A stretch of DNA of 64,000 nucleotides, taken from the NCBI GenBank assembly GCA_013298895.1, contig JAAFJM010000001.1:124001-188000 (forward strand). Reading direction: 5' to 3'. The notes under the pieces were generated by a model. It was not told the origin of the DNA. It did no database searches and saw only the letters and a program-made list of their open reading frames with translations. Shown piece after piece: positions 1-64,000 of this stretch (the stretch's first letter is position 1; each line of letters starts with the position of its first letter). A program made the position numbers and the translations under genes. The stretch comes from Bacteroidota bacterium. GTDB taxonomy: Bacteria > Bacteroidota > Bacteroidia > UKL13-3.

Positions 1-1
1 T

Positions 2-39
2 AATCAATTCAAAATTCAAAATCAAACATTCAAAATTTC
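2..39. repeat. Heptanucleotide-period array inside GT2 coding sequence
   Basis: Five successive 7-nt units starting at base 5 (CAATTCA, AAATTCA, AAATCAA, ACATTCA, AAATTTC) share an A/T plus TCA pattern. The array is in frame within the glycosyltransferase gene and is translated. It has the same period as the arrays near 19.1, 20.1, 26.0, 38.7 and 40.3 kb. It is short and AT-rich, so chance contributes to the match. Confidence 0.45.
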
Positions 40-847
40 AATAATAAACTTAGCTGATTTTGAAAAAATAAAGAATAAAAAACAAGCCATAACTAAAGGA
101 ATTGAACAAGCAAAATTCGACTATATTATTTTAACCGATGCTGATTGTACACGAGGTAATAATTGGTTGAAAACCATCAATCAATTCATTAATATTTCTT
201 CGGCAAAAATGGTATATGCTCCTGTTGAGTTTGCTGCAAAAAATATATTTGAAAAACTGCAAGCATTAGAGTTTGCAGGTTTGGTAGGAGTGGGGGCTGC
301 CGCTATGGAATTGAAATATCCAAACATGTGTAGCGCAGCCAATTTAATATTTGAAAAAAAGGTATTTTTTGAAGTAAATGGTTATGCAGATAATATGCAT
401 GTTATAAGTGGTGATGATGAATTTTTAATGCACAAAATATTTAAAATATATCCTAATCAAGTTCAATTTTTACACCAAAAAGAAGCCATTGTTTTAACGG
501 GAGCAAATGGTACTTTAAGTCAGCTTACAGAGCAGCGTAAACGCTGGGTAAGTAAAAGCACTAAGTACGAAAATAGGTATATTACTTTTATTCTTATCAT
601 GGCTTACTTTTACAATATGAGCATGGTTGTAAATCTTTTTATTGATTGGCATTTGGCTTTGAATCAAATATTATTTAAAACGCTAATAGAAGGCGTTTTT
701 TTAGTAACTATTTTAAAACTTTTTGGTAAAACTAAACTTATTTTATTATTACCACTTGCCGAAATATTTCATGTGTTATATGTAATAATTATTGGCATTT
801 GGGCTAATTTTGGAACTTATAATTGGAAGGGTAGAACCCATAAATAA
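2..847 (+). CDS. Glycosyltransferase family 2 with C-terminal membrane segments (5' end outside window)
   Basis: The reading frame is open from base 2 with no start codon before the window edge, so this is the C-terminal part of a longer gene (281 codons plus stop visible). It shows the GT2 hallmarks: an acceptor-side TDADC motif whose D-x-D lies at 137-145, and a QRKRW motif near 532-549 as in processive GT2 enzymes. At least two, probably three, hydrophobic segments follow. This suggests a membrane-bound transferase using a nucleotide-sugar donor to build a cell-envelope polysaccharide or glycolipid; substrate unknown. The first 40 bases form a 7-nt-period array that is translated as a short F-K-I-Q-N-Q-T repeat. 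The small gene at 854 follows after 6 nt and is probably co-transcribed. Confidence 0.85.
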   Translation, partial: NQFKIQNQTFKISIINLADFEKIKNKKQAITKGIEQAKFDYIILTDADCTRGNNWLKTINQFINISSAKMVYAPVEFAAKNIFEKLQALEFAGLVGVGAAAMELKYPNMCSAANLIFEKKVFFEVNGYADNMHVISGDDEFLMHKIFKIYPNQVQFLHQKEAIVLTGANGTLSQLTEQRKRWVSKSTKYENRYITFILIMAYFYNMSMVVNLFIDWHLALNQILFKTLIEGVFLVTILKLFGKTKLILLLPLAEIFHVLYVIIIGIWANFGTYNWKGRTHK

Positions 848-853
848 TTTTTT

Positions 854-1129
854 ATGCAATACGAATTGAGCGAAATAGATTTTGATATTTTAAACGTTTT
901 ATATTTTGTAGAACCATTTAGCAAAATACTTGAAGAAGTAGATGCACCACCTAAAATAGTAGCCGATTGTTTAAAGCATTTAATTGCCAAAAAAATGGTA
1001 GTAGCCATGCGTTTTGATGAACAAAAACAAGACTATGTAAAAAGCTTTATTTTTGATAGTGACGATATGCACGCTTACAGTTATTTAGCTACCAAAGATG
1101 GTCTTTTGGCGCATAATGGAAGGTTGTAG
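854..1129 (+). CDS. Small conserved-looking hypothetical protein, possible winged-helix fold
   Basis: A 91-residue soluble, acidic protein with no signal peptide or membrane segment. It begins 6 nt after the glycosyltransferase stop, so the two are likely co-transcribed. The helical first half (I-D-F-D-I-L-N-V-L, then D-A-P-P-K-I-V-A-D-C-L-K-H-L-I) followed by a strand-like K-K-M-V-V-A-M-R-F resembles the helix-turn-helix plus wing of small DNA-binding or MarR-like folds. That is only a pattern impression. I do not recognise the family. The stop lies 3 nt from the convergent tilS stop. Confidence 0.6.
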   Translation: MQYELSEIDFDILNVLYFVEPFSKILEEVDAPPKIVADCLKHLIAKKMVVAMRFDEQKQDYVKSFIFDSDDMHAYSYLATKDGLLAHNGRL

Positions 1130-1132
1130 AAT

Positions 1133-2461
1133 TTAACTTAAACATATTTTTAAAATACTTTTTGTATCCTCATTTATTCTAAAATCGTTGCTAATTTGGT
1201 AAGGAATTACTGCTGCAATTTGATTGATAGTTTTGCTTGTTAAAACCAAACATTTTTCTTTTTCAAATTGGTTAATTTTTTTATCAATTAAATAATCGCT
1301 TACCAGTTTAGTGCCTTGCATACCAAGTGGCTTAAATCGGTCGCCTTGCTGCCACGTGTGTAATATAAACTCGTTTCCAGTTTTATCTTTATCTAAATAC
1401 AAACAATTTTTTGCAAATACTTTGGGGTATTCGCTCAAAGTTTCAAAATGAATAGTGCCTAAATTGGTTTGAACCTCAACAGTCGTCTTACCAATTTCAA
1501 TGGTTTGATTGATAATTTCAACTTCTCTTTCTTTAATTACAAGGTGTTTTCTATCCACCAATAATTGGTGTGTTTTTGAATCGAAAATGGCACCAGTTGA
1601 AATATTGGGGTTTTCACATAATTGAATCACATCATTTTCTGTAAAACCCAATTCATTTAACACATAAAATAAAAAGGTTTTTGAAGCATAGTGTTGTTTA
1701 ATTTTTAGGTCAATATAAAGCAGGCCTTTTTGGTTTTTTATATAAATTTTTTTTAGGTCGTTCAGTTTTTCTTGCAGCAATTGCTCATCAATTTTAATTC
1801 TATTGCTTAACTCATAAAAGTTACCAATTACTTTTTCATTTAAAGATGCCAGTTTAGGCATAACCTCGAGCCTAATTTTATTACGCCAATAGTCCGTTTT
1901 TTTATTACTGCTATCTTCCCTGAATGGAATTTTTTGTGCATTTGCATAATTTTCAATTTGGTTTCTATTGGCAAAAAGTAAGGGCCTGATTATATTATTT
2001 TTTTTAGGTAAAATGCCATGTAATCCGCTAATACCGGTTCCTCTTGTTATGTTAATAAGCATGGTTTCTGCTACATCGTTTTGGTGGTGTGCAGTAGCAA
2101 TTAGTTGAAAATTGTTTTCCTTACAAAGTTGATCAAACCAATTATACCTGAGTTCGCGAGCTGCCATTTGGGTTGAAAGTTTATTTTCAATAGCATATTT
2201 TGTTGTGACAAATTTATTGGTGTAAAATGTGATATTATTTTCAGTACAAATTTGTTTTACAAGGGCTTCATCACCATCACTTTCAATTCCTCTCAGTCCA
2301 AAATTACAATGAGCAACAGCAAATTGATAGTCGCTTTTAATAAATAAATGCAGCATAACCATAGAATCTACTCCACCACTAATGGTGAGTAAAACCGTTT
2401 TATTTTCAGTTATTAACTTTTCATTTTTGATGAAATTTTGAAATGCTTCAATCATTTGCAT
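1133..2461 (-). CDS. tilS: tRNA(Ile)-lysidine synthase
   Basis: Attaches lysine to C34 of the CAU anticodon of tRNA-Ile2, using ATP, so that AUA codons are read as isoleucine. The PP-loop ATP-pyrophosphatase motif SGGVDSM lies at residues 28-34. A second conserved stretch, R-E-L-R-Y-N-W-F followed by A-T-A-H-H-Q-N-D-V-A-E-T (about 105-130), is typical of TilS. The C-terminal third, containing W-Q-Q-G-D-R-F-K-P-L-G-M, matches the TilS C-terminal domain. The length of 442 is normal. It is transcribed away from the OstA-like gene, with 97 nt between the two starts. It is a housekeeping enzyme and the identification is secure. Confidence 0.95.
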   Translation of the reverse strand: MQMIEAFQNFIKNEKLITENKTVLLTISGGVDSMVMLHLFIKSDYQFAVAHCNFGLRGIESDGDEALVKQICTENNITFYTNKFVTTKYAIENKLSTQMAARELRYNWFDQLCKENNFQLIATAHHQNDVAETMLINITRGTGISGLHGILPKKNNIIRPLLFANRNQIENYANAQKIPFREDSSNKKTDYWRNKIRLEVMPKLASLNEKVIGNFYELSNRIKIDEQLLQEKLNDLKKIYIKNQKGLLYIDLKIKQHYASKTFLFYVLNELGFTENDVIQLCENPNISTGAIFDSKTHQLLVDRKHLVIKEREVEIINQTIEIGKTTVEVQTNLGTIHFETLSEYPKVFAKNCLYLDKDKTGNEFILHTWQQGDRFKPLGMQGTKLVSDYLIDKKINQFEKEKCLVLTSKTINQIAAVIPYQISNDFRINEDTKSILKICLS

Positions 2462-2546
2462 TTTAACTTGGTATAATTTATGGTGTAATTTTACAACTAT
2501 TTAAGCATAATATTATATTTAAGCTATGCTGTAATTAAAAATTTAA

Positions 2547-2554
2547 TAGTTTTG
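2547..2554 (+). promoter_or_regulatory. -7 promoter box (TAGTTTTG) almost touching the OstA-like start
   Basis: Matches the Bacteroidota -7 consensus TAnnTTTG and lies 4 nt before the ATG at 2559. Transcription would therefore begin at or within a few bases of the start codon, giving a leaderless or nearly leaderless mRNA. No clear TTTG -33 element was seen at the expected distance. Confidence 0.4.
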
Positions 2555-2558
2555 AACC

Positions 2559-4073
2559 ATGCAATATTTTGCCACTAAATTTAAAATTTTCATTGTATTG
2601 TTTGCAATGAGTCAATTATTACAAGCCCAAACCAAAAGTAAAGTAGAAATTGTTGGGGCCGATTTGTTTGAAGGACAAGTAACCCCAATTGGTAATTCTA
2701 AAAAACTTTCAGGTAATGTAGTTTTAAAACAAGAAAATACCTTAATGTATTGCGATTCAGCCATTTTATATGATGATTCAAACATGGTAAAGGCCTACAG
2801 TAATGTGCGTATTAACCATAATGATAGCATAAGAATGGATGGGAATTATTTAAAATACGATGGGAATTCCAAACATGCATTTATGGAAGGCAATGTGAAA
2901 ATGTATGATAAATCAATGACTTTAACCACCAGTCAGTTAGATTTTGATATGGTAAATAATGTTGGCTATTACTTAAATAAAGGTTTGATTATTTCAGATA
3001 AAAATAATTTAACCAGTCAGCAAGGTTATTACCAAAGCAGAACAAAAAATTTCTTTTTCAAGAAAAATGTGGTTTTAACTAATCCAGACTATAACATGAA
3101 GAGCGATACTTTAATGTATAATACAGTTACCAAGGTTTCCTATTTTTATGGGCCAACTGTAATTAAAAGTGCCAAAGATAAAATTGTTTGCGAAAATGGT
3201 TGGTACGATACCAAAAAGGAAGTCAGTCAGTTTAGTAAAAACGCTATTTTGTATACCGAAAATAAAATTTTAAAAGCCGATAGTTTATTTTATGATAGAA
3301 AGAATAATATTGGTCGGGCATACCGTAAATTAGAATTGTTTGATTCTATTCAAAAAATTACACTTTATGGCAACTTAGGTGTAATGAATGGCAAAATTAA
3401 ACAAACTTATGTAACTCAAAATCCATATGGCTTAATGATTATGGATAAAAAGGATAGCATGTTTTTATATGCCGATACTTTATTCTTGTTCCAAGCCGAC
3501 AAAAAATTAAAGCAAAAAGAAATCATAAAGGCTTATCGGAAAGTTAAAATATTTAAGTCAGACATTCTTGGAGTTTGCGATAGTTTGGTTTATGCAAAAT
3601 CAGATTCCATTTTATCCATGTTTTCATCACCAATTATTTGGAATGGCTTGAACCAGATTACAGCCGATACCATACACTTTTACATTAATAACAGCAGGTT
3701 AGATTCATTTCATTTAAGAAATAATTCTTTTTTAATATCAAATGAAAAAGGCCCACACTATAATCAAGTAAAAGGTAAAAACATGAAAGGAATTTTAGAC
3801 AGTAATAATATAAAATACCTAAGAGTATATGGTAATGGGCAAAGTATTTATTATGCTAAAGAGGATAGCGTAAATTATATTGGAATAAACAAGATTGATT
3901 GTAGTGAAATGGAGTTCTATTTTGCCAATAAAAAAATTAGTAAAGGTGTTTTCATTAACAGTCCAGAGGGTTTCATGTATCCTTTAGATGAATTAAAACC
4001 CGAAGAGTTGAGATTGAGAGGGTTTATTTGGCGTGAAAAAGACAAACCACAAAGGCTTTATTATCAGCATTAA
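2559..4073 (+). CDS. OstA/LptA-like exported protein
   Basis: A 504-residue exported protein with a signal peptide at about 1-23 ending L-L-Q-A-Q. The body is built of short beta-rich repeats (Y-C-D-S-A-I-L-Y, K-A-Y-S-N-V-R-I, S-D-T-L-M-Y-N and Y-A-D-T-L-F-L-F types) characteristic of the OstA/LptA superfamily beta-jellyroll, in which stacked strands form a groove that carries LPS across the periplasm. The family includes LptA and the N-terminus of LptD; Bacteroidota carry long single-domain OstA-like proteins such as this. No outer-membrane barrel is evident, so a periplasmic LPS-bridge role is inferred. It is divergent from tilS. Confidence 0.75.
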   Translation: MQYFATKFKIFIVLFAMSQLLQAQTKSKVEIVGADLFEGQVTPIGNSKKLSGNVVLKQENTLMYCDSAILYDDSNMVKAYSNVRINHNDSIRMDGNYLKYDGNSKHAFMEGNVKMYDKSMTLTTSQLDFDMVNNVGYYLNKGLIISDKNNLTSQQGYYQSRTKNFFFKKNVVLTNPDYNMKSDTLMYNTVTKVSYFYGPTVIKSAKDKIVCENGWYDTKKEVSQFSKNAILYTENKILKADSLFYDRKNNIGRAYRKLELFDSIQKITLYGNLGVMNGKIKQTYVTQNPYGLMIMDKKDSMFLYADTLFLFQADKKLKQKEIIKAYRKVKIFKSDILGVCDSLVYAKSDSILSMFSSPIIWNGLNQITADTIHFYINNSRLDSFHLRNNSFLISNEKGPHYNQVKGKNMKGILDSNNIKYLRVYGNGQSIYYAKEDSVNYIGINKIDCSEMEFYFANKKISKGVFINSPEGFMYPLDELKPEELRLRGFIWREKDKPQRLYYQH

Positions 4074-4104
4074 AGATAAAAAAAATGTAATTTTAACTTG
4101 GATT

Positions 4105-4135
4105 GTTTGGTTAAAAGGATTAAATACCTATTTTA
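4105..4135 (+). promoter_or_regulatory. Putative promoter of the giant secreted-protein gene
   Basis: A -33 element TTTG (4105-4108), a 19-nt spacer and a -7 element TATTTTAG (4128-4135), one base off TAnnTTTG. The ATG at 4178 is 42 nt downstream. Spacing and sequence agree with the promoters proposed at 19.07, 27.2 and 32.3 kb. Confidence 0.5.
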
Positions 4136-4177
4136 GCTAACTGAATTATTTTAAATAAAAACAAAATAAATAAATAT

Positions 4178-7100
4178 ATGAAATCAAAATTTACTAATTT
4201 TTACGTTAAGCTAAGTTTCTACTTAACTGTATTTATTGGGCTTTCAGCTAGCAATGCTTTTGCTCAAGGATTTGCGGGCGGTAAAACTTATGTGGTAAAT
4301 GGTCAGGTTGATCAGGTAGCTCCAATTGACACTTTTGTTAATTTATCTGGTGCTGGAACTTCAGGGGCAATTACCTACTTAAACACATTTGGTATTGATG
4401 TAGCACAGCCACAAGGAACCGTTACAATACTTTTAGATCAAGGATACTCTGGATCAGAGCCTTCTTCTATTCAGGTAGGTGCTTCTACAGGTGCAGGTTA
4501 TCCTAATATGAGTGCCACTAGACCAGTTGTGTTAAAACCTAAAGCTGGTCTTAGTTTTACCATTTCAACAACAGCAGTTGTTGCTCCAAATGGAAGTTTA
4601 TTTAGAATTTTTGGAAGTACAAATTTTACTATTGATGGTAATTCAGGTAATAACCAAAGAAGTTTAACATTCAGTATGGGAAGCTCAACAACATCAACTG
4701 CAAGAGTAATTGATATTATTCCTGCTTCAGGTGCGGCTTCAAATAGGATTAGAAATGTAGCTATAAGGAATTGCAATTTGGTTGGTAACTCAACTAGTAA
4801 TTCTATAAATACTTATGCAGGTATTTATTTTGGAGGCTCAACAGGAACTCCACAAAATGCAGCGATTGGAACTAATTATAATATAAGTTATGTAAATAAC
4901 CTTATTTTAGCTGTTCAAAATGGTATTTACCATAGAGGATTTCCAACAAATTCAACAGTTTTTCCTTCTCAAGATACTGGTATAAATGTTACCAACAATA
5001 TTATTGGTAATTATACAAACCCAATAAATCCAACAAATTTTGCAGGTATTGGCGGAACAAGTTCTAATTTGTCAGGTATATATTTACAAACCGTTTCCAA
5101 TTCAACTATTTCAGGTAATGTTATCAGAAATACTTTACCAATAAGTGTGGCCAATGTAAATGGAGGTTTTGCTGCAATAAGATTAGCTACAGATGGAAAT
5201 CAGTTAGCACTAGATTCAAATATTAAAGTTGTTAAAAATACAATTTATAATGTTTTTTCAAATGTAGCAAGCCAGGGAGTTTCGGGGATAAGAATAAGTT
5301 TAGGAGCTCACACTACATCAAGAAGATTATTGGTTGCAAATAATTCAATTGCCGATATCGCATCAATAAATGGCGCTTCATCTATAACAAGTATCGGATC
5401 ATATACATCAGGAATTTTAGTTGATAATGCAACAAACTACGTTGGATTAGAGGTATACTATAATTCAGTAAATTTATACGATACTTTGGCAGCAGCAAAT
5501 TCTGTTTCTGCTTGTTTTGTTGTAGGGACATCAACAAATGGTGGAATAAGAATGATGAATAATTCATATTCAAATAAATTTTCTAATACAGGATCAAACA
5601 TATCAGGTTATCAAAACTATGCTTTGGTTGCAGCTGCAAATAATATTAATCCTTTTTCTTATTCAAATTTCAATAATTATTATTCAAATACATTTGGTTC
5701 GGGATATGCTTTTGTTGCTGGAATAGTTAGAAATGGTTTAATAAGAAATGTTTCAACACTTAAAAACTATAGATTATATTCAAATTCTGATTCAAATAGT
5801 TTTGCAGTGGTTTCTCCTTTTACAAATGATTCCATTTTAACAATTAATAATGGAGTTTCAAGTGTACTTTATAATAGAGGATATGTTTTTGCAAGTCTTT
5901 CACAATTCAATAAAGGCGTATCTGATTCAATTATAAACAGAGTTGGAGATGACATTTTGGGAAATACAAGAACGGGATTGGGTAAATTTACTTCAATAGG
6001 ATGTCATCAATGGAATGGTGATTCTTTAAACATACCTTCTGTATTAATTGCTGGTTCAACTTATCAAATAAACGGGGTTTCAAATCCACCCAAAATTAGC
6101 TCGCCTAACTCAGGCTCATTTGCTAACTTATCTGAAGCTATTACTCATTTAAATGCATATGGAATTACAGGAAATCAAAACAATGTTGTATTGCAAATTT
6201 CGCCAAATTATCAAAGAGAAACAACTTGGATTCCTGCAATTGTTGATTATCCAGGCTCAACACCTTCTTTAAAAGTTATCATTAGACCACAAGTTGGACA
6301 TACAGATACTATCTGGTCCCCAAATGAAATAAATGCTGCCAATACTTCTGTATTGAGATTTATGGGCGCCCGAAATGTTATTCTTGATGGATTATCAAGT
6401 TCAAATACCAATACTAGGAATTTAACAGTTATGTTTAATGCAAAAGCTGTTACTCCTAATGCTCGAGTTATTGGAATAGTACCAACTGATACATCTAGCC
6501 AAAATATTACCATAAAAAATATTAATATATTAGGAAATACCTCAACATCAGCTATAAACACTTTTGCGGGTATATATTATGGACATCCTTTCATTAATTC
6601 GGTGCCCCCTTCGGTAAATGATACATTAAGATCTGTTGATAATATAAATATTAATATTGAAAATAATTTAATTCAAGGTGTTAGAAATGGTATTTACGTT
6701 AGAGGTTCTGCAGCAAATCCTCAAGGTTCTGCTCCCACCTTTGCTACAACTGCTCTTGGAGTAGTAGTAAATAGTATAAAAAATATTAAAGTAATAAGCA
6801 ATGTTATTGGTGGTAATATTGCTCCTGGAGGTAGTACACCAACAACTTATATTGGAGGTGCTGCAGACCAAGCTGGAATATATATGTCTGGAGTAGAAGC
6901 AGCAGTTATCGATTCAAACATAATAAGAAACTGTTTGCCAACAACAACCTTATCTAACGGATTCAGAGGAATTGATGTGGTTGAACTTTCTGCAAGATAC
7001 CCAAATTTTGATGTAATAATTAGTAGGAATTTTATATATAATTTGGTTACTGCGACAGGTGCAAGTGCAATAGGCATAAGAACTCAATTTAGTGCTGCTA

Positions 7101-10100
7101 ATGCAATTATCAATGGTGTTAGTGTTGGAACAAGAAGTTATTTTATCATTAACAATTCTGTTTCAAATATTTTATCAAGAGGTTCTGGTGCTAATATTAG
7201 CGTAAATAATCCAACAGGTATATTATTAGATGCATCAACCGCTGTAAGCGGAACTAATGTATTATCTTTAATAAATAACACAGTTAATATGAGTGGCAAT
7301 AATTACTTAAATGCAAATAGCGGTATAACAGCGTTGTATTTAGGAGCTAATATTAGAGGTGGAATTTCTAGTTTAAATAATATTTTTGGTGTAACTGCAA
7401 ATAGAAATAATGCTGGAAATATGTATTCTGTTTGTTTATTATCTGCAACAAGTCCATTTGCTAAAAATGCAGCATTTTTACTTCCAGAATCAGATTTTAA
7501 TTCATACTTCGTTTCTGGTTCAAATCCTACACTTGCCAATAATATATTAATGGCAACACCTGCTGCCACGCCAACCACAAGAACAAATATTAATTCTTTG
7601 CGCGAGTTTACAGGTAGAAATATTGATTTAAGCTCTTTTAATTTTCCAACTAGATTTGAAAATGACACTCTTCCTGATTTGGTTACATTTACCGCAGGTA
7701 CAAGATACACAACAGGAGGTTCAGTTTCATTAGTTACTAATGATATTTATGGTAACTCTAGAGGTGCAAATATGAATATAGGTGCAGTTAAATTTGCTTT
7801 AGTCAACTCTGGTTTGCAACCAAATGCTGTTTATCAAATTAATGGTTTAGATAATTTTCCATTACAAACCAATCCAACAGTTGGTTCTTTCAGAAATCTA
7901 AGGTCTGCAGTGAACTATTTAAATGCTTTCGGAACTGGTTTGTCTTTTACTGGTTATAGTCCTGTAAGATTAGAGTTTAGTGCTGGTTATATTGGTGAAA
8001 CTGATAGTTTTGTTACTCCAATTACTGTTTTTGACTATCCTACTGCAAACCAAAGCGTTCCTGTAATAGTGAGTGTAGCTGCAGGAAGAAAGGATACTAT
8101 TAGATTCACGAATTTTAATTCTGCACCAGCGGCAAATTCAAGTTTGATTCGAATTTCAAGTGGTCGTTACTTTGGATTTGATGGTTCAAACAATGGTTCA
8201 AGTTCAAGAGATTTAACAATTGTTATGCCTTCAATTATGAATACTTCAACGTATAAGATTATTGATATTGTTGGTGGACAGAGTTCAGTTTTTTCTCAAA
8301 GCTTATCAACTTCAGATAATTTTGTGAAAAATTGTAATTTAATAGGGAATTCAACCAATTCTGCAATCAATACGTTTGCAGCAATTTATATGGGAGGTAT
8401 ATCAGCTACGCCATCAAATTCTCTTGGCTTAGGTGGAAATAATAATAATGCATTTATTAATAATTTTATTGGAGGTTGTCAATATGGTGTTTATCTAAGA
8501 GGTAATGGGGTGCGCGGACAAGGAGATTTAAACACAACAATTAATGAAAATATTATTGGTGGAATTGTTGCTCCCGGTGGAACTCAAGTTACTGATTATT
8601 TTGGAGGTATAAATAATGCTTCTGGTATATTCTGTGTAGGTCAGACTCTAGCTAGCATCTCAAGGAATAAAATTCAAAATAATATTGCAGGTTTTTCAAA
8701 TCCTCGAGGCATTGAATTAGCTACAATTGTTGGGAATACTGTTTTAGATTCTGCAAATGTCATTGATGGAAATATAATTAATAACATTGGCTCAACCGTT
8801 GGTGCTAGTTCTGCTTATGGAATTTATATAAACTTTGGTTCAGATAGAGGAAACGTTGTAAATAGTACTAAAATTCACAATAATATGATTTCAAAAATAT
8901 ATGGACAAGGTGGTACTCCATACATGTCTGGTATTTTTGGAATTGCAATTGATGCAGTAGCGACATTTAATGATCCTAATATTAGCATTAATTTTAATTC
9001 AATAAATTTAGGCTCAGCTAATACATTAGCATCAAATAGCAGAAGTGCTTGTTTGGCAGTTTCTCCTAGATTTCCTTATGATTTTTCAACTACCTCTTCT
9101 TTGGGTTATGGCTTTAAAATTTATAATAATCTATTTAGTAATAAATTAGGTGGTATTACAGGTAGTACAGGTGTTAAAGCTCGTGCAGTTTCTATTGGTA
9201 CTACCATAAGTCCTATTTCAAATTCAGATAATAACAATTATTTTTGTAATGCAACGAATGCAATTAATGGATTAATTGTAGCAAATGACAGTACCGCATC
9301 GCCTGTAAATTATAATACTTGGGATAGTTTGTATATTTATACTGGTGGTGATTTGTTCAGTTCTAATTTTACTGTTCCTTTTATTAATGACACAAATCTA
9401 TTTATTGCTCCATCAACAACTACAGTTTTGTACGCGGCTGGTAGACCAATTTCTGGTATTGTTTCAGATGTTTCTTTGAATACAAGAAATAATATTGCAC
9501 CAACCATAGGAGCTCATGAATATCCAGGTGGAAATATTATCGATAGTTTGGTACCTAGAATTTTACCTATGAATTCAGTAACTTGTTTGAATTCTATTTT
9601 TAATCAAATTAGTTTTATTATTGAAGATAGATATTATACTGGTGACGTTTTAACTTATAGAATAAATGGAGGTACTTCTATCAATTTATCTGGATTTGAT
9701 GGTGGTGTAACTGCTGGTGGTTATAGAATAAGGAATTTTAATTTCCCTGTTTCTGCTTTTGCAAGTGGCGGTGTTATTGAATATAAAATTACTGCAAATG
9801 ACATTGATGGTAATAGTGGAGTTTATCCTTATAACAAACCTTGGGATACTTTATCAACTGGATTGTCAACTTTTCCGTATACTATGAATTTTGAAGATGG
9901 ATTAAAAGGATGGAATACCAATACATTAACAAGAGGAGGATTTTGGAATGTAGGTGCATTTGGTTCTAACGCAAATCCTTCGCATGCAACTGAAAATGGA
10001 ATTAAATGTGCATTGTTTCCGTCAAGCACTTTACCGGCTGGAGCTTCTGCTCGTTTAATATCTCCTTGTTTTAATATGGCTGCCATGGGAAGTGCTGCAC

Positions 10101-12952
10101 GTCCAATGTTACGTTTCAGATTTTCTCAAAGTAATTTTATTGCCGCAAAAAGGGATTCAATTATTGTTAGACCAATAATTAATGGTTTTCCTGGTCCAGA
10201 ACTTAAAGTTGTCGTGAGACCAAATGCTCAATCGCCTTATCCAGATTGGTTTACTTATGAAGCTTGTTTAAGCGAATACAGAACCCCGGGTAATATTTAT
10301 AGTTTTCAATTTGATGCTTTTAGTACTGGAGGTGGTCAAAATATCATGATTGATAGTATTCAGATTTTTGATGATGCACAAAATCAAACAGTTGTTCCAT
10401 TGGCATCAACTATTTGTAATGCAAGTCAACCGTATAAAATTACCATACCTAATTCAGATAATCGTTATGTTTATAGGGCAATAGAAGTAGACAAATCTGG
10501 AAATGGCCTAAGTGTATTAGATACAGCTTATGGTAATTCAAGTGATTTGACTTTAAATTTTGCTAATCGGCAAATGGATACAATTAGATATATTGTTTCA
10601 GCTATTAATTATGGATCCGAAACTTATCAGCCAATTGGTTCTGGTATTAGTCCTAATTATTGTAGTAATAACTTACCTGGAGGTACTTTAGTTGCGTTCG
10701 TAAATAGATTTAATAGACCAACAACCGCTATTGGATCATATATTATCCCTGATTTGTCTGCTGGTGCATTTAATGGATCAGTTAATGATGGTGATCAATT
10801 TAAACCTGATGCAGTGAAAAATGGTAACTCTGTTAGATATGAAATTTTATCTCCTACTGCTTCTTATTCAAATAGCAGTTATGGTACTGCATGGACACTA
10901 TTGAATACTTCAATAAGATCTGTTGAAAGCGGAAATCCAGCCACAAATGTGGTATTTACTGCGCCTACAGGTTCTACAAATGCTAAAGTATCTTTTGTGC
11001 CTACTTTCGCTGAAGGTGATACTACATTTGTATTAGCTACAACGTTAAGATTTATTGGAACTGATTGCGATACAACTGTATACAGATACATTAAGGTAGC
11101 TAATCCAATTGCATATGGTTTTGTATCAGGCCCTAGAGTTGATACAACTTGTACATCTACGCCAATAAATTTTGCAGTAGTTCAAGGTGACCAATCTGGA
11201 GGAGTAACCTGGTCATGGAATTTTGGAGATGGTTCAACTGGAAATAATAGTTTCAAGAATCCTACATATACCTTCGCAAATGCTGGTACTTATAGAGTAA
11301 GACTAACAGCTACCTCTCCTCTTGGTATTCAAGATACTGTTTCAAAACTTATTACTGTATTGCAAGGACCTAGTGCTGCATTTACTTCTAGTTCGGCTGT
11401 AATTGTATGTCAGAATGATTCTACATTATTTAATGCAAATGATTTAGGTACTGGTTTCACTTATTTATGGAATTTCCCTGGCAATGTTGTAAGAAATAGC
11501 AGTAAAACATCTTTCTTATTCCAAAAAGCCGACACAAATTATGCTGTCAGTTTAAAAGTTACTAATCCTGTTAATGGTTGTTTTGCATTAAATAACAGAA
11601 TATTCCCATCTTATGCAAAACCAAAAGCTAAATTCACAGTAACTAGTCATTGTCAAGGTCAATTCATGCCTTATGTAGATAGTTCTTCAATTTCTAATAG
11701 TGACAGGTTAGGTTATTTCTGGTCATTTAGCACAGGTGAGCAGCGTCAATCAAATAATTTCCAAATTAAATTCTCTAATAGTGGTACTTTTAAAGTTACT
11801 TTAAGATTAACTTCAGCTGCTGGTTGTGAGGATACAATTTCAAAATTAGTTACAGTTTACGAAACCCCTAAACCAAATTTCTTATTCACTTCAGCTTGTA
11901 CAAATGATTCAGCTACTTTCAATAATCAAACAGTTTATGGTGCTGGTATTCAAAATGCTGGTTTTATATGGAATTTTGGTGATAATAGCGGAGTAGATAC
12001 ACGTCAAGATCCTAAACATCGTTATTTGAATAACAATAGTGGGGAAGATTTTATTGTTAAGTTAATAGCAAGTAATTTGCTTTATGGTTGCAAAGATTCT
12101 GTTACTAAGAATGTTTCAATTAAATCTGCTCCAGTTGCTGTGGCAGAATTAGGTGGAACAACTAAAACAGGACTTACCACCGATAAATTATGTCAAGGTA
12201 ATAAAGTTACATTTACTAGTAAGTCGTTTTCTAATGCAGGCTCTACTGTTACATGTACTTGGATTTTTGGTAATGGTCAAAATAGTGATTGTAATTCATT
12301 CAATACTTATGATAATCCAGGTGTTTACAATTGGACTTTAACAGCTTCAGCTGATGGTTGTCAAGATACTAAAACAGGAGCTATTACTGTTTTAGCAAAA
12401 CCAGTTATTACTTATAGTAAACAATCTTTTGGAGTAATTCCTGGCAGGTTTACAATTGATAATCGTAAAGTATTTACTCCTTCTGATTTAGCTTCTGATT
12501 TGAATTCTTATTCATGGAATTTTGGTGATATTGATAGTACAACTACTAATCAAAGAATTGCTGATTTTACTTACAATAAAAAAGGTACATATAAAGTTAG
12601 AATGCAAGTAACCACTTCAGAAGGTTGTATTGTTTCATATACAGATACTGTTAATGTATTTGCAGGAGTAAGTGTTGGTGAAGAATTATCCGCTAAGTAC
12701 AATTTGGTGGCTTATCCGAATCCATTAACCAATAATGCATTTATAAGTTTAAGTTTACTAAAAACTGATGATGTAACAATAACTATTACAGATGTATTAG
12801 GAAGAGAAATTTCATCAACTAGTTATCTTAACACTAATGCTGGTAAGCATAACTTTGAATTGACTTCAAACAATTTCAATACAGCAGGTACTTATTTTGT
12901 TAAGGTTAAAATAGGTGATACTGTTATAGTAAAATCATTAGTGAAACAATAA
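4178..12952 (+). CDS. Giant secreted protein: three homologous beta-helix-like modules, PKD repeats, T9SS sorting tail
   Basis: 2924 residues in one uninterrupted frame. A signal peptide (about 1-29, ending N-A-F-A-Q) is followed by three homologous modules of roughly 590 residues starting near residues 35, 627 and 1217. Each opens with T/V-Y-x-[VI]-N-G, then carries a G-x-x-x-[FI]-x-[FIL]-D-G motif, an N-T-[FY]-A-[GA]-I-Y repeat and an N-G-[IV]-Y-x-R-G motif, and closes with a D-x-x-G-N-[ST]-R ... I-G-[AC] motif. The many short N-rich strand repeats resemble right-handed parallel beta-helix proteins. Next come a jellyroll-like segment (about 1900-2080), around six PKD-type domains (W-N-F-G-D-G at about 2345) and a T9SS type A sorting domain from about 2830 (A-Y-P-N-P start, F-V-K-V-K end). 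It should be exported by Sec, then secreted and cell-surface attached by the T9SS. Adhesion or polysaccharide binding is inferred; no catalytic motif was recognised. Confidence 0.85.
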   Translation: MKSKFTNFYVKLSFYLTVFIGLSASNAFAQGFAGGKTYVVNGQVDQVAPIDTFVNLSGAGTSGAITYLNTFGIDVAQPQGTVTILLDQGYSGSEPSSIQVGASTGAGYPNMSATRPVVLKPKAGLSFTISTTAVVAPNGSLFRIFGSTNFTIDGNSGNNQRSLTFSMGSSTTSTARVIDIIPASGAASNRIRNVAIRNCNLVGNSTSNSINTYAGIYFGGSTGTPQNAAIGTNYNISYVNNLILAVQNGIYHRGFPTNSTVFPSQDTGINVTNNIIGNYTNPINPTNFAGIGGTSSNLSGIYLQTVSNSTISGNVIRNTLPISVANVNGGFAAIRLATDGNQLALDSNIKVVKNTIYNVFSNVASQGVSGIRISLGAHTTSRRLLVANNSIADIASINGASSITSIGSYTSGILVDNATNYVGLEVYYNSVNLYDTLAAANSVSACFVVGTSTNGGIRMMNNSYSNKFSNTGSNISGYQNYALVAAANNINPFSYSNFNNYYSNTFGSGYAFVAGIVRNGLIRNVSTLKNYRLYSNSDSNSFAVVSPFTNDSILTINNGVSSVLYNRGYVFASLSQFNKGVSDSIINRVGDDILGNTRTGLGKFTSIGCHQWNGDSLNIPSVLIAGSTYQINGVSNPPKISSPNSGSFANLSEAITHLNAYGITGNQNNVVLQISPNYQRETTWIPAIVDYPGSTPSLKVIIRPQVGHTDTIWSPNEINAANTSVLRFMGARNVILDGLSSSNTNTRNLTVMFNAKAVTPNARVIGIVPTDTSSQNITIKNINILGNTSTSAINTFAGIYYGHPFINSVPPSVNDTLRSVDNININIENNLIQGVRNGIYVRGSAANPQGSAPTFATTALGVVVNSIKNIKVISNVIGGNIAPGGSTPTTYIGGAADQAGIYMSGVEAAVIDSNIIRNCLPTTTLSNGFRGIDVVELSARYPNFDVIISRNFIYNLVTATGASAIGIRTQFSAANAIINGVSVGTRSYFIINNSVSNILSRGSGANISVNNPTGILLDASTAVSGTNVLSLINNTVNMSGNNYLNANSGITALYLGANIRGGISSLNNIFGVTANRNNAGNMYSVCLLSATSPFAKNAAFLLPESDFNSYFVSGSNPTLANNILMATPAATPTTRTNINSLREFTGRNIDLSSFNFPTRFENDTLPDLVTFTAGTRYTTGGSVSLVTNDIYGNSRGANMNIGAVKFALVNSGLQPNAVYQINGLDNFPLQTNPTVGSFRNLRSAVNYLNAFGTGLSFTGYSPVRLEFSAGYIGETDSFVTPITVFDYPTANQSVPVIVSVAAGRKDTIRFTNFNSAPAANSSLIRISSGRYFGFDGSNNGSSSRDLTIVMPSIMNTSTYKIIDIVGGQSSVFSQSLSTSDNFVKNCNLIGNSTNSAINTFAAIYMGGISATPSNSLGLGGNNNNAFINNFIGGCQYGVYLRGNGVRGQGDLNTTINENIIGGIVAPGGTQVTDYFGGINNASGIFCVGQTLASISRNKIQNNIAGFSNPRGIELATIVGNTVLDSANVIDGNIINNIGSTVGASSAYGIYINFGSDRGNVVNSTKIHNNMISKIYGQGGTPYMSGIFGIAIDAVATFNDPNISINFNSINLGSANTLASNSRSACLAVSPRFPYDFSTTSSLGYGFKIYNNLFSNKLGGITGSTGVKARAVSIGTTISPISNSDNNNYFCNATNAINGLIVANDSTASPVNYNTWDSLYIYTGGDLFSSNFTVPFINDTNLFIAPSTTTVLYAAGRPISGIVSDVSLNTRNNIAPTIGAHEYPGGNIIDSLVPRILPMNSVTCLNSIFNQISFIIEDRYYTGDVLTYRINGGTSINLSGFDGGVTAGGYRIRNFNFPVSAFASGGVIEYKITANDIDGNSGVYPYNKPWDTLSTGLSTFPYTMNFEDGLKGWNTNTLTRGGFWNVGAFGSNANPSHATENGIKCALFPSSTLPAGASARLISPCFNMAAMGSAARPMLRFRFSQSNFIAAKRDSIIVRPIINGFPGPELKVVVRPNAQSPYPDWFTYEACLSEYRTPGNIYSFQFDAFSTGGGQNIMIDSIQIFDDAQNQTVVPLASTICNASQPYKITIPNSDNRYVYRAIEVDKSGNGLSVLDTAYGNSSDLTLNFANRQMDTIRYIVSAINYGSETYQPIGSGISPNYCSNNLPGGTLVAFVNRFNRPTTAIGSYIIPDLSAGAFNGSVNDGDQFKPDAVKNGNSVRYEILSPTASYSNSSYGTAWTLLNTSIRSVESGNPATNVVFTAPTGSTNAKVSFVPTFAEGDTTFVLATTLRFIGTDCDTTVYRYIKVANPIAYGFVSGPRVDTTCTSTPINFAVVQGDQSGGVTWSWNFGDGSTGNNSFKNPTYTFANAGTYRVRLTATSPLGIQDTVSKLITVLQGPSAAFTSSSAVIVCQNDSTLFNANDLGTGFTYLWNFPGNVVRNSSKTSFLFQKADTNYAVSLKVTNPVNGCFALNNRIFPSYAKPKAKFTVTSHCQGQFMPYVDSSSISNSDRLGYFWSFSTGEQRQSNNFQIKFSNSGTFKVTLRLTSAAGCEDTISKLVTVYETPKPNFLFTSACTNDSATFNNQTVYGAGIQNAGFIWNFGDNSGVDTRQDPKHRYLNNNSGEDFIVKLIASNLLYGCKDSVTKNVSIKSAPVAVAELGGTTKTGLTTDKLCQGNKVTFTSKSFSNAGSTVTCTWIFGNGQNSDCNSFNTYDNPGVYNWTLTASADGCQDTKTGAITVLAKPVITYSKQSFGVIPGRFTIDNRKVFTPSDLASDLNSYSWNFGDIDSTTTNQRIADFTYNKKGTYKVRMQVTTSEGCIVSYTDTVNVFAGVSVGEELSAKYNLVAYPNPLTNNAFISLSLLKTDDVTITITDVLGREISSTSYLNTNAGKHNFELTSNNFNTAGTYFVKVKIGDTVIVKSLVKQ

Positions 12953-12971
12953 ATTATAATAATTAAATTTT

Positions 12972-13012
12972 CAAACCCTCAAGAACATTGTTCTTGGGGG
13001 TTTGTTATTTTT
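12972..13012 (+). terminator. Rho-independent terminator after the giant gene
   Basis: A 15-bp stem, CAAACCCTCAAGAAC (12972-12986) pairing with 12990-13004 with a single G-T wobble, has a 3-nt loop and is followed by TTATTTTT. It lies 20 nt after the stop codon. Its 3' flank also supplies the -7 box of truA. Confidence 0.85.
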
Positions 13013-13013
13013 G
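13006..13013 (+). promoter_or_regulatory. -7 promoter box (TATTTTTG) directly before truA
   Basis: A perfect TAnnTTTG match that overlaps the T-tract of the preceding terminator and ends 4 nt before the truA ATG at 13018. Initiation here would give a leaderless truA mRNA. Confidence 0.4.
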
Positions 13014-13017
13014 TGGC

Positions 13018-13752
13018 ATGAGCATAAATAAATTCGCAATAGAAATAGCCTATAAAGGAACAAATTTTCATGGTTGGCAAAAACAAATGAATGCCCACTC
13101 AGTTCAGGGTATGCTTGATGAAAAATTAAGTGTTATTCTTAGACAGTCAATAGAAACTTTGGGCTGCGGAAGGACTGATACTGGTGTTCATGCAAAACAG
13201 TTCATTGCACACTTTGAGGCTGAATTGAATATTTCATTAGAACAACTTATCTATAAATTAAATAGACTTTTACCTACTAGCATTGCTTGTTTTAATATTT
13301 GGCGAGTTGAAAATACTTTTAATGCACGTTTTGATGCTAAATGGCGCGAATATGAATATGTTATTACTACTAAACATAACCCTTTTATAGTTGATACCAG
13401 TTGGCTGTATCAACTTCCATTAAATATTGACCTAATGAATGATGCGTGCGAATTATTACTTAAACATAACAATTTTGAATGTTTTAGCAAAGTCCATACA
13501 CAAGTAAATAATTTTAATTGTGATTTATATATTGCTAATTGGCGAAAAGAAAATGAACTTATAATTTTTACTATAAGAGCTAATCGCTTTTTAAGAAATA
13601 TGGTAAGGGCTATTGTTGGAACATTAATAGCAATAGGTAGAGAAGAAATTAATGTAATTGATTTGATAGAAATCCTAGAGAGTAAAAATCGTTCTAAGGC
13701 TGGAGTTTCAGTCCCTGCACATGGATTATTTTTAACTAAGGTTCAATATTAA
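13018..13752 (+). CDS. truA: tRNA pseudouridine(38-40) synthase
   Basis: Isomerises uridines 38-40 in the anticodon arm of several tRNAs. The motif C-G-R-T-D-T-G-V-H-A at residues 50-59 contains the catalytic Asp54. The early A-Y-K-G-T-N-F-H-G-W-Q and late F-L-R-N-M-V-R-A-I-V-G-T signatures are both typical of TruA. I place the start at the ATG at 13018 (244 aa). An in-frame start 30 nt upstream lies inside the terminator hairpin and would add ten residues foreign to the family. The 3' end overlaps the last 4 nt of the convergent SPOR gene. Confidence 0.95.
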   Translation: MSINKFAIEIAYKGTNFHGWQKQMNAHSVQGMLDEKLSVILRQSIETLGCGRTDTGVHAKQFIAHFEAELNISLEQLIYKLNRLLPTSIACFNIWRVENTFNARFDAKWREYEYVITTKHNPFIVDTSWLYQLPLNIDLMNDACELLLKHNNFECFSKVHTQVNNFNCDLYIANWRKENELIIFTIRANRFLRNMVRAIVGTLIAIGREEINVIDLIEILESKNRSKAGVSVPAHGLFLTKVQY

Positions 13753-14153
13753 AGTTTTGGTAAATTTATTTTATCAGCAATAATTATACATTCATTAAAT
13801 TCACCCTTGATCTTATTATAAAATAACTTGGCATCTAATTTTGTTCTAAAATCACCAACTCTTATTTTAAAATAAGGTTGGTTATATGCTAAATACGCTG
13901 TTTGATCAGGATATAGTCTTAAAAATTTAGTTTTAATATTATTTGCATTATTTCTTTCATTTCCTGAAAAAAGTTGTATCCTGTATCCGTTAATGGTTTG
14001 ATTAATACTATTTTCTCTATTTTTTTTGTCTATGATACTATCTAGGTATATGGTTTCACCTTTTATTTTAACGGAACCTATTTTAGTTTGTGCTTTTATA
14101 TTTAGGCTCAAACACACACAAACACACACACAAATAATAAATTTAACTTTCAT
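13749..14153 (-). CDS. Exported SPOR-domain protein
   Basis: A 134-residue protein with a signal peptide (1-22, ending N-I-K-A-Q) and a C-terminal SPOR domain from about residue 55. The domain shows the family pattern Y-R-I-Q-L-F-S-G, central Y-F-K-I-R-V-G-D-F and late A-K-L-F-Y-N-K-I. SPOR domains bind glycan strands stripped of stem peptides, so a periplasmic peptidoglycan-binding role at division or remodelling sites is likely. The hydrophobic core of the signal peptide is V-C-V-C-V-C, encoded by two adjoining TG dinucleotide tracts (plus-strand CA repeats at 14112-14132). The gene ends 4 nt inside the truA 3' end and starts 6 nt from the deoC stop, so it is probably co-transcribed with deoC. 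Confidence 0.85.
   Translation of the reverse strand: MKVKFIICVCVCVCLSLNIKAQTKIGSVKIKGETIYLDSIIDKKNRENSINQTINGYRIQLFSGNERNNANNIKTKFLRLYPDQTAYLAYNQPYFKIRVGDFRTKLDAKLFYNKIKGEFNECIIIADKINLPKL
14112..14132. repeat. CA/TG dinucleotide tracts in the SPOR-protein signal peptide
   Basis: Two adjacent CA tracts (14112-14120 and 14122-14132) separated by one extra A. On the minus strand they encode alternating Val-Cys in the signal-peptide core, codons 8-14 of the SPOR gene. A one-repeat slip would shift the frame 20-odd nt after the start codon. Confidence 0.8.
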
Positions 14154-14159
14154 ATTTAA

Positions 14160-14804
14160 TTAGGATAATAAATCAATTCCATTTGATGTGCCAATAATAT
14201 CTGCGCCTGCAGCAATTAAATCTAATGCTTGTTTTTGAGTTTTAATACCACCTGCAGCTTTTATTTTTATTTTGGTTGGTAATTCCCCCCTCATGAGTTT
14301 TATTGTTTTGGGGTCAGCACCCTTACTAGCATAACCAGTTGATGTTTTTACAAAATCTACTTCACAATCAATACATATTTTACAAGCCCTTAAAATTTCT
14401 TCGTCATTTAAATAAGCGGTTTCGATAATGACTTTTACTTTTTTATTTTGTAAATGGCATACCGTCACCACAGATTGTATGTCGTTTTGTACCGTTTGAA
14501 TATCATCACTTTTAAATGCTGCAATATTCATTACCATATCTATTTCATCAGCTCCACTTATAAGGGCTTTTTTAGCTTCTTCAACCTTTGCTCCAACTGT
14601 TGAGTAGCCTAATGGAAAACCGGCAACAGTTACAAGTTTAATAGGTTTTTTGCCAATTGTTTTTTTTGCCAATTGCACGTAATAGGGCGATACGCAAACT
14701 CCATAAAATCCATGCTCAATAGCTTCATTGCACAATTGTATAATATCTTCTTTTGTACAATCAGGTTTAAGATTCGTATGTTCTATATATTTTGCTAATT
14801 CCAT
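14160..14804 (-). CDS. deoC: Deoxyribose-phosphate aldolase
   Basis: Cleaves 2-deoxyribose 5-phosphate to acetaldehyde and glyceraldehyde 3-phosphate in deoxynucleoside catabolism. The 214-residue TIM barrel has the three catalytic positions of DeoC: Asp89 (E-I-D-M-V), Schiff-base Lys153 (D-F-V-K-T-S-T-G) and Lys182 (K-I-K-A-A-G-G-I). The length is normal for the short bacterial form. It lies between secA and the SPOR gene on the same strand; a strong inverted repeat occupies the 65-nt gap after secA. Confidence 0.95.
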   Translation of the reverse strand: MELAKYIEHTNLKPDCTKEDIIQLCNEAIEHGFYGVCVSPYYVQLAKKTIGKKPIKLVTVAGFPLGYSTVGAKVEEAKKALISGADEIDMVMNIAAFKSDDIQTVQNDIQSVVTVCHLQNKKVKVIIETAYLNDEEILRACKICIDCEVDFVKTSTGYASKGADPKTIKLMRGELPTKIKIKAAGGIKTQKQALDLIAAGADIIGTSNGIDLLS

Positions 14805-14820
14805 TTATAGTATTTATAAT

Positions 14821-14854
14821 TTGTATTGAAAGTAATGCTATACTTTCAATACAA
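14821..14854. other. Perfect inverted repeat between secA and deoC
   Basis: Arms TTGTATTGAAAGTA (14821-14834) and TACTTTCAATACAA (14841-14854) are perfect complements around a 6-nt loop. The repeat lies 16 nt downstream of the secA stop and 16 nt upstream of the deoC start, both leftward. No T-tract follows on the minus strand, so it may be an attenuating or processing hairpin or an operator for deoC rather than a standard terminator. Confidence 0.7.
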
Positions 14855-14869
14855 TATATTATTTTAATG

Positions 14870-17800
14870 TTAAACCGCCTCTTTGCCGTGGCATTGCTTA
14901 AACTTCTTGCCACTACCACAAGGACATAAATCGTTTCTTCCAATTTTATTGTCTACAAATACTTGTTGTTGTTTTGGCTTATTACTTACACTTTGACCTG
15001 CTTCAATAGCTCTTTGTTGGGCCTCCGATAAATCATCTGTTCTGCTTGTTTGAAGTTTTGGAGCAGGTTCTTTTCTTGGCATTTGGCTAGTAGTAGAAAT
15101 ATTATTGTTGTTATTAACCATAATATGGCCTTTAAATAACATTCCTAAAACTTCTCTATTGATACGGCTAAGTAAGCCTTTGAATAAGTTAAACGATTCT
15201 AATTTGTAAATCAATAATGGATCTTTTTGTTCAAATACAGCATTTTGTGATGATTGTTTTAATTCATCCATTTCGCGTAAATGTTCTTTCCATTCATCAT
15301 CAATAATCCAAAGTGTGGCAAATTTTTCGAATATTTTGGCTACTTCTTTACCTTGGTTTGTTACTGCATTTTTAATATTAATAGGTAATTGAATATTGCG
15401 CAAACCATCAGTAATCGGAACTACAATCATTTCATGGTCTTGAACATTATTATTGGTATTTATGTCGTTAAATACCGGATATGCCTGAGCTGACATGTGA
15501 CTTACTTTGTTTTTGTAATGTTCGCTTAACTCGTGCATAAATGCTTCAACCACTACCTCTGTTTTACCAGTAAATTCATCTTCAGTTAACTGAGGCTCGT
15601 AAGCCAATAAGCGTAAAACTTCAATTTTAAATTCTTGGAAGTTTTTTAAATCTTGATAAGTTTCAACCAATTCGTAACACAAATCGTGCAACATATTGCT
15701 TAAATCTAATTCTAATTTATCGCCATAAAGGGCATTTCTACGTTTGGAGTAAATCACTTCGCGTTGCGAGTTCATTACATCATCGTATTCTAACAAACGT
15801 TTACGAACGCCAAAGTTGTTTTGCTCAACTTTACGTTGTGCGTTTTCAATATTTTTGGTAATCATAGAGTGCTCAATGTTCTCACCCTCTTTCATACCTA
15901 ATCTATCCATTACTTTAGCAATACGCTCGCTTCCAAACAAACGCATCAAATCGTCTTCTAAACTGATATAGAAACGTGATGAACCTGGATCGCCTTGACG
16001 ACCTGCACGTCCACGTAACTGTCTATCAACCCTGCGCGATTCATGACGTTCAGTACCTATAATTGCTAAACCTCCTGCATCTTTTACACCTTCTCCTAGT
16101 TTTATATCCGTTCCCCTTCCAGCCATGTTGGTTGCAATGGTAACTGCTCCTTTTTGACCAGCTTCAGCAATAACTTCAGCCTCACGTTGATTTTGTTTTG
16201 CGTTTAACACATTGTGTTTAATTTTACGCATGGTTAGCATACGGCTTAATAATTCCGATACCTCCACTGAAGTAGTACCAACCAATGTTGGACGGCCAGA
16301 TTCAGATAATTTTACTACATCATCAATTACTGCGTTGTATTTTTCGCGTTTGGTTTTGTAAATGATATCGTTTTCATCTTTACGCGCAATTGGGCGATTT
16401 GATGGAATAACTACCACATCCAATTTGTAAATTTCCCATAACTCACCTGCTTCAGTTTCAGCAGTTCCCGTCATACCACAAAGTTTATGGTACATTCTAA
16501 AGAAGTTTTGTAAAGTTACAGTTGCGTATGTTTGAGTTGCAGCTTCTACTTTTACATTTTCTTTAGCTTCTAAGGCTTGGTGCAATCCATCGCTGTATCT
16601 GCGTCCATCCAATACACGACCAGTTTGTTCATCTACAATTTTTACTTTTCCGTCCGAAATAATGTATTCTACATCTCTATCGAACATACAATATGCTTTC
16701 AGCAATTGATTAACAGTGTGAATTCGTTCAGATTTGATTGAAAAATCAAGTAATAATTGTTCTTTTTCTGCTAATCTTTGTTCTGTGGTTAATTCAGTTT
16801 TATTTTCTATTTGTGCAATAGCTGAGCCTACATCAGGAATAATAAAGAATTGTGAATCTTCGCCACTTGCAGTAATTAATTCAGCTCCTTTTTCTGTTAA
16901 ATCTATAGAGTTAACTTTTTCGTCAATGGTAAAGAATAAATCAGCATCAACCTTATGCATTTCCTTTTGTTGGTCTTGCAAATAAAAGCTTTCTGTTTTT
17001 GTTAATACTTGTTTGATACCTTGTTCACCTAAATATTTAATTAAGGCAGTATTTTTAGGCATTGCTCGGTGTGCTTGTAATAATTTAAAGCCACCATTTT
17101 TTTCATCGCCTGCGGCAATTAATTTCTTAGCATCTGCCAATACATTGTTAAATACTTGTTTTTGAGCATTTACCAAACGTTCAATACGTGGTTTTAAAGC
17201 AAAAAATTCTTGCTCATCGCCTTTAGGTACAGGTCCTGAAATAATCAATGGTGTTCTCGCATCATCAACTAAAACTGAATCCACCTCATCCACCATTGCA
17301 AAATGGTGTTTGCGTTGAACCAATTCCTCTTTATCACGCGCCATATTATCGCGCAGGTAATCAAAACCAAATTCGTTATTGGTTCCGTAAGTAATATCGG
17401 CTAAGTATGCTTGGCGTCTTGCTTCAGAGTTGGGCTCATGGTAATCAATACAATCTACCTTCAATCCATGAAATTCGAATAATGGTGCATTCCATTCACT
17501 ATCTCTTCGTGCTAAGTAATCGTTAACTGTAACTAAGTGAACACCTTCGCCCGCTAGTGCATTTAAATAAGCAGGTAAAGTTGAAACCAAGGTTTTACCT
17601 TCACCAGTTCCCATTTCCGAAATTTTTCCGCTGTGCAAAACGATACCACCAATTAGCTGCACATCGTAATGAACCATGTTCCATACCACCGTATTTCCCG
17701 CGGCATCCCAAGTATTTGCATAAATAGCCTTGTCTCCATCAATGGTTACAGGTTTTTTAGGCTTTGTTTTTGCTGCCAAATCACGGTCAAATTGACTAGC

Positions 17801-18193
17801 AGTTACTACCAATTGTTTATTTTCTGTTAGTCTTCGAGCGGTTTCTTTCACCACTGCAAATGCTTGAGGCAAAATTTCATTCAACGCTTTTTCTATTTGT
17901 TCATCGCGTTGTTTCCTTAACTTATCTACCTCTTTGAATATGTCATCTTTTCCTTGTAAATCAATTCCTTCAACTTCGGTTTCTTTTAACAATTCCGCTA
18001 TGCTATTATCAATAGTAGCTAATTCAGATTTTATAAATTCTTTAAATTCAGCTGTTTTGTTTCTTAGCTCGTCATCAGTTATGTTTTGTAACTTAGCGAA
18101 CTCAAGTTTAATTTGTTCTACAATGGGGTAAATTGGTTTTAAATCTCTATCTGATTTGTTTCCAAATAGTTTTTTTAACAGGGAATTTAACAT
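14870..18193 (-). CDS. secA: Preprotein translocase ATPase SecA
   Basis: Motor ATPase that drives unfolded proteins through SecYEG. It feeds the Sec-dependent T9SS cargo found elsewhere in this window. The 1107-residue protein has Walker A M-G-T-G-E-G-K-T at about 194-201, a D-E-V-D Walker B region near 300, R-G-R-A-G-R-Q-G-D-P-G-S-S in motor domain 2, and a C-terminal SEC-C zinc motif (C-P-C-G-S-G-K-K-F-K-Q-C-H). It is about 200 residues longer than E. coli SecA, with extra sequence near 60-110 and in the N-terminal motor region, as is usual for Bacteroidota. The start at 18193 gives the expected M-L-N-S-L-L-K-K-L-F amphipathic N-terminus. Confidence 0.97.
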   Translation of the reverse strand: MLNSLLKKLFGNKSDRDLKPIYPIVEQIKLEFAKLQNITDDELRNKTAEFKEFIKSELATIDNSIAELLKETEVEGIDLQGKDDIFKEVDKLRKQRDEQIEKALNEILPQAFAVVKETARRLTENKQLVVTASQFDRDLAAKTKPKKPVTIDGDKAIYANTWDAAGNTVVWNMVHYDVQLIGGIVLHSGKISEMGTGEGKTLVSTLPAYLNALAGEGVHLVTVNDYLARRDSEWNAPLFEFHGLKVDCIDYHEPNSEARRQAYLADITYGTNNEFGFDYLRDNMARDKEELVQRKHHFAMVDEVDSVLVDDARTPLIISGPVPKGDEQEFFALKPRIERLVNAQKQVFNNVLADAKKLIAAGDEKNGGFKLLQAHRAMPKNTALIKYLGEQGIKQVLTKTESFYLQDQQKEMHKVDADLFFTIDEKVNSIDLTEKGAELITASGEDSQFFIIPDVGSAIAQIENKTELTTEQRLAEKEQLLLDFSIKSERIHTVNQLLKAYCMFDRDVEYIISDGKVKIVDEQTGRVLDGRRYSDGLHQALEAKENVKVEAATQTYATVTLQNFFRMYHKLCGMTGTAETEAGELWEIYKLDVVVIPSNRPIARKDENDIIYKTKREKYNAVIDDVVKLSESGRPTLVGTTSVEVSELLSRMLTMRKIKHNVLNAKQNQREAEVIAEAGQKGAVTIATNMAGRGTDIKLGEGVKDAGGLAIIGTERHESRRVDRQLRGRAGRQGDPGSSRFYISLEDDLMRLFGSERIAKVMDRLGMKEGENIEHSMITKNIENAQRKVEQNNFGVRKRLLEYDDVMNSQREVIYSKRRNALYGDKLELDLSNMLHDLCYELVETYQDLKNFQEFKIEVLRLLAYEPQLTEDEFTGKTEVVVEAFMHELSEHYKNKVSHMSAQAYPVFNDINTNNNVQDHEMIVVPITDGLRNIQLPINIKNAVTNQGKEVAKIFEKFATLWIIDDEWKEHLREMDELKQSSQNAVFEQKDPLLIYKLESFNLFKGLLSRINREVLGMLFKGHIMVNNNNNISTTSQMPRKEPAPKLQTSRTDDLSEAQQRAIEAGQSVSNKPKQQQVFVDNKIGRNDLCPCGSGKKFKQCHGKEAV

Positions 18194-18347
18194 ATAAAAA
18201 GTCGATATTTTTTTAGTAAATAATATTTTGCAAATTAATAAATTTAAAGCATCAATTTGCTACTAAATTATTAAGCAATTCAGTTATTGCGAAAATTAAA
18301 CCAAGTGTCAATTGTTGACTATTTGGCTTGTTTTTTTGTTTGAAAGT

Positions 18348-18380
18348 AAAAAAGCCCGATTTCAATATTGAAATCGGGCT
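18348..18380 (-). terminator. Terminator of rplU-rpmA
   Basis: A perfect 28-nt palindrome at 18353-18380 (arms AGCCCGATTTCAAT and ATTGAAATCGGGCT). On the minus strand it is followed by TTTTT, and it lies 24 nt beyond the rpmA stop. It also has a T-run on the plus strand, so it could act in both directions. Confidence 0.85.
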
Positions 18381-18404
18381 TTTTTTTTGAAATAATTTTC
18401 TAAA

Positions 18405-18686
18405 TTATGCTTCAGCAGTTTCAGCTTTAGGAGCTAAAGGTAAAACTGATACATAACTACGATCGTTCGCTTTTTTGCGGAAAACAACTGTTCCATCAAT
18501 TAAAGCAAATAATGTATGGTCTTTTCCAATTCCAACATTATCGCCTGGGTGATGTTTAGTTCCACGTTGACGGATAATGATATTACCAGCATCAGCGCGT
18601 TGTCCACCAAAAATTTTAACGCCTAAACGTTTACTATGCGATTCTCTACCGTTTTTCGAACTTCCGACACCTTTCTTGTGAGCCAT
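18405..18686 (-). CDS. rpmA: 50S ribosomal protein bL27
   Basis: Large-subunit protein near the peptidyl-transferase centre. The 93 residues begin [16 protein letters not shown], the standard mature-type bL27 N-terminus with no cleavable extension, and include [17 protein letters not shown]. It follows rplU after 33 nt in the conserved rplU-rpmA operon and is followed by a strong terminator. Confidence 0.97.
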
Positions 18687-18719
18687 GGTATTTTAAATTT
18701 TTTTTAGTTAAACAATAAA

Positions 18720-19031
18720 TTAAGCGTTTATAGCTTCAATTTGAATTTGAGTGAAACATTGGCGATGGCCATTGAATTTTCTGTATCCTTTTCTGCGTTT
18801 TTTCTTAAAAACGATAACTTTATCGCCTTTTAAGTGCGATAAAACTTTAGCTTTTACAGTTGCGCCAGCTACGGTTGGCAAACCTACGGTTACATTGCTA
18901 CCATTATCTAATAGCATTACCTTGTCGAATTGAACACTGGCGCCTTCTTCGTGTTGTAAGCGGTGTACATACACTTTCTGGTCTTTTTCAACTTTAAATT
19001 GTTGGCCAGCAATTTCTACGATTGCATACAT
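18720..19031 (-). CDS. rplU: 50S ribosomal protein bL21
   Basis: Large-subunit assembly protein of 103 residues. It starts [14 protein letters not shown] and carries the late [14 protein letters not shown] motif that binds rRNA. First gene of rplU-rpmA; the best-formed promoter in the window lies directly upstream. Confidence 0.97.
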
Positions 19032-19062
19032 GATTTTTATATTTATTTAATTTTAAGGGCTG

Positions 19063-19093
19063 CGAATATAAAGTAAACTTATTTAATTACAAA
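19063..19093 (-). promoter_or_regulatory. Promoter of rplU-rpmA
   Basis: On the minus strand, TTTG (plus 19090-19093), a 19-nt spacer and TATATTCG (plus 19063-19070), one base from TAnnTTTG. It ends 31 nt before the rplU start. Confidence 0.65.
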
Positions 19094-19108
19094 TACTTGC
19101 CTTATTTT

Positions 19109-19157
19109 TTTTAGTTTTGAGTACCTAGTTCTTAGTACTTAGTTATGAGTAGATAGT
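19109..19157. repeat. Heptanucleotide-period array (units ending AGT)
   Basis: Seven contiguous 7-nt units: TTTTAGT, TTTGAGT, ACCTAGT, TCTTAGT, ACTTAGT, TATGAGT, AGATAGT. A second short run of period 7 (TTGGCAT, TTGGTAT, TTAGAAT) occupies 19174-19194 and abuts the hydrolase stop codon at 19195. Confidence 0.75.
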
Positions 19158-19194
19158 TATTCTTTTAGCATTTTTGGCATTTGGTATTTAGAAT

Positions 19195-20058
19195 TTACCC
19201 CAAAAACTCGTCAATGGCTGCGTTCACTTCTTCACTTTTTTCTATTTGTACAAAATGACCTGCATTTTTTACAATTTTAACTAAACTATTGGTTATTAAA
19301 GCATTTGCTTTTTTAGCTATGCTTTGAATACTCTCGGTTGGATGTAATAATTTATTAGGAATCATGGCATCGTTATCGCCAAAAATAATAAGCGTTGGCA
19401 TTGTTAAACTTGGCAAAAACTGCTGCACTTGCTCATTTAACATAGCCGAAATAGATTCTTTTACCATACGTTGCCACTTTACGCTGGAGTGAATTGGAAT
19501 AAATTCTTTGGCATCTTTTACCAAGTTTTTGATAACCAATTTATCAAAATTATAAAAGCTGCTATGAATGGCGCTTTCTAAATTTTGTTCGTTGGTTGAA
19601 AACAATTGCCCAAACTGCATGCTGTTATTGATCATCATTTTATCAAATTCGTTAAAATATTCTAATCCGCTTGCAGCTACTAAAACCAATTTATTTACCA
19701 AATGAGGATAACGCAACGAAAGCACCAATGCCACTTGCCCGCCCATGCTATGACCAACTAAAACCACACCGGTTAAGTTCAATTTATCAATAAATTTTTT
19801 CACACATTCAGCATAAAAAAACATGCTGTATTTGTAATCACCGTTACTGGAGTGTCCGTTTCCCGGCAAATCAAGGGCAATACAGCGATAAGTTTTGCTC
19901 AACTCAGCTATATTACTTTGCCAAACACCTTTAAAATTTGCCAATCCGTGAATAAAAACCAATGTTTTTGAGCCACTTCCTGTTTCGGTATATGCAATTT
20001 GAATTTGCTTTTCTATTTCTACTTTTTTCAAAAACTTAATTATTACTAACGTTCGCAA
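19195..20058 (-). CDS. Alpha/beta-hydrolase fold protein
   Basis: A 287-residue cytosolic hydrolase. It has the oxyanion stretch F-I-H-G-L-A-N-F, the nucleophile elbow V-G-H-S-M-G-G-Q (Ser), an acid-side F-G-D-N-D-A-M-I-P and the catalytic His in N-A-G-H-F-V-Q-I-E-K. This layout fits esterases, lipases and the MhpC/BioH-like branch; the substrate cannot be named. The first ATG (20058) is the only one before the fold begins. The gene is bounded on both sides by 7-nt-period arrays and has no close operon partner. Confidence 0.85.
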   Translation of the reverse strand: MRTLVIIKFLKKVEIEKQIQIAYTETGSGSKTLVFIHGLANFKGVWQSNIAELSKTYRCIALDLPGNGHSSNGDYKYSMFFYAECVKKFIDKLNLTGVVLVGHSMGGQVALVLSLRYPHLVNKLVLVAASGLEYFNEFDKMMINNSMQFGQLFSTNEQNLESAIHSSFYNFDKLVIKNLVKDAKEFIPIHSSVKWQRMVKESISAMLNEQVQQFLPSLTMPTLIIFGDNDAMIPNKLLHPTESIQSIAKKANALITNSLVKIVKNAGHFVQIEKSEEVNAAIDEFLG

Positions 20059-20080
20059 GGTATTGTTTTTTTAATAACAT

Positions 20081-20157
20081 CCTTTGATTTGTGATTTTTG
20101 AGGTGAGAATTGTGAATTGTAAGTTGTGAGATGTGAAATGTGAGTTGAGAAATGGTG
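20081..20157. repeat. Heptanucleotide-period array, eleven units (type TTGTGA)
   Basis: Eleven consecutive 7-nt units, most ending GTGA or GAGA: CCTTTGA, TTTGTGA, TTTTTGA, GGTGAGA, ATTGTGA, ATTGTAA, GTTGTGA, GATGTGA, AATGTGA, GTTGAGA, AATGGTG. It starts 23 nt upstream of the hydrolase start codon. Confidence 0.8.
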
Positions 20158-20174
20158 AGGGATATAATAAAAAC

Positions 20175-20224
20175 GAAATTCAAAACGCGAAACTCGAAAA
20201 CCCGAAACTCGTAACTCGCAACAA
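20175..20224. repeat. Heptanucleotide-period array, different unit (GAAACTC)
   Basis: Units GAAATTC, AAAACGC, GAAACTC, GAAAACC, (one extra C), GAAACTC, GTAACTC, GCAACAA. The unit is unrelated to that of the array 17 nt away but the period is the same. It lies in the gap between the divergent hydrolase and lon genes. Confidence 0.75.
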
Positions 20225-20282
20225 TATTTGGCATTTATATTGTCAATATTACTATTTTTACGATTACTAAAAACATTTATAA

Positions 20283-22760
20283 ATGATAGATATGGCTGAT
20301 GATGTGATGTTTGAAGAGTGGACAGAAAACGATGATGCGAATTTTGAAACCATTCCAATTAACTTAAACGATAAAGATTTGGATTTAAAGGTGGAAGATT
20401 TGCCCGAAGTGCTGCCAATTTTGCCACTACGTAATACAGTATTGTTTCCAATGATGGCTTTGCCAGTTAGCATTGGTAGGGTAAAATCTAACAAATTAAT
20501 AAAAGAAGCTAAAAAGAATAAATCGTTTATTTTGGTTGTGGCACAAAAAAATGTAAACGCTGAAGAGCCAACTATAGACGATTTATATACTACCGGAACT
20601 TTAGCCAAAGTTTTGCGTATTATCAAATTGCCCAATAATCAGGAAACTGTGTTTTTGCAAGGCGTAAAGCAGATTACTTTAAAATCGGTTGAAACTACTG
20701 AGCCTTATTTAAAAGGAACTTTTACCATTAATGAACAAATTGACGATAGCAAAGAAACTTTAACAAAGGATTTATTATCGACTATAAAAAGTGTAGCTTC
20801 TGATTTAATGCAATTGCAAGGTTCGTTTTCGCCCGATTTAATTAATGGTGTAAAACGAATTGACAATCCGTTTTTATTAATGGCATTGGTAGCTACCAAT
20901 TTAAATAGCGATATTGCTGCTAAGCAAAAAATTCTTGAAAACGAATCGGCTGGAAAAATGGCTGCCATTTTAGTGGAGCAAATGATGGCTGAAAAGGAGC
21001 TGTTAAAACTTAAAAATAAAATTCAAGATAAAGTTCGTGGCGATATGGATAAACAGCAACGCGAATTTTTCTTACATCAGCAAATAAAAGCCATTAACGA
21101 AGAGCTTGGTTCTGAAAGTCCTGAACAGGAAATTGAAACCATAAAAGCAAAGGGCAAAACGAAAAAATGGAAGCCTGAAATAGAAGAAGCTTTTAACAAA
21201 GAAGTAGAGCGTTTACGCAGAATTAACCCTATGGCTCCTGATTACAGTATTCAAATAAATTACTTGAATACTTTGTTAGACTTGCCTTGGAGTGAGGTTA
21301 CAATTGATAATTTTGATTTAAAACGCGCTGAAGAAATTTTAAACGAAGACCATTTTGGACTAGAAAAAGTGAAGAAACGTATTTTAGAATATTTGGCTGT
21401 TTTAAAATTAAAAGGCGATATGAAAAGCCCAATTTTGTGTTTATACGGCCCTCCGGGTGTGGGTAAAACCAGTTTGGGTAAATCAATAGCCAAGGCGTTA
21501 GATAGAAAATATGCTCGTATAGCTTTAGGTGGATTGCACGATGAAAGTGAAGTACGCGGACACCGCAGAACTTATATTGGTGCTATGCCTGGACGTATTA
21601 TTCAAAACCTAAAAAAGGTAAAAAGTAATAATCCGGTTTTTGTGTTGGATGAAATTGATAAAATACAAACTAGTTTTAGAGGCGATCCATCAAGTGCTTT
21701 ATTAGAGGTACTTGACCCTGAGCAAAATGGTACTTTTTACGATAATTTTATAGAAATAGATTACGACCTTTCGAACGTCATGTTTATAGCTACTGCCAAT
21801 AATTTAGATGCTATTCAACCTGCCTTGTTAGATAGGATGGAAATAATTGAAATTAACGGTTATACGTTGGAAGAAAAAATTGAAATTGCTAAAAAATATT
21901 TGATTCCAAAACAAGAAAAAAACCATGGTTTAAAAGAAAATAGTTTTACCATAAGCAATGAAGTTTTAGAAAAAATTATAGATGGTTATACCCGCGAAAG
22001 TGGTGTGCGAGGTTTAGAGAAACAAATTGCAGCGTTAGCGCGCCATGTGGCTATGCAAAAAGTAATGTTTAAAAAGAATAAAAAAACTTTTTCGGTAGCC
22101 GATTTACAAACAATTTTAGGAGTAGAACGTGGCGAAAAAGAAATGTATCAAGGTAATGAGGTAGCCGGTGTGGTTACAGGTTTAGCTTGGACAAGTGTAG
22201 GTGGCGAAATTTTATTTATAGAAAGTAGTCTTACGCAAGGCAATGGAAAACTACAACTTACGGGTCAGCTTGGCGATGTAATGAAAGAGTCGGCTTTAAC
22301 GGCTTTAACATTTTTAAAAGCACATTGCGATTATTTGGGCATTAATCCAAAAGTGTTTAATCAATTTGATGTGCATATACATGTGCCTGCGGGAGCGGTT
22401 CCAAAAGATGGACCATCGGCTGGTGTTACCATGCTTACTTCGTTGGCAAGTTTGTTTACCCAACGTAAAGTAAAACCTCAATTGGCTATGACTGGCGAAA
22501 TTACTTTACGTGGAAAAGTATTGCCAATTGGTGGTGTAAAGGAAAAAATATTAGCAGCAAAACGTGCTGGAATTAATACCATTTTGCTTTGCGAAGCCAA
22601 TAGAAAAGATGTGGAAGAAATTAACAAAAGCTATTTAACTGATATTACTTTCCATTATGTAAAAAACATGTTAGAAGTAGTTGATTTTGCTTTACTTGAC
22701 GAAAAAGTAAACAATCCAGTTAATATGGAAATTGTTGAAGTTAAACCAGCTACAATTTAA
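20283..22760 (+). CDS. lon: ATP-dependent protease La (Lon)
   Basis: Cytosolic ATP-driven serine protease that degrades damaged and regulatory proteins. The 825-residue protein has the N-terminal substrate-binding LON domain (about 40-240), an AAA+ domain with Walker A G-P-P-G-V-G-K-T at about 389-396, F-V-L-D-E-I-D-K Walker B, and the peptidase domain with Ser712 (D-G-P-S-A-G) and Lys755 (G-G-V-K-E-K), exactly 43 residues apart as in E. coli. A 35-residue acidic N-terminal extension precedes the LON domain. A second in-frame ATG at 20292 is an alternative start. A TATTTTTA box about 23 nt before the start may be its promoter. Confidence 0.97.
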   Translation: MIDMADDVMFEEWTENDDANFETIPINLNDKDLDLKVEDLPEVLPILPLRNTVLFPMMALPVSIGRVKSNKLIKEAKKNKSFILVVAQKNVNAEEPTIDDLYTTGTLAKVLRIIKLPNNQETVFLQGVKQITLKSVETTEPYLKGTFTINEQIDDSKETLTKDLLSTIKSVASDLMQLQGSFSPDLINGVKRIDNPFLLMALVATNLNSDIAAKQKILENESAGKMAAILVEQMMAEKELLKLKNKIQDKVRGDMDKQQREFFLHQQIKAINEELGSESPEQEIETIKAKGKTKKWKPEIEEAFNKEVERLRRINPMAPDYSIQINYLNTLLDLPWSEVTIDNFDLKRAEEILNEDHFGLEKVKKRILEYLAVLKLKGDMKSPILCLYGPPGVGKTSLGKSIAKALDRKYARIALGGLHDESEVRGHRRTYIGAMPGRIIQNLKKVKSNNPVFVLDEIDKIQTSFRGDPSSALLEVLDPEQNGTFYDNFIEIDYDLSNVMFIATANNLDAIQPALLDRMEIIEINGYTLEEKIEIAKKYLIPKQEKNHGLKENSFTISNEVLEKIIDGYTRESGVRGLEKQIAALARHVAMQKVMFKKNKKTFSVADLQTILGVERGEKEMYQGNEVAGVVTGLAWTSVGGEILFIESSLTQGNGKLQLTGQLGDVMKESALTALTFLKAHCDYLGINPKVFNQFDVHIHVPAGAVPKDGPSAGVTMLTSLASLFTQRKVKPQLAMTGEITLRGKVLPIGGVKEKILAAKRAGINTILLCEANRKDVEEINKSYLTDITFHYVKNMLEVVDFALLDEKVNNPVNMEIVEVKPATI

Positions 22761-22767
22761 TAGTATG

Positions 22768-22799
22768 CCTCAAGTCTTAAATCAAAATGAGACTTGAGG
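22768..22799. other. Stem-loop between convergent lon and dut
   Basis: Ten-base perfect arms CCTCAAGTCT (22768-22777) and AGACTTGAGG (22790-22799) with a 12-nt loop. The T-tract is on the wrong side for both flanking genes (A-run on the plus strand after the hairpin), so it is not a canonical terminator, though its position between two stops suggests 3'-end function. Confidence 0.6.
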
Positions 22800-22807
22800 T
22801 AAAAAAA

Positions 22808-23242
22808 TTAAAGTTTTCCGGTACTTCCATAACCACCAGCACCACGGCCTGTTTCGCTTAACTCAGTAGTAATTTCCCATGCAGCAGTTTCATGCTTGGC
22901 AATAACCAATTGCGCAATGCGCTCCCCATTTTTTATTTCAAACGGCTCGGTTCCATGATTAATTAAAAGTACTTTAACTTCGCCTCTATAATCAGCATCA
23001 ATTGTGCCTGGACTATTTAAAACAGTAATTCCATGCTTAAAAGCTAAACCACTTCTTGGTCTTACTTGGGCTTCGTAGCCTACTGGAATTTCCATAAATA
23101 AACCCGTAGGTATAAGTGCTTTTGAATTTGGATTTAAAATTATTGACTCACTTACAAAAGATCGTAAATCCATACCTGCGGCATGAGCTGTTTCATAGGC
23201 AGGTAAATCGTTGTTGGAAGTATTAATTATTTTTATTTTCAT
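22808..23242 (-). CDS. dut: dUTP diphosphatase
   Basis: Hydrolyses dUTP to dUMP and pyrophosphate, keeping uracil out of DNA and feeding dTMP synthesis. The 144-residue protein carries the trimeric dUTPase motifs: A-G-M-D-L-R-S (1), P-R-S-G-L-A (2), [10 protein letters not shown] (3), G-E-R-I-A-Q-L (4) and the C-terminal [11 protein letters not shown] (5). I chose the ATG at 23242 because it gives the usual length; an in-frame start 39 nt further upstream would overlap the flippase gene. It lies 4 nt after the flippase stop. Confidence 0.95.
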
Positions 23243-23246
23243 AAAA

Positions 23247-24713
23247 CTAGTGATTAAATATTGTTTTAAAACGCTTTTCAACTATAAAAGCAATGGCAAT
23301 AAAAAGGAATAGTAGAAAAGTATTGATACCATATAAAATAATTGGCTCAGTAAATATACCAGATAGCAATTTACTAAAATAAAAAATAGCTATTGCAGTT
23401 AAAGTGTAACCCAAAAACTTACCAATATTATATTCGATAGGATAATATTTTTTACCCATTAGGTAGCAAACTACCATCATGCTAAAATAGCAGATAAGTG
23501 TGGCCCAAGCCGAACCCGTATACCCATAAATAGGAATCCAAATGAAGTTTAACAACAAGGTAATTCCAGCCCCCATGAGAGATATGTTTGCTCCTTTTTT
23601 ATTATTGTCACTTAGTTTGTACCAAATAGATAAATTATAATAAATACCAAGGAACATATTGGCTAATAATAAAATTGGTACTACATGTAAACCCTCATAA
23701 AATTTTGCATCTATGAAGTGTTTAAAGAAATCAATAAATAGAGTAACTACTAAAAACAAGCAGAGGCAAATGATGATAAAATAGTCCATTACCACTGCAT
23801 AAATGGTTCGCTTATCTGAACTTTTTGAATGACTAAAAAAGAAGGGTTCAGCAGCAAATTTAAAAGCTTGTATAAACAAAGTCATTAAAATGGAAAGTTT
23901 GTAATTAGCTGCATAAACTCCATTCATTTCATTAGCTAAATGAGCATCAGGATATAAGTATTTTATTAATACACGATCTAAGGTTTCGTTTATCATGCCC
24001 GCAAAACCTACAATAATTAAAGGTGCTCCATAAATTATCATTTGCTTCCAAATCATTTTATCAAAACCTAGTTTAATGTTTTTAAACTCAACCAACAGAA
24101 GTGGAATGGTTATAATACTGGCAATTAAGTTACTAATAAATACATACTTTATACCAACCTGTCCATTGAACAAAGGCATTTCAATACCTTTATTTTGTAA
24201 ATAGGGGCATAACATTAAGAAGTATAGATTGAAAATAATATTGCTGAAAATATTAATATTTTTTACTAAAGCGAACTTTAAAGGTTTATTTTGTTGACGC
24301 AATAAAGCAAATGGCAAAAATGTAAGTGCATCAAGACCTATTATTAATGCAAAATAAATAATATACTCTGCATGTTCCGGATATCTTATGAGGTTGGCTA
24401 TGGTATGTGCAAATAATACCGTTCCTACCATAAAAATTATGGAGGTTACTAAAATTGATATTAATGCTGTAGAAAAAATTCGAGGATTATTTTTATTGCT
24501 ATTTGAAAACCTAAAATAAGCTGTTTCCATACCATACATGAGCACCACATTTAAAAACGAAACATAGCCATACATTTCAGCCACAGTTCCAAAGTCGGCT
24601 TTTGAAAACAATGCAGTGTGTAGTGGTACCAACAAGTAGTTTAAAAATCTACCTAAAATAGTACTTAAACCATAAACAGCTGTTTGCCCTGCAAGCTTTT
24701 TAATAGTACTCAT
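23247..24713 (-). CDS. Polysaccharide-biosynthesis flippase (Wzx/MVF type)
   Basis: A 488-residue integral membrane protein with about 12-14 hydrophobic segments. The N-terminal signature [21 protein letters not shown] is typical of the polysaccharide_synt family in Bacteroidota. It likely flips lipid-linked oligosaccharides for O-antigen or capsule, though no glycan cluster surrounds it. Its ATG overlaps the M28 peptidase stop codon by one base (TAATG), which suggests translational coupling, and dut follows 4 nt downstream. Confidence 0.85.
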
Positions 24714-26140
24714 TATTTTTTACTTGGTATTGAATTTTCAATGCTTTGTTTAATGTAAGCGTTTATAAAATCGTAAATTAATTGATACGATTCATTGTAT
24801 TTACTTAATGTTACAGCATATGCTTTATCATCAATATCATGATAAAAACTATAATTTCCCATTAAATAAAAAAAGAATGATTTGACGCCAGCTTCTGTAA
24901 AATAATAATGGTCACTATTAGCAGCTTTTCCTCTTGAATTAATATTGGGTAAATAGTTTCCTTGTTCATTGATATAACGCAATAATTTAAATTCATCAGG
25001 AAATTCAGTGGCATTAACTGCCGTCATTCCTTTATCGCCCGTTGCCATCAAATCTAAATTTAGCAATAATGCCATTTTATTTAATGCAATAGAAGGATTT
25101 TGTGTGTAATAATAGGAACCTAATAGGCCTGCCTCTTCACCTGCAAATGCAATAAACAGTACGGAATAATCTAGAGGAGTTTTGGCAATACTGCCAGCTA
25201 AATCGAGCATCATTGCTATTCCGCTTGCATTATCATTTGCACCAGGAAATATGGCTTCTCCAAATTTTCCAAGATGGTCGTAATGTGCCGTTATTACTAT
25301 AAATGAATCAGAGTAAAGTTTACCTTTAACTATTCCAAGTACATTTTGTGTTTGGTGATTTATTAAAATGGATTCTATATTAATATCTAATTCTACCATA
25401 TGGTGTTTTATGGCATTTTTTTGGATATAAATAATTGGGAATTTTTCTTTTTGTAATGCAACACTCCAAGTAAACTTATCTTGATTATTGAATATTAAGC
25501 CTTTTGCTCCAATTGAGTTCGATAAAATACTTTCGGCCCGTTCAGGGTGCAAAAATGTTTTGCCTTTAATATCAGTAACTACAATAAAAAATTTACGCAA
25601 TGATTTTTTGGTGAAAGTTTCAAAAGCAAAACTGTTATCTATAGTAGCAGAATCTATATAAATTACATTGAATTTCCCCTTTATGGTTGGACATCCAGCA
25701 TTGACAATAAATTCTCTGCCAGCTTCTAATCCAACACCATCAATATTTAAAAAAGTTTCACCAGGAAAAGTAACTACAGGAAAGCCGAAAGTTTGATAGT
25801 AATCAACGGTAGGGGAGCCGAGTCTGTTTTTTCTAAAAATTTCGGCTATGAAGCGAGATGCTTTTTTGTCTCCTTCATTTACGTAACCCCTCCCAGCAAA
25901 ATCATCTGAACATAATTTTTCAATCAACTGTTTTGCATATTCTTTATTTTGAGCTTTTGATGCAATAGGCAATACGCAATACGCAACAGGCAATACGCAA
26001 TAAAAAATAAACAAATAACAACTAGTAAAAAATGAATTGCAGTTGTGCTTTAGCAATTGGAAAAAGAGGAAAAGAAAAGTAAGTTTAGGGCAAAAAAAAT
26101 CCTTTGAAATAGTTTTAATACGCTTTCTCAGGATTTTCAT
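24713..26140 (-). CDS. Exported M28-family zinc aminopeptidase
   Basis: A 475-residue exported metallopeptidase. The M28 ligands are visible: T-A-H-Y-D-H-L-G (His near 286), P-G-A-N-D-N-A-S-G (bridging Asp), F-A-G-E-E-A-G-L-L-G-S (catalytic and ligand Glu), N-L-D-L-M (Asp) and N-S-D-H-Y-Y-F (His). A PA-like insert precedes the catalytic part. The signal sequence is odd: a long basic N-terminus of about 40 residues precedes a hydrophobic core, Y-C-V-L-P-V-A twice, which is translated from a 7-nt tandem array and ends S-K-A-Q. Co-transcription with purS upstream (13-nt gap) and the flippase downstream is likely. The true start could be further inside; no better ATG exists before the core. Confidence 0.85.
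   Translation of the reverse strand: MKILRKRIKTISKDFFCPKLTFLFLFFQLLKHNCNSFFTSCYLFIFYCVLPVAYCVLPIASKAQNKEYAKQLIEKLCSDDFAGRGYVNEGDKKASRFIAEIFRKNRLGSPTVDYYQTFGFPVVTFPGETFLNIDGVGLEAGREFIVNAGCPTIKGKFNVIYIDSATIDNSFAFETFTKKSLRKFFIVVTDIKGKTFLHPERAESILSNSIGAKGLIFNNQDKFTWSVALQKEKFPIIYIQKNAIKHHMVELDINIESILINHQTQNVLGIVKGKLYSDSFIVITAHYDHLGKFGEAIFPGANDNASGIAMMLDLAGSIAKTPLDYSVLFIAFAGEEAGLLGSYYYTQNPSIALNKMALLLNLDLMATGDKGMTAVNATEFPDEFKLLRYINEQGNYLPNINSRGKAANSDHYYFTEAGVKSFFFYLMGNYSFYHDIDDKAYAVTLSKYNESYQLIYDFINAYIKQSIENSIPSKK
25962..26003. repeat. Heptanucleotide array (GCAATAC) encoding a signal-peptide core
   Basis: Six 7-nt units: GCAATAG, GCAATAC, GCAATAC, GCAACAG, GCAATAC, GCAATAA. Three units make seven codons, so the minus-strand translation repeats every seven residues (Y-C-V-L-P-V/I-A). 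Gain or loss of one unit would shift the frame of the M28 peptidase gene. Confidence 0.85.
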
Positions 26141-26153
26141 TCTACAAATAAAA

Positions 26154-26405
26154 TTAAATTGCTACTATAGTGTATTCGTAGCTTTCCATAATAAGGTTAG
26201 CTAAAAGCTTGGTGCAGGCAGTTTCTACCATTTGTTTTGCTTCGCTTTCATCAGCTGCTTCTAATTCCAATGTTATATGTTTTCCAATTCTTACATTCGA
26301 TACTGAAGGTAAGCCAATATTTGGCATAGAACCTGTAACTGCTTTTCCTTGTGGGTCTAATAAAGCCTTGTGAGGCATAATGTTTATGTGGGCTGCGTAT
26401 TTCAT
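26154..26405 (-). CDS. purS: Phosphoribosylformylglycinamidine synthase, PurS subunit
   Basis: Small subunit that bridges PurL and PurQ in the three-component FGAM synthase of purine synthesis. The 83-residue protein reads K-Y-A-A-H-I-N-I-M-P then L-D-P-Q-G-K-A-V near 17-24, the PurS signature, and has the normal length of about 80. It overlaps the pssA stop by 4 nt (ATGA), so the two are translationally coupled. Neither purQ nor purL is adjacent in this window. Confidence 0.9.
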   Translation of the reverse strand: MKYAAHINIMPHKALLDPQGKAVTGSMPNIGLPSVSNVRIGKHITLELEAADESEAKQMVETACTKLLANLIMESYEYTIVAI

Positions 26406-27103
26406 TTTTTAGTTTGAAAATTATTATAAATCGAAAAAAGTATGTACAAAATTATGCTGATGTTTATTCCTAAATATCCAAATGCAAATAAACTAATCAA
26501 ACAGCATATTAAAAAGATATATCGTAGTTGATTTGCTTGCCACGCAAAACTTTTGAACTTTAAGGCAAATAACGGTAACTCAGCTACAAGTAGATAAGCG
26601 CTTACAATTGGAAAAAAAACCAGGAACCAAATATTTTGAAAAATAAAACCCAAGCCAAAACTATTGGCACTAATTACAAATGGAATAGCTGCTATAAAAA
26701 GGGAGTTAGCTGGAGTAGGAACCCCAATAAATGAATCGGTTTGACGGGTATCAATATTAAATTTAGCCAATCTAATTGCCGAAAAAACAGGAATTAAAAA
26801 CGAAATATAGGAATGAATGTCAAAGTGGTTGAAATCGATTGGAATATTGGTGATTTTATAAAAAATAAATCCTGGAGCTACCCCAAAACTAACACAATCA
26901 GCCAATGAATCCAATTGTTTACCCATTTCGGAACCAACCTTTAAGGCACGAGCAACAAAGCCATCAAAAAAATCTAAAATAGCTGCAGCACCAATAAAAT
27001 AAGCAGCTTTCTCTAGGTCGTTTTCCACCAAACTTGAAATAATGGATAAACAACCAAACAATAAATTGAATGAGGTAAGTGCATTAGGAATGTGTTTTTT
27101 CAT
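26402..27103 (-). CDS. pssA: CDP-diacylglycerol--serine O-phosphatidyltransferase
   Basis: Makes phosphatidylserine, the precursor of phosphatidylethanolamine, from CDP-diacylglycerol and serine in the inner membrane. The 233-residue protein has the CDP-alcohol phosphotransferase motif D-G-x2-A-R-x8-G-x3-D-x3-D at about 47-70 (D-G-F-V-A-R, then G-K-Q-L-D-S-L-A-D) and the type II PssA context C-V-S-F-G-V-A-P-G-F. Six to seven membrane segments follow. First gene of a leftward run with purS, M28 peptidase, flippase and dut. Confidence 0.93.
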   Translation of the reverse strand: MKKHIPNALTSFNLLFGCLSIISSLVENDLEKAAYFIGAAAILDFFDGFVARALKVGSEMGKQLDSLADCVSFGVAPGFIFYKITNIPIDFNHFDIHSYISFLIPVFSAIRLAKFNIDTRQTDSFIGVPTPANSLFIAAIPFVISANSFGLGFIFQNIWFLVFFPIVSAYLLVAELPLFALKFKSFAWQANQLRYIFLICCLISLFAFGYLGINISIILYILFSIYNNFQTKK

Positions 27104-27176
27104 TTGTATTTTGGTTCAAAACTTTTCGCAAAGTATTAGTTATTTAATAATTTGACAAAGTACACATAAAATAAAA

Positions 27177-27206
27177 TTGCTTTTACGGCTTAACCTTATA
27201 ATTTTG
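27177..27206 (+). promoter_or_regulatory. Promoter of the small exported protein and subtilase genes
   Basis: TTG (27177-27179), a 19-nt spacer and TAATTTTG (27199-27206), a perfect TAnnTTTG. The ATG at 27220 follows after 13 nt. No terminator is visible between the two downstream genes. Confidence 0.55.
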
Positions 27207-27219
27207 AAATTTATAAAAA

Positions 27220-27675
27220 ATGTTTAAAATGTTCAGAAACACATTACTTATTGTATTCTTATTAGTTGGCTTACATTTAAGTGCCCAAAACAAAATAAGT
27301 ACAGTTTATAATAACAAAACTAGTAATTTACCGTGCACGCAAAATGCAACTTATGAAAATATTAATGGTAAAATAAATGTTAGCATAATGATCAATGATG
27401 GTCAGTTATTGGAACTGAATAACATAGATGAAAATCAATTTAAGTGCGGTAATAAAATGAATTCATTGAAGCCCAAAATTGTTTTGATACATGAAAAAAA
27501 GAATCAAACTTGGGTTTCAAATTCAAGCATTAATATTTCTATTAAATGTAAGGGTGTTCCAAATGAATACTTGGTCTTTTTTAGCGGGTTAATAAAAAAT
27601 AAGAAACAAAAAATGTACTTAAGTTGCAATTTACAAGTTAAAAGTAAACCTAAAAAGCACCTAACAATTAATTAG
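27220..27675 (+). CDS. Small exported protein of unknown function, upstream of the subtilase
   Basis: 151 residues with a clear signal peptide (about 1-23, V-G-L-H-L-S-A-Q) and a basic mature part with three cysteines, ending in a lysine-rich tail. A second ATG at 27229 could be the true start. I do not recognise the fold; alternating hydrophobic stretches suggest an all-beta domain. It lies 20 nt upstream of the T9SS-secreted subtilase and shares its likely promoter. A partner such as an inhibitor, chaperone or surface anchor of the protease is possible but unproven. Confidence 0.65.
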   Translation: MFKMFRNTLLIVFLLVGLHLSAQNKISTVYNNKTSNLPCTQNATYENINGKINVSIMINDGQLLELNNIDENQFKCGNKMNSLKPKIVLIHEKKNQTWVSNSSINISIKCKGVPNEYLVFFSGLIKNKKQKMYLSCNLQVKSKPKKHLTIN

Positions 27676-27695
27676 AAAATAATAAAGTTAAACCA

Positions 27696-30600
27696 ATGTA
27701 TAAAAAATTACTAAGTATTTCTATGGCCATATTCCTTTTAGTAGAGGTAAAAGGTCAACAACAAGTTAAAGTACCACATAAAAGTTTATTGGAGGCTAAA
27801 AATAGTATAGAGCTACAAGCCATTTATGAACAAAATATTAAAGCAGAACTTACCTATGCAAAGGAAGTTTTGGGATTAAATATTGACCCTCAAATATTAT
27901 TGGATGGAACGGTAATTCAATTAGTAGGTGTTTCTGAAAATGGAATACCTAAGTATATTAAAACAGATAATGCAGGTGCTGCTAAAACTATTGGAACAGA
28001 TAAAGTTCATCCAGGTGGTAGTTTAGGTTTTAATTTGTCTGGAAGCGGAATGACTAATCGAATAGGTATTTGGGACGGAGGTGCTGTTAGAGTTAGTCAT
28101 CAAGAATTTCAAGGAAGAGCAGTGCAAACTGACGGGACAACCACTTTAAGTGATCATGCTACACATGTGGCAGGAACAATGATTGCTGGTGGAGTGCAAG
28201 CAAATGCAAAAGGAATGTCGTTTCAAGCACCATTAAAATGCTATTTTTGGGATAACGATGTAAATGAAATGAATACAGCTGCTGGTTCTGGTATGTTGGT
28301 GTCAAATCATAGTTATGGAAGTGTTTGTGGTTGGAACTATGATGATGCGAATACGCAATGGAGATGGTACGGTGATGTTAGTTTGTCTTCTACAGAAGAT
28401 TATAAATTTGGCTTATACAATGATGATGCACAAGCTTGGGATCAAACAGTATATAATAATCCATTTTATTTACCTTTTAAATCTGCTGGAAATGATAGGG
28501 GAGATGTTCCCAGCACAGCAGCCACAAGAGTTTATTTTAATTCAAATACTGGTAATTGGGTGCCTTTTAGTGGAGCTACTCCTCCAGCTGATGGTCAATA
28601 TGATTGTATTTCAACAAATGGAGTGGCAAAAAATATTCTTACAATTGGTGCAGTAAATAAAATTACAAATGGATGGAATGGAGCTAGTTCTGTTGTAATG
28701 AGCTCATTTAGTGGTTGGGGGCCAACTGATGATGGAAGAATAAAGCCAGATATTTGTGCAGCTGGAGTTGATTTATACTCGAGTTATTCAGGTAATAATA
28801 CAGCCTATAGTTCTATTAGTGGCACTTCTATGGCTTCTCCAAATGCTTCTGGGTCTGCATTGTTAATACAACAACATTACAATAACTTAAAAGGTAAATT
28901 TTTGCGCGCTTCTTCGCTAAAAGGATTAATTATTCATACTGCTGATGAAGCTGGAAGTAACCCTGGTCCTGATTATTCTTTCGGATGGGGTTTAATGAAT
29001 ACAGCCAAAGCTGTTCAATCAATCTCAGATAGTGGTGCAAACCAAATAATAGAATCACAAATCCCAACAGATTTAACTCCATTTGTTAAAACAGTAGTTT
29101 CTAATGGCACAGTTCCTTTAAAAATAACTTTATGTTGGACAGATATTGCCGCTACTGCTTCAAGTTCAAACGTTTTTGATGATCAGGTAGCAAAATTGAT
29201 AAATGATTTGGATGTTAGAGTTGTAAGAGTTAGCGATAATCAACAATTTTTACCATATATATTAAATCCTGCCACACCAAATGCTGCAGCCACAAATGGG
29301 GATAATTTTAGAGATAATGTAGAACAAATTTTTATTGCTGCGCCTTCTGCAGGTGCATACTCTATTAAAGTTTCAAGCAAACGAGGTTTTCCAAATAATT
29401 TGAGTCAATCATTTTCTTTAATAATTGGTGGTATTTCGCCTAAACCAGCTGCTAACTTTTCGGCTTCAGCTCAAATGTCGTGTGTAGGTAGTCAAATAAC
29501 TTTTACCAATAATTCATCATCAAGTAATACCGCAATTTGGTATTTTCCAGGCGGTTCACCTTCTACATCCTCATCGGCCAACCCTGTTGTAACATACAGT
29601 GCTGCTGGAAATTACCCGGTGGCATTAAAAGTAACTGGTGTTTCAGGCGAAGATTCACTTTACAAATTAGATTACATTAAAATTGGCGGGTTAACACTCC
29701 CAGTTATTGAAACTTTTGAAAGTAATTCTCAAACTGCAAATTTATGGAGAGTTGGAAACATTTATAATGATACTTTTAGTTTTAGAAAATGGACAAATGC
29801 ACTTGGAACAACTCCAGGAAATACAGTTGTTGGTTTAAATTTATATGATAATCCAAATTTAACAAGGCGATATCAATTATTTTCACCAATTTTGGACTTA
29901 AGAGGCATGCAAAATGCTAATTTAAGTTTTCAACATGCTTACAGTAGATATGATGGTACAAGTAAAGATTCACTAATAGTAAGTATAAGTTCAAATTGTG
30001 GTTCAACTTGGACTCGTTTATTAGGAATGACTGAAAATAGACCTAACAATGGTTCAAAAATGGCCACCTATACTGGTGTTGGAGATCCAGCACAAACTTC
30101 TCAGTTTACCTTTGTTCCATCTTTGCCAGCCGATTGGTGTAGTACAAACATTAACAGTACCCCATGTAATTCTATTGGATTAAATTCTTTTGTTGGGCTA
30201 AACAATGTAATTATTAGATTTGAAGTTTATTATGGAGGAGGAAATAATTTATTTTTAGATAATATAAATATTACTGGAACACCTTTTAGTCCTAAAGCAG
30301 GATTTAAAGTTCCTAGTTTGGTATGCGCAAATCAAAATACTGTATTTACCGATACTTCATTAAATAATCCTAGCACATGGAATTGGGTAGTAACGGGACC
30401 ACAAAACTTGACGGCTACAAATAAAAACCCTTCATTTAATTTTTCAAGTACAGGTTTATACACCGTTAAATTAAAAGTAAGCAATGTTTCTGGAAGTGAT
30501 AGCGTTACCGTAACCAATTCGTTTGAAGTAAAAGCCAGTCCAGCCAAACCAGCGGTAAGCCTATCAGGTTCACTTATCCTTTGTAATAATGATTCATCAT

Positions 30601-31532
30601 TGTTAACAACAACTTCAAGTAACTTGCAATGGTACCGTGATAGTGTTGCAATTGTTGGTGAAATAAATTCGAATTATTATAATAAAAATGCGGGCAAAAT
30701 TGCTGTTAGAACCATGGGTTCAAATGGATGTTCTGCACAAAGTGATTTGTATACATTTAGCACAGGCACCAACCCACCAGTTCCTACCATTACAAAATCA
30801 TTAGCTGGAAATCAATTCTGTGAAGGAGGTTCATTTACACTTACTTCGAGTGCAACTTCGGCAAATACTTGGATGAGAAATGGGGTTAATATGCCCGGTC
30901 AAACTGCCTCAACTTTGAATTTTAATGACTCGGGAACATTTAATGTAAAGGTTTCAAATGGCGTTTGTAGCTCCATTTCAGTTCCGCTAACAATCAGCAA
31001 ATTGCCTAGACCAAATACTTCTGACATAACAGCATCTAAATTTGCATACAAAAATGATACAGCATCTTATTGGGTGAATGGATTACCAACATCAAGTTAT
31101 AATTGGACGGTATCAGGAGGAATAATTCAAAGTGGACAGAACACAAATAACATTGTTGTAAAATGGAGTACAGGCACCAATGGTGTGATTCAGGTAACTG
31201 AAAAAGGAACCAACGGATGCAATGGAGTGTTAAAAACTTATCCTGTAGGTATTTGGAACACAGCAGTTAGTAATGTTTCTAATAACAATGATTTTATTTT
31301 GTTCCCTAATCCTACAAACCAATTCATTAATATTAATTATTTAGGAAGTACAATAGATAACTTAAACATCACTGTTTTTGATATGTTAGGTAAAAAGGTT
31401 TTGAGCCAAGACATAAACTTGAACAATAATAACCAACAGGTTCTGGATTTAGTAAATTTAGCTAAAGGTGTATATATCATTAAATTGGTTTCAGATAATT
31501 TTTCGGGTAGTAAAATTATTACCAAAGAATAG
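27696..31532 (+). CDS. Secreted subtilisin-like serine protease (S8) with PKD domains and T9SS sorting tail
   Basis: 1278 residues. Signal peptide 1-20 (L-V-E-V-K-G-Q). The S8 triad is complete: Asp127 (G-I-W-D-G-G), His154 (D-H-A-T-H-V-A-G) and Ser378 (S-G-T-S-M-A-S-P), with oxyanion Asn266 (S-A-G-N-D). The Asp follows an insert-like N-terminal region rather than a long propeptide. A proprotein-convertase-like beta domain (about 450-580), a PKD-type domain, a MAM/jellyroll-like segment (about 670-865), a second PKD-type domain and Ig-like domains follow. A T9SS type A sorting domain begins near 1200 (F-P-N-P-T, ending I-I-K-L-V-S). It is an extracellular or cell-surface protease, probably for nutrient protein digestion. 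A terminator follows. Confidence 0.93.
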   Translation: MYKKLLSISMAIFLLVEVKGQQQVKVPHKSLLEAKNSIELQAIYEQNIKAELTYAKEVLGLNIDPQILLDGTVIQLVGVSENGIPKYIKTDNAGAAKTIGTDKVHPGGSLGFNLSGSGMTNRIGIWDGGAVRVSHQEFQGRAVQTDGTTTLSDHATHVAGTMIAGGVQANAKGMSFQAPLKCYFWDNDVNEMNTAAGSGMLVSNHSYGSVCGWNYDDANTQWRWYGDVSLSSTEDYKFGLYNDDAQAWDQTVYNNPFYLPFKSAGNDRGDVPSTAATRVYFNSNTGNWVPFSGATPPADGQYDCISTNGVAKNILTIGAVNKITNGWNGASSVVMSSFSGWGPTDDGRIKPDICAAGVDLYSSYSGNNTAYSSISGTSMASPNASGSALLIQQHYNNLKGKFLRASSLKGLIIHTADEAGSNPGPDYSFGWGLMNTAKAVQSISDSGANQIIESQIPTDLTPFVKTVVSNGTVPLKITLCWTDIAATASSSNVFDDQVAKLINDLDVRVVRVSDNQQFLPYILNPATPNAAATNGDNFRDNVEQIFIAAPSAGAYSIKVSSKRGFPNNLSQSFSLIIGGISPKPAANFSASAQMSCVGSQITFTNNSSSSNTAIWYFPGGSPSTSSSANPVVTYSAAGNYPVALKVTGVSGEDSLYKLDYIKIGGLTLPVIETFESNSQTANLWRVGNIYNDTFSFRKWTNALGTTPGNTVVGLNLYDNPNLTRRYQLFSPILDLRGMQNANLSFQHAYSRYDGTSKDSLIVSISSNCGSTWTRLLGMTENRPNNGSKMATYTGVGDPAQTSQFTFVPSLPADWCSTNINSTPCNSIGLNSFVGLNNVIIRFEVYYGGGNNLFLDNINITGTPFSPKAGFKVPSLVCANQNTVFTDTSLNNPSTWNWVVTGPQNLTATNKNPSFNFSSTGLYTVKLKVSNVSGSDSVTVTNSFEVKASPAKPAVSLSGSLILCNNDSSLLTTTSSNLQWYRDSVAIVGEINSNYYNKNAGKIAVRTMGSNGCSAQSDLYTFSTGTNPPVPTITKSLAGNQFCEGGSFTLTSSATSANTWMRNGVNMPGQTASTLNFNDSGTFNVKVSNGVCSSISVPLTISKLPRPNTSDITASKFAYKNDTASYWVNGLPTSSYNWTVSGGIIQSGQNTNNIVVKWSTGTNGVIQVTEKGTNGCNGVLKTYPVGIWNTAVSNVSNNNDFILFPNPTNQFININYLGSTIDNLNITVFDMLGKKVLSQDINLNNNNQQVLDLVNLAKGVYIIKLVSDNFSGSKIITKE

Positions 31533-31558
31533 TTTTTATAAATTAATTTTGAAGGTCA

Positions 31559-31591
31559 AAAGAACACGCTTTAGGGTGTGTTCTTTTTTTA
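31559..31591 (+). terminator. Terminator after the subtilase gene
   Basis: Stem AAAGAACACGC (31559-31569) pairs with GTGTGTTCTTT (31576-31586), with one G-T pair and a 6-nt loop, and runs into a T7 tract. It lies 26 nt after the stop codon. Confidence 0.85.
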
Positions 31592-31603
31592 TTTTAGACA
31601 AAC

Positions 31604-32272
31604 TTGAACGAAAAGTATAAATTATTTAGTGCTTTAAACGCTAATCAATTAAAAAAAAAGCAAGAATTTTGCAATGTTTTGGTTAGGTTTATTCCTAGGG
31701 AAGCTGTTGAGTATTGTGCAGAACTAATTCTATTTCATGATTTGCATTTACATGTGGAAAATGAGCGAAAAAGTAAGTACGGAGATTATAGTCCGCACAA
31801 TGGAAAAGGAAACAGAATAAGCATCAATTTTAATTTGAGTAAGTTTGATTTTTTGATAACATTTATTCATGAACTCTCGCATCATACTGCATTTGTTAAG
31901 TATGGAAATCACCATGAGCCACATGGTGAAGAATGGAAGAATGAGTTTCAAAAAAATATGATTCCTTTTTTTGAACATGAAACATTATTTCCATACGATT
32001 TAAAAGCAGCAATTGCAAAACATATGCGTAATCCTAAATACACGCATTCGGCTGATATTAAACTACTTCAAGTACTTAAGAAATATGATGAGAAAAAAGC
32101 GAGTACATTAGTTTTGGCCGATATACCTAATGGAACACTTTTTAAAATGAAAGGTTATGCTGATACATTACGTAAAATTGAAAAACTCAGAACATACATT
32201 TTATGCGAATCATTAAACAATAAAAAATACCGGGTTCATGCAATGGTAGAAGTTACCATTATTGAAAGTTAG
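31604..32272 (+). CDS. SprT-like zinc metalloprotease-domain protein
   Basis: 222 residues with the SprT-like zincin motif H-E-L-S-H at 89-93 and a third histidine candidate in H-G-E-E-W (107), preceded by I-S-I-N-F-N-L as in this family. SprT/SprTN domains act on DNA-associated proteins in eukaryotes; the bacterial role is unclear. The frame has a stop two codons upstream and no ATG before the catalytic core, so the TTG at 31604 is the only reasonable start. Cytosolic, with no signal peptide. The C-terminal 90 residues contain a K-M-K-G-Y strand pattern and no obvious zinc-ribbon cysteines. Confidence 0.8.
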   Translation: MNEKYKLFSALNANQLKKKQEFCNVLVRFIPREAVEYCAELILFHDLHLHVENERKSKYGDYSPHNGKGNRISINFNLSKFDFLITFIHELSHHTAFVKYGNHHEPHGEEWKNEFQKNMIPFFEHETLFPYDLKAAIAKHMRNPKYTHSADIKLLQVLKKYDEKKASTLVLADIPNGTLFKMKGYADTLRKIEKLRTYILCESLNNKKYRVHAMVEVTIIES

Positions 32273-32313
32273 TAAAATGACAAAGTTGTTGCTAAAACAA
32301 ATTGAAAAAAGTA

Positions 32314-32343
32314 TTGTACTATATATTTTAAGATTTACTTTTG
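32314..32343 (+). promoter_or_regulatory. Promoter of the IscA-type gene
   Basis: TTG (32314-32316), a 19-nt spacer and TACTTTTG (32336-32343), a perfect TAnnTTTG. The -7 box is the left half of a perfect 16-nt palindrome (32336-32351) that could also be an operator spanning the start of transcription. Confidence 0.55.
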
Positions 32344-32375
32344 CAAAAGTATTTATTTAACAAAATACCAAAACC

Positions 32376-32702
32376 ATGATTACAGTTAGCGAAAAAGCAA
32401 AAAAACGTATTGCAGAATTAAAAATTGAACAAAACTACAGCTCTGCGCACTTTTTAAGAGTAGGTGTGGAAAGTGGTGGCTGTTCGGGTCTATCCTATAA
32501 ATTAGATTTTGATACCGAATTAAAACCAGGTGATGAAAAATTTGGAGATAATGGTGTTGAAATAGTTACAGATAAGCGCAGTGTTTTGTATTTATTTGGA
32601 ACAGAACTTGATTTTACTGACGGATTAAATGGAAAAGGATTTAGTTTTAATAATCCAAATGCCTCACGCACATGTAGTTGCGGAGAAAGTTTCTCAGTAT
32701 AA
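32376..32702 (+). CDS. Iron-sulfur cluster assembly accessory protein (IscA/SufA/ErpA family)
   Basis: A 108-residue A-type carrier that binds Fe or a [2Fe-2S]/[4Fe-4S] cluster and passes it to apo-proteins. The three conserved cysteines are present: Cys36 in S-G-G-C-S-G and Cys100/Cys102 in C-S-C-G-E-S-F near the C-terminus. Which paralogue it is (IscA, SufA or ErpA) cannot be decided; no suf genes are adjacent. It is transcribed from its own promoter. Confidence 0.92.
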   Translation: MITVSEKAKKRIAELKIEQNYSSAHFLRVGVESGGCSGLSYKLDFDTELKPGDEKFGDNGVEIVTDKRSVLYLFGTELDFTDGLNGKGFSFNNPNASRTCSCGESFSV

Positions 32703-32722
32703 ACATTTTTTTTGTGGAGTGT

Positions 32723-32752
32723 TTGATTTTTAAATCAAAACGGTATATTTGC
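32723..32752 (+). promoter_or_regulatory. Promoter of rpsT with overlapping palindrome
   Basis: TTTG (32723-32726), an 18-nt spacer and TATATTTG (32745-32752), a perfect -7 match. The -33 element is embedded in an inverted repeat TTTGATTT-TT-AAATCAAA (32723-32740), which could be a regulator site blocking RNA polymerase. The rpsT start is 61 nt downstream. Confidence 0.55.
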
Positions 32753-32813
32753 AACCCCTTTATTAGTTATATACATAACTGATAAGTTTTAAAGAGATAA
32801 ATTAAATACAAAG

Positions 32814-33113
32814 ATGGCTAATCATAAATCAGCAATAAAACGTAACAGAAGTAACGCAACTAAGCGCTTACGTAACCGTTATCAAGCAAAAACAACTCGT
32901 AGTGCTATTAAAGAACTACGCTTATCTGAAGATAAAGCTGCAGCTTCAGAATTATTTAAAAAAGTAGCTAGTATGTTAGATAAGTTGGCTAAACGTAGCA
33001 TTATTCACAAAAATAAAGCTGCAAACCAAAAATCTAAATTAGCTAAAGTAGTTAGCAAAATTGGAACAGCTCCTAAAAAAGTAGCTAAATCAACTAAGAA
33101 AAAAACTGCTTAA
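32814..33113 (+). CDS. rpsT: 30S ribosomal protein bS20
   Basis: Small-subunit protein that stabilises the 16S rRNA 5' domain. The 99 residues start M-A-N-H-K-S-A-I-K-R and are almost wholly helical and basic, with a lysine-rich tail. The 61-nt leader is consistent with autoregulation, but no specific RNA element was recognised. A terminator follows. Confidence 0.95.
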   Translation: MANHKSAIKRNRSNATKRLRNRYQAKTTRSAIKELRLSEDKAAASELFKKVASMLDKLAKRSIIHKNKAANQKSKLAKVVSKIGTAPKKVAKSTKKKTA

Positions 33114-33146
33114 GCAGCATTTGTCTTAAATAAAGTATTATTATTT

Positions 33147-33182
33147 AAAGCTTACTCATAAATTATGGGTAAGCTTTTTTTG
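33147..33182 (+). terminator. Terminator after rpsT
   Basis: Stem AAAGCTTACTCAT (33147-33159) pairs with 33165-33177 with one G-T pair and a 5-nt loop, followed by a T-run. It lies 33 nt after the rpsT stop. Confidence 0.85.
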
Positions 33183-33225
33183 TTTTTAAGCTTTTAATTT
33201 ATTTTGCCCTTGCATTTAAATCAGA

Positions 33226-33927
33226 ATGGAAAATATTTTGGATAAATTTTCGGGTATTAAAGCTTGGGCTGAAGATGACAGACCAAGAGAAAAATTTTTG
33301 CTAAAAGGTAAACAAAGTTTGAGCAATACTGAGCTATTGGCTATACTAATTGCAACGGGTACCAAAAATGAATCGGCAGTAGATTTGGCAAGAAAAATAT
33401 TGCAATTAACCAATGATAATTTAAATGAGCTTGGGAAACTTTCAATTAAAGATTTAAAGAAAGTAAAAGGAATAGGAGAGGCCAAGGCAATAACCATAGC
33501 CGCTGCCCTTGAATTAGGTAGAAGGAGAAAAGACGAAGATGCTAAACAAATAGAAATTGTTAAAACATCTCGAGAGGTTTTCAATTATTTTGAGCCTTTA
33601 CTAGCCGATTTGCCTCATGAAGAATTTTGGATTTTATTACTTGCTAGAAATAGAAAAGTAATAGCTCGTGTAAAAATTAGTGAAGGTGGTGTAGCGGGAA
33701 CAGTAGTAGATACTAAAATCATATTTAAACATGCTATCGAAAATTTGGCTAGTTATATAGTACTTTGCCATAATCATCCTTCAGGAAATTTGCAGCCAAG
33801 TACTGCCGATATTCAAATTACGAAAAATTTAAAAAATGCCGCAAAACTCCTCGATATAGAAATCGTAGATCATATAATTATTGGAAACAATAAATACTAT
33901 AGTTTTGCTGATAATGATGATTTTTAA
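33226..33927 (+). CDS. radC: RadC-family JAB-domain protein
   Basis: 233 residues. The N-terminal helix-hairpin-helix part includes K-V-K-G-I-G-E-A-K-A (about 84-93). The C-terminal JAB/MPN+ metalloprotease fold has the JAMM-type motif H-N-H-P-S-G-N-L-x-P-S-T-A-D. Despite its name a DNA-repair role is not established; members are often horizontally mobile, but here the gene sits in core context. It ends 54 nt before an ECF sigma operon. Confidence 0.93.
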   Translation: MENILDKFSGIKAWAEDDRPREKFLLKGKQSLSNTELLAILIATGTKNESAVDLARKILQLTNDNLNELGKLSIKDLKKVKGIGEAKAITIAAALELGRRRKDEDAKQIEIVKTSREVFNYFEPLLADLPHEEFWILLLARNRKVIARVKISEGGVAGTVVDTKIIFKHAIENLASYIVLCHNHPSGNLQPSTADIQITKNLKNAAKLLDIEIVDHIIIGNNKYYSFADNDDF

Positions 33928-33981
33928 ACCTTTCCTCCAAAAAGACATCAAAACGAATTATTAACTTAAACATTATATTGA

Positions 33982-34548
33982 TTGGAAAAGGAAATTACGG
34001 ATAGCGAATTGATAGTGAAATTTAATAATGAGCAAACCAAGCATACTGCTTTTGAGCTTATTTTAAATAAACTTCAAAAACAAACCTATTGGCATATTCG
34101 CAGAATAGTAATTAACCACGATGATGCCGATGATATATTGCAAAATACTTTTATTAAAGTTTGGGAAAATTTGGCAAAATTTAGAGGAGATAGCAAACTA
34201 TATACTTGGATTTATCGAATTGCTACCAATGAGTCATTGCTTTTTATTCAAAAGAAAAAACAAAATTTTAATATTTCTATAGATGATGAAAATTCTGAAT
34301 TTTTAAGCAATAATTTAACAGCTGATAATTATTTTGATGGTAACCAAATAGAACTGAAATTGCAACAAGCTATTTTAACTTTACCTAATAAACAAAGATT
34401 GGTTTTTAACATGAAATATTATGAAAATATGAAATATGAAGAAATGAGTGAAGTGCTTGATACCAGCGTGGGTGCATTAAAAGCATCTTATTTTCATGCC
34501 GTTAAAAAAATAGAAGATCACCTAAAAAAGGAAACAAATTTTAAATAA
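33982..34548 (+). CDS. ECF-type RNA polymerase sigma factor
   Basis: 188 residues with region 2 (D-D-A-D-D-I-L-Q-N-T-F-I-K-V-W-E, then Y-T-W-I-Y-R-I-A-T-N-E) and region 4 (L-P-N-K-Q-R-L-V-F-N-M-K-Y then a helix-turn-helix). It is an extracytoplasmic-function sigma factor. The start is a TTG at 33982, since a stop codon is immediately upstream in frame and no ATG precedes region 2. The next three genes follow at 1, 37 and 11 nt, so this looks like one operon whose products include the probable regulator and a periplasmic sensor-like protein. Confidence 0.9.
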   Translation: MEKEITDSELIVKFNNEQTKHTAFELILNKLQKQTYWHIRRIVINHDDADDILQNTFIKVWENLAKFRGDSKLYTWIYRIATNESLLFIQKKKQNFNISIDDENSEFLSNNLTADNYFDGNQIELKLQQAILTLPNKQRLVFNMKYYENMKYEEMSEVLDTSVGALKASYFHAVKKIEDHLKKETNFK

Positions 34549-34549
34549 A

Positions 34550-35584
34550 ATGATACAATATTTTAAGCAATTTAAATCGTTACAACAAGCCGAAATTGGA
34601 AGCTATAGCCCTGGATTAAATGCCATAAAAGGATTGTTGGTAATAATCGTAATATTTGGTCATGCCATAAATATTACATCCAAATTCCAAACAGTTTATT
34701 TTTTTCATATGCCTCTTTTTTTATCAATTAGCGGTTTTTTGGTTAAAAAGTCGGCATTTGATGATGGAATTTTTGCTTACTTCAAAAAGTTTTTTAATAG
34801 AGCTATTATTCCATGGTTAATTGCATTTGTTGTTTTTATTCCAATCGCTTTTTATAATAAATCATTTGCTACTTTCTCAGTTAAAGATATATTTTATCCT
34901 TACTATCATTTGTGGTATATACCTGCTTATATTCTTGGTGTTTGCGTGTGTTTCTTAGCTATAAAATACAAAATTCCATATTGGTTGGTGCTAATTGTTT
35001 TAGTCTTTATTTCTTGCTGTTGGTTTATAATTTACCGCGATTCTTCTCCAGATAATTTGCCTTTATTTTACCTTGGTGAGAAAAGAATTTATGGCTACCT
35101 AACATTTTTCTTTTTAGGATTTGCTATTAGAAATAAGGAAATAACATGGCGCCCAAATCCATACATACTCATGGTTATTATTTCAATAGCAGGTTTGGTT
35201 ATATTGGCTTTTATAGCCAAGCACATGCAGTCAAATGGTACTTTATTAGTTACTCCCTATTTAATTTGTAATATTGGTTTGGTTTTTTTTACCCTTATTT
35301 ATTTATCATCTCAAAATTGGACTGATAATAAATTTATTCATTTTGTTAATAATCAGTCTTTGGGAATTTATTTGTATCACCCGTTGTTTATTTTTTTAGC
35401 TTATCAAATCTTAAACGACCCTCAAATGAACAAGTTGAATGATTTATACGGCACCATTATTTTTATTCTATCTACTCTTTTAAGTACAGCATTAATATGG
35501 TTATTAACTCAATTTGATATAACAAATAGATATGTGTTGGGAAATATCAAGAAGAATATCAATAAAAAGTTCAGTTATAATTAA
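34550..35584 (+). CDS. Membrane acyltransferase, acyltransferase-3 (OafA/NolL) family
   Basis: 344 residues with about ten hydrophobic segments. The N-terminal signature is N-A-I-K-G-L-L-V-I-I-V-I-F-G-H-A, with the conserved His at about 37. The C-terminal segment S-L-G-I-Y-L-Y-H-P-L-F matches this family. It transfers acetyl or other acyl groups to exported carbohydrates; the target is unknown. It begins one base after the sigma factor stop (TAA-A-ATG), so the two are probably co-transcribed and perhaps coupled. Its position between a sigma factor and the membrane regulator-like gene is unusual. Confidence 0.85.
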   Translation: MIQYFKQFKSLQQAEIGSYSPGLNAIKGLLVIIVIFGHAINITSKFQTVYFFHMPLFLSISGFLVKKSAFDDGIFAYFKKFFNRAIIPWLIAFVVFIPIAFYNKSFATFSVKDIFYPYYHLWYIPAYILGVCVCFLAIKYKIPYWLVLIVLVFISCCWFIIYRDSSPDNLPLFYLGEKRIYGYLTFFFLGFAIRNKEITWRPNPYILMVIISIAGLVILAFIAKHMQSNGTLLVTPYLICNIGLVFFTLIYLSSQNWTDNKFIHFVNNQSLGIYLYHPLFIFLAYQILNDPQMNKLNDLYGTIIFILSTLLSTALIWLLTQFDITNRYVLGNIKKNINKKFSYN

Positions 35585-35621
35585 ACCATTTAGTTGAAAT
35601 AATATCTACCAAATACTTTCA

Positions 35622-36164
35622 ATGGAAAACGAGACAGAAAAAAGTGAAAATGTATTTTTAAATAACTTACCTAAAACAAATGGTTTTAGTGTGCCAACTG
35701 GTTATTTTGAAAACAGAAGTACCTTGATTTTAAGCAAAATAGAAGCAAATAAAACTTTGGATATAACTGATAATGAAGGGGGCTTTACTGTTCCTGTGAA
35801 TTATTTTGAAACGAGTAAATCTCAAATATTAAGTAAAGTAAGTGCTCCACAAGTTAAAAAAGTAAATCTGTTGTATGCTACCAGTTGGCAATTTGTAAGT
35901 GGAATAGCAGCCATTTTTATAGCCTTTATTTCACTAATTATTTTTGTAAAAAATAATCAAACAGATAATTTAAGTGCAAACTTAAATAAGGTAAGCGAAG
36001 CAGAAATTATAGATTATTTGGCCAATAATGATGTGAAAATTGAATGGATTAATGAGTTAAATCCAGCAATAAAAGCAGATTCAAAAAAAGAAGAAAGTAA
36101 CAAAGAAATTGAACAATATTTATTAGAGCATGCTGACGAGCAAGCATTATTAGATGAACTTTAA
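35622..36164 (+). CDS. Single-pass membrane protein, possible anti-sigma factor
   Basis: 180 residues, one hydrophobic segment at about 88-110 with the N-terminal part on the cytoplasmic side by the positive-inside rule. The cytoplasmic half contains two copies of a roughly 20-residue repeat, G-F-x-V-P-x-x-Y-F-E about 40 residues apart (about 22-41 and 56-75). The C-terminal half is acidic and alpha-helical. Position after the ECF sigma factor and topology suggest an anti-sigma role, but it lacks a recognisable zinc-binding anti-sigma motif. The duplicated G-F-x-V-P-x-x-Y-F is also seen in other Bacteroidota proteins beside ECF sigmas, by my recollection only. Confidence 0.7.
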   Translation: MENETEKSENVFLNNLPKTNGFSVPTGYFENRSTLILSKIEANKTLDITDNEGGFTVPVNYFETSKSQILSKVSAPQVKKVNLLYATSWQFVSGIAAIFIAFISLIIFVKNNQTDNLSANLNKVSEAEIIDYLANNDVKIEWINELNPAIKADSKKEESNKEIEQYLLEHADEQALLDEL

Positions 36165-36175
36165 GAAAAAATACC

Positions 36176-36607
36176 ATGAAAAAATATATTTATTTAGTAG
36201 CAATTATTGCAACCATTTCATTGAATGCAATGGCTCAAAAAGGGGAAAGATTAGAAGCCATGAAAATTGGTTTTATTACTGAACGTTTGAATTTAAGTAG
36301 CGATGAAGCAAAAATATTTTGGCCAGTTTACAATAAATTTACCGAAGATTTAAAAAAATTGCGCCAAAGCACCAAAGGAAAAATTGCAGATGAAATGGCC
36401 GACATGCCAGCAATGACAGATGCTGAAGCTGAAAAAGTTTTAAACGATATGGTGAATTTTAAAATAAATGAAGCCGATTTGCTTAAAAAATATGCAACAG
36501 AATTTAAAAAGGTTTTACCAATAAAAAAGGTAGTTCTATTGTTTAAAGCCGAAAACGATTTTAAACGCGAATTGCTTAAAAAATTATCTCAACGAAATAG
36601 GGAGTAA
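36176..36607 (+). CDS. Spy/CpxP-like periplasmic protein
   Basis: 143 residues with a signal peptide (1-20, L-N-A-M-A-Q). The mature part is a highly charged helical protein with the L-N-L-S-S-D-E-A-K-I-F-W-P-V-Y motif resembling LTxxQ-type helices of the Spy/CpxP/heavy-metal-sensor group. Such proteins bind misfolded envelope proteins or metals. Located 11 nt after the membrane gene at the end of the ECF operon, it may be its envelope-stress effector or sensor. Confidence 0.7.
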   Translation: MKKYIYLVAIIATISLNAMAQKGERLEAMKIGFITERLNLSSDEAKIFWPVYNKFTEDLKKLRQSTKGKIADEMADMPAMTDAEAEKVLNDMVNFKINEADLLKKYATEFKKVLPIKKVVLLFKAENDFKRELLKKLSQRNRE

Positions 36608-36627
36608 AAAAGTAGTATTGTTAAGTT

Positions 36628-36659
36628 AGATTGTCATTGCGAACGAAGTGAAGCAATCT
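36628..36659. repeat. Widespread palindromic repeat of the CATTGCGA...GAAGCAATC type
   Basis: The core CATTGCGAACGAAGTGAAGC followed by AATC matches a short dispersed repeat common in many bacterial genomes. Outer arms AGATTG (36628-36633) and CAATCT (36654-36659) are perfect complements. It lies in the 97-nt gap between convergent genes. Confidence 0.75.
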
Positions 36660-36704
36660 CAAGCCTAACGATTAGTTTTTATATTAAAACTATAAGCAAA
36701 ACCC

Positions 36705-37616
36705 TTATTTCTTCAAGGTAATTTCTACACTTTCGCCTTCTTTTAAAGTAAGTGTATTGCCACGCAACCAAGGATTTAATAATTTTACCGTTTTATAATT
36801 GGTTTTAAACTGAATAGCCCAAGCAGCCAAATCAGGAATGGAATAATTAACCGATAAATTCATGGTTGGAATTGGATCATACAAATGATTTTTAGCTATG
36901 TAAAAGCCATATTGCTGCGGCTTTTCGGCTATTTCCTTCATGGCTAAAATTCTAAACACGTAACGCGATGTTTCGGTATTTAAAAATAAATCGTAATAAC
37001 TGCTACCTGATTGATTTTTTAGCTGACGCCTTAAACCTTCAATTCCCATATTATAACTGGCAGCCACCAAACCCCAATCGTTAAAAACTTCATACGATTC
37101 TTTAAAATACTTGCAAGCTGCATAAGTAGCTTTTTCGAGGTGATAGCGCTCGTCTACTTCGGTATTGATAGTTAGGCCATACTGTTTGCCTGTTTTATCC
37201 ATAAACTGCCAAAAACCCGATGCACCCACTGGTGAGTTTACATTCATTAAACCACTTTCAATTAATGCCACATATTTTAAATCATCGGGCATACCTTGTT
37301 CTTTTAAAATGCGCTCAATGGTTGGAAAAAATCGGTTTGCGCGCTTTAATAACAAAATGGTTTGCGATTGCCAATACACATTGGTAAGCAATTCTCTATC
37401 AAATCTTTCGCGCACATCAAACTCCTTTAAGCTGATTTTTTGCCCAGCAAATGTTACACTTTCGGGTATAGGCAATGAATAACTTCTGATGTTTTGTTCA
37501 ATTAACTGCTGCTGCTTATCATCGTAGCGTAAACTGCCTTTAATAAACAATCCGCTACCAAAACAAATGATACCAACTAACAGAATGATAACCGTATTTT
37601 TATTCCCAAATTTCAT
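36705..37616 (-). CDS. Membrane-anchored lytic murein transglycosylase (SLT family 1)
   Basis: 303 residues. An N-terminal hydrophobic segment (about 9-26) anchors it. The SLT catalytic domain (about 95-240) has catalytic Glu120 in A-L-I-E-S-G-L, then G-A-S-G-F-W-Q-F-M, and the late A-A-S-Y-N-M-G. It cleaves peptidoglycan glycan strands between MurNAc and GlcNAc with 1,6-anhydro formation. The C-terminal end (L-L-N-P-W-L-R-G-N-T-L) looks like the MltD type just before its LysM repeats, which are absent here. It follows the pseudouridine synthase after 2 nt on the same strand. Confidence 0.85.
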   Translation of the reverse strand: MKFGNKNTVIILLVGIICFGSGLFIKGSLRYDDKQQQLIEQNIRSYSLPIPESVTFAGQKISLKEFDVRERFDRELLTNVYWQSQTILLLKRANRFFPTIERILKEQGMPDDLKYVALIESGLMNVNSPVGASGFWQFMDKTGKQYGLTINTEVDERYHLEKATYAACKYFKESYEVFNDWGLVAASYNMGIEGLRRQLKNQSGSSYYDLFLNTETSRYVFRILAMKEIAEKPQQYGFYIAKNHLYDPIPTMNLSVNYSIPDLAAWAIQFKTNYKTVKLLNPWLRGNTLTLKEGESVEITLKK

Positions 37617-37618
37617 AT

Positions 37619-38671
37619 TTATTCCTCCTCCATTGGTTTAAAATGGGCGTAATTTTTCCATTTATCTAATACTTTCACAAAATCGTCAGGCAATGGACTT
37701 TCAAAAAACATACGCTCATTGGTTACAGGATGGGTAAAACCAAGCGAACGTGCGTGTAAAGCCTGGCGAGGCAATATTTCAAAACAATTATCTACAAATT
37801 GCTTGTATTTAGTAAATGTTGTTCCTTTTAAAATTCTATCTCCACCATAAGTTGTATCGCCAAAAAGTGGATGCCCAATACTTTTGGCATGAACCCTAAT
37901 TTGATGTGTTCTACCAGTTTCTAACTTTAATTCAATTAAACTCACATAAGTTAAGTTTTCTAATACTTTGTAATGTGTAACACTCCATTTTCCTTTTTCT
38001 TCTTCATTGTAAAGTTGGAAAATTTTTCTGTCATGGTTACTGCGGCCAATATATCCAGTTATGGTTCCTTCAGGTTCCGGCATTTCGCCCCAAGCTATGG
38101 CATTATAACTTCTATCAATGCTGTGTTCGTAAAACTGTTTGGCCAAATGGGTCATGGCATGTTCGGTTTTAGCCACCACCAATAAACCAGTGGTGTTTTT
38201 ATCAATTCTATGCACCAAACCTGGCCTTACATTATTTTCCTTAGCAAAAGGCAAATCTTGAAAATGCCAAGCCAAAGCATTTACCAAAGTACCAGTAGTG
38301 TTATTATAACCAGGATGAACCACCATGTTAGTAGGTTTGTTTACAATTAATAACGAATCATCTTCGTAAATAATATTTAACGGAATATTTTCTTCAACAA
38401 TTTCGGTATTAGCCGGAGGATTGGGTAAAACAATGCTAATTACATCAAAAGGTTTTACTTTATAATTTGATTTTACTGGTTTTTCGTTTACCAAAACACA
38501 ACCTAATTCGCAGGCTTGCTGCAATTTGGAGCGCGTAGCATTGGCTATACGAATCATTAAATATTTATCAATTCGAAGCATGGCTTGACCCTTTTCTACT
38601 TCTACTCGGTGATGTTCGTATAGTTCTTGTTCTTCGTTATTGTCGTCTTCTAAAAGCGGCTTTAAATACAT
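37619..38671 (-). CDS. RluA/RluD-family 23S rRNA pseudouridine synthase
   Basis: 350 residues. N-terminal S4 RNA-binding domain (about 30-90) then the RluA catalytic domain with Asp157 in V-H-R-I-D-K-N-T-T-G-L. The S4 domain and length fit RluD, which modifies helix 69 of 23S rRNA, but RluC-like specificity cannot be excluded. A 30-residue acidic N-terminal extension precedes S4. Its start lies 5 nt from a TACCTTCG -7-like box, so the mRNA may be nearly leaderless. It is co-oriented with the transglycosylase. Confidence 0.92.
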   Translation of the reverse strand: MYLKPLLEDDNNEEQELYEHHRVEVEKGQAMLRIDKYLMIRIANATRSKLQQACELGCVLVNEKPVKSNYKVKPFDVISIVLPNPPANTEIVEENIPLNIIYEDDSLLIVNKPTNMVVHPGYNNTTGTLVNALAWHFQDLPFAKENNVRPGLVHRIDKNTTGLLVVAKTEHAMTHLAKQFYEHSIDRSYNAIAWGEMPEPEGTITGYIGRSNHDRKIFQLYNEEEKGKWSVTHYKVLENLTYVSLIELKLETGRTHQIRVHAKSIGHPLFGDTTYGGDRILKGTTFTKYKQFVDNCFEILPRQALHARSLGFTHPVTNERMFFESPLPDDFVKVLDKWKNYAHFKPMEEE

Positions 38672-38982
38672 TTTGCGAAGGTAAGGCTTTTAGTTGATAG
38701 TTGTCGGTTGTTAGTTCATAGAGGTTTTTGGGATTGGTTTGTTGATTACGTTAATTTGATGTGTTGAAAGGTTTGTGTTTTATGATTATTAACTAAAAAA
38801 GGTAGGGTGGGGGAGTAATGCCTCAGACAAAACGCATCTCAAATTTGTAACACCTGCAGCATGTAGATGCTTTTGTTTGGCAGTGAGAGATTGTTTTTCT
38901 ATCATTAAAACTAAGGTTGAGCAAAGCATAAATTCCAATTTAACCTTGCTAAGGTTAGCTATAGTTTTCTAGTAATATAAAA
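38672..38982. other. Intergenic region of 311 nt between divergent-from-RluD and permease genes
   Basis: No coding potential seen on either strand. It holds a CGAAGGTA box at 38676-38683 (TACCTTCG on the minus strand) 5 nt before the pseudouridine synthase start, a 7-nt-period array at 38691-38725, a G-rich stretch near 38810, and a small hairpin TAACCTT-GCT-AAGGTTA at 38941-38957 downstream of the permease stop. I see nothing else. Confidence 0.6.
38691..38725. repeat. Heptanucleotide-period array (TAGTTGA type)
   Basis: Five 7-nt units: TAGTTGA, TAGTTGT, CGGTTGT, TAGTTCA, TAGAGGT. It starts 20 nt upstream of the pseudouridine synthase start codon. Confidence 0.65.
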
Positions 38983-40215
38983 CTATTCGAACCGAAGTGC
39001 TTCTATAGGATCCAATTCACTGGCTTTTTTAGCAGGATAATAACCAGAAGCAATTCCAACTACAAAACATAAAAATAAGCCTAAACCTATCCAAGCCCAA
39101 GGAATTATAAAGCCTCCACCAATAAAGGATGTAACAATATTTCCAACAATAATTCCTAAAATAATTCCACCCAATCCGCCCATTTGGCAAATTACCAACG
39201 CTTCAATTAAAAACTGTTTCTTAATGTTTTGTTGCGTAGCACCTAACGATTTTCTAATACCTATTTCGCGGGTACGTTCTGTAACAGAAACCAACATAAT
39301 ATTCATCAATCCAATGGCTGCGCCCAATAAGGTTATAAAACCTATGGCTGTAGCAGCAATGGTAATAAAACTTAACTGACCAATAACTTGATTGGCCACA
39401 TTATCGGCTTTCATTATTTCAAAATTATTTGGTTCATTTACACGCAAACCTCTTACTCTTCTAAACACACTGATGGCTTCGTCTACCGCCATATCCATAT
39501 TGGTAACATTTGAAACTGCAACTGTAACCACTGCACTCATACTTTTTTCCGAAAATACTTGGTAAGCATTATCAATTGGCACAATTACCATTCTATCGCC
39601 ACCAAAACCCATGCTTGAACCTTTTTCTTTTAACACGCCAATTACCCTGTATTTGGCCGCACCAACAGCAATCAGTTCACCAATTGGCATTTTATATTTA
39701 AATAATTTGTCTTTTACTTCTTTGCCAATAATAGCCACATTTGCAGCCGAGGTAATATCTTGTTTTGAAAAATTTCGGCCATAATCTAAATCGTAGGCAG
39801 CTACTTGCAGGTAATTTTCATCGCTTCCCAATACCATGATATTAGGTTCGGTTTTATAACTAACGTATTTTATGGTTGCTGTCCAGCTGGCATTAATCGA
39901 GGTAGAAAAAGTACAAGGAAAACGGAATTGCTCAGCAAATTTTTCTGTTTGTTGTTGGGTGATGTCGGTATATTTTTTTTGTGGCTTACCGCTTACCCCA
40001 AACCTAACTGAGTTGCCCCTATTTTTTATATTAAAAGTATTGGCACCAATATTATTAAAACTTTTATTGATACTCAGTTTCATGCCATCAATGGCAGTTA
40101 AAATGCCTACCAAAGCCATTATACCAATTGATATAATTAAAGCCGTAATAACTGCTCTGGTTCTATTAGCCCCAATAGAGGTAAAAGCTATTTTTATATT
40201 TTCGGTTAATGTCAT
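38983..40215 (-). CDS. ABC transporter permease (MacB/FtsX type)
   Basis: With the start at 40215 the protein has 410 residues and begins [12 protein letters not shown], the typical N-terminus of MacB-like permeases. One N-terminal membrane segment ([11 protein letters not shown]), a large periplasmic MacB core, then three C-terminal segments with the FtsX signature [14 protein letters not shown]. The likely role is export of peptides, lipoproteins or toxins with a separate ATPase that is not in this window. An in-frame start at 40401 would add 62 residues, partly from the 7-nt array at 40295-40343, and I consider it unlikely. Confidence 0.85.
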
Positions 40216-40294
40216 TTGTTTGGACCAAATAGAATTAGCACCAAAAATAGGTTTTCGAAACCAAATAGTTATTTTATTTATATAAAAGGAAAAA

Positions 40295-40343
40295 GCAATG
40301 GACAATGAGCAATTGGCAATTGGCAAATTGTAATCAAGCAACT
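40295..40343. repeat. Heptanucleotide-period array (GCAATTG type)
   Basis: Units GCAATGG, ACAATGA, GCAATTG, GCAATTG, GCAAATT, GTAATCA, AGCAACT. It lies upstream of the permease start, inside the open frame extending from 40401. It closely resembles the array at 25962 (GCAATAC). Confidence 0.75.
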
Positions 40344-40494
40344 GGTCATAATCTTGTGTACATGGAAATAAAGTGAATGAGTAAAAATTAAAAAGATTCA
40401 ATACTATCGTACAACATATTTATTCTAAACACTTAGCGCGGTTTGCTAACTATTCTGATAGTTTAGAGATGTCCTAATTGTATTTATTGTGATA

Positions 40495-40502
40495 TATTTT
40501 TG
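40495..40502 (+). promoter_or_regulatory. -7 promoter box (TATTTTTG) upstream of the first unknown gene of the island
   Basis: A perfect TAnnTTTG match, 24 nt before the ATG at 40526 and 48 nt before the ATG at 40550. No TTTG -33 element at 18-20 nt was found. Confidence 0.3.
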
Positions 40503-40525
40503 TAGTTGGGATCATTTTTAAATTT

Positions 40526-40939
40526 ATGTTTGTTTTTTATAAAAACACTATGGAATTAGGTAAATTAGATGATATTTCGTTTAACATTGGAGATATTCAT
40601 TATTGGGGAAGTATTGAAGAATCGCCAATTGAACAAAAGTTGATTGAAGAATTTGGCTATAAAAGGCATGAGTCTTTAAATGAAAAAAAATATGAAGCTA
40701 GTTGGATGATTTCTGATGACAATCTTTATTTAGGTTATGTTAATGGTTACATTGATTATCAAAGATTTTGCACTCTAGACATTTTACCTTTTCAAGCCAA
40801 TACAGATATACTAATTTTCTACCATTGGTTTTGTGGTGATTTAAAAATATTTTACAATAAAGATGAACCGAAGAGCACCGAATATAATTCTGAAATCACT
40901 TTCGTTGTTGAACAAGGAGTTTTTGTAACGATTAAATAA
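40526..40939 (+). CDS. Hypothetical protein, accessory island
   Basis: 137 residues from this start; a second ATG at 40550 gives 129 residues and is equally plausible (it begins M-E-L-G-K-L-D-D). Soluble and acidic, rich in aromatic residues and I/D/Y, with G-Y-V-N-G-Y-I-D-Y and Y-H-W-F-C-G-D segments, as in the compact beta-rich proteins that often act as immunity proteins. I do not recognise it and no toxin gene is nearby. Base composition is close to its neighbours. Confidence 0.6.
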   Translation: MFVFYKNTMELGKLDDISFNIGDIHYWGSIEESPIEQKLIEEFGYKRHESLNEKKYEASWMISDDNLYLGYVNGYIDYQRFCTLDILPFQANTDILIFYHWFCGDLKIFYNKDEPKSTEYNSEITFVVEQGVFVTIK

Positions 40940-41023
40940 AAATTTTTAAACTAATTTTTTATAAAGCACCTTATTTCCTTTTTTTAATTTTCTAATTATT
41001 GTCATTATTCAATGGTTTTCTAG

Positions 41024-41156
41024 ACTCAATTTGAAGAAGAATTAGCTTTACATAAAATGATGATAGAGTAAAAAAGAAAAGGAGGATAAAAAATATGGTA
41101 AAAAAAATCTAAAACCAAAGAGTAAAAAAACACTTGATGATACAGGTAAAACATAA
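41024..41156 (+). pseudogene. Remnant of a coding sequence with frame change
   Basis: Two short in-frame pieces read like one protein tail. 41024-41068 gives T-Q-F-E-E-E-L-A-L-H-K-M-M-I-E, then a stop. 41067-41156, in another frame, gives a lysine-rich tail S-K-K-E-K-E-D-K-K-Y-G ... T-L-D-D-T-G-K-T and a stop. Together they suggest the C-terminus of a decayed gene disrupted by a frameshift. It is AT-rich, so it could be chance. The surrounding stretch 40940-41264 has no other gene. Confidence 0.3.
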
Positions 41157-41213
41157 AAATAGTTAAATCTTGATACATTTCGGTTTAAGCTCATTTTGTA
41201 AGAATTTAGTAAG

Positions 41214-41244
41214 TTGTTTTATCGAAAATTTAGTATCTATTTTG
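41214..41244 (+). promoter_or_regulatory. Possible promoter of the 41265 gene
   Basis: TTG (41214-41216), a 21-nt spacer and TATTTTG (41238-41244, one base short of TAnnTTTG), ending 20 nt before the ATG at 41265. This makes the TTG a -33 element rather than a start codon. Confidence 0.3.
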
Positions 41245-41264
41245 CATCCTTAATTTATAAAAAA

Positions 41265-41555
41265 ATGGAAGCAATTACAGCAAGATTACTATTTCGTGTG
41301 CTAAACGATAAAACAAATTCAATTGAAAGTACTTCAGAGGAAATCTTACCTTATTTAACCGATGATGTTTCAATTACTTTAAATTTAGGAAGCGTTTTTA
41401 ACTTTAGAGGCGTTGATTACAAAGTTGAAAAAATAGAAACACATCTTTCCGAGAAAACTAAAGAAATTTATGGAATGAGTTATGCAGAAAAAATTGGGAG
41501 AAGTTATCCTTATTCAATCTCTATTTCATATACTGTAAGCGAAGTAATTAAATAA
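41265..41555 (+). CDS. Hypothetical protein, accessory island
   Basis: 96 residues from the ATG at 41265 (M-E-A-I-T-A-R-L-L-F-R-V-L). A TTG 51 nt upstream lies in a probable promoter. The protein looks like a compact alpha/beta domain: strands A-R-L-L-F-R-V-L and S-V-F-N-F-R-G-V-D-Y-K-V then S-I-S-I-S-Y-T-V. I do not recognise it. It is followed after 67 nt by a larger unknown gene in the same direction. Confidence 0.6.
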   Translation: MEAITARLLFRVLNDKTNSIESTSEEILPYLTDDVSITLNLGSVFNFRGVDYKVEKIETHLSEKTKEIYGMSYAEKIGRSYPYSISISYTVSEVIK

Positions 41556-41622
41556 AAACCAGTAAAAAATATTTCACAAAGATTTTGTTACCAAGTTAAA
41601 ATAAATCTCAATAATATACTAC

Positions 41623-42771
41623 ATGAATTACACAACCGAAGTTACAGCTGACGATAAGTTAATAGTAAGTTTTCCAGATTTGAATGGGATTTTGATTTGG
41701 AATGGGTCACTTGAAGGTTTTCAAAAGGCATTGTTTGAAAATATATTACAGCCTTCAGGTGAAATTACAGAATCAGGTAAATTTGATTATGAATTCCTTA
41801 GGGCTTTTAATAAATCTTTTTTATCGCAAAGTTTAAAAAAGTCACGTTCTATAGCTTTTCATAAATTTGAAGAGGTCGATAATATTAATGGAAAACTTGA
41901 AATTCTTTCCGAAATTGAATCAATAAAAACAATTAAATCGTTTAATAGTGATTTTGGAGTATTTACTTTAGAATATAAAAATGGGAAACCTATTAAGGTT
42001 CTAAACGAAAACATAAAATTTTTAAATGTAATTTCACTAGCTATTGAAAATGAAACAATAGATAGAGTTTTATCCAAATACTATAATATTGTTGAAATTG
42101 ATTTACCCAAATTTGCCATAAAAGAAGACAATGAAAGAGTTGATTTTGATGATATATATACCATACTAAAAGGTGATGCGAAATTTGGTTTAATAGATTT
42201 AGATAGTTTAGGAGGAAATTTTAGCAGATTATTTATTAGTGATAGTGGTAAATTTGTTGTTGAATATGCTAATGGTAAACCAATAAACGTTACTGGTGAA
42301 AATAAAAATTTAGTAGATGCTTTAAATACATCAATTATGAATGGTGGCTTTGAAAGCGTTTTATCAGATCCTTATTTAAATGCAATTGAAATAGATGATG
42401 TTTTTAAAAAAGAATTTGAACAAGAAATGGAAAATCAAGATATTTTGTTCAAAGAACCTAACGATTTTAGATTAGATAACAAAAAGGATTATTTAGGTGG
42501 AAGAGTTTTTTTTAGCATAAATGGAATAATAGAGTTAATTGAAAATATTGAGAATGTAGATAGTTGGCCAACCAAATACAATAATCTTATAATAAAAAAT
42601 TTAGCCGATAAAAATTCACAGTTTTATATGACGGATTCAAAAAATTTTGTTGGAAATCAAAAACTACAGGTTGGCGATTCAGTTGAAGTAGATTTTTTTG
42701 TTAACTGTGTGAAATCATCAAAAAATATTTGGTTCAATAATTTTGATATTAAATCAATTAGAAAAGTTTAG
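41623..42771 (+). CDS. Hypothetical protein with tandem internal repeat
   Basis: 382 residues, acidic, soluble, no signal peptide. Two copies of a roughly 60-residue unit, one near residues 107-165 (F-x-L-E-Y-K-N-G-K-P-I-K-V) and one near 200-260 (F-V-V-E-Y-A-N-G-K-P-I-N-V), each followed by a helix and I-V/A-E-I-D. The last about 90 residues (from G-G-R-V-F-F-S-I-N-G) look like an OB-type or other small beta fold ending in Q-V-G-D-S-V-E-V-D-F-F-V. I do not recognise the family. It is the last gene before an inverted-repeat element and the tatD gene. Confidence 0.65.
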   Translation: MNYTTEVTADDKLIVSFPDLNGILIWNGSLEGFQKALFENILQPSGEITESGKFDYEFLRAFNKSFLSQSLKKSRSIAFHKFEEVDNINGKLEILSEIESIKTIKSFNSDFGVFTLEYKNGKPIKVLNENIKFLNVISLAIENETIDRVLSKYYNIVEIDLPKFAIKEDNERVDFDDIYTILKGDAKFGLIDLDSLGGNFSRLFISDSGKFVVEYANGKPINVTGENKNLVDALNTSIMNGGFESVLSDPYLNAIEIDDVFKKEFEQEMENQDILFKEPNDFRLDNKKDYLGGRVFFSINGIIELIENIENVDSWPTKYNNLIIKNLADKNSQFYMTDSKNFVGNQKLQVGDSVEVDFFVNCVKSSKNIWFNNFDIKSIRKV

Positions 42772-42802
42772 ATGCCAGAAAGTTAATTGTCTATCTCTCC
42801 TG

Positions 42803-42922
42803 GCTAGCGCAAGTGTCCACTTGTGCTTTAAACTGGCAAGCTTCTGCTTGCTATCGTACTGCTTGTAATAATTAAAAGCGGAAGCTTTTAAATAAACAGC
42901 ACAAGCGTAATCTTGCGCTAGC
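42803..42922. repeat. REP-like composite element: terminal inverted repeats enclosing two hairpins
   Basis: Left end 42803-42827 is GCTAGCGCAAG, 7 variable nt, then TTGTGCT. The right end (42898-42922) is its exact inverted counterpart, AGCACAA, 7 variable nt, CTTGCGCTAGC. Inside are a hairpin GCAAGC-TTCT-GCTTGC (42836-42851) and a hairpin TTAAAAGC-GGAA-GCTTTTAA (42872-42891). Motifs of the type AGCGCAAGxxTCCxCTTGTGCT are known from REP sequences mobilised by REP-associated tyrosine transposases; no transposase is in the window. Confidence 0.75.
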
Positions 42923-42930
42923 TTTCAATA

Positions 42931-43698
42931 CTAAATCCCGTAAACCAATTTACTGTTTTCGGTTGTAATTTCGGCTACTTGTGCTAAACCCATTTTTTTA
43001 AGTTCAGCTAGTTTTTTAGCTACTTCTATTACATAAAAACTTTCGTTTCGTTTACCTCTAAAAGGAACAGGTGCCAAATAAGGTGCATCGGTTTCTAAAA
43101 CAATATGTTTTAAGTCTATATCGGCAATGGCTTCGGCCAAACCAGCATTTTTAAAAGTTACCACCCCTCCTATTCCTAAATAAAAACCCAACTCCACCAC
43201 TTGCTTAGCCTCGGCTGCTGTGCCACTAAAACAATGGAAAATCCCACGCAATTTGGGGTGTTTCATTTCGTTTAAAATTTCAATTACATCGGGCGTAGCA
43301 TTGCGGGCATGAATGTTTATAGGTAAATCTTGCTGAATGGCCCACAAACATTGCTTTTTAAATGCCATAATTTGTTGTTCTTTAAATTCTAAACTCCAGT
43401 AATAATCCAACCCAATTTCGCCCACAGCATAAAACTTGCGTTTTTTAAACCATTTTTGAATTTGAAATAAATGCGCCTCCACATGTTCGTCAACTGAGCA
43501 CGGGTGAAGCCCCATCATAGGAAAACAATTATTAGGAAACTGCCAAACCAAATCCAACATAGGCTGAATACTATGTAAATCAATATTGGGCATAAAAAGG
43601 CGTGTAACTCCATTTTTAATTGCTTTTTCTATTAACTGTGTGCTATCGGCTTCAAACTCTTTTGAATATAAATGCGTATGTGTATCGGTAAAAATCAT
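42931..43698 (-). CDS. tatD: TatD-family metal-dependent DNase/hydrolase
   Basis: 255 residues. TIM-barrel hydrolase with the metal-ligand motif T-H-T-H at 6-9, G-E-I-G-L-D-Y near 94 (Glu), N-I-H-A-R and H-C-F-S-G for further histidines, and L-E-T-D-A-P-Y-L (Asp) at the end. Several TatD proteins have 3'-5' exonuclease or D-tyrosyl-tRNA deacylase-like activity; the true cellular role of the group is uncertain. The REP-like element ends 8 nt beyond its stop codon. Confidence 0.88.
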   Translation of the reverse strand: MIFTDTHTHLYSKEFEADSTQLIEKAIKNGVTRLFMPNIDLHSIQPMLDLVWQFPNNCFPMMGLHPCSVDEHVEAHLFQIQKWFKKRKFYAVGEIGLDYYWSLEFKEQQIMAFKKQCLWAIQQDLPINIHARNATPDVIEILNEMKHPKLRGIFHCFSGTAAEAKQVVELGFYLGIGGVVTFKNAGLAEAIADIDLKHIVLETDAPYLAPVPFRGKRNESFYVIEVAKKLAELKKMGLAQVAEITTENSKLVYGI

Positions 43699-43849
43699 GG
43701 TAATTAAGTGGCCGCAATATTAGTTCAATTGCTAGTATTAAACCAAAGTAAGTAAAAAAAGTAAACACCATTTTTTAAATACAAGCGTCAAAAAGGAAGA
43801 AAATAAAGCAATTGTTTTAAAATATAAAATTAATTTGTATTGTTGATTT

Positions 43850-44338
43850 ATGGAAGTATTGAAGCGCGAATCGGTCATTCATCAGTTTAACCAAATAGAT
43901 GAATTAAATATAACTGCACAAAACTTATTGTTAAACGCCAAAGATGCAGCAAAAAATGCTTACGCACCCTATTCAAAATTTAATGTGGGCTGTGCTTTAT
44001 TGCTCGAAAATAATGAAATTATTTTAGGCAATAACCAAGAAAATATTGCTTACCCTAGCGGTTTATGTGCTGAGCGAACTGCCATATTTTATGCAGGCGC
44101 TAATTACCCAACTGTATCCATAAAAATGATGGCTGTTACTGCTTTTGCAAATGGTTATGAAGTAAACCAACCCGTTATGCCTTGTGGAGCTTGCTTACAA
44201 AGTATCAGTGAGTTTGAATTGCGTTTTTCAAAACCCATTGAAATTATTTTACAAGGAAATAGCGGACCCATTTATATTGCCGAAGGCATAAAAACCTTTT
44301 TGCCTTTTCAGTTTTTTATAAAAGAATTAGGAATGTAA
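43850..44338 (+). CDS. cdd: Cytidine deaminase
   Basis: Deaminates cytidine and deoxycytidine to uridine and deoxyuridine in pyrimidine salvage. 162 residues with the catalytic C-A-E-R motif (Cys73 and Glu75) and the P-C-G-A-C zinc motif (Cys112, Cys115). The N-terminal helices and the Y-A-P-Y-S-K-F-N-V-G sequence are typical of the homotetrameric type. It is convergent with the HTTM gene, with abutting stops and no gap. Confidence 0.95.
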   Translation: MEVLKRESVIHQFNQIDELNITAQNLLLNAKDAAKNAYAPYSKFNVGCALLLENNEIILGNNQENIAYPSGLCAERTAIFYAGANYPTVSIKMMAVTAFANGYEVNQPVMPCGACLQSISEFELRFSKPIEIILQGNSGPIYIAEGIKTFLPFQFFIKELGM

Positions 44339-45760
44339 TTAATTAGTCAGCATTACTTTTTCAATTGTGGTAGTGTCGCCTAATTTTGGCGTAGTTTCTT
44401 TCATATAAACAAGCGAAAACCTTTTGATTGCAGGGTGTTTATTCGTGCAGTTTGCTTCATGATTTCTTAAAATATAACTTACGTAATAGCTATTTAACCA
44501 AGGCTTTTTACCTAAAACTACGTGCTCCGAAAACTTACGCCAACGATCATTTTTTATGGTACTTAAAATACTTTCAGGTTTATTGTAATTTACTTTTTGG
44601 CAATTATTTTTTAAATCAATGGTATCGCCATTTACCAATTGAGCCTCATAAATAAACCAACCATCGTCTTTAAATACATCGGGTGCAAACATCCCCCAAT
44701 TTTGGTTAATGCCAATTGGATAAGCAATTGATTTCAATTTTTTAGCTAATCCATATTTAAACTGTGGCATATAACCCACGTTCCATATGAGTACATAAAT
44801 TAACAACGCAATGACTAAAAAATTATTGTTAAAGTTGAATGGTAATAATTGATTGGTTTGGTTATTATTTATGTTTAATTTATCAAAGATTTGTTTTGGA
44901 ATTAATAAAATTAAGGCCGTTATATTTATTAAATAAAACAATCCAACAAATAAAGTAGATGCAATACCTATTTGGAATAAAAGCAAAATAATAATTCCTA
45001 TGTTTCGCATTTGATTGTTCTTAAAAGGAATAAAAAATAATAAAGGAATAAAAAATTCCATGTACAATACTATGTGAGTTATTACTTTTAATAATGCTGG
45101 AAATTGTAATAGATACCTAGCCAATGGCCATTGAATACAATCTAAATTAAAAGCATAATATAGAGCAGTTCCATCTGTATGCCATTCATTGGAGGTTTTC
45201 ATAAAGGCTGAAACCCAATATACCATTAGTATTTGAAACATAAACACCAATGCAGCAATGGTATAATCACTTTTGGGTTCTTTGGTTTGAATTGCCCATT
45301 TGGCATTTAATGGTAAGAATAATCCAAAAAAGAGCATACATCTTATCAAATCATCGCCCCCTTGCAGGATATAGGGCCCCCGCATAGTTAAGCTGATGTA
45401 AAAAAGCAATGCAATTATCTGGAAAAGTTTAGTTCTGTATCCTATAGCAAAACAAAATACTGCTATTAAATGTACACCAAAACAAATACTTACAAATAAA
45501 CTGGAATCGTTTAATTGGTAAATAGGTAAAAACAAATAACGAGCTAAATGCTGGTTTAGAAGTGAAAGTGGAAGTATTCCTTGTTCGGTATAAAATACAT
45601 TTAAGTCACTTAAACGAATACACAAATCAATCATTAAAACAAACCCAAAAACAATTCTAAACAATGCAAAAGACCTTAAATCAAACGAATAGGTGTTGTT
45701 TAGTTTTTGTTGGATAATTTGTAAGTTGAGGTATTTTTTCAAAACAATAAATATTAACAT
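44339..45760 (-). CDS. HTTM-domain membrane protein
   Basis: 473 residues with about ten hydrophobic segments and the HTTM (horizontally transferred transmembrane) domain opening S-F-A-L-F-R-I-V-F-G-F-V-L-M-I-D. HTTM proteins are related to vitamin K-dependent gamma-glutamyl carboxylase; the bacterial reaction is not established. The C-terminal 150 residues are soluble and likely outside. Its stop directly abuts that of cdd. No partner is evident. Confidence 0.8.
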   Translation of the reverse strand: MLIFIVLKKYLNLQIIQQKLNNTYSFDLRSFALFRIVFGFVLMIDLCIRLSDLNVFYTEQGILPLSLLNQHLARYLFLPIYQLNDSSLFVSICFGVHLIAVFCFAIGYRTKLFQIIALLFYISLTMRGPYILQGGDDLIRCMLFFGLFLPLNAKWAIQTKEPKSDYTIAALVFMFQILMVYWVSAFMKTSNEWHTDGTALYYAFNLDCIQWPLARYLLQFPALLKVITHIVLYMEFFIPLLFFIPFKNNQMRNIGIIILLLFQIGIASTLFVGLFYLINITALILLIPKQIFDKLNINNNQTNQLLPFNFNNNFLVIALLIYVLIWNVGYMPQFKYGLAKKLKSIAYPIGINQNWGMFAPDVFKDDGWFIYEAQLVNGDTIDLKNNCQKVNYNKPESILSTIKNDRWRKFSEHVVLGKKPWLNSYYVSYILRNHEANCTNKHPAIKRFSLVYMKETTPKLGDTTTIEKVMLTN

Positions 45761-45858
45761 GCAAGTTTAGTGTTTTTACTCAAAAATAATCAAAGCCTTT
45801 AGTATGATAAAATATGGACAATTTTAAAACTTATAGCAATAAAAAAATGGTGAAAAAA

Positions 45859-45979
45859 CTAAACACTCAATAACTCTAACGCATCAACCCTTTCAACTTT
45901 AAAACATAAAAACTTCAGCACATCCCAACTTAAAAACGTAAACACTTCCCAACATCAACACTTAAACACTCCTCAACTT
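45859..45979. repeat. Octanucleotide-period degenerate array
   Basis: About 15 consecutive 8-nt units, most ending AAC or CAC: CTAAACAC, TCAATAAC, TCTAACGC, ATCAACCC, then (after one irregular step) TTTAAAAC, ATAAAAAC, TTCAGCAC, ATCCCAAC, TTAAAAAC, GTAAACAC, TTCCCAAC, ATCAACAC, TTAAACAC, TCCTCAAC. It occupies the whole second half of the 217-nt gap and runs into the stop codon of the GT4 gene at 45978. Confidence 0.8.
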
Positions 45980-47105
45980 AAATTTCCAAGAGCTGCTCTG
46001 TTAAATATTTCCAAGTAAACTTTTGTTTTTCTAATTCAATATTGGCTGTGAATTCTGCTTCTTTATTTTGTGTGTAATAATCGCTAATGGCTTGTGCTAT
46101 GGCTTGCTCGTCTCTTTCTACCACATAACCAACTACCTCGTGCGGAACTAACTCGGCTAAGCCGCCTACATTGGTAACCAACATAGGTTTATTGTAATAA
46201 TACGCTATTTGTGTAACACCACTTTGGGTGGCAGTAATATAAGTTTGCACCACTAAATCGGCAGCCGAAAAATAAACGCCAACTTCATTATTTGGGATAA
46301 AATCGGTGCGAAGAATGACGTTATCTGTGAGCCCTAAATTTTTTATTTGTTCCAAATAAGGCTCACTGTTTTCGTAAAATTCGCCTGCTACAATTAACTT
46401 TAAATTGGGATTACTTTGTTGTAATAAAGCAAAACTGTTTAACAATAAAGTTAGGCCTTTGTATTTACGTATAAACCCAAAAAATAAAAGGTAATTACAG
46501 TTTTCATCTAATCCTAGTTTGCGTTTTGCTTCTTGTTTATCAAGCAATGGACCAAACATATCGTACATAGGGTGAGGCACATATTTTTTAGGTTTACCTG
46601 TGGTAAATAAATCAATATGGGCATAAACTTCGCGACTCATAGCTAAAAAGCCACGGTTACTGTCTATAAAATATTGTGTAAACGCAGTATCAAAAAACTG
46701 TTGCTCGTGAGGAATAATATTATCAGCAATGGTAATAATTTTGGTTTTACCATTGGCTCTAATTAACCTTGCTATGGTACCAAAAGCAGGCGCCATAAAA
46801 CTCATCCAATACCTAAAAATTACTAAGTCGTATTGTTTTTTATTTAATTTATAGCCAACTGAAAGCCAATTAATCGGGTTAATTGAATTGATAATGGAGT
46901 GAATTACAATATCAGTTGGTTGCGGGTCATCGCTCATTTGCGTTTTACCCGGAAATAAAAACTTTGGATATTGCAACGAAAAACTAGCTATTTCGCATTC
47001 ATGACCTTGTGCATTAAACTCACGGCACAAACGTTCGTTATAAGTAGCCAACCCACCACGCAAAGGCCAAGCTGGACCAATAATTAAAATTTTTTTCTTA
47101 GTCAT
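45978..47105 (-). CDS. GT4-family (GT-B fold) glycosyltransferase
   Basis: 375 residues, two Rossmann-like domains. The N-terminal W-P-L-R-G-G-L-A-T-Y-N-E-R-L is the acceptor-side glycine-rich loop; a conserved R-K-Y-K-G-L motif follows, then V-T-N-V-G-G-L-A-E-L. The usual E-x7-E is partly replaced (T-Q-S-G-V-T-Q-I-A). Substrate unknown; envelope polysaccharide assembly is likely. It overlaps the GT2 gene by 8 nt and ends the leftward operon. Confidence 0.88.
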   Translation of the reverse strand: MTKKKILIIGPAWPLRGGLATYNERLCREFNAQGHECEIASFSLQYPKFLFPGKTQMSDDPQPTDIVIHSIINSINPINWLSVGYKLNKKQYDLVIFRYWMSFMAPAFGTIARLIRANGKTKIITIADNIIPHEQQFFDTAFTQYFIDSNRGFLAMSREVYAHIDLFTTGKPKKYVPHPMYDMFGPLLDKQEAKRKLGLDENCNYLLFFGFIRKYKGLTLLLNSFALLQQSNPNLKLIVAGEFYENSEPYLEQIKNLGLTDNVILRTDFIPNNEVGVYFSAADLVVQTYITATQSGVTQIAYYYNKPMLVTNVGGLAELVPHEVVGYVVERDEQAIAQAISDYYTQNKEAEFTANIELEKQKFTWKYLTEQLLEI

Positions 47106-48069
47106 TATAACCCAAATATTTGGTTATACCATAATGGTTTCTATCGCTTGAATTACGGCTAATTAACTCACCAATAAAACCCGCTAAAAACAACTGCATA
47201 CCAATGATAATGGAAACCAATGCAATATAAAACATTGGTTGTTCGGTAATGCCACGGTTTAAAGTCCAGTTATGAGACATGAACCAAAGCTTTTGAGCGC
47301 CAATATATGCTGCACCAAAAAAACCAAATAAAAAAAACAAAGTTCCTAATACACCGAAAAAGTGCATGGGTTTTTTACCAAATTTAGATACAAAGAAAAT
47401 GGTCAATAAATCTAAAAAGCCATTGATAAAACGGTCGAAGCCAAACTTGGTAGTTCCGTATTTACGCGCTCTGTGTTCAACTTCTTTTTCGGCTATTTTA
47501 GTAAACCCATTCCATTTAGCTAAAACAGGAATATAGCGATGCATTTCGTTATAAACCTCAATGGCTTTAACTACGTCTACCTTATACGATTTTAAACCAC
47601 AGTTAAAGTCGTTTAGTTGAATGCCACTCATTTTGCGAGTAGCCCAATTAAATATTTTAGTAGGAATGGTTTTGGTAATGGGGTCGTAACGTTTCTTTTT
47701 CCAACCGCTTACCAAATCGTAACCATCGTTTACTATCATACTATAAAGTGATGGAATTTCATCAGGACTATCTTGCATATCGGCATCCATAGTTATTACC
47801 ACATTGCCTTGCACTTTATGGAAAGCCACATTTAATGCAGCCGATTTTCCATAATTGCGTCTAAACTTAATGGCTTTAATTAATGGATTTTTTGCCGATA
47901 ATTGTTCAACTACAGCCCAACTATTGTCGGTGCTGCCGTCATCAACCATTATCACCTCGTAAGTGAAATTATTTTCATTCATTACTCGTTCTATCCAAGC
48001 CAATAACTCAGGCAAAGATTCGTCTTCATTATAAAATGGTATTACAACCGATATTTGAATTTCTTTCAC
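47098..48069 (-). CDS. Membrane-anchored GT2 glycosyltransferase (ArnC/DPM1-like)
   Basis: 323 residues. GT-A domain with V-I-P-F-Y-N-E-D-E, M-V-D-D-G-S-T-D-N-S and M-D-A-D-M-Q-D at about 94-100, then two C-terminal membrane segments (about 230-310). This architecture is that of polyprenyl-phosphate sugar transferases that make lipid-linked sugar donors. It is co-transcribed with the GT4 gene (8-nt overlap) and lies 42 nt after the DUF4199 gene. Confidence 0.88.
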   Translation of the reverse strand: MKEIQISVVIPFYNEDESLPELLAWIERVMNENNFTYEVIMVDDGSTDNSWAVVEQLSAKNPLIKAIKFRRNYGKSAALNVAFHKVQGNVVITMDADMQDSPDEIPSLYSMIVNDGYDLVSGWKKKRYDPITKTIPTKIFNWATRKMSGIQLNDFNCGLKSYKVDVVKAIEVYNEMHRYIPVLAKWNGFTKIAEKEVEHRARKYGTTKFGFDRFINGFLDLLTIFFVSKFGKKPMHFFGVLGTLFFLFGFFGAAYIGAQKLWFMSHNWTLNRGITEQPMFYIALVSIIIGMQLFLAGFIGELISRNSSDRNHYGITKYLGYND

Positions 48070-48111
48070 TTAAAATATTTTTATTGGTTAATAAATTTAA
48101 TGGGGTTATGT

Positions 48112-48669
48112 TTATCTGTCTAATTGATTATAAGCGTCTTCAGGATCTTGTTTTTGAACAAAAATTGAAAGTATTAATCCAACTATTAGCGTGTAAACAT
48201 TCACAGATAATAAAATACCATATACTTTTGAAATAGGTGAATTTTTTTCTTTTATGGAATTAATCATTTCCATTTTTTTATCTTCATCGAAATAATCATT
48301 CTCTAATAACGCTTTTTTTACCAATTCAAACTCTTTTACCAATTCTTCAGGATTTATAAAGCTATAAAACACATATTTCCAAAGAGCTAATATTATGGAT
48401 GAAACCACACCAACTGCTAAACAGGTTTTTAGTACTTCCAAATATTTACTATAACCACCAAAATCATTATCTCTTCTTTGTTTCATTGCAAAATAGATTA
48501 TTGAAATAGAGGTTAACAAAGATACCAATAAATCAATCATTGGATAATCGCCACGATAAACGCCTGCAATAAAAAACATCAAGTCAATTACTACCACTGC
48601 AAAGGCATAAATTAGCCCAAACTTTAAGGCATATTGCCAAAGTGATTTAAAATTTTCTTCGTTGGTCAT
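48112..48669 (-). CDS. DUF4199 membrane protein
   Basis: 185 residues with four membrane segments and the DUF4199 layout, common in Bacteroidota and of unknown function. It stands in front of the GT2 gene and 15 nt after the 48685 gene in the same leftward operon. In other Bacteroidota this domain often precedes a GT2 gene, which by genomic association suggests a link to envelope glycan assembly. That association is recalled, not shown here. Confidence 0.8.
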   Translation of the reverse strand: MTNEENFKSLWQYALKFGLIYAFAVVVIDLMFFIAGVYRGDYPMIDLLVSLLTSISIIYFAMKQRRDNDFGGYSKYLEVLKTCLAVGVVSSIILALWKYVFYSFINPEELVKEFELVKKALLENDYFDEDKKMEMINSIKEKNSPISKVYGILLSVNVYTLIVGLILSIFVQKQDPEDAYNQLDR

Positions 48670-48684
48670 AGGATTCTAAAAGTA

Positions 48685-49347
48685 TTATTTAGTATTTGCA
48701 AAGGCTAATAACGAAGCCAATACGCTAATTTCAAAAGTATTGTATTGTGGCTTGAATTGGTTAACCATATTTACAGAATAAGGTGTTTGGAAAAACATAA
48801 CCATAGGTATTAACATATCTTTTATTGGCGATTCTTCATTTAAAGTTTTCTTTAAAGCAGTTAAATCGTCAAAATCAGCTTCTTCCAAATCGTTTTCAAT
48901 TAATGGTTCATAAATTTTAAACTCATCCTGAAACTCATCCATATCAGTTAGTAAAAACTCATTTAAGAAATCACCTATTGAAATTTCAGCATCAGCATCG
49001 TTAGCTTCATTAATGTAAAGGTATACATTCAATAACTCAGTTCCACGTTCTACAGTTTGCTCCTCAATATCCATCCACTCTTCCGAGTCAAAATATTCTT
49101 CACTATGTGCAAATGCCGATAAGAAATGAACCAACATTAAATCAAAAACTACTTCTTCTATTTCGCCATAACCATTTTTAGGTACTAAAGCATCTAGGGC
49201 TTTTAGTTTATCCTCAAAACTATTTAACTCCACAAAAATCTGACCGCATTCTTCAGTTATGTTTTTTAAATTTTTACCTTCTGCATATGTTTCAAGCAGT
49301 GCTTTTAAAGAGCTTAAAACCACTCTTGATTGATTTTCTATTATCAT
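48685..49347 (-). CDS. Hypothetical acidic helical protein
   Basis: 220 residues from the ATG at 49347. An in-frame start at 49389 would overlap the dihydroorotase-like gene. Strongly acidic and helical, with clusters such as D-S-E-E-W-M-D-I-E-E and D-L-E-E-A-D-F-D-D-L-T. No signal peptide, membrane segment or known motif. It follows the dihydroorotase-like gene after 4 nt, so it is translated from the same mRNA. I do not recognise it. Confidence 0.65.
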   Translation of the reverse strand: MIIENQSRVVLSSLKALLETYAEGKNLKNITEECGQIFVELNSFEDKLKALDALVPKNGYGEIEEVVFDLMLVHFLSAFAHSEEYFDSEEWMDIEEQTVERGTELLNVYLYINEANDADAEISIGDFLNEFLLTDMDEFQDEFKIYEPLIENDLEEADFDDLTALKKTLNEESPIKDMLIPMVMFFQTPYSVNMVNQFKPQYNTFEISVLASLLAFANTK

Positions 49348-49351
49348 TTTA

Positions 49352-50635
49352 TTAAAATGTTTGTAAATTATTTTTAAAATAAGCGGCAATCACCTTGCCG
49401 CGTAACTCTTTGTTGTACATCATGCTATTTCTAGATTTAGATGCATTTGTTTTTTCGTTCAAGGTCCAAGTTTTATTGGTATCAAACAAAATAAAATCTG
49501 CAATATGACCTTTTTCTAGTAAAGGCATTTTTTGGTTCAAATGCAAACGAGGATTAACACATAGTTTTTCAACTAATAAACTAGTATCAAATGTTTTAGG
49601 TGCATTAGCGATGAGCATACTCAAAGCAGTTTGTAGCATAATCATACCTTCGTCAGCATATTCAAATTCTACATCTTTTAATTCTACATTTTGCGGATTA
49701 TGGTCAGTTACAATTGCATCAATTGTTCCATCTATCAAACCATTCCAAAGTGCTTTTTTATCTTCTTTGCTACGCAATGGTGGATTTAATTTCAAATTAG
49801 AATTGTATTCTAATAAATCATTATCTGTAAAACATAAGTTTGCTATGGCTACATCACATGTTACAGGCAAGCCTTTTTTCTTGGCTCGTTGTATAATTTC
49901 AACTGCGCCCTTGCTTGATATATGCGAAAAATGTATGGGTGCATCAGCATATTTTGCTAGTTCTATATCACGTTTTACTGCTAATTCTTCGGCCAAAGCT
50001 GGCATTCCTTTTAAACCCAAAAGCACACTTATATTTCCTTCATGCATTCTGCCACCTGCATTTAAATTAATATCCTCGGCATGCACCGCTATTTTAGCCC
50101 CAAAAGTTTTGGTATATTGTAAAGCACGTAACATTAAGCTGCTATTTTTTATGGCATGGTTTGCATCGGTAAAACCAATGGCACCTGCCAAGTGCATATC
50201 GTACATTTCACTCAATTCTTTACCTTCCATTTTTTGACTTAATGTGCCGTATGGCAATAAATTTACGGGTAAATTTTTGGCGTTATTTATGATATATTCT
50301 ACAGCACTTTTAGAATTTATGGTTGGATTACTATCAGGCAAAACACATACTATTGAAAAACCACCTGCTTGTGCTGTATTGGCTAAAGTAGCTAAAGTTT
50401 CTTTGTGTTCGTTACCAGGATCGCTGCTGTGCGATCGTAAACAAACTAATGATGGAAGCAAAACTGCTTTTTGTGCATCAATAACTTTAGCGGTTTTTTT
50501 CATATCTACAAAAGTTTTTTTGCTACTTAAAACAATTGTATCAATTTGGTTATCAACTATCAGTACATCGCAAACTTTATTAAAAAAAGGACTTGCGGGA
50601 AAACAAATAGTGGCATTAAGAATTAGTATTTCCAT
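49352..50635 (-). CDS. Dihydroorotase-like protein that has lost metal-binding residues
   Basis: 427 residues with type I dihydroorotase architecture: N-terminal beta sandwich, L-L-P-S-L-V, then the metal region, and I-D-A-I-V-T-D-H-N-P-Q. Normal DHOases have D-x-H-x-H-x-R (about 65-71). Here the aligned residues are Cys65-Leu-Arg67-Ser-His69, so the Asp and the first His are missing and the substrate Arg is Ser. The E-V-T-P-H-H-L motif reads D-V-A-I-A-N-L, and D-H-A-P-H reads D-H-N-P-Q. It is probably inactive as DHOase and may be a structural partner, as PyrC' is for ATCase in Pseudomonas. It begins the leftward operon; an inverted repeat lies 29 nt upstream. Confidence 0.82.
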   Translation of the reverse strand: MEILILNATICFPASPFFNKVCDVLIVDNQIDTIVLSSKKTFVDMKKTAKVIDAQKAVLLPSLVCLRSHSSDPGNEHKETLATLANTAQAGGFSIVCVLPDSNPTINSKSAVEYIINNAKNLPVNLLPYGTLSQKMEGKELSEMYDMHLAGAIGFTDANHAIKNSSLMLRALQYTKTFGAKIAVHAEDINLNAGGRMHEGNISVLLGLKGMPALAEELAVKRDIELAKYADAPIHFSHISSKGAVEIIQRAKKKGLPVTCDVAIANLCFTDNDLLEYNSNLKLNPPLRSKEDKKALWNGLIDGTIDAIVTDHNPQNVELKDVEFEYADEGMIMLQTALSMLIANAPKTFDTSLLVEKLCVNPRLHLNQKMPLLEKGHIADFILFDTNKTWTLNEKTNASKSRNSMMYNKELRGKVIAAYFKNNLQTF

Positions 50636-50663
50636 AAAAAAGAAAGCGTGGCGAATGTAGTCA

Positions 50664-50684
50664 TTTGAATTGGGAATTCAAATT
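50664..50684. promoter_or_regulatory. Inverted repeat 29 nt upstream of the dihydroorotase-like gene
   Basis: ATTTGAATT (50664-50672), 3-nt centre GGG, AATTCAAAT (50676-50684): perfect 9-bp arms. Position before a leftward operon start makes an operator plausible, and the TTGAA/TTCAA half-sites resemble Crp/Fnr-type sites. Which regulator binds is not known. Confidence 0.4.
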
Positions 50685-50783
50685 TTTACCAAAATTGAAA
50701 AATCAGTCTGATTTTAACATCCAAAGACAAATAAAATCAACTCAAATTTGTTAATGCGAGTAAACTTAAATATGATTTTGAAT

Positions 50784-51248
50784 TTAGGCTTCAACCAATT
50801 TTTTTATCAAAGCTATTTGACCCAAATGGTAATAGGTGTGTTCTATAATTCCATGAATGTTTCGGTAATAAATGCCATATTTTTCGTCAGCTATATTTTG
50901 CCAAAGTTTTTCTTCGGGTAATTGTTCAATTAATAAAGCAAATTCCTCAGCTTGGATTAAAGCTTTGTTTACTAGCGCTTGCCAATCTTCTTCAGATTCA
51001 ATTATTGGTGTATTGAAACTAAATTTATCGTGGGCATTTAGCGCTTCGCCATGCAATACTTTTATTACTGCATCTACATATTAATTGGTATGAAAAACCA
51101 ATGTGGCTATGCTATTAAAACCATGCACTTGCTTAATAGCTTGTTGCCAAGTTATACCAGCTAATGTATCTTTAAAATTGGCCCCTGTCCAATTACCTCC
51201 AAAGTGTAATTCTTTAAAATGTTTGGCTATTTGTTTTGATAAATTCAT
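50784..51248 (-). pseudogene. DinB-family gene interrupted by an in-frame nonsense codon
   Basis: The frame reads M-N-L-S-K-Q-I-A from 51248 to V-F-H-T-N and then meets TAA (plus 51081-51083). Translation continues in the same frame without a shift: Y-V-D-A-V-I-K-V-L-H-G-E-A-L-N-A-H-D-K-F-S-F. Normal DinB proteins of this type have H-x-N-Y-Y-V-x-A-V-L-K-V-L-x-G, so a Tyr codon (TAT or TAC) is now TAA. About 54 residues precede the stop and 99 residues follow it. Either a recent pseudogene or a sequencing error. DinB/YfiT-type enzymes are metal-dependent thiol transferases; a C-terminal H-T-Y-Y-H-L-G-Q motif is preserved. Confidence 0.85.
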
Positions 51249-51416
51249 GATGGTAAATAAAATTACTTTTACTAAAAACAATTCAAATATTTAAAAATTC
51301 GGCTTAATTACACATTTCTTTTAAAACATTAGCCAAACCCATATTGGCCTTTTGCATTCCAACTAATTCGTACTCTTTGATAATGGTTATGTTTGGGGTT
51401 TGGGTTAATTGCTTTG

Positions 51417-51424
51417 CAAAAGTA
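51417..51424 (-). promoter_or_regulatory. -7 promoter box (TACTTTTG) facing the DinB pseudogene
   Basis: A perfect TAnnTTTG on the minus strand, about 170 nt before the DinB ATG. The transcript would carry a short open frame (51304-51429) of 41 codons without an early ATG. A separate small peptide is not well supported. Confidence 0.3.
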
Positions 51425-51458
51425 AGTATTTACTGCTATTCAAAATAAATTCCTTTAT

Positions 51459-52805
51459 TTGTATATGCTATATTATTTTATTCAAGCTTTGCTAAAGGGA
51501 ACGGTAAAAGTGTTTTTTAAAAACATTCAGTTTCATAATAAAAAAGCCATTCCTGCTAATGGACCGCTTATTATTTTAGCCAATCACCCAAGTACTTTTA
51601 TGGACCCAATAGTTATAGCTAGTTTGGTAAACCGCAAAGTATATTTTTTAGGTAAAGGCGAGTTGTTTAAAGGCTTTTTGGCTAAATTTATTTTAAATAG
51701 TTTGCATGTTATTCCTGTTTACCGTGCGCAAGACGACCCAACTCAACTGAATAAAAATACCGATACTTTTAGAAAATGTTATGAGCATTTGGAACAGGGC
51801 CATGCCATTATTATTTTTCCTGAAGGAGTAAGTGTAACTGAACGAAAACTTAAACCTATAAAAGGCGGTGCAGCCCACATAGCCTTAGGCGCTGAAGGAA
51901 AAAACAATTTTACTTTAGGTGTAAAAATAGTAAACATTGGTTTGAATTACGAAAACCAACACCGCTTTAACCGAGATTTATTTTTAAATACGGCTGATGC
52001 CATTGAGATAAAAGACTACCAAACTACTTACGAAACCGATAAACTAAAAGCCATTAAAACCTTAACTGACAATATCAAAAATCAGTTAGAAAGTTTGGTT
52101 ATATCTATAAAAGATAGGCAAGCCGATGAGTTTGTAAAAAACATTGAACAGCTTTATTTAAGTCAATTGGTTACCGAAAGCGAAGCGGAAACCACAGAAG
52201 CCGAAAAGGAATTTTTGTTTACAAAAAACATAGCCAGAACAGTAAATTTTTATGCTGAAACCAATCCTGAAGTATATAATAACATACGCATTAGGGTGCA
52301 TAATTATTTGCAAAACATCAATCACCTTCAGCTTAACGATGATGCCATTAAAAACAAGCAAAACATCAGTATTTTAGGCGCTTTGGTTAAATTAATTATT
52401 GGCTTTCCTGTTTATATTTATGGTTTAATAAACAATGTTTTGGCTTATGAAATTCCATCGTGGTTAGCTACCAAAATAGTTAAAAGCAAAGATTACAAGG
52501 GTGCCATTGGAATGGTACTGGGTATGTTTAGTTTTATAATATTTTATTCCTTCCAAATTTCGTTTTTTTATCAATTTACCCAACACCAACTTTACACTTT
52601 ACTTTATGGCTTAAACCTTCCATTTACTGGCTTTTTTGCGTATTACTATTGGCAATATTTTATAAAAATAAAAGGCAATTGGCAGTATTTAAAATTAGCC
52701 AAAAACAAAAGTAAATTAATTGAAAATTTACAGTTAGAACGAGCAACCATTATGCTTGAATTTGAAAAAGCCAAAACCGTTTTCTTTGAGCAATTTCCGA
52801 ACTAA
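51459..52805 (+). CDS. 1-acyl-glycerol-3-phosphate acyltransferase-like membrane protein (PlsC domain)
   Basis: 448 residues. The N-terminal acyltransferase domain has the H-P-S-T-F-M-D motif (H43 to D49, the HX5D variant seen in this subgroup), Y-R-A-Q near 90 and F-P-E-G-V-S at about 124-129. The C-terminal half has two to three hydrophobic segments (about 300-400) and a helical tail. It probably acylates a lysophospholipid or an aminolipid precursor. A second ATG is at 51465. No operon partner is within 100 nt. Confidence 0.82.
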   Translation: MYMLYYFIQALLKGTVKVFFKNIQFHNKKAIPANGPLIILANHPSTFMDPIVIASLVNRKVYFLGKGELFKGFLAKFILNSLHVIPVYRAQDDPTQLNKNTDTFRKCYEHLEQGHAIIIFPEGVSVTERKLKPIKGGAAHIALGAEGKNNFTLGVKIVNIGLNYENQHRFNRDLFLNTADAIEIKDYQTTYETDKLKAIKTLTDNIKNQLESLVISIKDRQADEFVKNIEQLYLSQLVTESEAETTEAEKEFLFTKNIARTVNFYAETNPEVYNNIRIRVHNYLQNINHLQLNDDAIKNKQNISILGALVKLIIGFPVYIYGLINNVLAYEIPSWLATKIVKSKDYKGAIGMVLGMFSFIIFYSFQISFFYQFTQHQLYTLLYGLNLPFTGFFAYYYWQYFIKIKGNWQYLKLAKNKSKLIENLQLERATIMLEFEKAKTVFFEQFPN

Positions 52806-52959
52806 ATTTGGCACTATGTAATCAAGGGAACAAGTAATTTAGATTATTTGATTAACCCTAAATTGACCAAAATGTAATCTGGCTTACAAAACCAAAAGGT
52901 TTTAAAATGCGTTAGTATAATTAAGGTGCATATTTGCATACCTAAAAATTACTACCAAA

Positions 52960-53622
52960 ATGAAAACTTTAAAAACTATTTTTTACTTACAAACTTTATT
53001 AATTTTGAGCATAACCAGTTGTGCTCAAAACAATAACCAACAAACTAAAAAAACTCCCAATAAAATGACGATAGAGAATAATGACACCATTTCAACTGCA
53101 GTGTTTGGCGCTGGTTGCTTTTGGTGTGTAGAAGCTGTTTTCCAGCAGGTTAATGGCGTTGTGAAAATAGAAAGCGGCTATAGCAATGGCGATGTTAAAA
53201 ATCCAACTTACCGCGAGGTGTGTTATGGTAAAACGGGCCATGCCGAAGTATGCAAAATTTGGTTCGATTCTACCAAAATAAGTTATGCTAGTTTATTATC
53301 TATATTTTGGCAAACCCACGACCCAACTACTTTAAACCAACAAGGAAACGATATAGGAACCCAATACCGTTCGGCAGTGTTTTATAATTCAGATTACCAA
53401 AAAGAGTTAGCCGAAAAGTATAAAAACGAGTTGGACAAATCAGGTGCATTTAGTAAGCCGATAGTTACCGAAGTTACAGCTTTAAACAATTATTATACAG
53501 CCGAAGATTACCATCAAAACTATTACAATCAAAACTCACAACAACCATACTGCCAGTTTGTAATAGCTCCTAAATTGGAGAAATTTAAAAAAGTATTTGG
53601 CGATAAGTTCAGTAAAAAATAG
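52960..53622 (+). CDS. msrA: Lipoprotein peptide methionine-S-sulfoxide reductase
   Basis: Repairs oxidised methionine in envelope proteins. 220 residues with a lipoprotein signal (lipobox I-T-S-C, Cys21) and an asparagine-rich linker before the MsrA domain (about 45-210) with the catalytic G-C-F-W-C-V-E-A-V-F (Cys53 and Cys56). The C-terminal resolving cysteine seen in some MsrAs is not evident. The lipid anchor places it in the periplasm or on the outer membrane. A CATATTTG -7-like box at 52929-52936, flanked by TGCA, precedes it. Confidence 0.95.
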   Translation: MKTLKTIFYLQTLLILSITSCAQNNNQQTKKTPNKMTIENNDTISTAVFGAGCFWCVEAVFQQVNGVVKIESGYSNGDVKNPTYREVCYGKTGHAEVCKIWFDSTKISYASLLSIFWQTHDPTTLNQQGNDIGTQYRSAVFYNSDYQKELAEKYKNELDKSGAFSKPIVTEVTALNNYYTAEDYHQNYYNQNSQQPYCQFVIAPKLEKFKKVFGDKFSKK

Positions 53623-53716
53623 GGTATAATTTCATTAGTTTTATTATTAGGCAATATTTATACTGATAATATATATAAATCATTCAAAAATTTAGCTTTA
53701 TAAACTTATTATTGCG

Positions 53717-53748
53717 GAAATTTACAATTGGTAACAATTGTAAATTTC
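53717..53748. promoter_or_regulatory. Perfect 14-bp inverted repeat directly upstream of the ACMSD gene
   Basis: GAAATTTACAATTG (53717-53730), loop GTAA, CAATTGTAAATTTC (53735-53748). It ends 12 nt before the ATG at 53761. A TATTATTG box (53707-53714, one base off the -7 consensus) is immediately upstream, so the hairpin would be at the 5' end of the mRNA or serve as an operator. There is no T-tract. Confidence 0.7.
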
Positions 53749-53760
53749 AAAAATACGCCA

Positions 53761-54765
53761 ATGAAAATAGACGTTCACGCACATATTTTACCTGAATTTA
53801 TGCCAAACCTTAAAGAAAAATATGGTTATGGCGATGAGTTCATTTATTTAGATCATTTTCAGCCAGGTAGAGCTAATATGATGAAAGCCGATGGTACTTT
53901 TTTTAGAACCATTGACGATTTGTGTTGGGACCCAAAACGCATTATTGCCCATATGGACGAACATGGCGTTGATATAATGGCACTGTCGCCCATTCCAGTT
54001 TTATTTTATTATTGGGCTAAACCTGAACATACACACGATTGGGCTAAGTATTACAATAATTATTTGGCTAAAATTCAAGATGAAAACCCAACACGCTTAT
54101 TGGGCTTAGCTACTTTGCCAATGCAAAACGTTGAATTAGCCATAGAGGAAATGTTGCGTTGTAAATACGAATTAGGTTTGGCTGGGGTTGAAATTGGTAC
54201 ACATATAGAACATAGAAATTTGGATGACGAATATTACCATTCATTTTTTGCAGCAGCCGAAAAAGCTGACATGCCTATTTTTGTGCATCCGTGGGATATG
54301 ATGGGGCAAGATAGAATGCCTAAGTATTTTTTACCATGGTTAATTGGTATGCCTGCAGAAACAAGTTTGGCTATTTGTAGCTTAATTTTTGGTGGCATTT
54401 TCGATAAATTTCCTAAAGTACGTATTTTGTTTGCTCATGGTGGAGGTTGTTTTCCTCAAACCATTGGCCGCATAAGTCATGCCTACCATGCTCGCCCCGA
54501 TTTGTGTAATGTAAACAAAGTGGCCGACCCACGAAACTATATTGATAAGTTTTACATTGATAGTTTGGTGCACGATGATGAAACATTTAAATTTTTGGTG
54601 AATATGTTTGGTGCCAACAAAATTGCATTAGGAAGTGATTTTCCTTTTCCACTTGGCGATTTAGAACATGGTAAATTTATTGAAAACATGAAAGAACTAA
54701 CCCAAGTACAAAAAGAGCAGGTTTTATATAAAACTGCTAAAGAATGGTTAGGCTTAAAAGACTAA
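53761..54765 (+). CDS. Aminocarboxymuconate-semialdehyde decarboxylase-type amidohydrolase
   Basis: 334 residues from the ATG at 53761; the upstream in-frame TTG at 53728 lies inside the inverted repeat. Metal motif H6-x-H8 (D-V-H-A-H), F-V-H-P-W-D-M-M-G, H-G-G-G-C-F-P and G-S-D-F-P-F-P match ACMSD throughout. ACMSD decarboxylates 2-amino-3-carboxymuconate 6-semialdehyde, diverting tryptophan (kynurenine) catabolism away from quinolinate and NAD. No other kynurenine-pathway gene is nearby, so an alternative amidohydrolase-2 substrate cannot be ruled out. Confidence 0.85.
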   Translation: MKIDVHAHILPEFMPNLKEKYGYGDEFIYLDHFQPGRANMMKADGTFFRTIDDLCWDPKRIIAHMDEHGVDIMALSPIPVLFYYWAKPEHTHDWAKYYNNYLAKIQDENPTRLLGLATLPMQNVELAIEEMLRCKYELGLAGVEIGTHIEHRNLDDEYYHSFFAAAEKADMPIFVHPWDMMGQDRMPKYFLPWLIGMPAETSLAICSLIFGGIFDKFPKVRILFAHGGGCFPQTIGRISHAYHARPDLCNVNKVADPRNYIDKFYIDSLVHDDETFKFLVNMFGANKIALGSDFPFPLGDLEHGKFIENMKELTQVQKEQVLYKTAKEWLGLKD

Positions 54766-54879
54766 GAAATACAACTCATTGTTAAATTTTGGTTACTTAT
54801 TACTAAAAACAAACATTTGGTTATAGTAGTGGCACACAATTTGACTAAAAACTATTTATTTTACAAACAAAAAGAATAT

Positions 54880-56508
54880 ATGAAACGACTGGTTTTATTG
54901 GCAAACATTTTAATTGGAGGTTTTGCTTTAAATGCGCAAACTTTAAACGATGGTTTAAAGTCGCTTGATTTTGAAAAATTTGAACAAGCTAGAAATATTT
55001 TTAAATCAATTATCCAAAAAGAACCTGCCAATGGCGAGGCTTACTACTACTTAGGCCAAGCTTACAATAGTTTATTCAAACCTGATTCTGCATTAATTTC
55101 ATATAATACGGGTATAGCAATTGCACCTAAAACTCCGCAACTATACGCTGGATTAGGTGAGTTATTATTAGAAGATAATAAAACTACAGAGGCGCAAGCT
55201 CAATTTGACAAAGCAATTGCTTTATGTAAAAACAAAAAAGATGAATTCGTAAACGCTAAAGGTTTAGTAGCCATTGGTAGTGGTATGTTAGCAGGCGAAA
55301 ATAAGCTATTAGCACAAGCTTCAGCTTTGATGGAAGAAGCTTATAATATTTCGAAAGAAGATTACGATGTATTAACCACAGCTGGGGATGTTTATTTAGA
55401 AATGGCTGATGGCAGTAAAGCTGCTACTTTTTATAATCGTGCAACTGTGTTAGACCCAAACAGACCAAAAGCATTTGCTAAAATAGCCTTAATTTGGATT
55501 AGAGTAAAAAACTTACAAGTAGCTAAAGAGGCTTTAGATACTGCCTTTGCAAAAGACCCTAACTATGCAACCGCATTTAAAAACCAAGCTGAATTTTATT
55601 CAGTACAACGTAAATTTGCCTTAGCTAAAGAATCATACAAAAACTATTTAAAAAACTCTGAGGTTAGTTCGGCAAATCAATTACGTTTTGCTTTGATTTT
55701 ATTCAAAGCTAAAGAATATGCTGAGGCATTAACCAATGTAGAAGAAGCTAAAGCAAATGATAAAACCAATAATATTTATATAAATCGTTTATACGCATAC
55801 TCTTGCTACGAAGCAGGTAATTTAAAAAACGATGCACCTACTTTTCAAAAAGGTTTGACAGCAATGGAAACCCTAATGGGTAAAGTAGCAGTTGAAAAAT
55901 TAACTGCTGGTGATTTTGAGTATTTAGGTAAATTACAATCTAAAACTGGTAAAGATAGTTTGGCATTGATTAACTTGAACAAAGCCTTAAGCCTTGATGC
56001 CAATAAGACTGATGTAAAAGTTGAGATTGCTAAGATTTATAACAAACAAAAGAAATATACTGAAGCTGCTTTAACTTATGAAGAATACTTAAGCACTGCT
56101 AAAAAGGTTACCTTGATTGATAATTTTAATATTGGTAAGTATTACAATAACGCTAAAATGTATGGTAAAGCTGATTCGGCATTTGCTAAAATAAATGTGG
56201 CTAAACCTGATTTTGCCGAGGCCTGGTACCAAAGGGCTAATGTGAATGCTTCTATGGATTCTTTATTAAAAAATACTGTAGCTAAAGAACTATTTGAAAA
56301 ATACATTGAAGTAGTTACAGCCGATACAGCTGCATTTAATAAACAAAAAGCAAGTTTATCAAAAAATGTGGCTTCATCGTACGATTATTTAGGTTATTAT
56401 TTCTTACAAAAAGATATGAAAAACGAATGTAAAGCCATGTATAGAAAAGCTTTAGAGTACGACCCAAGTAACAAAAATGCCATTGAAGTATTAAAGAACT
56501 TAAAGTAA
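54880..56508 (+). CDS. Exported tetratricopeptide-repeat protein
   Basis: 542 residues from the ATG at 54880, which begins a signal peptide (ending N-A-Q-T). The upstream TTG is unlikely. The mature protein consists of TPR-like helix pairs of about 34 residues (first at about 26, A-Y-Y-Y-L-G-Q-A-Y, last at about 510). It is a periplasmic or outer-membrane scaffold in Bacteroidota. Function not known. A terminator shared with the convergent Crp gene follows. Confidence 0.82.
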   Translation: MKRLVLLANILIGGFALNAQTLNDGLKSLDFEKFEQARNIFKSIIQKEPANGEAYYYLGQAYNSLFKPDSALISYNTGIAIAPKTPQLYAGLGELLLEDNKTTEAQAQFDKAIALCKNKKDEFVNAKGLVAIGSGMLAGENKLLAQASALMEEAYNISKEDYDVLTTAGDVYLEMADGSKAATFYNRATVLDPNRPKAFAKIALIWIRVKNLQVAKEALDTAFAKDPNYATAFKNQAEFYSVQRKFALAKESYKNYLKNSEVSSANQLRFALILFKAKEYAEALTNVEEAKANDKTNNIYINRLYAYSCYEAGNLKNDAPTFQKGLTAMETLMGKVAVEKLTAGDFEYLGKLQSKTGKDSLALINLNKALSLDANKTDVKVEIAKIYNKQKKYTEAALTYEEYLSTAKKVTLIDNFNIGKYYNNAKMYGKADSAFAKINVAKPDFAEAWYQRANVNASMDSLLKNTVAKELFEKYIEVVTADTAAFNKQKASLSKNVASSYDYLGYYFLQKDMKNECKAMYRKALEYDPSNKNAIEVLKNLK

Positions 56509-56519
56509 ATTTTGTAACA

Positions 56520-56558
56520 AAAAAGCCCTACTAAAAATTATTTAGCAGGGCTTTTTTT
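56520..56558. terminator. Bidirectional terminator between TPR and Crp/Fnr genes
   Basis: AAAAAGCCCTACTAAA (56520-56535) pairs with TTTAGCAGGGCTTTTT (56541-56556) with one mismatch and a 5-nt loop. It has T-runs on both strands, so it serves both convergent genes. Confidence 0.88.
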
Positions 56559-56563
56559 ATGCT

Positions 56564-57274
56564 TTAAACAGTAGCGTGCGATATTCTTTCAAGTGCACCC
56601 TTATTTAATATTTTTATTCGCTTGCCTTCAAAGTCAATGTATTTATCTGTTTTGAACTCTGATAACAATCTAATTAAAGTTTCGGTTGCGGTCCCTACAA
56701 TATTAGCCAAATCTTCACGAGGTAAACTTATAGGAATTACAGGTTCTTCTTCTACCGATTTTTGAGCAAATGTTTGGTGTAAATATAAAATAGTTTCAGC
56801 TACTCTTTCTCTCACACTTTTTTGTGCTAGACTTTGCACTTTTTCATTATTTAAACCCATGTCATGACAAAGTGCTTTAAACATTTGTTTATTAATTTCA
56901 GCATTGCTTTGCAATAAATCTAGAAATACTTGGCGAGGTATAAAACAAGCCGTTACATCTTCTATACAAGTGGCAGTAGCAGTTAATGGCTCTTCAGCTA
57001 TAACAGCTCTGTAACCAAGAAACTCTCCTTCTTTAGCAAATCTTAAAATTTGCTCTTTACCAAAATTATTGCTTCGGGTTAATTTTACTATACCTTTTGT
57101 GATGCAGTATATTCCTAGTGGCAAATTGTCTTCGTAAAAAATAGATTGGCCTTTTTTGTAATAACCACACGATTTTGCATTAGAAACTATGGTAGTTTCT
57201 TCATCGGTACAGTATTTCATAAATGAAATGGCTTTTGAGTCGCACATTTCGCATTCAAGTTTTACTTTTTGCAT
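56564..57274 (-). CDS. Crp/Fnr-family transcriptional regulator with N-terminal cysteines
   Basis: 236 residues. A cyclic-nucleotide-binding-like beta barrel (about 35-150, Y-Y-K-K-G-Q-S-I-F-Y-E-D-N-L-P-L-G) is followed by a winged helix-turn-helix with L-P-R-E-D-L-A-N-I-V-G-T-A-T-E-T (about 183-200). Four cysteines, at 8, 11, 22 and 36, lie in the N-terminus, in the way FNR-type proteins place [4Fe-4S] ligands, but the spacing is not that of E. coli FNR. It could sense oxygen or redox. It has its own promoter at 57303-57331. Confidence 0.88.
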   Translation of the reverse strand: MQKVKLECEMCDSKAISFMKYCTDEETTIVSNAKSCGYYKKGQSIFYEDNLPLGIYCITKGIVKLTRSNNFGKEQILRFAKEGEFLGYRAVIAEEPLTATATCIEDVTACFIPRQVFLDLLQSNAEINKQMFKALCHDMGLNNEKVQSLAQKSVRERVAETILYLHQTFAQKSVEEEPVIPISLPREDLANIVGTATETLIRLLSEFKTDKYIDFEGKRIKILNKGALERISHATV

Positions 57275-57302
57275 AGTAAAAAGATTGGGTTAAACGATGT
57301 GT

Positions 57303-57331
57303 CAAATATATAATCCTATCTGTTAACCAAA
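57303..57331 (-). promoter_or_regulatory. Promoter of the Crp/Fnr gene, overlapping the 3' end of the M61 gene
   Basis: On the minus strand, TTTG (plus 57328-57331), a 17-nt spacer and TATATTTG (plus 57303-57310), a perfect -7 match. The upstream part lies inside the M61 coding end. Confidence 0.5.
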
Positions 57332-58746
57332 AAATTAAAAAGTGAATTATTTTCAGAATTTATGTTTTTTGTTAACTTATTGTTATTTATAGAACAATCA
57401 AAGTAAGGTAAAATGTTTTGTAATTCAGCTATCAAATTATTTTTTCCCCATATAACTGCCTCAAAATAATGTTCAAAACTTTCTTTGCTATATTTTTCAA
57501 GCAAGAATTTATAGTCGTTTTCTGTATATCCTTTGTTTTGTTTGTAAAACAAATGGTATAAATCGCTCATTACATTATCCAAACTGTATTGGCCGTTTGA
57601 GTTTTTTATAATGATTAAATCTGCAAGCATAGCAGCGAGCATTCCTTCTACATATATGCTTGTTTTTCTAGCGGGTACACCCGGAACATAACCATCTAAC
57701 CATGTATCGAAGCTAGACTCTGCCACAGAGTAATTTTTATTACCTTCATTATTGATATGACGCACAAAATCACCATTCCAACTATCTGCATATTGTTCCC
57801 AATTCCAAACTCCGCTTCTAAGCAGCATTAAATCACCATAATAGGTAGTTACTCCTTCATAAACATAACCAAGATGGCTGTAATTTTCTTTGGTAAAATC
57901 ATACGGCCACATACTTTCTGGGCGAATGCGTTTTATATTCCATAAATGAAATAATTCGTGGCTGCTAATGGCTAAAAGATCGTTATAAAAATCATCGCGA
58001 AGCATTTCATTGCTCATTCCCATTGCAATTACCGTGCTATCGGCATGTTCTACACCGTGCCTAAAAGGTGTGGGTAAAATTTGGTATAAAAAATGGTAAT
58101 CAGTACAAGGTAATTCTTTAAAAATAGCTATTTGAGCCTTGGTAAAAGCTGTGGTATCTAATTCAAGTTGCTCTATATCCATTTCGTGTTTGCCTTGAAA
58201 CCAAAAATGAATTTTAGTTTTTTCAACCATAAACTCGTGGTGTTGCAAACTTGCACTTGCAATAAACGGACTATCGGCCAATTGGTCAAAATTTTCAGCT
58301 TTCAGTATGTTTTGATTATGGGGTAACTGGCAAGCTAATTTATATTCTGAAGGAATATTTAATTTTACCTCAAAAGGCTCATTTATTTTACCAACTTGAT
58401 ACATAAAACAATGAACTGGGTTTACGTATAATTGCTCCTCATTTATAAAACAAGCCCCTGCATCAAGTTGATTAGCATAGTATTCGTAATAGATGGTAAT
58501 ATTTTTATTGTTATTAATATTAAATATTTTCCAACTGTCTTTGGTTTGTTTTCTGACCTTTAGTTCTGTTCCATTTTGAGCAGTAGCTTTAAAACACCTG
58601 ATATTTTTTGCGAAGTTGGCAAGTTCGTACCTACCGGGCCTCCACGCGGGTAGTTGCAATACAATTTCGGCCTCATTTAAATTTATTTTGGCTTCAATTT
58701 CAATAAAATTTTCTAAAGCCTTGTTTATTGATACTTCGTATTTCAT
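57316..58746 (-). CDS. M61-family peptidase lacking the PDZ domain
   Basis: 476 residues. Glycyl-aminopeptidase-type zinc peptidase: H-E-L-F-H at 263-267 and third-ligand Glu297 in V-Y-E-G-V-T-T-Y-Y-G. Typical M61 proteins have about 550-650 residues with a C-terminal PDZ domain; this one ends about 180 residues after the catalytic core, so the PDZ domain is absent. The C-terminus is N-rich. No signal peptide, so cytoplasmic. It is divergent from the small membrane gene. Confidence 0.85.
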   Translation of the reverse strand: MKYEVSINKALENFIEIEAKINLNEAEIVLQLPAWRPGRYELANFAKNIRCFKATAQNGTELKVRKQTKDSWKIFNINNNKNITIYYEYYANQLDAGACFINEEQLYVNPVHCFMYQVGKINEPFEVKLNIPSEYKLACQLPHNQNILKAENFDQLADSPFIASASLQHHEFMVEKTKIHFWFQGKHEMDIEQLELDTTAFTKAQIAIFKELPCTDYHFLYQILPTPFRHGVEHADSTVIAMGMSNEMLRDDFYNDLLAISSHELFHLWNIKRIRPESMWPYDFTKENYSHLGYVYEGVTTYYGDLMLLRSGVWNWEQYADSWNGDFVRHINNEGNKNYSVAESSFDTWLDGYVPGVPARKTSIYVEGMLAAMLADLIIIKNSNGQYSLDNVMSDLYHLFYKQNKGYTENDYKFLLEKYSKESFEHYFEAVIWGKNNLIAELQNILPYFDCSINNNKLTKNINSENNSLFNFLVNR

Positions 58747-58760
58747 ATTTGTTGCAAAAT

Positions 58761-59012
58761 ATGAACATAGCCGTTATAACCGCAATTTTTTCTGTAATTA
58801 TGTTATTAATTTTTACAGCACTCTCCCTTATAAAAACTCAAAATATGTTGCTACAGCTTGTATTTGTTGTAGTTGCATCGTTTAATATAGGAGTTATATC
58901 CTGTATTATTTTAGTGAATTACGAAAATAAATCGGCCTTAATTTGGCCCGGTTTGTTTGTAATTATGTTAGTAAATAAGGTAATTGAAATTAGTAAAAAC
59001 CTTCGTTCGTGA
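58761..59012 (+). CDS. Small membrane protein of unknown function
   Basis: 83 residues from the ATG at 58761, 14 nt from the divergent M61 start. Three hydrophobic segments (about 4-22, 29-50, 60-75) with a basic C-terminus. I do not recognise the family. A CATATTTG -7-like box ends 9 nt before the start. Unlike the DUF4199 gene it has no clear homologue signature. Confidence 0.6.
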   Translation: MNIAVITAIFSVIMLLIFTALSLIKTQNMLLQLVFVVVASFNIGVISCIILVNYENKSALIWPGLFVIMLVNKVIEISKNLRS

Positions 59013-59045
59013 TTTTTTAGTACATTTACCCCCAAAATAAGTCTT

Positions 59046-59684
59046 GTGAAAAAATATATTTTAATACTTTTAAGTTTTTTAACTTTAAATGGCATTGCTC
59101 AAGGAAGTAAAGATGCGAGTTTATTAATTGATAAAATTAGTAAACGATACAAAAAATTTAAATCGATAAAAGCGGACTTTACGTATAGTATTGAAAGTAA
59201 AGCAGAGAAAATTAACGAAAAACAAAAGGGTAATATTGTAATAAAAGGTAACAAGTTTAGGCTAGACATAGCAGGGCAAACCATAATTTGCGATAATAAA
59301 ACTCAATGGACTTACAGTAAAGAAATTAATGAAGTGAATATTCAACATTATAAACCAAAAGAGGGAATAATGAAATTGGATGATATTTTCACCATGTATA
59401 ACAAAGGTTTTGTAAGTAAAATAGGTGAAACTGTAAAAGAATTAGGAAGAGAGTTAACAATAATAGAACTTGCACCGAAGGACAAAAAGAAAAATTACTT
59501 CAAGATAAAACTTTATGTTGAAAAAAATAATCAACAAATAATTAAAACAATCATTTTTGATAAAAATGGCAGTGTTCATACTTATAATATTACAAACCAA
59601 ATTCCTAATATTAAATTTGAAGATGGTTACTTTACATTTATTCCAAAAAAATACCCTAATGTAGAAATTAACGACATGAGGTAA
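59046..59684 (+). CDS. LolA-like outer-membrane lipoprotein carrier
   Basis: 212 residues with a GTG start at 59046 and a signal peptide (1-19, N-G-I-A-Q). The LolA/LolB-type fold shows D-F-T-Y-S-I-E-S, G-N-I-V-I-K-G-N-K-F-R-L and F-x-F-I-P-K-K near the end. It carries lipoproteins across the periplasm to the outer membrane. A TACATTTA box (59021-59028) may be its promoter. The gene for a small TPR protein follows after 6 nt. Confidence 0.85.
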   Translation: MKKYILILLSFLTLNGIAQGSKDASLLIDKISKRYKKFKSIKADFTYSIESKAEKINEKQKGNIVIKGNKFRLDIAGQTIICDNKTQWTYSKEINEVNIQHYKPKEGIMKLDDIFTMYNKGFVSKIGETVKELGRELTIIELAPKDKKKNYFKIKLYVEKNNQQIIKTIIFDKNGSVHTYNITNQIPNIKFEDGYFTFIPKKYPNVEINDMR

Positions 59685-59690
59685 TTAGTA

Positions 59691-60215
59691 ATGAAAAAAG
59701 CGCTAAAAATATTAATAATCATGCTAATGCTTACTTTTGTAAGTGGGATTGTTTGGTTTATTTACAATCCAGATAAATACAGTCAAACTGTAGTAGAAAA
59801 TATTGTTGATGAAAATTTTAAGGTTTATCCAAATCACTACACTTCACCCGATAAATTCACTGATACCTTAAGTTTAGCCCTTTCTGCAATGAAATTTTAC
59901 ACATTAGGTAACTATAGATTGGCTGTTGAAACTTTTCAGAGATATGAACCGCTTCCTGAGTATGATGGATACTACAATTTATACTTAGGTATTTGTTATT
60001 TCAAAATAGGTTATACAAATGTGGCCATTAGACATTTTGACGAATCGGCAGAATCATTTACTATGTTTAATGATAAGGTGGTTGCAAAATGGTACTTATC
60101 CTTGGCAATGCTCAAGGCAGATAGAATTAAAGATGCCAAACAAATCTTAAAACAATTAGTAGAGCAAAATACTACTTACAAAAAGAAAGCTCAAGATATT
60201 TTAAAAGAGTTATAG
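59691..60215 (+). CDS. Membrane-anchored small TPR protein
   Basis: 174 residues with an N-terminal hydrophobic anchor (about 7-24, the end not removed by a typical cleavage site) and a periplasmic domain of three TPR-like helix pairs (Y-Y-N-L-Y-L-G-I-C-Y-F-K-I-G). It starts 6 nt after the LolA-like stop, so the two are in one operon; a function in lipoprotein or envelope transport is inferred from position only. Confidence 0.75.
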   Translation: MKKALKILIIMLMLTFVSGIVWFIYNPDKYSQTVVENIVDENFKVYPNHYTSPDKFTDTLSLALSAMKFYTLGNYRLAVETFQRYEPLPEYDGYYNLYLGICYFKIGYTNVAIRHFDESAESFTMFNDKVVAKWYLSLAMLKADRIKDAKQILKQLVEQNTTYKKKAQDILKEL

Positions 60216-60223
60216 TTTAATTT

Positions 60224-61900
60224 TCAGACAAAATTAAGCTTGCTGTGTTTTTTACTATATAAAAAATAAATAAACAAGCCTATTACTAACCAGCACCCAA
60301 AAGCAATCCAATTGCTTTTACCTAATTGGGTCATAAGGTAAAAATTTGTAATCATTCCTAATACAGGTAACAATGAAAACCGATGTATAAAAGTTAGAAT
60401 AGAAATGATAGCGAACAATAACCAAAAACTATAGGCAGGAAAATTTGCTGACCAATCTAAACTTTGGAATATTCTATTCTCATCAAAAACTGTAAACAAG
60501 AAAAAACAAACTAAAAAAAGCAAGGGCATAATTATTCTACCACTGATATAAGGAACTCTAAATCCTTTATGTTCTGTGTTTTTGTGACTTTCCATTTGAA
60601 TTACACCTGCATTTACCAAAACAAAAGCGAATAAAGTACCAATACTACTTAAATCGGTTACTTCTTTTAAATTTAAAAACAATGTAGGAATTGCAACCAA
60701 ACCACCTGTAATTAAAGTAGAAAAATAGGGTGTTTTGAACTTTGGATGTATATTACTAAATTTTTTAGGTAATAACCCATCTCTACTCATACTCATCCAA
60801 ATTCTAGGCTGTCCATTCTGAAAAACCAACAATACCGAAGCCATTGCTATTACTGCACTTACAGCCACAATTCCGCTCATCCAACCTACGTTTAATTTTT
60901 GAAAAACAAATGCTAATGGATCACCAACAGCAAGTTCCTTGTAACTAATCATACCTGTTAACGTGAGAGAAATTAAAATGTATAAAACAGTACAAATAAT
61001 TAATGAAGCAATCATTGATTTAGGTAAATCGCGTTCAGGATTTTTACACTCTTCAGCTGTTGTTGCTAATGCATCAAAGCCGATATATGCAAAAAAAACT
61101 GAAGAAACACCTTGCAAAACGCCTTGTATTTTTTTTGGCATAAATGGACTCCAATTTTCGGGATTAACATAAAACGCACCTACAATAATTACTAAAACTA
61201 TTACCATTAACTTAATAGTCACAAAAATATTGCTTGCTTTTTTTGTTTCATGCACACCTCTGTATATTAAAGCTGTAATTGCTAGCACTACTGCCACTGC
61301 TGGTAAATCAAAAATAAGTTTAAAACCTCCAACTGAAGGTGCAGTATTCCAAGCACTATATTGTTCACTTAAAGCAAAGGTTAGACTTTCGTTTTTACCT
61401 AACAGCAAATTAGCTTGCTCAAACCCAACTTTAGCCGTTAAATAATCCATTGTTAAATAATCAGGAATATGAATATTTAAACCGCTTAATAAACCTGTAA
61501 AATAATCGCTCCAACTTATTGCAACCACAATATTACCAATACCGTACTCTAAAATTAAAGCCCAACCTATAATCCAAGCTATAATTTCGCCAAAGGAAGC
61601 ATAAGCATATGTGTAGGCACTACCACTTATTGGTATAGAAGAAGCAAATTCAGCATAGCTCATTGCCGAAAAGCCACAAGCTATAGCAGTAAAAATAAAT
61701 AGTAAAATTACTGCTGGCCCGCCCATAAAACTTGCATTACCAATAGTACTAAAAATTCCGGCTCCAATAATAGCAGCAATTCCCATTGCTGTTAAATCGC
61801 GTAATGAAAGTGTTTTATTTAATAGATGGCTTCCATGTTCAGCCTTATTGGCTTCAATAAGTATTTGTGTTACATTCTTTTTACGAAAAAGCTGTTTCAT
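60224..61900 (-). CDS. APC-superfamily amino-acid permease (cationic amino-acid transporter-like)
   Basis: 558 residues with twelve to fourteen membrane segments. The conserved G-I-A-A-I-I-G-A-G-I-F-S-T-I-G motif (TM1) near 40-54, G-F-S-A-M-S-Y-A-E-F-A-S and A-Y-I-G-F-D-A-L-A-T-T-A-E-E match the APC/CAT branch. It imports amino acids, probably with protons. It has no operon partner; its start is 166 nt from the divergent LutB-like gene. Confidence 0.9.
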   Translation of the reverse strand: MKQLFRKKNVTQILIEANKAEHGSHLLNKTLSLRDLTAMGIAAIIGAGIFSTIGNASFMGGPAVILLFIFTAIACGFSAMSYAEFASSIPISGSAYTYAYASFGEIIAWIIGWALILEYGIGNIVVAISWSDYFTGLLSGLNIHIPDYLTMDYLTAKVGFEQANLLLGKNESLTFALSEQYSAWNTAPSVGGFKLIFDLPAVAVVLAITALIYRGVHETKKASNIFVTIKLMVIVLVIIVGAFYVNPENWSPFMPKKIQGVLQGVSSVFFAYIGFDALATTAEECKNPERDLPKSMIASLIICTVLYILISLTLTGMISYKELAVGDPLAFVFQKLNVGWMSGIVAVSAVIAMASVLLVFQNGQPRIWMSMSRDGLLPKKFSNIHPKFKTPYFSTLITGGLVAIPTLFLNLKEVTDLSSIGTLFAFVLVNAGVIQMESHKNTEHKGFRVPYISGRIIMPLLFLVCFFLFTVFDENRIFQSLDWSANFPAYSFWLLFAIISILTFIHRFSLLPVLGMITNFYLMTQLGKSNWIAFGCWLVIGLFIYFLYSKKHSKLNFV

Positions 61901-61963
61901 TATTTATTAAATTTTAGTAAAGTACGCTATGCAATTATACAATTATCTCTTAAATTGTAACTA

Positions 61964-61978
61964 TTCAACTAGGTTGAA
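61964..61978. promoter_or_regulatory. Short inverted repeat between permease and LutB-like gene
   Basis: TTCAAC-TAG-GTTGAA with perfect 6-bp arms, 64 nt before the permease start. A regulator site is possible, but 6-bp arms can occur by chance in AT-rich DNA. Confidence 0.3.
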
Positions 61979-62041
61979 ATCGAATAATAATTTGGAATAT
62001 CATTGAGTTTTGTTAAAAATAAAAATTTTGCTGTTGTATAT

Positions 62042-62063
62042 ATTTTACGTTAATTCGTAAAAT
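62042..62063. promoter_or_regulatory. Operator-like inverted repeat just upstream of the LutB-like start
   Basis: ATTTTACG (62042-62049), 6-nt centre, CGTAAAAT (62056-62063): perfect 8-bp arms, ending 3 nt before the ATG at 62067. It overlaps a TATTTTAC box (62041-62048) that could be the -7 element, so a bound protein would block transcription. FadR/GntR-type regulators control lut genes in other bacteria; no regulator gene is adjacent. Confidence 0.5.
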
Positions 62064-62066
62064 AAG

Positions 62067-63440
62067 ATGAGCGCTGAACAAACTTTTCACCAAGCTGTAA
62101 AAAAATCGTTGAAAAACAGTGAACTGCAAAACCGCACCATAAATGCAGCAGGTAAGCATCAGTTTGCAATGGCCGAGGCTGTAAAACAGTTTTCCGACCT
62201 CGAATTGGCGCGCAATAGGGCTAAATATATTAAATGGCGTGTAAACGAAAATTTAGATAAATACTTAATAGATTTTGAGGCAAACCTCATGCGAAAAGGT
62301 GGAAAGGTAATTTGGGCAGATACAGCTCAAACGGCCTTAACAGAAATCGACCAAATTATCAAAAAAAATCAAGCTAAGTATATTGTCAAGTCAAAATCAA
62401 CAATATGCAATGAAATAGGATTAAATGAATTTTTACGTTCAAAATCATATGATTTAACTGAAACCGATTTAGGCGATTTTATTGTTGATGGATTTAATGA
62501 AAAGCCCTTTCATAGCATATTACCAGCAGCTCATAAAACAAAACAAGAAATTAACGATTTACTCAATCAAAAAATTAGTGCTTCGCTCGACATTGAACTA
62601 AATGAGTTAACAAGAGATGTGAGAGATTACATGCGAGATAAATTCTATAAAGCGGATATTGGCATTACAGGTGCTAATTTCTTAATTGCAGAAAATGGCA
62701 TGGTTTGCATTTCGGAAAACGAAGGAAATGTAAGACTTGCAAGCACTTTTGTTAAAACGCATATAGTTGTTGCAGGCATTGATAAAATGCTACCTACCTT
62801 ACAAGATGTTGATTTGTTTTTTTCATTGCTTAGTAGTTATGGAAATGGGCAAAAACTTATGACATACAACACCATAGTTGGCCCTAAAGGTATTGATGAG
62901 CAAGATAGTCCAACTGAATTTATAGTTATCTTGGTTGATAATGGGAGAAGTAATGTGCTATCTACACATGATCAACGTGAAGCACTTTCTTGTATCAAAT
63001 GTGGTGCGTGTCATTTTGTTTGTCCTGTTTTTACTCAAATTGGTGGTCATAGTTATGAAAGTAATTATACCGGTCCAATTGGTTCTATTATTGAACCATT
63101 ATCTCATGGTTTAAAAGAGTATAATCATCTCAGCAATGCAAGCACATCTTGTGGTAAATGCAACGATGTTTGCCCTGTAAAAATTGACATAAGCAACCAT
63201 ATTATAAGAAATAGACGAGATACCATTAATTTAGGAAAAGAATCAACTGGTGAAAAACTTGCTTGGTATACTTGGACCAAGGCTATGTTAAGTCGTAAAA
63301 ATTTAAACCGCTCATCAAGTATTAAAAATTTCACTTTTAAACAACTTTATAAAGCTGATTGGGGCGTTGAACGCGAATTCCCGAAAATTGAAGAAAAATC
63401 ATTCAATCAATTATGGCGCGAAAAGTTTGGAGGCGTTTAA
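62067..63440 (+). CDS. LutB-like L-lactate utilization iron-sulfur protein
   Basis: 457 residues. An N-terminal LUD domain is followed by a ferredoxin-like pair of motifs: C309-x2-C312-x2-C315-x3-C319 (C-I-K-C-G-A-C-H-F-V-C-P) and C362-x2-C365-x3-C369 (C-G-K-C-N-D-V-C-P). This is the LutB/YkgF arrangement, a subunit that passes electrons from LutA/LutC-type L-lactate oxidation. The LutA and LutC partners are not in the window; the next gene is a (p)ppGpp synthetase. An operator-like palindrome precedes it. Confidence 0.88.
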   Translation: MSAEQTFHQAVKKSLKNSELQNRTINAAGKHQFAMAEAVKQFSDLELARNRAKYIKWRVNENLDKYLIDFEANLMRKGGKVIWADTAQTALTEIDQIIKKNQAKYIVKSKSTICNEIGLNEFLRSKSYDLTETDLGDFIVDGFNEKPFHSILPAAHKTKQEINDLLNQKISASLDIELNELTRDVRDYMRDKFYKADIGITGANFLIAENGMVCISENEGNVRLASTFVKTHIVVAGIDKMLPTLQDVDLFFSLLSSYGNGQKLMTYNTIVGPKGIDEQDSPTEFIVILVDNGRSNVLSTHDQREALSCIKCGACHFVCPVFTQIGGHSYESNYTGPIGSIIEPLSHGLKEYNHLSNASTSCGKCNDVCPVKIDISNHIIRNRRDTINLGKESTGEKLAWYTWTKAMLSRKNLNRSSSIKNFTFKQLYKADWGVEREFPKIEEKSFNQLWREKFGGV

Positions 63441-63604
63441 ATTGTAATAAAAATTTATAATTCTAATTACACTTTGAAATATAATAATTGATTGTAAATA
63501 AAGTCAATAAATTTAATGGTCTAACAAACTAAAAATATACATGACTGCGATTAAAAAATTATGAAAATAATTTTTTACATTGCCAATAAATCTTCACCAA
63601 AGTC

Positions 63605-64000
63605 ATGTTGAGTTCAGTAATTAATCAGGAGCAAGAAAACGAGCAAATTGTTAAAGCATATAGACATTTATTAAGGTCGTGTAAAGTTGCATTAAGCAAA
63701 CAAGACAGAGCGAACATTAGAGATGCATTTAACATTAGCTTAGAGGCACATAAAAGTATGAGGCGCAAAAGTGGAGAGCCTTATATACTCCACCCAATTG
63801 CAGTAGCTCAAATTTGTGCTGAAGAAATTGGATTAGGTACTACTTCTATTATTTGTGCTTTGCTCCACGACACAGTAGAAGATACTGACATTACTCTTGA
63901 ATTGTTGGATATGAAATTTGGTCCAAAAGTATCACAAATTATTGATGGACTAACTAAAATATCTGGGGTTTTCGACCAACAAGACAAGTCGATGCAAGCC
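63605..64000 (+). CDS. RelA/SpoT-family (p)ppGpp synthetase/hydrolase, N-terminal part
   Basis: 132 codons are visible and run off the window edge. The N-terminal HD hydrolase domain is present: R-K-S-G-E-P-Y-I-L-H-P-I-A-V-A, then A-L-L-H-D-T-V-E-D-T, which holds the metal and catalytic residues, and later G-L-T-K-I-S. Such proteins make and degrade the alarmone (p)ppGpp. The intact HD motif suggests a bifunctional Rel (synthesis and hydrolysis). ATG at 63605 is the first in frame. Its gap to the LutB-like gene is 164 nt. Confidence 0.9.
   Translation, partial: MLSSVINQEQENEQIVKAYRHLLRSCKVALSKQDRANIRDAFNISLEAHKSMRRKSGEPYILHPIAVAQICAEEIGLGTTSIICALLHDTVEDTDITLELLDMKFGPKVSQIIDGLTKISGVFDQQDKSMQA

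Follow-up and report, generated by a model that had tools for sequence, protein, structure and literature searches.

Degenerate heptamer and octamer arrays at gene edges in a genus of Bacteroidota: strand polarity, unit turnover and a possible role in transcription insulation

Heptamer repeats in bacteria and the arrays of one window

Tandem heptamers are known from several groups of bacteria. The STRR heptanucleotides of cyanobacteria are short tandem heptamers, like the arrays treated here, and use a few fixed units. Three tandem heptanucleotides in Calothrix are mentioned in the available part of PMC4692102, and a satellite survey, as far as its accessible text goes, mentions heptamer-derived satellites in Bacteria in general (PMC6749651).

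The closest system is that of Xanthomonas. Here, according to the available text of PMC4692102, GGGAATC heptamers are over-represented, form degenerate (GGGANTN)n runs and convergent pairs, and turn over in length. Upstream of ORFs they occupy the antisense strand, and after stops the sense strand, in both cases at a distance of no more than 50 bp. Most of the repeats stand between the same genes in two species, with differing length and sequence, and the surrounding loci are more stable. The same text describes the GGGGA(C/T)T repeats of Nostoc, also intergenic heptamers, with a nearly uniform unit and few inverted pairs. A further set, built on TAACTGA, is reported from marine Beggiatoaceae, Cyanobacteria and some Bacteroidetes; in the Beggiatoa genome, most of these intergenic heptamers closely precede starts (PMC4679880, in the portion available).

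The DNA analysed here, called the window, is a 64-kb stretch (G000:C1:124001-188000) of a 3.6-Mb genome (90 contigs; 32% G+C) from a bacterium of the phylum Bacteroidota. By membership, its arrays are intergenic heptamer repeats of the Xanthomonas kind, with many units, added octamers and no need of G-runs. Like GGGAATC, they are mostly intergenic (22 in 84 kb, as against 5 in 662 kb of coding DNA, in G000), are made of tandem 7-nt units with fixed and free positions, form convergent pairs, show a polarity of the G-strand to gene edges, and hold the same place at different lengths in related species. The stable neighbourhood of the Xanthomonas repeats also has its counterpart, in that fewer arrays here stand at synteny breakpoints. 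Xanthomonas, however, has one G-quadruplex-capable unit, whereas seven families and several period-8 consensi occur here, mostly without G-runs; exchange of unit type at one site and scarce hairpin terminators likewise set the present arrays apart.

The comparison with TAACTGA is similar. This unit matches, in the same sense, the NNAACTN units of the right arms found here. The exact unit is not what these genomes use; the comparable units are YAGTTNN and its reverse, with free letters, whereas the TAACTGA system has, in the text available, a single favoured unit whose near relatives are rare as repeats (PMC4679880). Apart from the TAACTGA paper (PMC4679880), a search of the open-access literature turned up no description of such arrays in Bacteroidota and, for heptamers, none of many families per genome, period 8, unit switching or terminator exclusion. 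The initial annotation of the window had nonetheless gone too far in proposing that a process creating or maintaining heptamer spacing would be new, since heptamers have been published, as the available parts of the two papers make plain, for Xanthomonas (PMC4692102) and for Beggiatoaceae (PMC4679880).

Table 1. Periodic arrays of the window and the region upstream of lon (positions within the 64-kb stretch)
Position	Strand	Feature	Basis and remarks
2..39	+	Weak period 7 in glycosyltransferase-like coding sequence	Lag-7 0.61; frame 2 open; not counted as an intergenic array
19109..19157	+	YAGTTNN heptamer array in the gap between a ribosomal protein L21 gene and a hydrolase gene	TRF 19111-19144 period 7, 19112-19160 period 14; lag-7 0.64, lag-14 0.71
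20059..20282	.	Intergenic region holding both dyad arms, between divergent alpha/beta hydrolase and lon genes	ORFs; Pfam Abhydrolase_1, Lon
20081..20157	+	Left arm of the dyad upstream of lon: about 10 degenerate TGNGANN heptamers	G-rich on +; TRF 20085-20147 period 7; lag-7 identity 0.66
20175..20224	+	Right arm of the lon dyad: CGNAACY heptamers and octamers	C-rich on +, adjoins the lon start; TRF 20174-20222 period 7, 20174-20211 period 15; lag-7 0.67
25962..26003	-	TTGCNNA heptamer array in M28 peptidase ORF	TRF period 7 and 21; lag-7 0.83
38691..38725	+	YAGTTNN heptamer array upstream of a pseudouridine synthase gene	Pfam PseudoU_synth_2; lag-7 0.61
40295..40343	+	GCAATNN (reverse complement NNATTGC) heptamer array	TRF 40309-40326; lag-7 0.62
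45859..45979	+	Period-8 array in the gap between a lipase-maturation-factor-like gene and a glycosyltransferase gene (Pfam)	C-rich on +; TRF 45928-45970 period 8, 45903-45982 period 24, 45894-45956 period 32, also period 16 (near 45894-45982); array scan 45878-45970 period 8; lag-8 0.54

Period 7 is confirmed at all seven places for which it had been claimed (lag-7 identity 0.61-0.83), with TRF reporting it at six of the seven, and period 8 at 45859-45979 (lag-8 0.54, TRF period 8). To call the periodicity near-perfect, as the initial annotation did, was an overstatement, as only 25962-26003 exceeds 0.67. The place missing from the TRF list, 38691-38725, is the weakest of the set and also falls under the threshold of the array scan.

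Two of the eight places, 2-39 and 25962-26003, lie inside genes. The second lies in the signal-peptide-like N-terminal part of the M28 peptidase, reads YCVLPVAYCVLPIA, and in its frame encodes a repeating hydrophobic peptide; its ortholog in a related species, G006, has equal length and is heavily substituted. A protein of another relative, G003, begins with a similar peptide (position 13869 of the C2 stretch). The array at 40295-40343 probably sits in leader DNA of a MacB/FtsX permease gene: it lies in an extension of the ORF, the permease domain runs from residue 84, and a candidate start codon stands at residue 63 (position 40215). The window also holds, at 4178-12952, a single very long ORF of 2924 codons.

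Genome-wide excess and unit families

Intergenic DNA was defined, crudely, as the DNA outside a greedy set of ORFs of at least 90 codons, and counts were made in unpicked stretches, that is, stretches not selected for arrays, from contigs known via earlier match lists. In G000 these stretches (39 loci, 84.3 kb intergenic) hold 22 period-7 arrays, against 0.6 in dinucleotide-shuffled DNA, and 12 period-8 arrays, against 0.8. Unpicked intergenic DNA gave 20 period-7 and 8 period-8 arrays in G003, and 15 and 10 in G006; shuffled controls for the three genomes lie at 0.0-0.6 for period 7 and 0.6-0.8 for period 8. Periods 5, 6 and 9-12 yielded only 0-3 arrays each in the same DNA. Coding DNA of G000, G003 and G006 (662, 267 and 319 kb) contains 5, 1 and 3 period-7 arrays, where shuffling gives 1.5, 1.5 and 1.0. 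The arrays are real, genome-wide and mostly intergenic. With so few of them in coding DNA, they are not, overall, conserved coding sequence, one of the outcomes that the initial annotation had named as fatal to its reading.

Period-7 and period-8 arrays adjoin within one intergenic region at L022:3298-3479, L031:13712-14019 and L032:11111-11223. No arrays were found in two stretches of G005, a member of the same genus (2.6 kb intergenic, a small sample), or in eight stretches from the wider family and class (11.9 kb, also a small sample).

Autocorrelation gives a less exclusive picture. In an 864-kb set, which took in the window and six loci chosen for their matches, intergenic lag-7 identity reaches 0.326 where shuffling gives 0.310 (z 12.5), and lags 14 and 21 echo it; lags 3 and 4 are high there too (z 8.4 and 10.5). 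In the unpicked intergenic DNA of G000, lag 7 (z 7.6) ranks below lag 4 (z 11.0), and lag 6 reaches z 6.2. The excess at lags 4 and 6 is attributed to A/T tracts, because those lags yield almost no arrays: period 4 gave 2, against 0.5 shuffled, and periods 5 and 6 gave 0 and 1. Thus, the predicted excess at lag 7 over shuffled intergenic DNA exists, and lag 7 is not uniquely enriched; period 7 is in excess, as expected, without being the special period, since period 8 is in excess as well.

Families were named from the data. The column test, first run together with the neighbour-identity test described below on motif-selected units, was repeated on arrays detected by period alone. Unit columns are uneven at p<0.05 in 73 of 166 arrays of both periods. 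Seven families accommodate 86 of the 114 period-7 arrays (TGNGANN 23, YAGTTNN 22, TTGCNNA 15, TGAATNN 13, GTTCGNN 6, TGATTNN 5, CTRGCNN 2), and 28 fit none. Typically, a unit combines a core of four or five fixed letters with two or three free letters. In TGNGANN, the mismatch is 0.08-0.22 in the core and 0.35-0.45 at the free positions. TGNGANN and TGAATNN show this pattern clearly, YAGTTNN and TTGCNNA more weakly; in GTTCGNN it is not evident, and units are few for CTRGCNN and TGATTNN. Among the period-8 consensi are units resembling ATTGTTNN and GATTTNNN. Most unit consensi are without G-runs, although TGGGANN units do occur.

The pattern (TGNGANN)x4 is found in 23 of 58 genomes searched, nine of the ten genus members among them, with 0-2 matches per genus member to the reversed-pattern control. 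The same nine are among the 21 of 56 genomes with (YAGTTNN)x4 (controls 0-5). Among 296 genomes drawn from the phylum, 32 have (TGAGANN)x4. The tenth genus member, G005, has neither (TGNGANN)x4 nor (YAGTTNN)x4, and in other genomes of the family the two patterns occur in 4 of 25 and 5 of 24. Three genomes (G204, G228, G024) have many matches to the reversed control instead; therefore, other heptamers are used elsewhere.

These families correct three statements made from the window. A different unit at each locus is too strong a description of families that span many loci and species. Differing units do not exclude copying either, since units recur in families at many loci, and copying between loci is therefore possible. 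Nor is the period the sole shared feature; many units also share a layout of core plus spacer and a polarity to gene edges.

A fixed core with free spacers of 2-3 nt is, of course, what one would look for if the arrays were the sites of a regulon, recognised through the core by an oligomeric RNA- or DNA-binding protein. TRAP, which binds KAG triplets with short spacers, offers the analogy. The layout appears in the column tests both on period-alone and on motif-selected arrays, the same core recurs at many loci and species, and the position of arrays is conserved, all of which such a protein would explain. It would not explain several unrelated cores in one genome, a unit type that can be exchanged at one site (L045:3657-3999), or flanking genes of the window without obvious common function. 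Binding sites of this kind are accordingly considered improbable.

Turnover between related species

Upstream of lon, the flanks are nearly identical in G000, G006 and G003, and most of the array differs. The content of 20081-20157 is altered in G006 and more so in G003, between flanks that are nearly unchanged, and the right arm, 20175-20224, is longer in both. In the comparison with G006, one of four array-free regions of the lon stretch (14805-14869) has many differences; the other three are almost identical. The array at 19109-19157 is nearly unchanged in G006; beside its ortholog in G003 lies an insertion of ~1.8 kb with a 585-codon ORF (L079:17229-19033). The array at G000 C23:109633-109734 is also unchanged or nearly so in G006, as are two G003-G006 pairs.

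Of 124 collinear intergenic pairs from G000, G003 and G006, 30 (~19 distinct sites) have an array in at least one species. In 27 of the 30 the array is common to both species, so most arrays are old. The median matched fraction is ~0.70 in array pairs, as against 0.85-0.96 in array-free pairs. Free unit positions differ at 69 of 295 (23%), core positions at 18 of 411 (4%) and other intergenic positions at 1187 of 13081 (9%). Labelling positions from the other species gives 64 of 280 free and 16 of 393 core positions. The low divergence of the core is no proof of selection, because replacement of units within a family would also keep it low.

At one site (L045:3657-3999) the unit type itself clearly differs, with CTGGCNN units in G000 and TGNGANN units in G003, and in two weaker cases the period differs (G003 C2:1574 and C2:5962, each against G006). 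The expectation of unit turnover in close relatives is thereby borne out, with conserved sites, one clear change of unit type and two weaker changes of period.

The palindromes found in and near arrays form a separate matter. A 15-bp palindrome, TCACGC(M)(W)(K)GCGTGA, is present in all nine array-bearing genus members (G000 has 6 copies, G003 has 39). Array-free G005 and five other genomes of the family lack it, and two of nine class-level genomes have a single copy each. Sites include C42:5663, C38:16257, C38:17635 and C43:22289 in G003 and C45:55353 in G000. Nine of 14 sampled intergenic copies lie in array regions, at a median of 4 bp from the array, and at one site G003 has the palindrome where G000 and G006 do not. 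It resembles a small insertion with a preference for arrays. Two other palindromes, CCCGATAGCTATCGGG and TCCCGATAAATCGGGA, stand in G003 arrays and are absent at the same G000 sites (L013:586-679, L046:17547-17638), and TCCCGATAGCTATCGGGA is scattered over 15 of 40 genomes searched, array-free G005 included. At L045:17805-18220, units of ~100 bp made of heptamer runs and a CCGTT...AACGG palindrome follow one another, about four in G000 and, in the alignment, fewer in G006.

The indels within arrays bear on how they turn over. In period-7 arrays, 20 of 69 are multiples of 7, as against 13 of 96 elsewhere; in period-8 arrays, 5 of 24 are multiples of 8, as against 15 of 96. Identical neighbouring units are fewer than chance (22 of 288, where shuffled order gives 36.3, sd 4.1), and identical next-but-one units more (38 of 216, expected 27.4, sd 4.0), in a test pooled over eight families, most of which are not significant singly. 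Since neighbours avoid identity, slippage of single units is ruled against as the sole cause. The arrays may instead change as whole units are gained, lost and replaced, an exchange that slippage, or recombination between similar units, would drive.

Such turnover need not, of course, serve anything. The arrays may be purely neutral degenerate minisatellites, on which polymerase or recombination slips in steps of 7-8 nt and which have no job. Turnover at conserved sites agrees with this, as do the commoner multiples of 7 among array indels, the few arrays in coding DNA, and the absence of the TGNGANN and YAGTTNN patterns from G005 and from most other family genomes (present in only 4 of 25 and 5 of 24). 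An idea of slippage set by the polymerase footprint has, moreover, been cited for heptamers (PMC4692102, in the part available). A neutral origin fits less well with neighbouring units that avoid identity, the opposite of simple single-unit slippage, and with the many loci of the TGNGANN and TGAATNN families at which the same positions are fixed. It is a serious possibility, if one short of an even chance.

Breakage offers another origin. Repeats could be added to 3' ends at double-strand breaks and the ends then joined head to head, which would leave a polarity in the product; interstitial telomeric repeats are the analogy. The G-strand does mostly read away from the conserved flank. Matches to the reverse transcriptase family are absent from G000, G001, G006, G008 and G009 (G002 has one, G003 four). 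PF00078 (RVT_1) was not found in G000, which is 98.6% complete, and a reverse-transcriptase, telomerase-like or diversity-generating origin was rejected for that reason; Ku end joining was rejected likewise, as no Ku was found in ten genus members. Arrays are also rarer at synteny breakpoints, which were called crudely from flank matches, than in collinear regions (3 of 72 against 29 of 124, p 0.00025), the opposite of what arrays as marks of rearrangement would show, and that candidate too was rejected. With 27 of 30 array pairs common to both species, and most arrays thus old, extension at breaks is very unlikely.

Polarity, terminators and a possible insulating role

Near starts, 62 of 69 arrays have a G-strand that reads away from the nearest gene edge; near stops, 48 of 60 do. 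This count left out 29 arrays of weak skew and 13 about equidistant from both edges. Because the three genomes share orthologous arrays, these pooled counts, like those of terminators below, are not independent. Taken singly, the genomes give 23 of 26 at starts and 14 of 21 at stops (G000, where the polarity at stops is weak on its own), 19 of 22 and 23 of 27 (G003), and 20 of 21 and 11 of 12 (G006). Regions with arms of both signs have the G-rich arm on the left in 17 of 17 cases; single arms lie in the right half when C-only (25 of 28) and in the left half when G-only (30 of 43). By its location and strand, the array at 19109-19157 is an exception. Arrays occur in 10 of 124 convergent, 91 of 625 codirectional and 24 of 203 divergent regions, with no enrichment between convergent genes, the setting in which terminators are most needed; this speaks against the insulating role described below.

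At 127 listed loci from other genomes, the polarity holds near stops (32 of 44) and not near starts (13 of 28), and arm pairs are convergent at four and divergent at one; for the 47 loci assigned to Bacteroidota, the figures are 19 of 24 near stops and 6 of 11 near starts. Most families here lack G-runs, and the polarity rule is therefore independent of G-quadruplexes.

Arms of opposite skew might be thought to pair in RNA as hairpins, or their G-runs to stack as G-quadruplexes, a role proposed for the GGGAATC repeats in the available text of PMC4692102. The lon dyad, however, folds no better than expected (z -0.59), arm duplexes are no better than column-shuffled ones (mean z -0.32, 16 pairs), true arms pair less strongly than swapped ones (-0.33 against -0.43 kcal per nt), and 20081-20157 contains no GGG run. 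Nor did any Rfam family match at gathering score within the 64-kb window. A structured RNA element was rejected on the want of a stable fold, of co-pairing arms and of an Rfam match; conserved structured RNA, the other outcome named as fatal at the outset, is thus absent (fold z -0.59), and pairing or stacking of the arms is the least probable of the readings considered.

The array-free regions give a background for the polarity. There, DNA before starts has a mild C bias (415 against 238 windows), and DNA after stops has no G/C bias (274 against 276 windows). Selection against false starts was rejected as the sole cause of the polarity, as stops are polarised too and array-free stops are not. 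A neutral origin would place arrays where they do least harm, in A/C-rich leaders without false starts and where no terminator is needed; polarity at stop codons, where array-free DNA is unskewed, counts against it.

Terminators, called like genes by simple scripts (a hairpin plus a T-run), are scarce at array sites. Gene 3' ends have one in 12 of 113 cases when facing arrays, as against 297 of 862 when facing array-free regions; with context and free length matched, 33.5 (sd 4.4) would be expected in place of the 12. In convergent regions, each counted twice, the figures are 3 of 20 with arrays and 157 of 266 without. Where less than 100 nt of DNA is free, the deficit is clear, at 0 of 41 ends against 112 of 345. 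The three longer classes (4 of 22, 4 of 20, 4 of 13) show no significant deficit. By genome it is significant in G000 (p 0.00045) and G003 (p 0.00005) and not in G006 (p 0.14).

The deficit also depends on the strand. In codirectional regions a terminator follows the gene in 3 of 55 cases where a C-rich array lies on the transcribed strand, 6 of 28 where only G-rich arrays do, and 140 of 596 where there is none; wrong-strand terminators hardly differ (9 of 93 against 75 of 596). With arrays masked, and matched array-free regions given identical masks, sense-C arrays kept a modest deficit (2 against 6.9 expected, sd 2.3, P 0.02); sense-G arrays had 7 against 3.4 (sd 1.6) and neutral ones 1 against 2.1. 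That terminators are scarce at arrays of neutral skew as well (1 of 18; in codirectional regions 0 of 10) is not what the strand idea predicts. The strand-dependent deficit fits an insulating role of the C-rich strand and is awkward for a neutral origin. The same deficit is also expected if arrays settle only where no terminator stands, and a hairpin terminator may be a place where arrays are not tolerated.

The insulating role would work as follows. An array transcribed into a gene from its intergenic side would, on either strand, give an A/C-rich, G-poor RNA in which cytosines recur at regular steps of 7-8 nt. Rho, or a similar ring protein, might bind this RNA and terminate stray transcription before it enters the gene. 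Such a site would require a composition and a rhythm and not one sequence, which would leave unit types exchangeable, and arrays would be retained at gene edges where the transcribed strand, C-rich and G-poor, makes a good insulating tract.

The likeness to rut sites is partial. These are, in the available text of PMC6407284, unstructured tracts rich in C and poor in G, in which cytosines recur regularly, every 11-13 nt over ~78 nt. The C-rich arms read into genes do give transcripts with more C than G and little G, although the excess of C over G holds by definition, arms having been classed by skew. The cytosines are regular here as well, yet their step is 7-8 nt in place of the 11-13 nt of that text, and many arrays are shorter than the published stretch of ~78 nt. 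On balance, a transcription-insulating role with Rho as the likely factor is placed slightly above a neutral origin. That the arrays are degenerate 7- and 8-nt minisatellites with turnover of units, kept at gene edges as insulators of the Rho type, is thus favoured only tentatively, at less than even confidence. Its wider form, in which the arrays are sequence-flexible, bidirectional transcription insulators whose position, rhythm and polarity are inherited, whose unit types can be swapped, and to whose class the heptamers of Xanthomonas, Nostoc and Beggiatoa belong, is rather unlikely.

Elsewhere, heptamer repeats have been given, for each bacterial group, their own unit and their own proposed job, such as G-quadruplexes or translational control. 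Here, the many units of one genus share a layout and a polarity, and most of their sites have no hairpin terminator. If this pattern holds, explanations specific to a unit would be unnecessary, and a single testable idea, that of periodic C-rich tracts ending transcription, could take their place. The arrays would also be a natural example of a regulatory site whose position persists while its letters are replaced.
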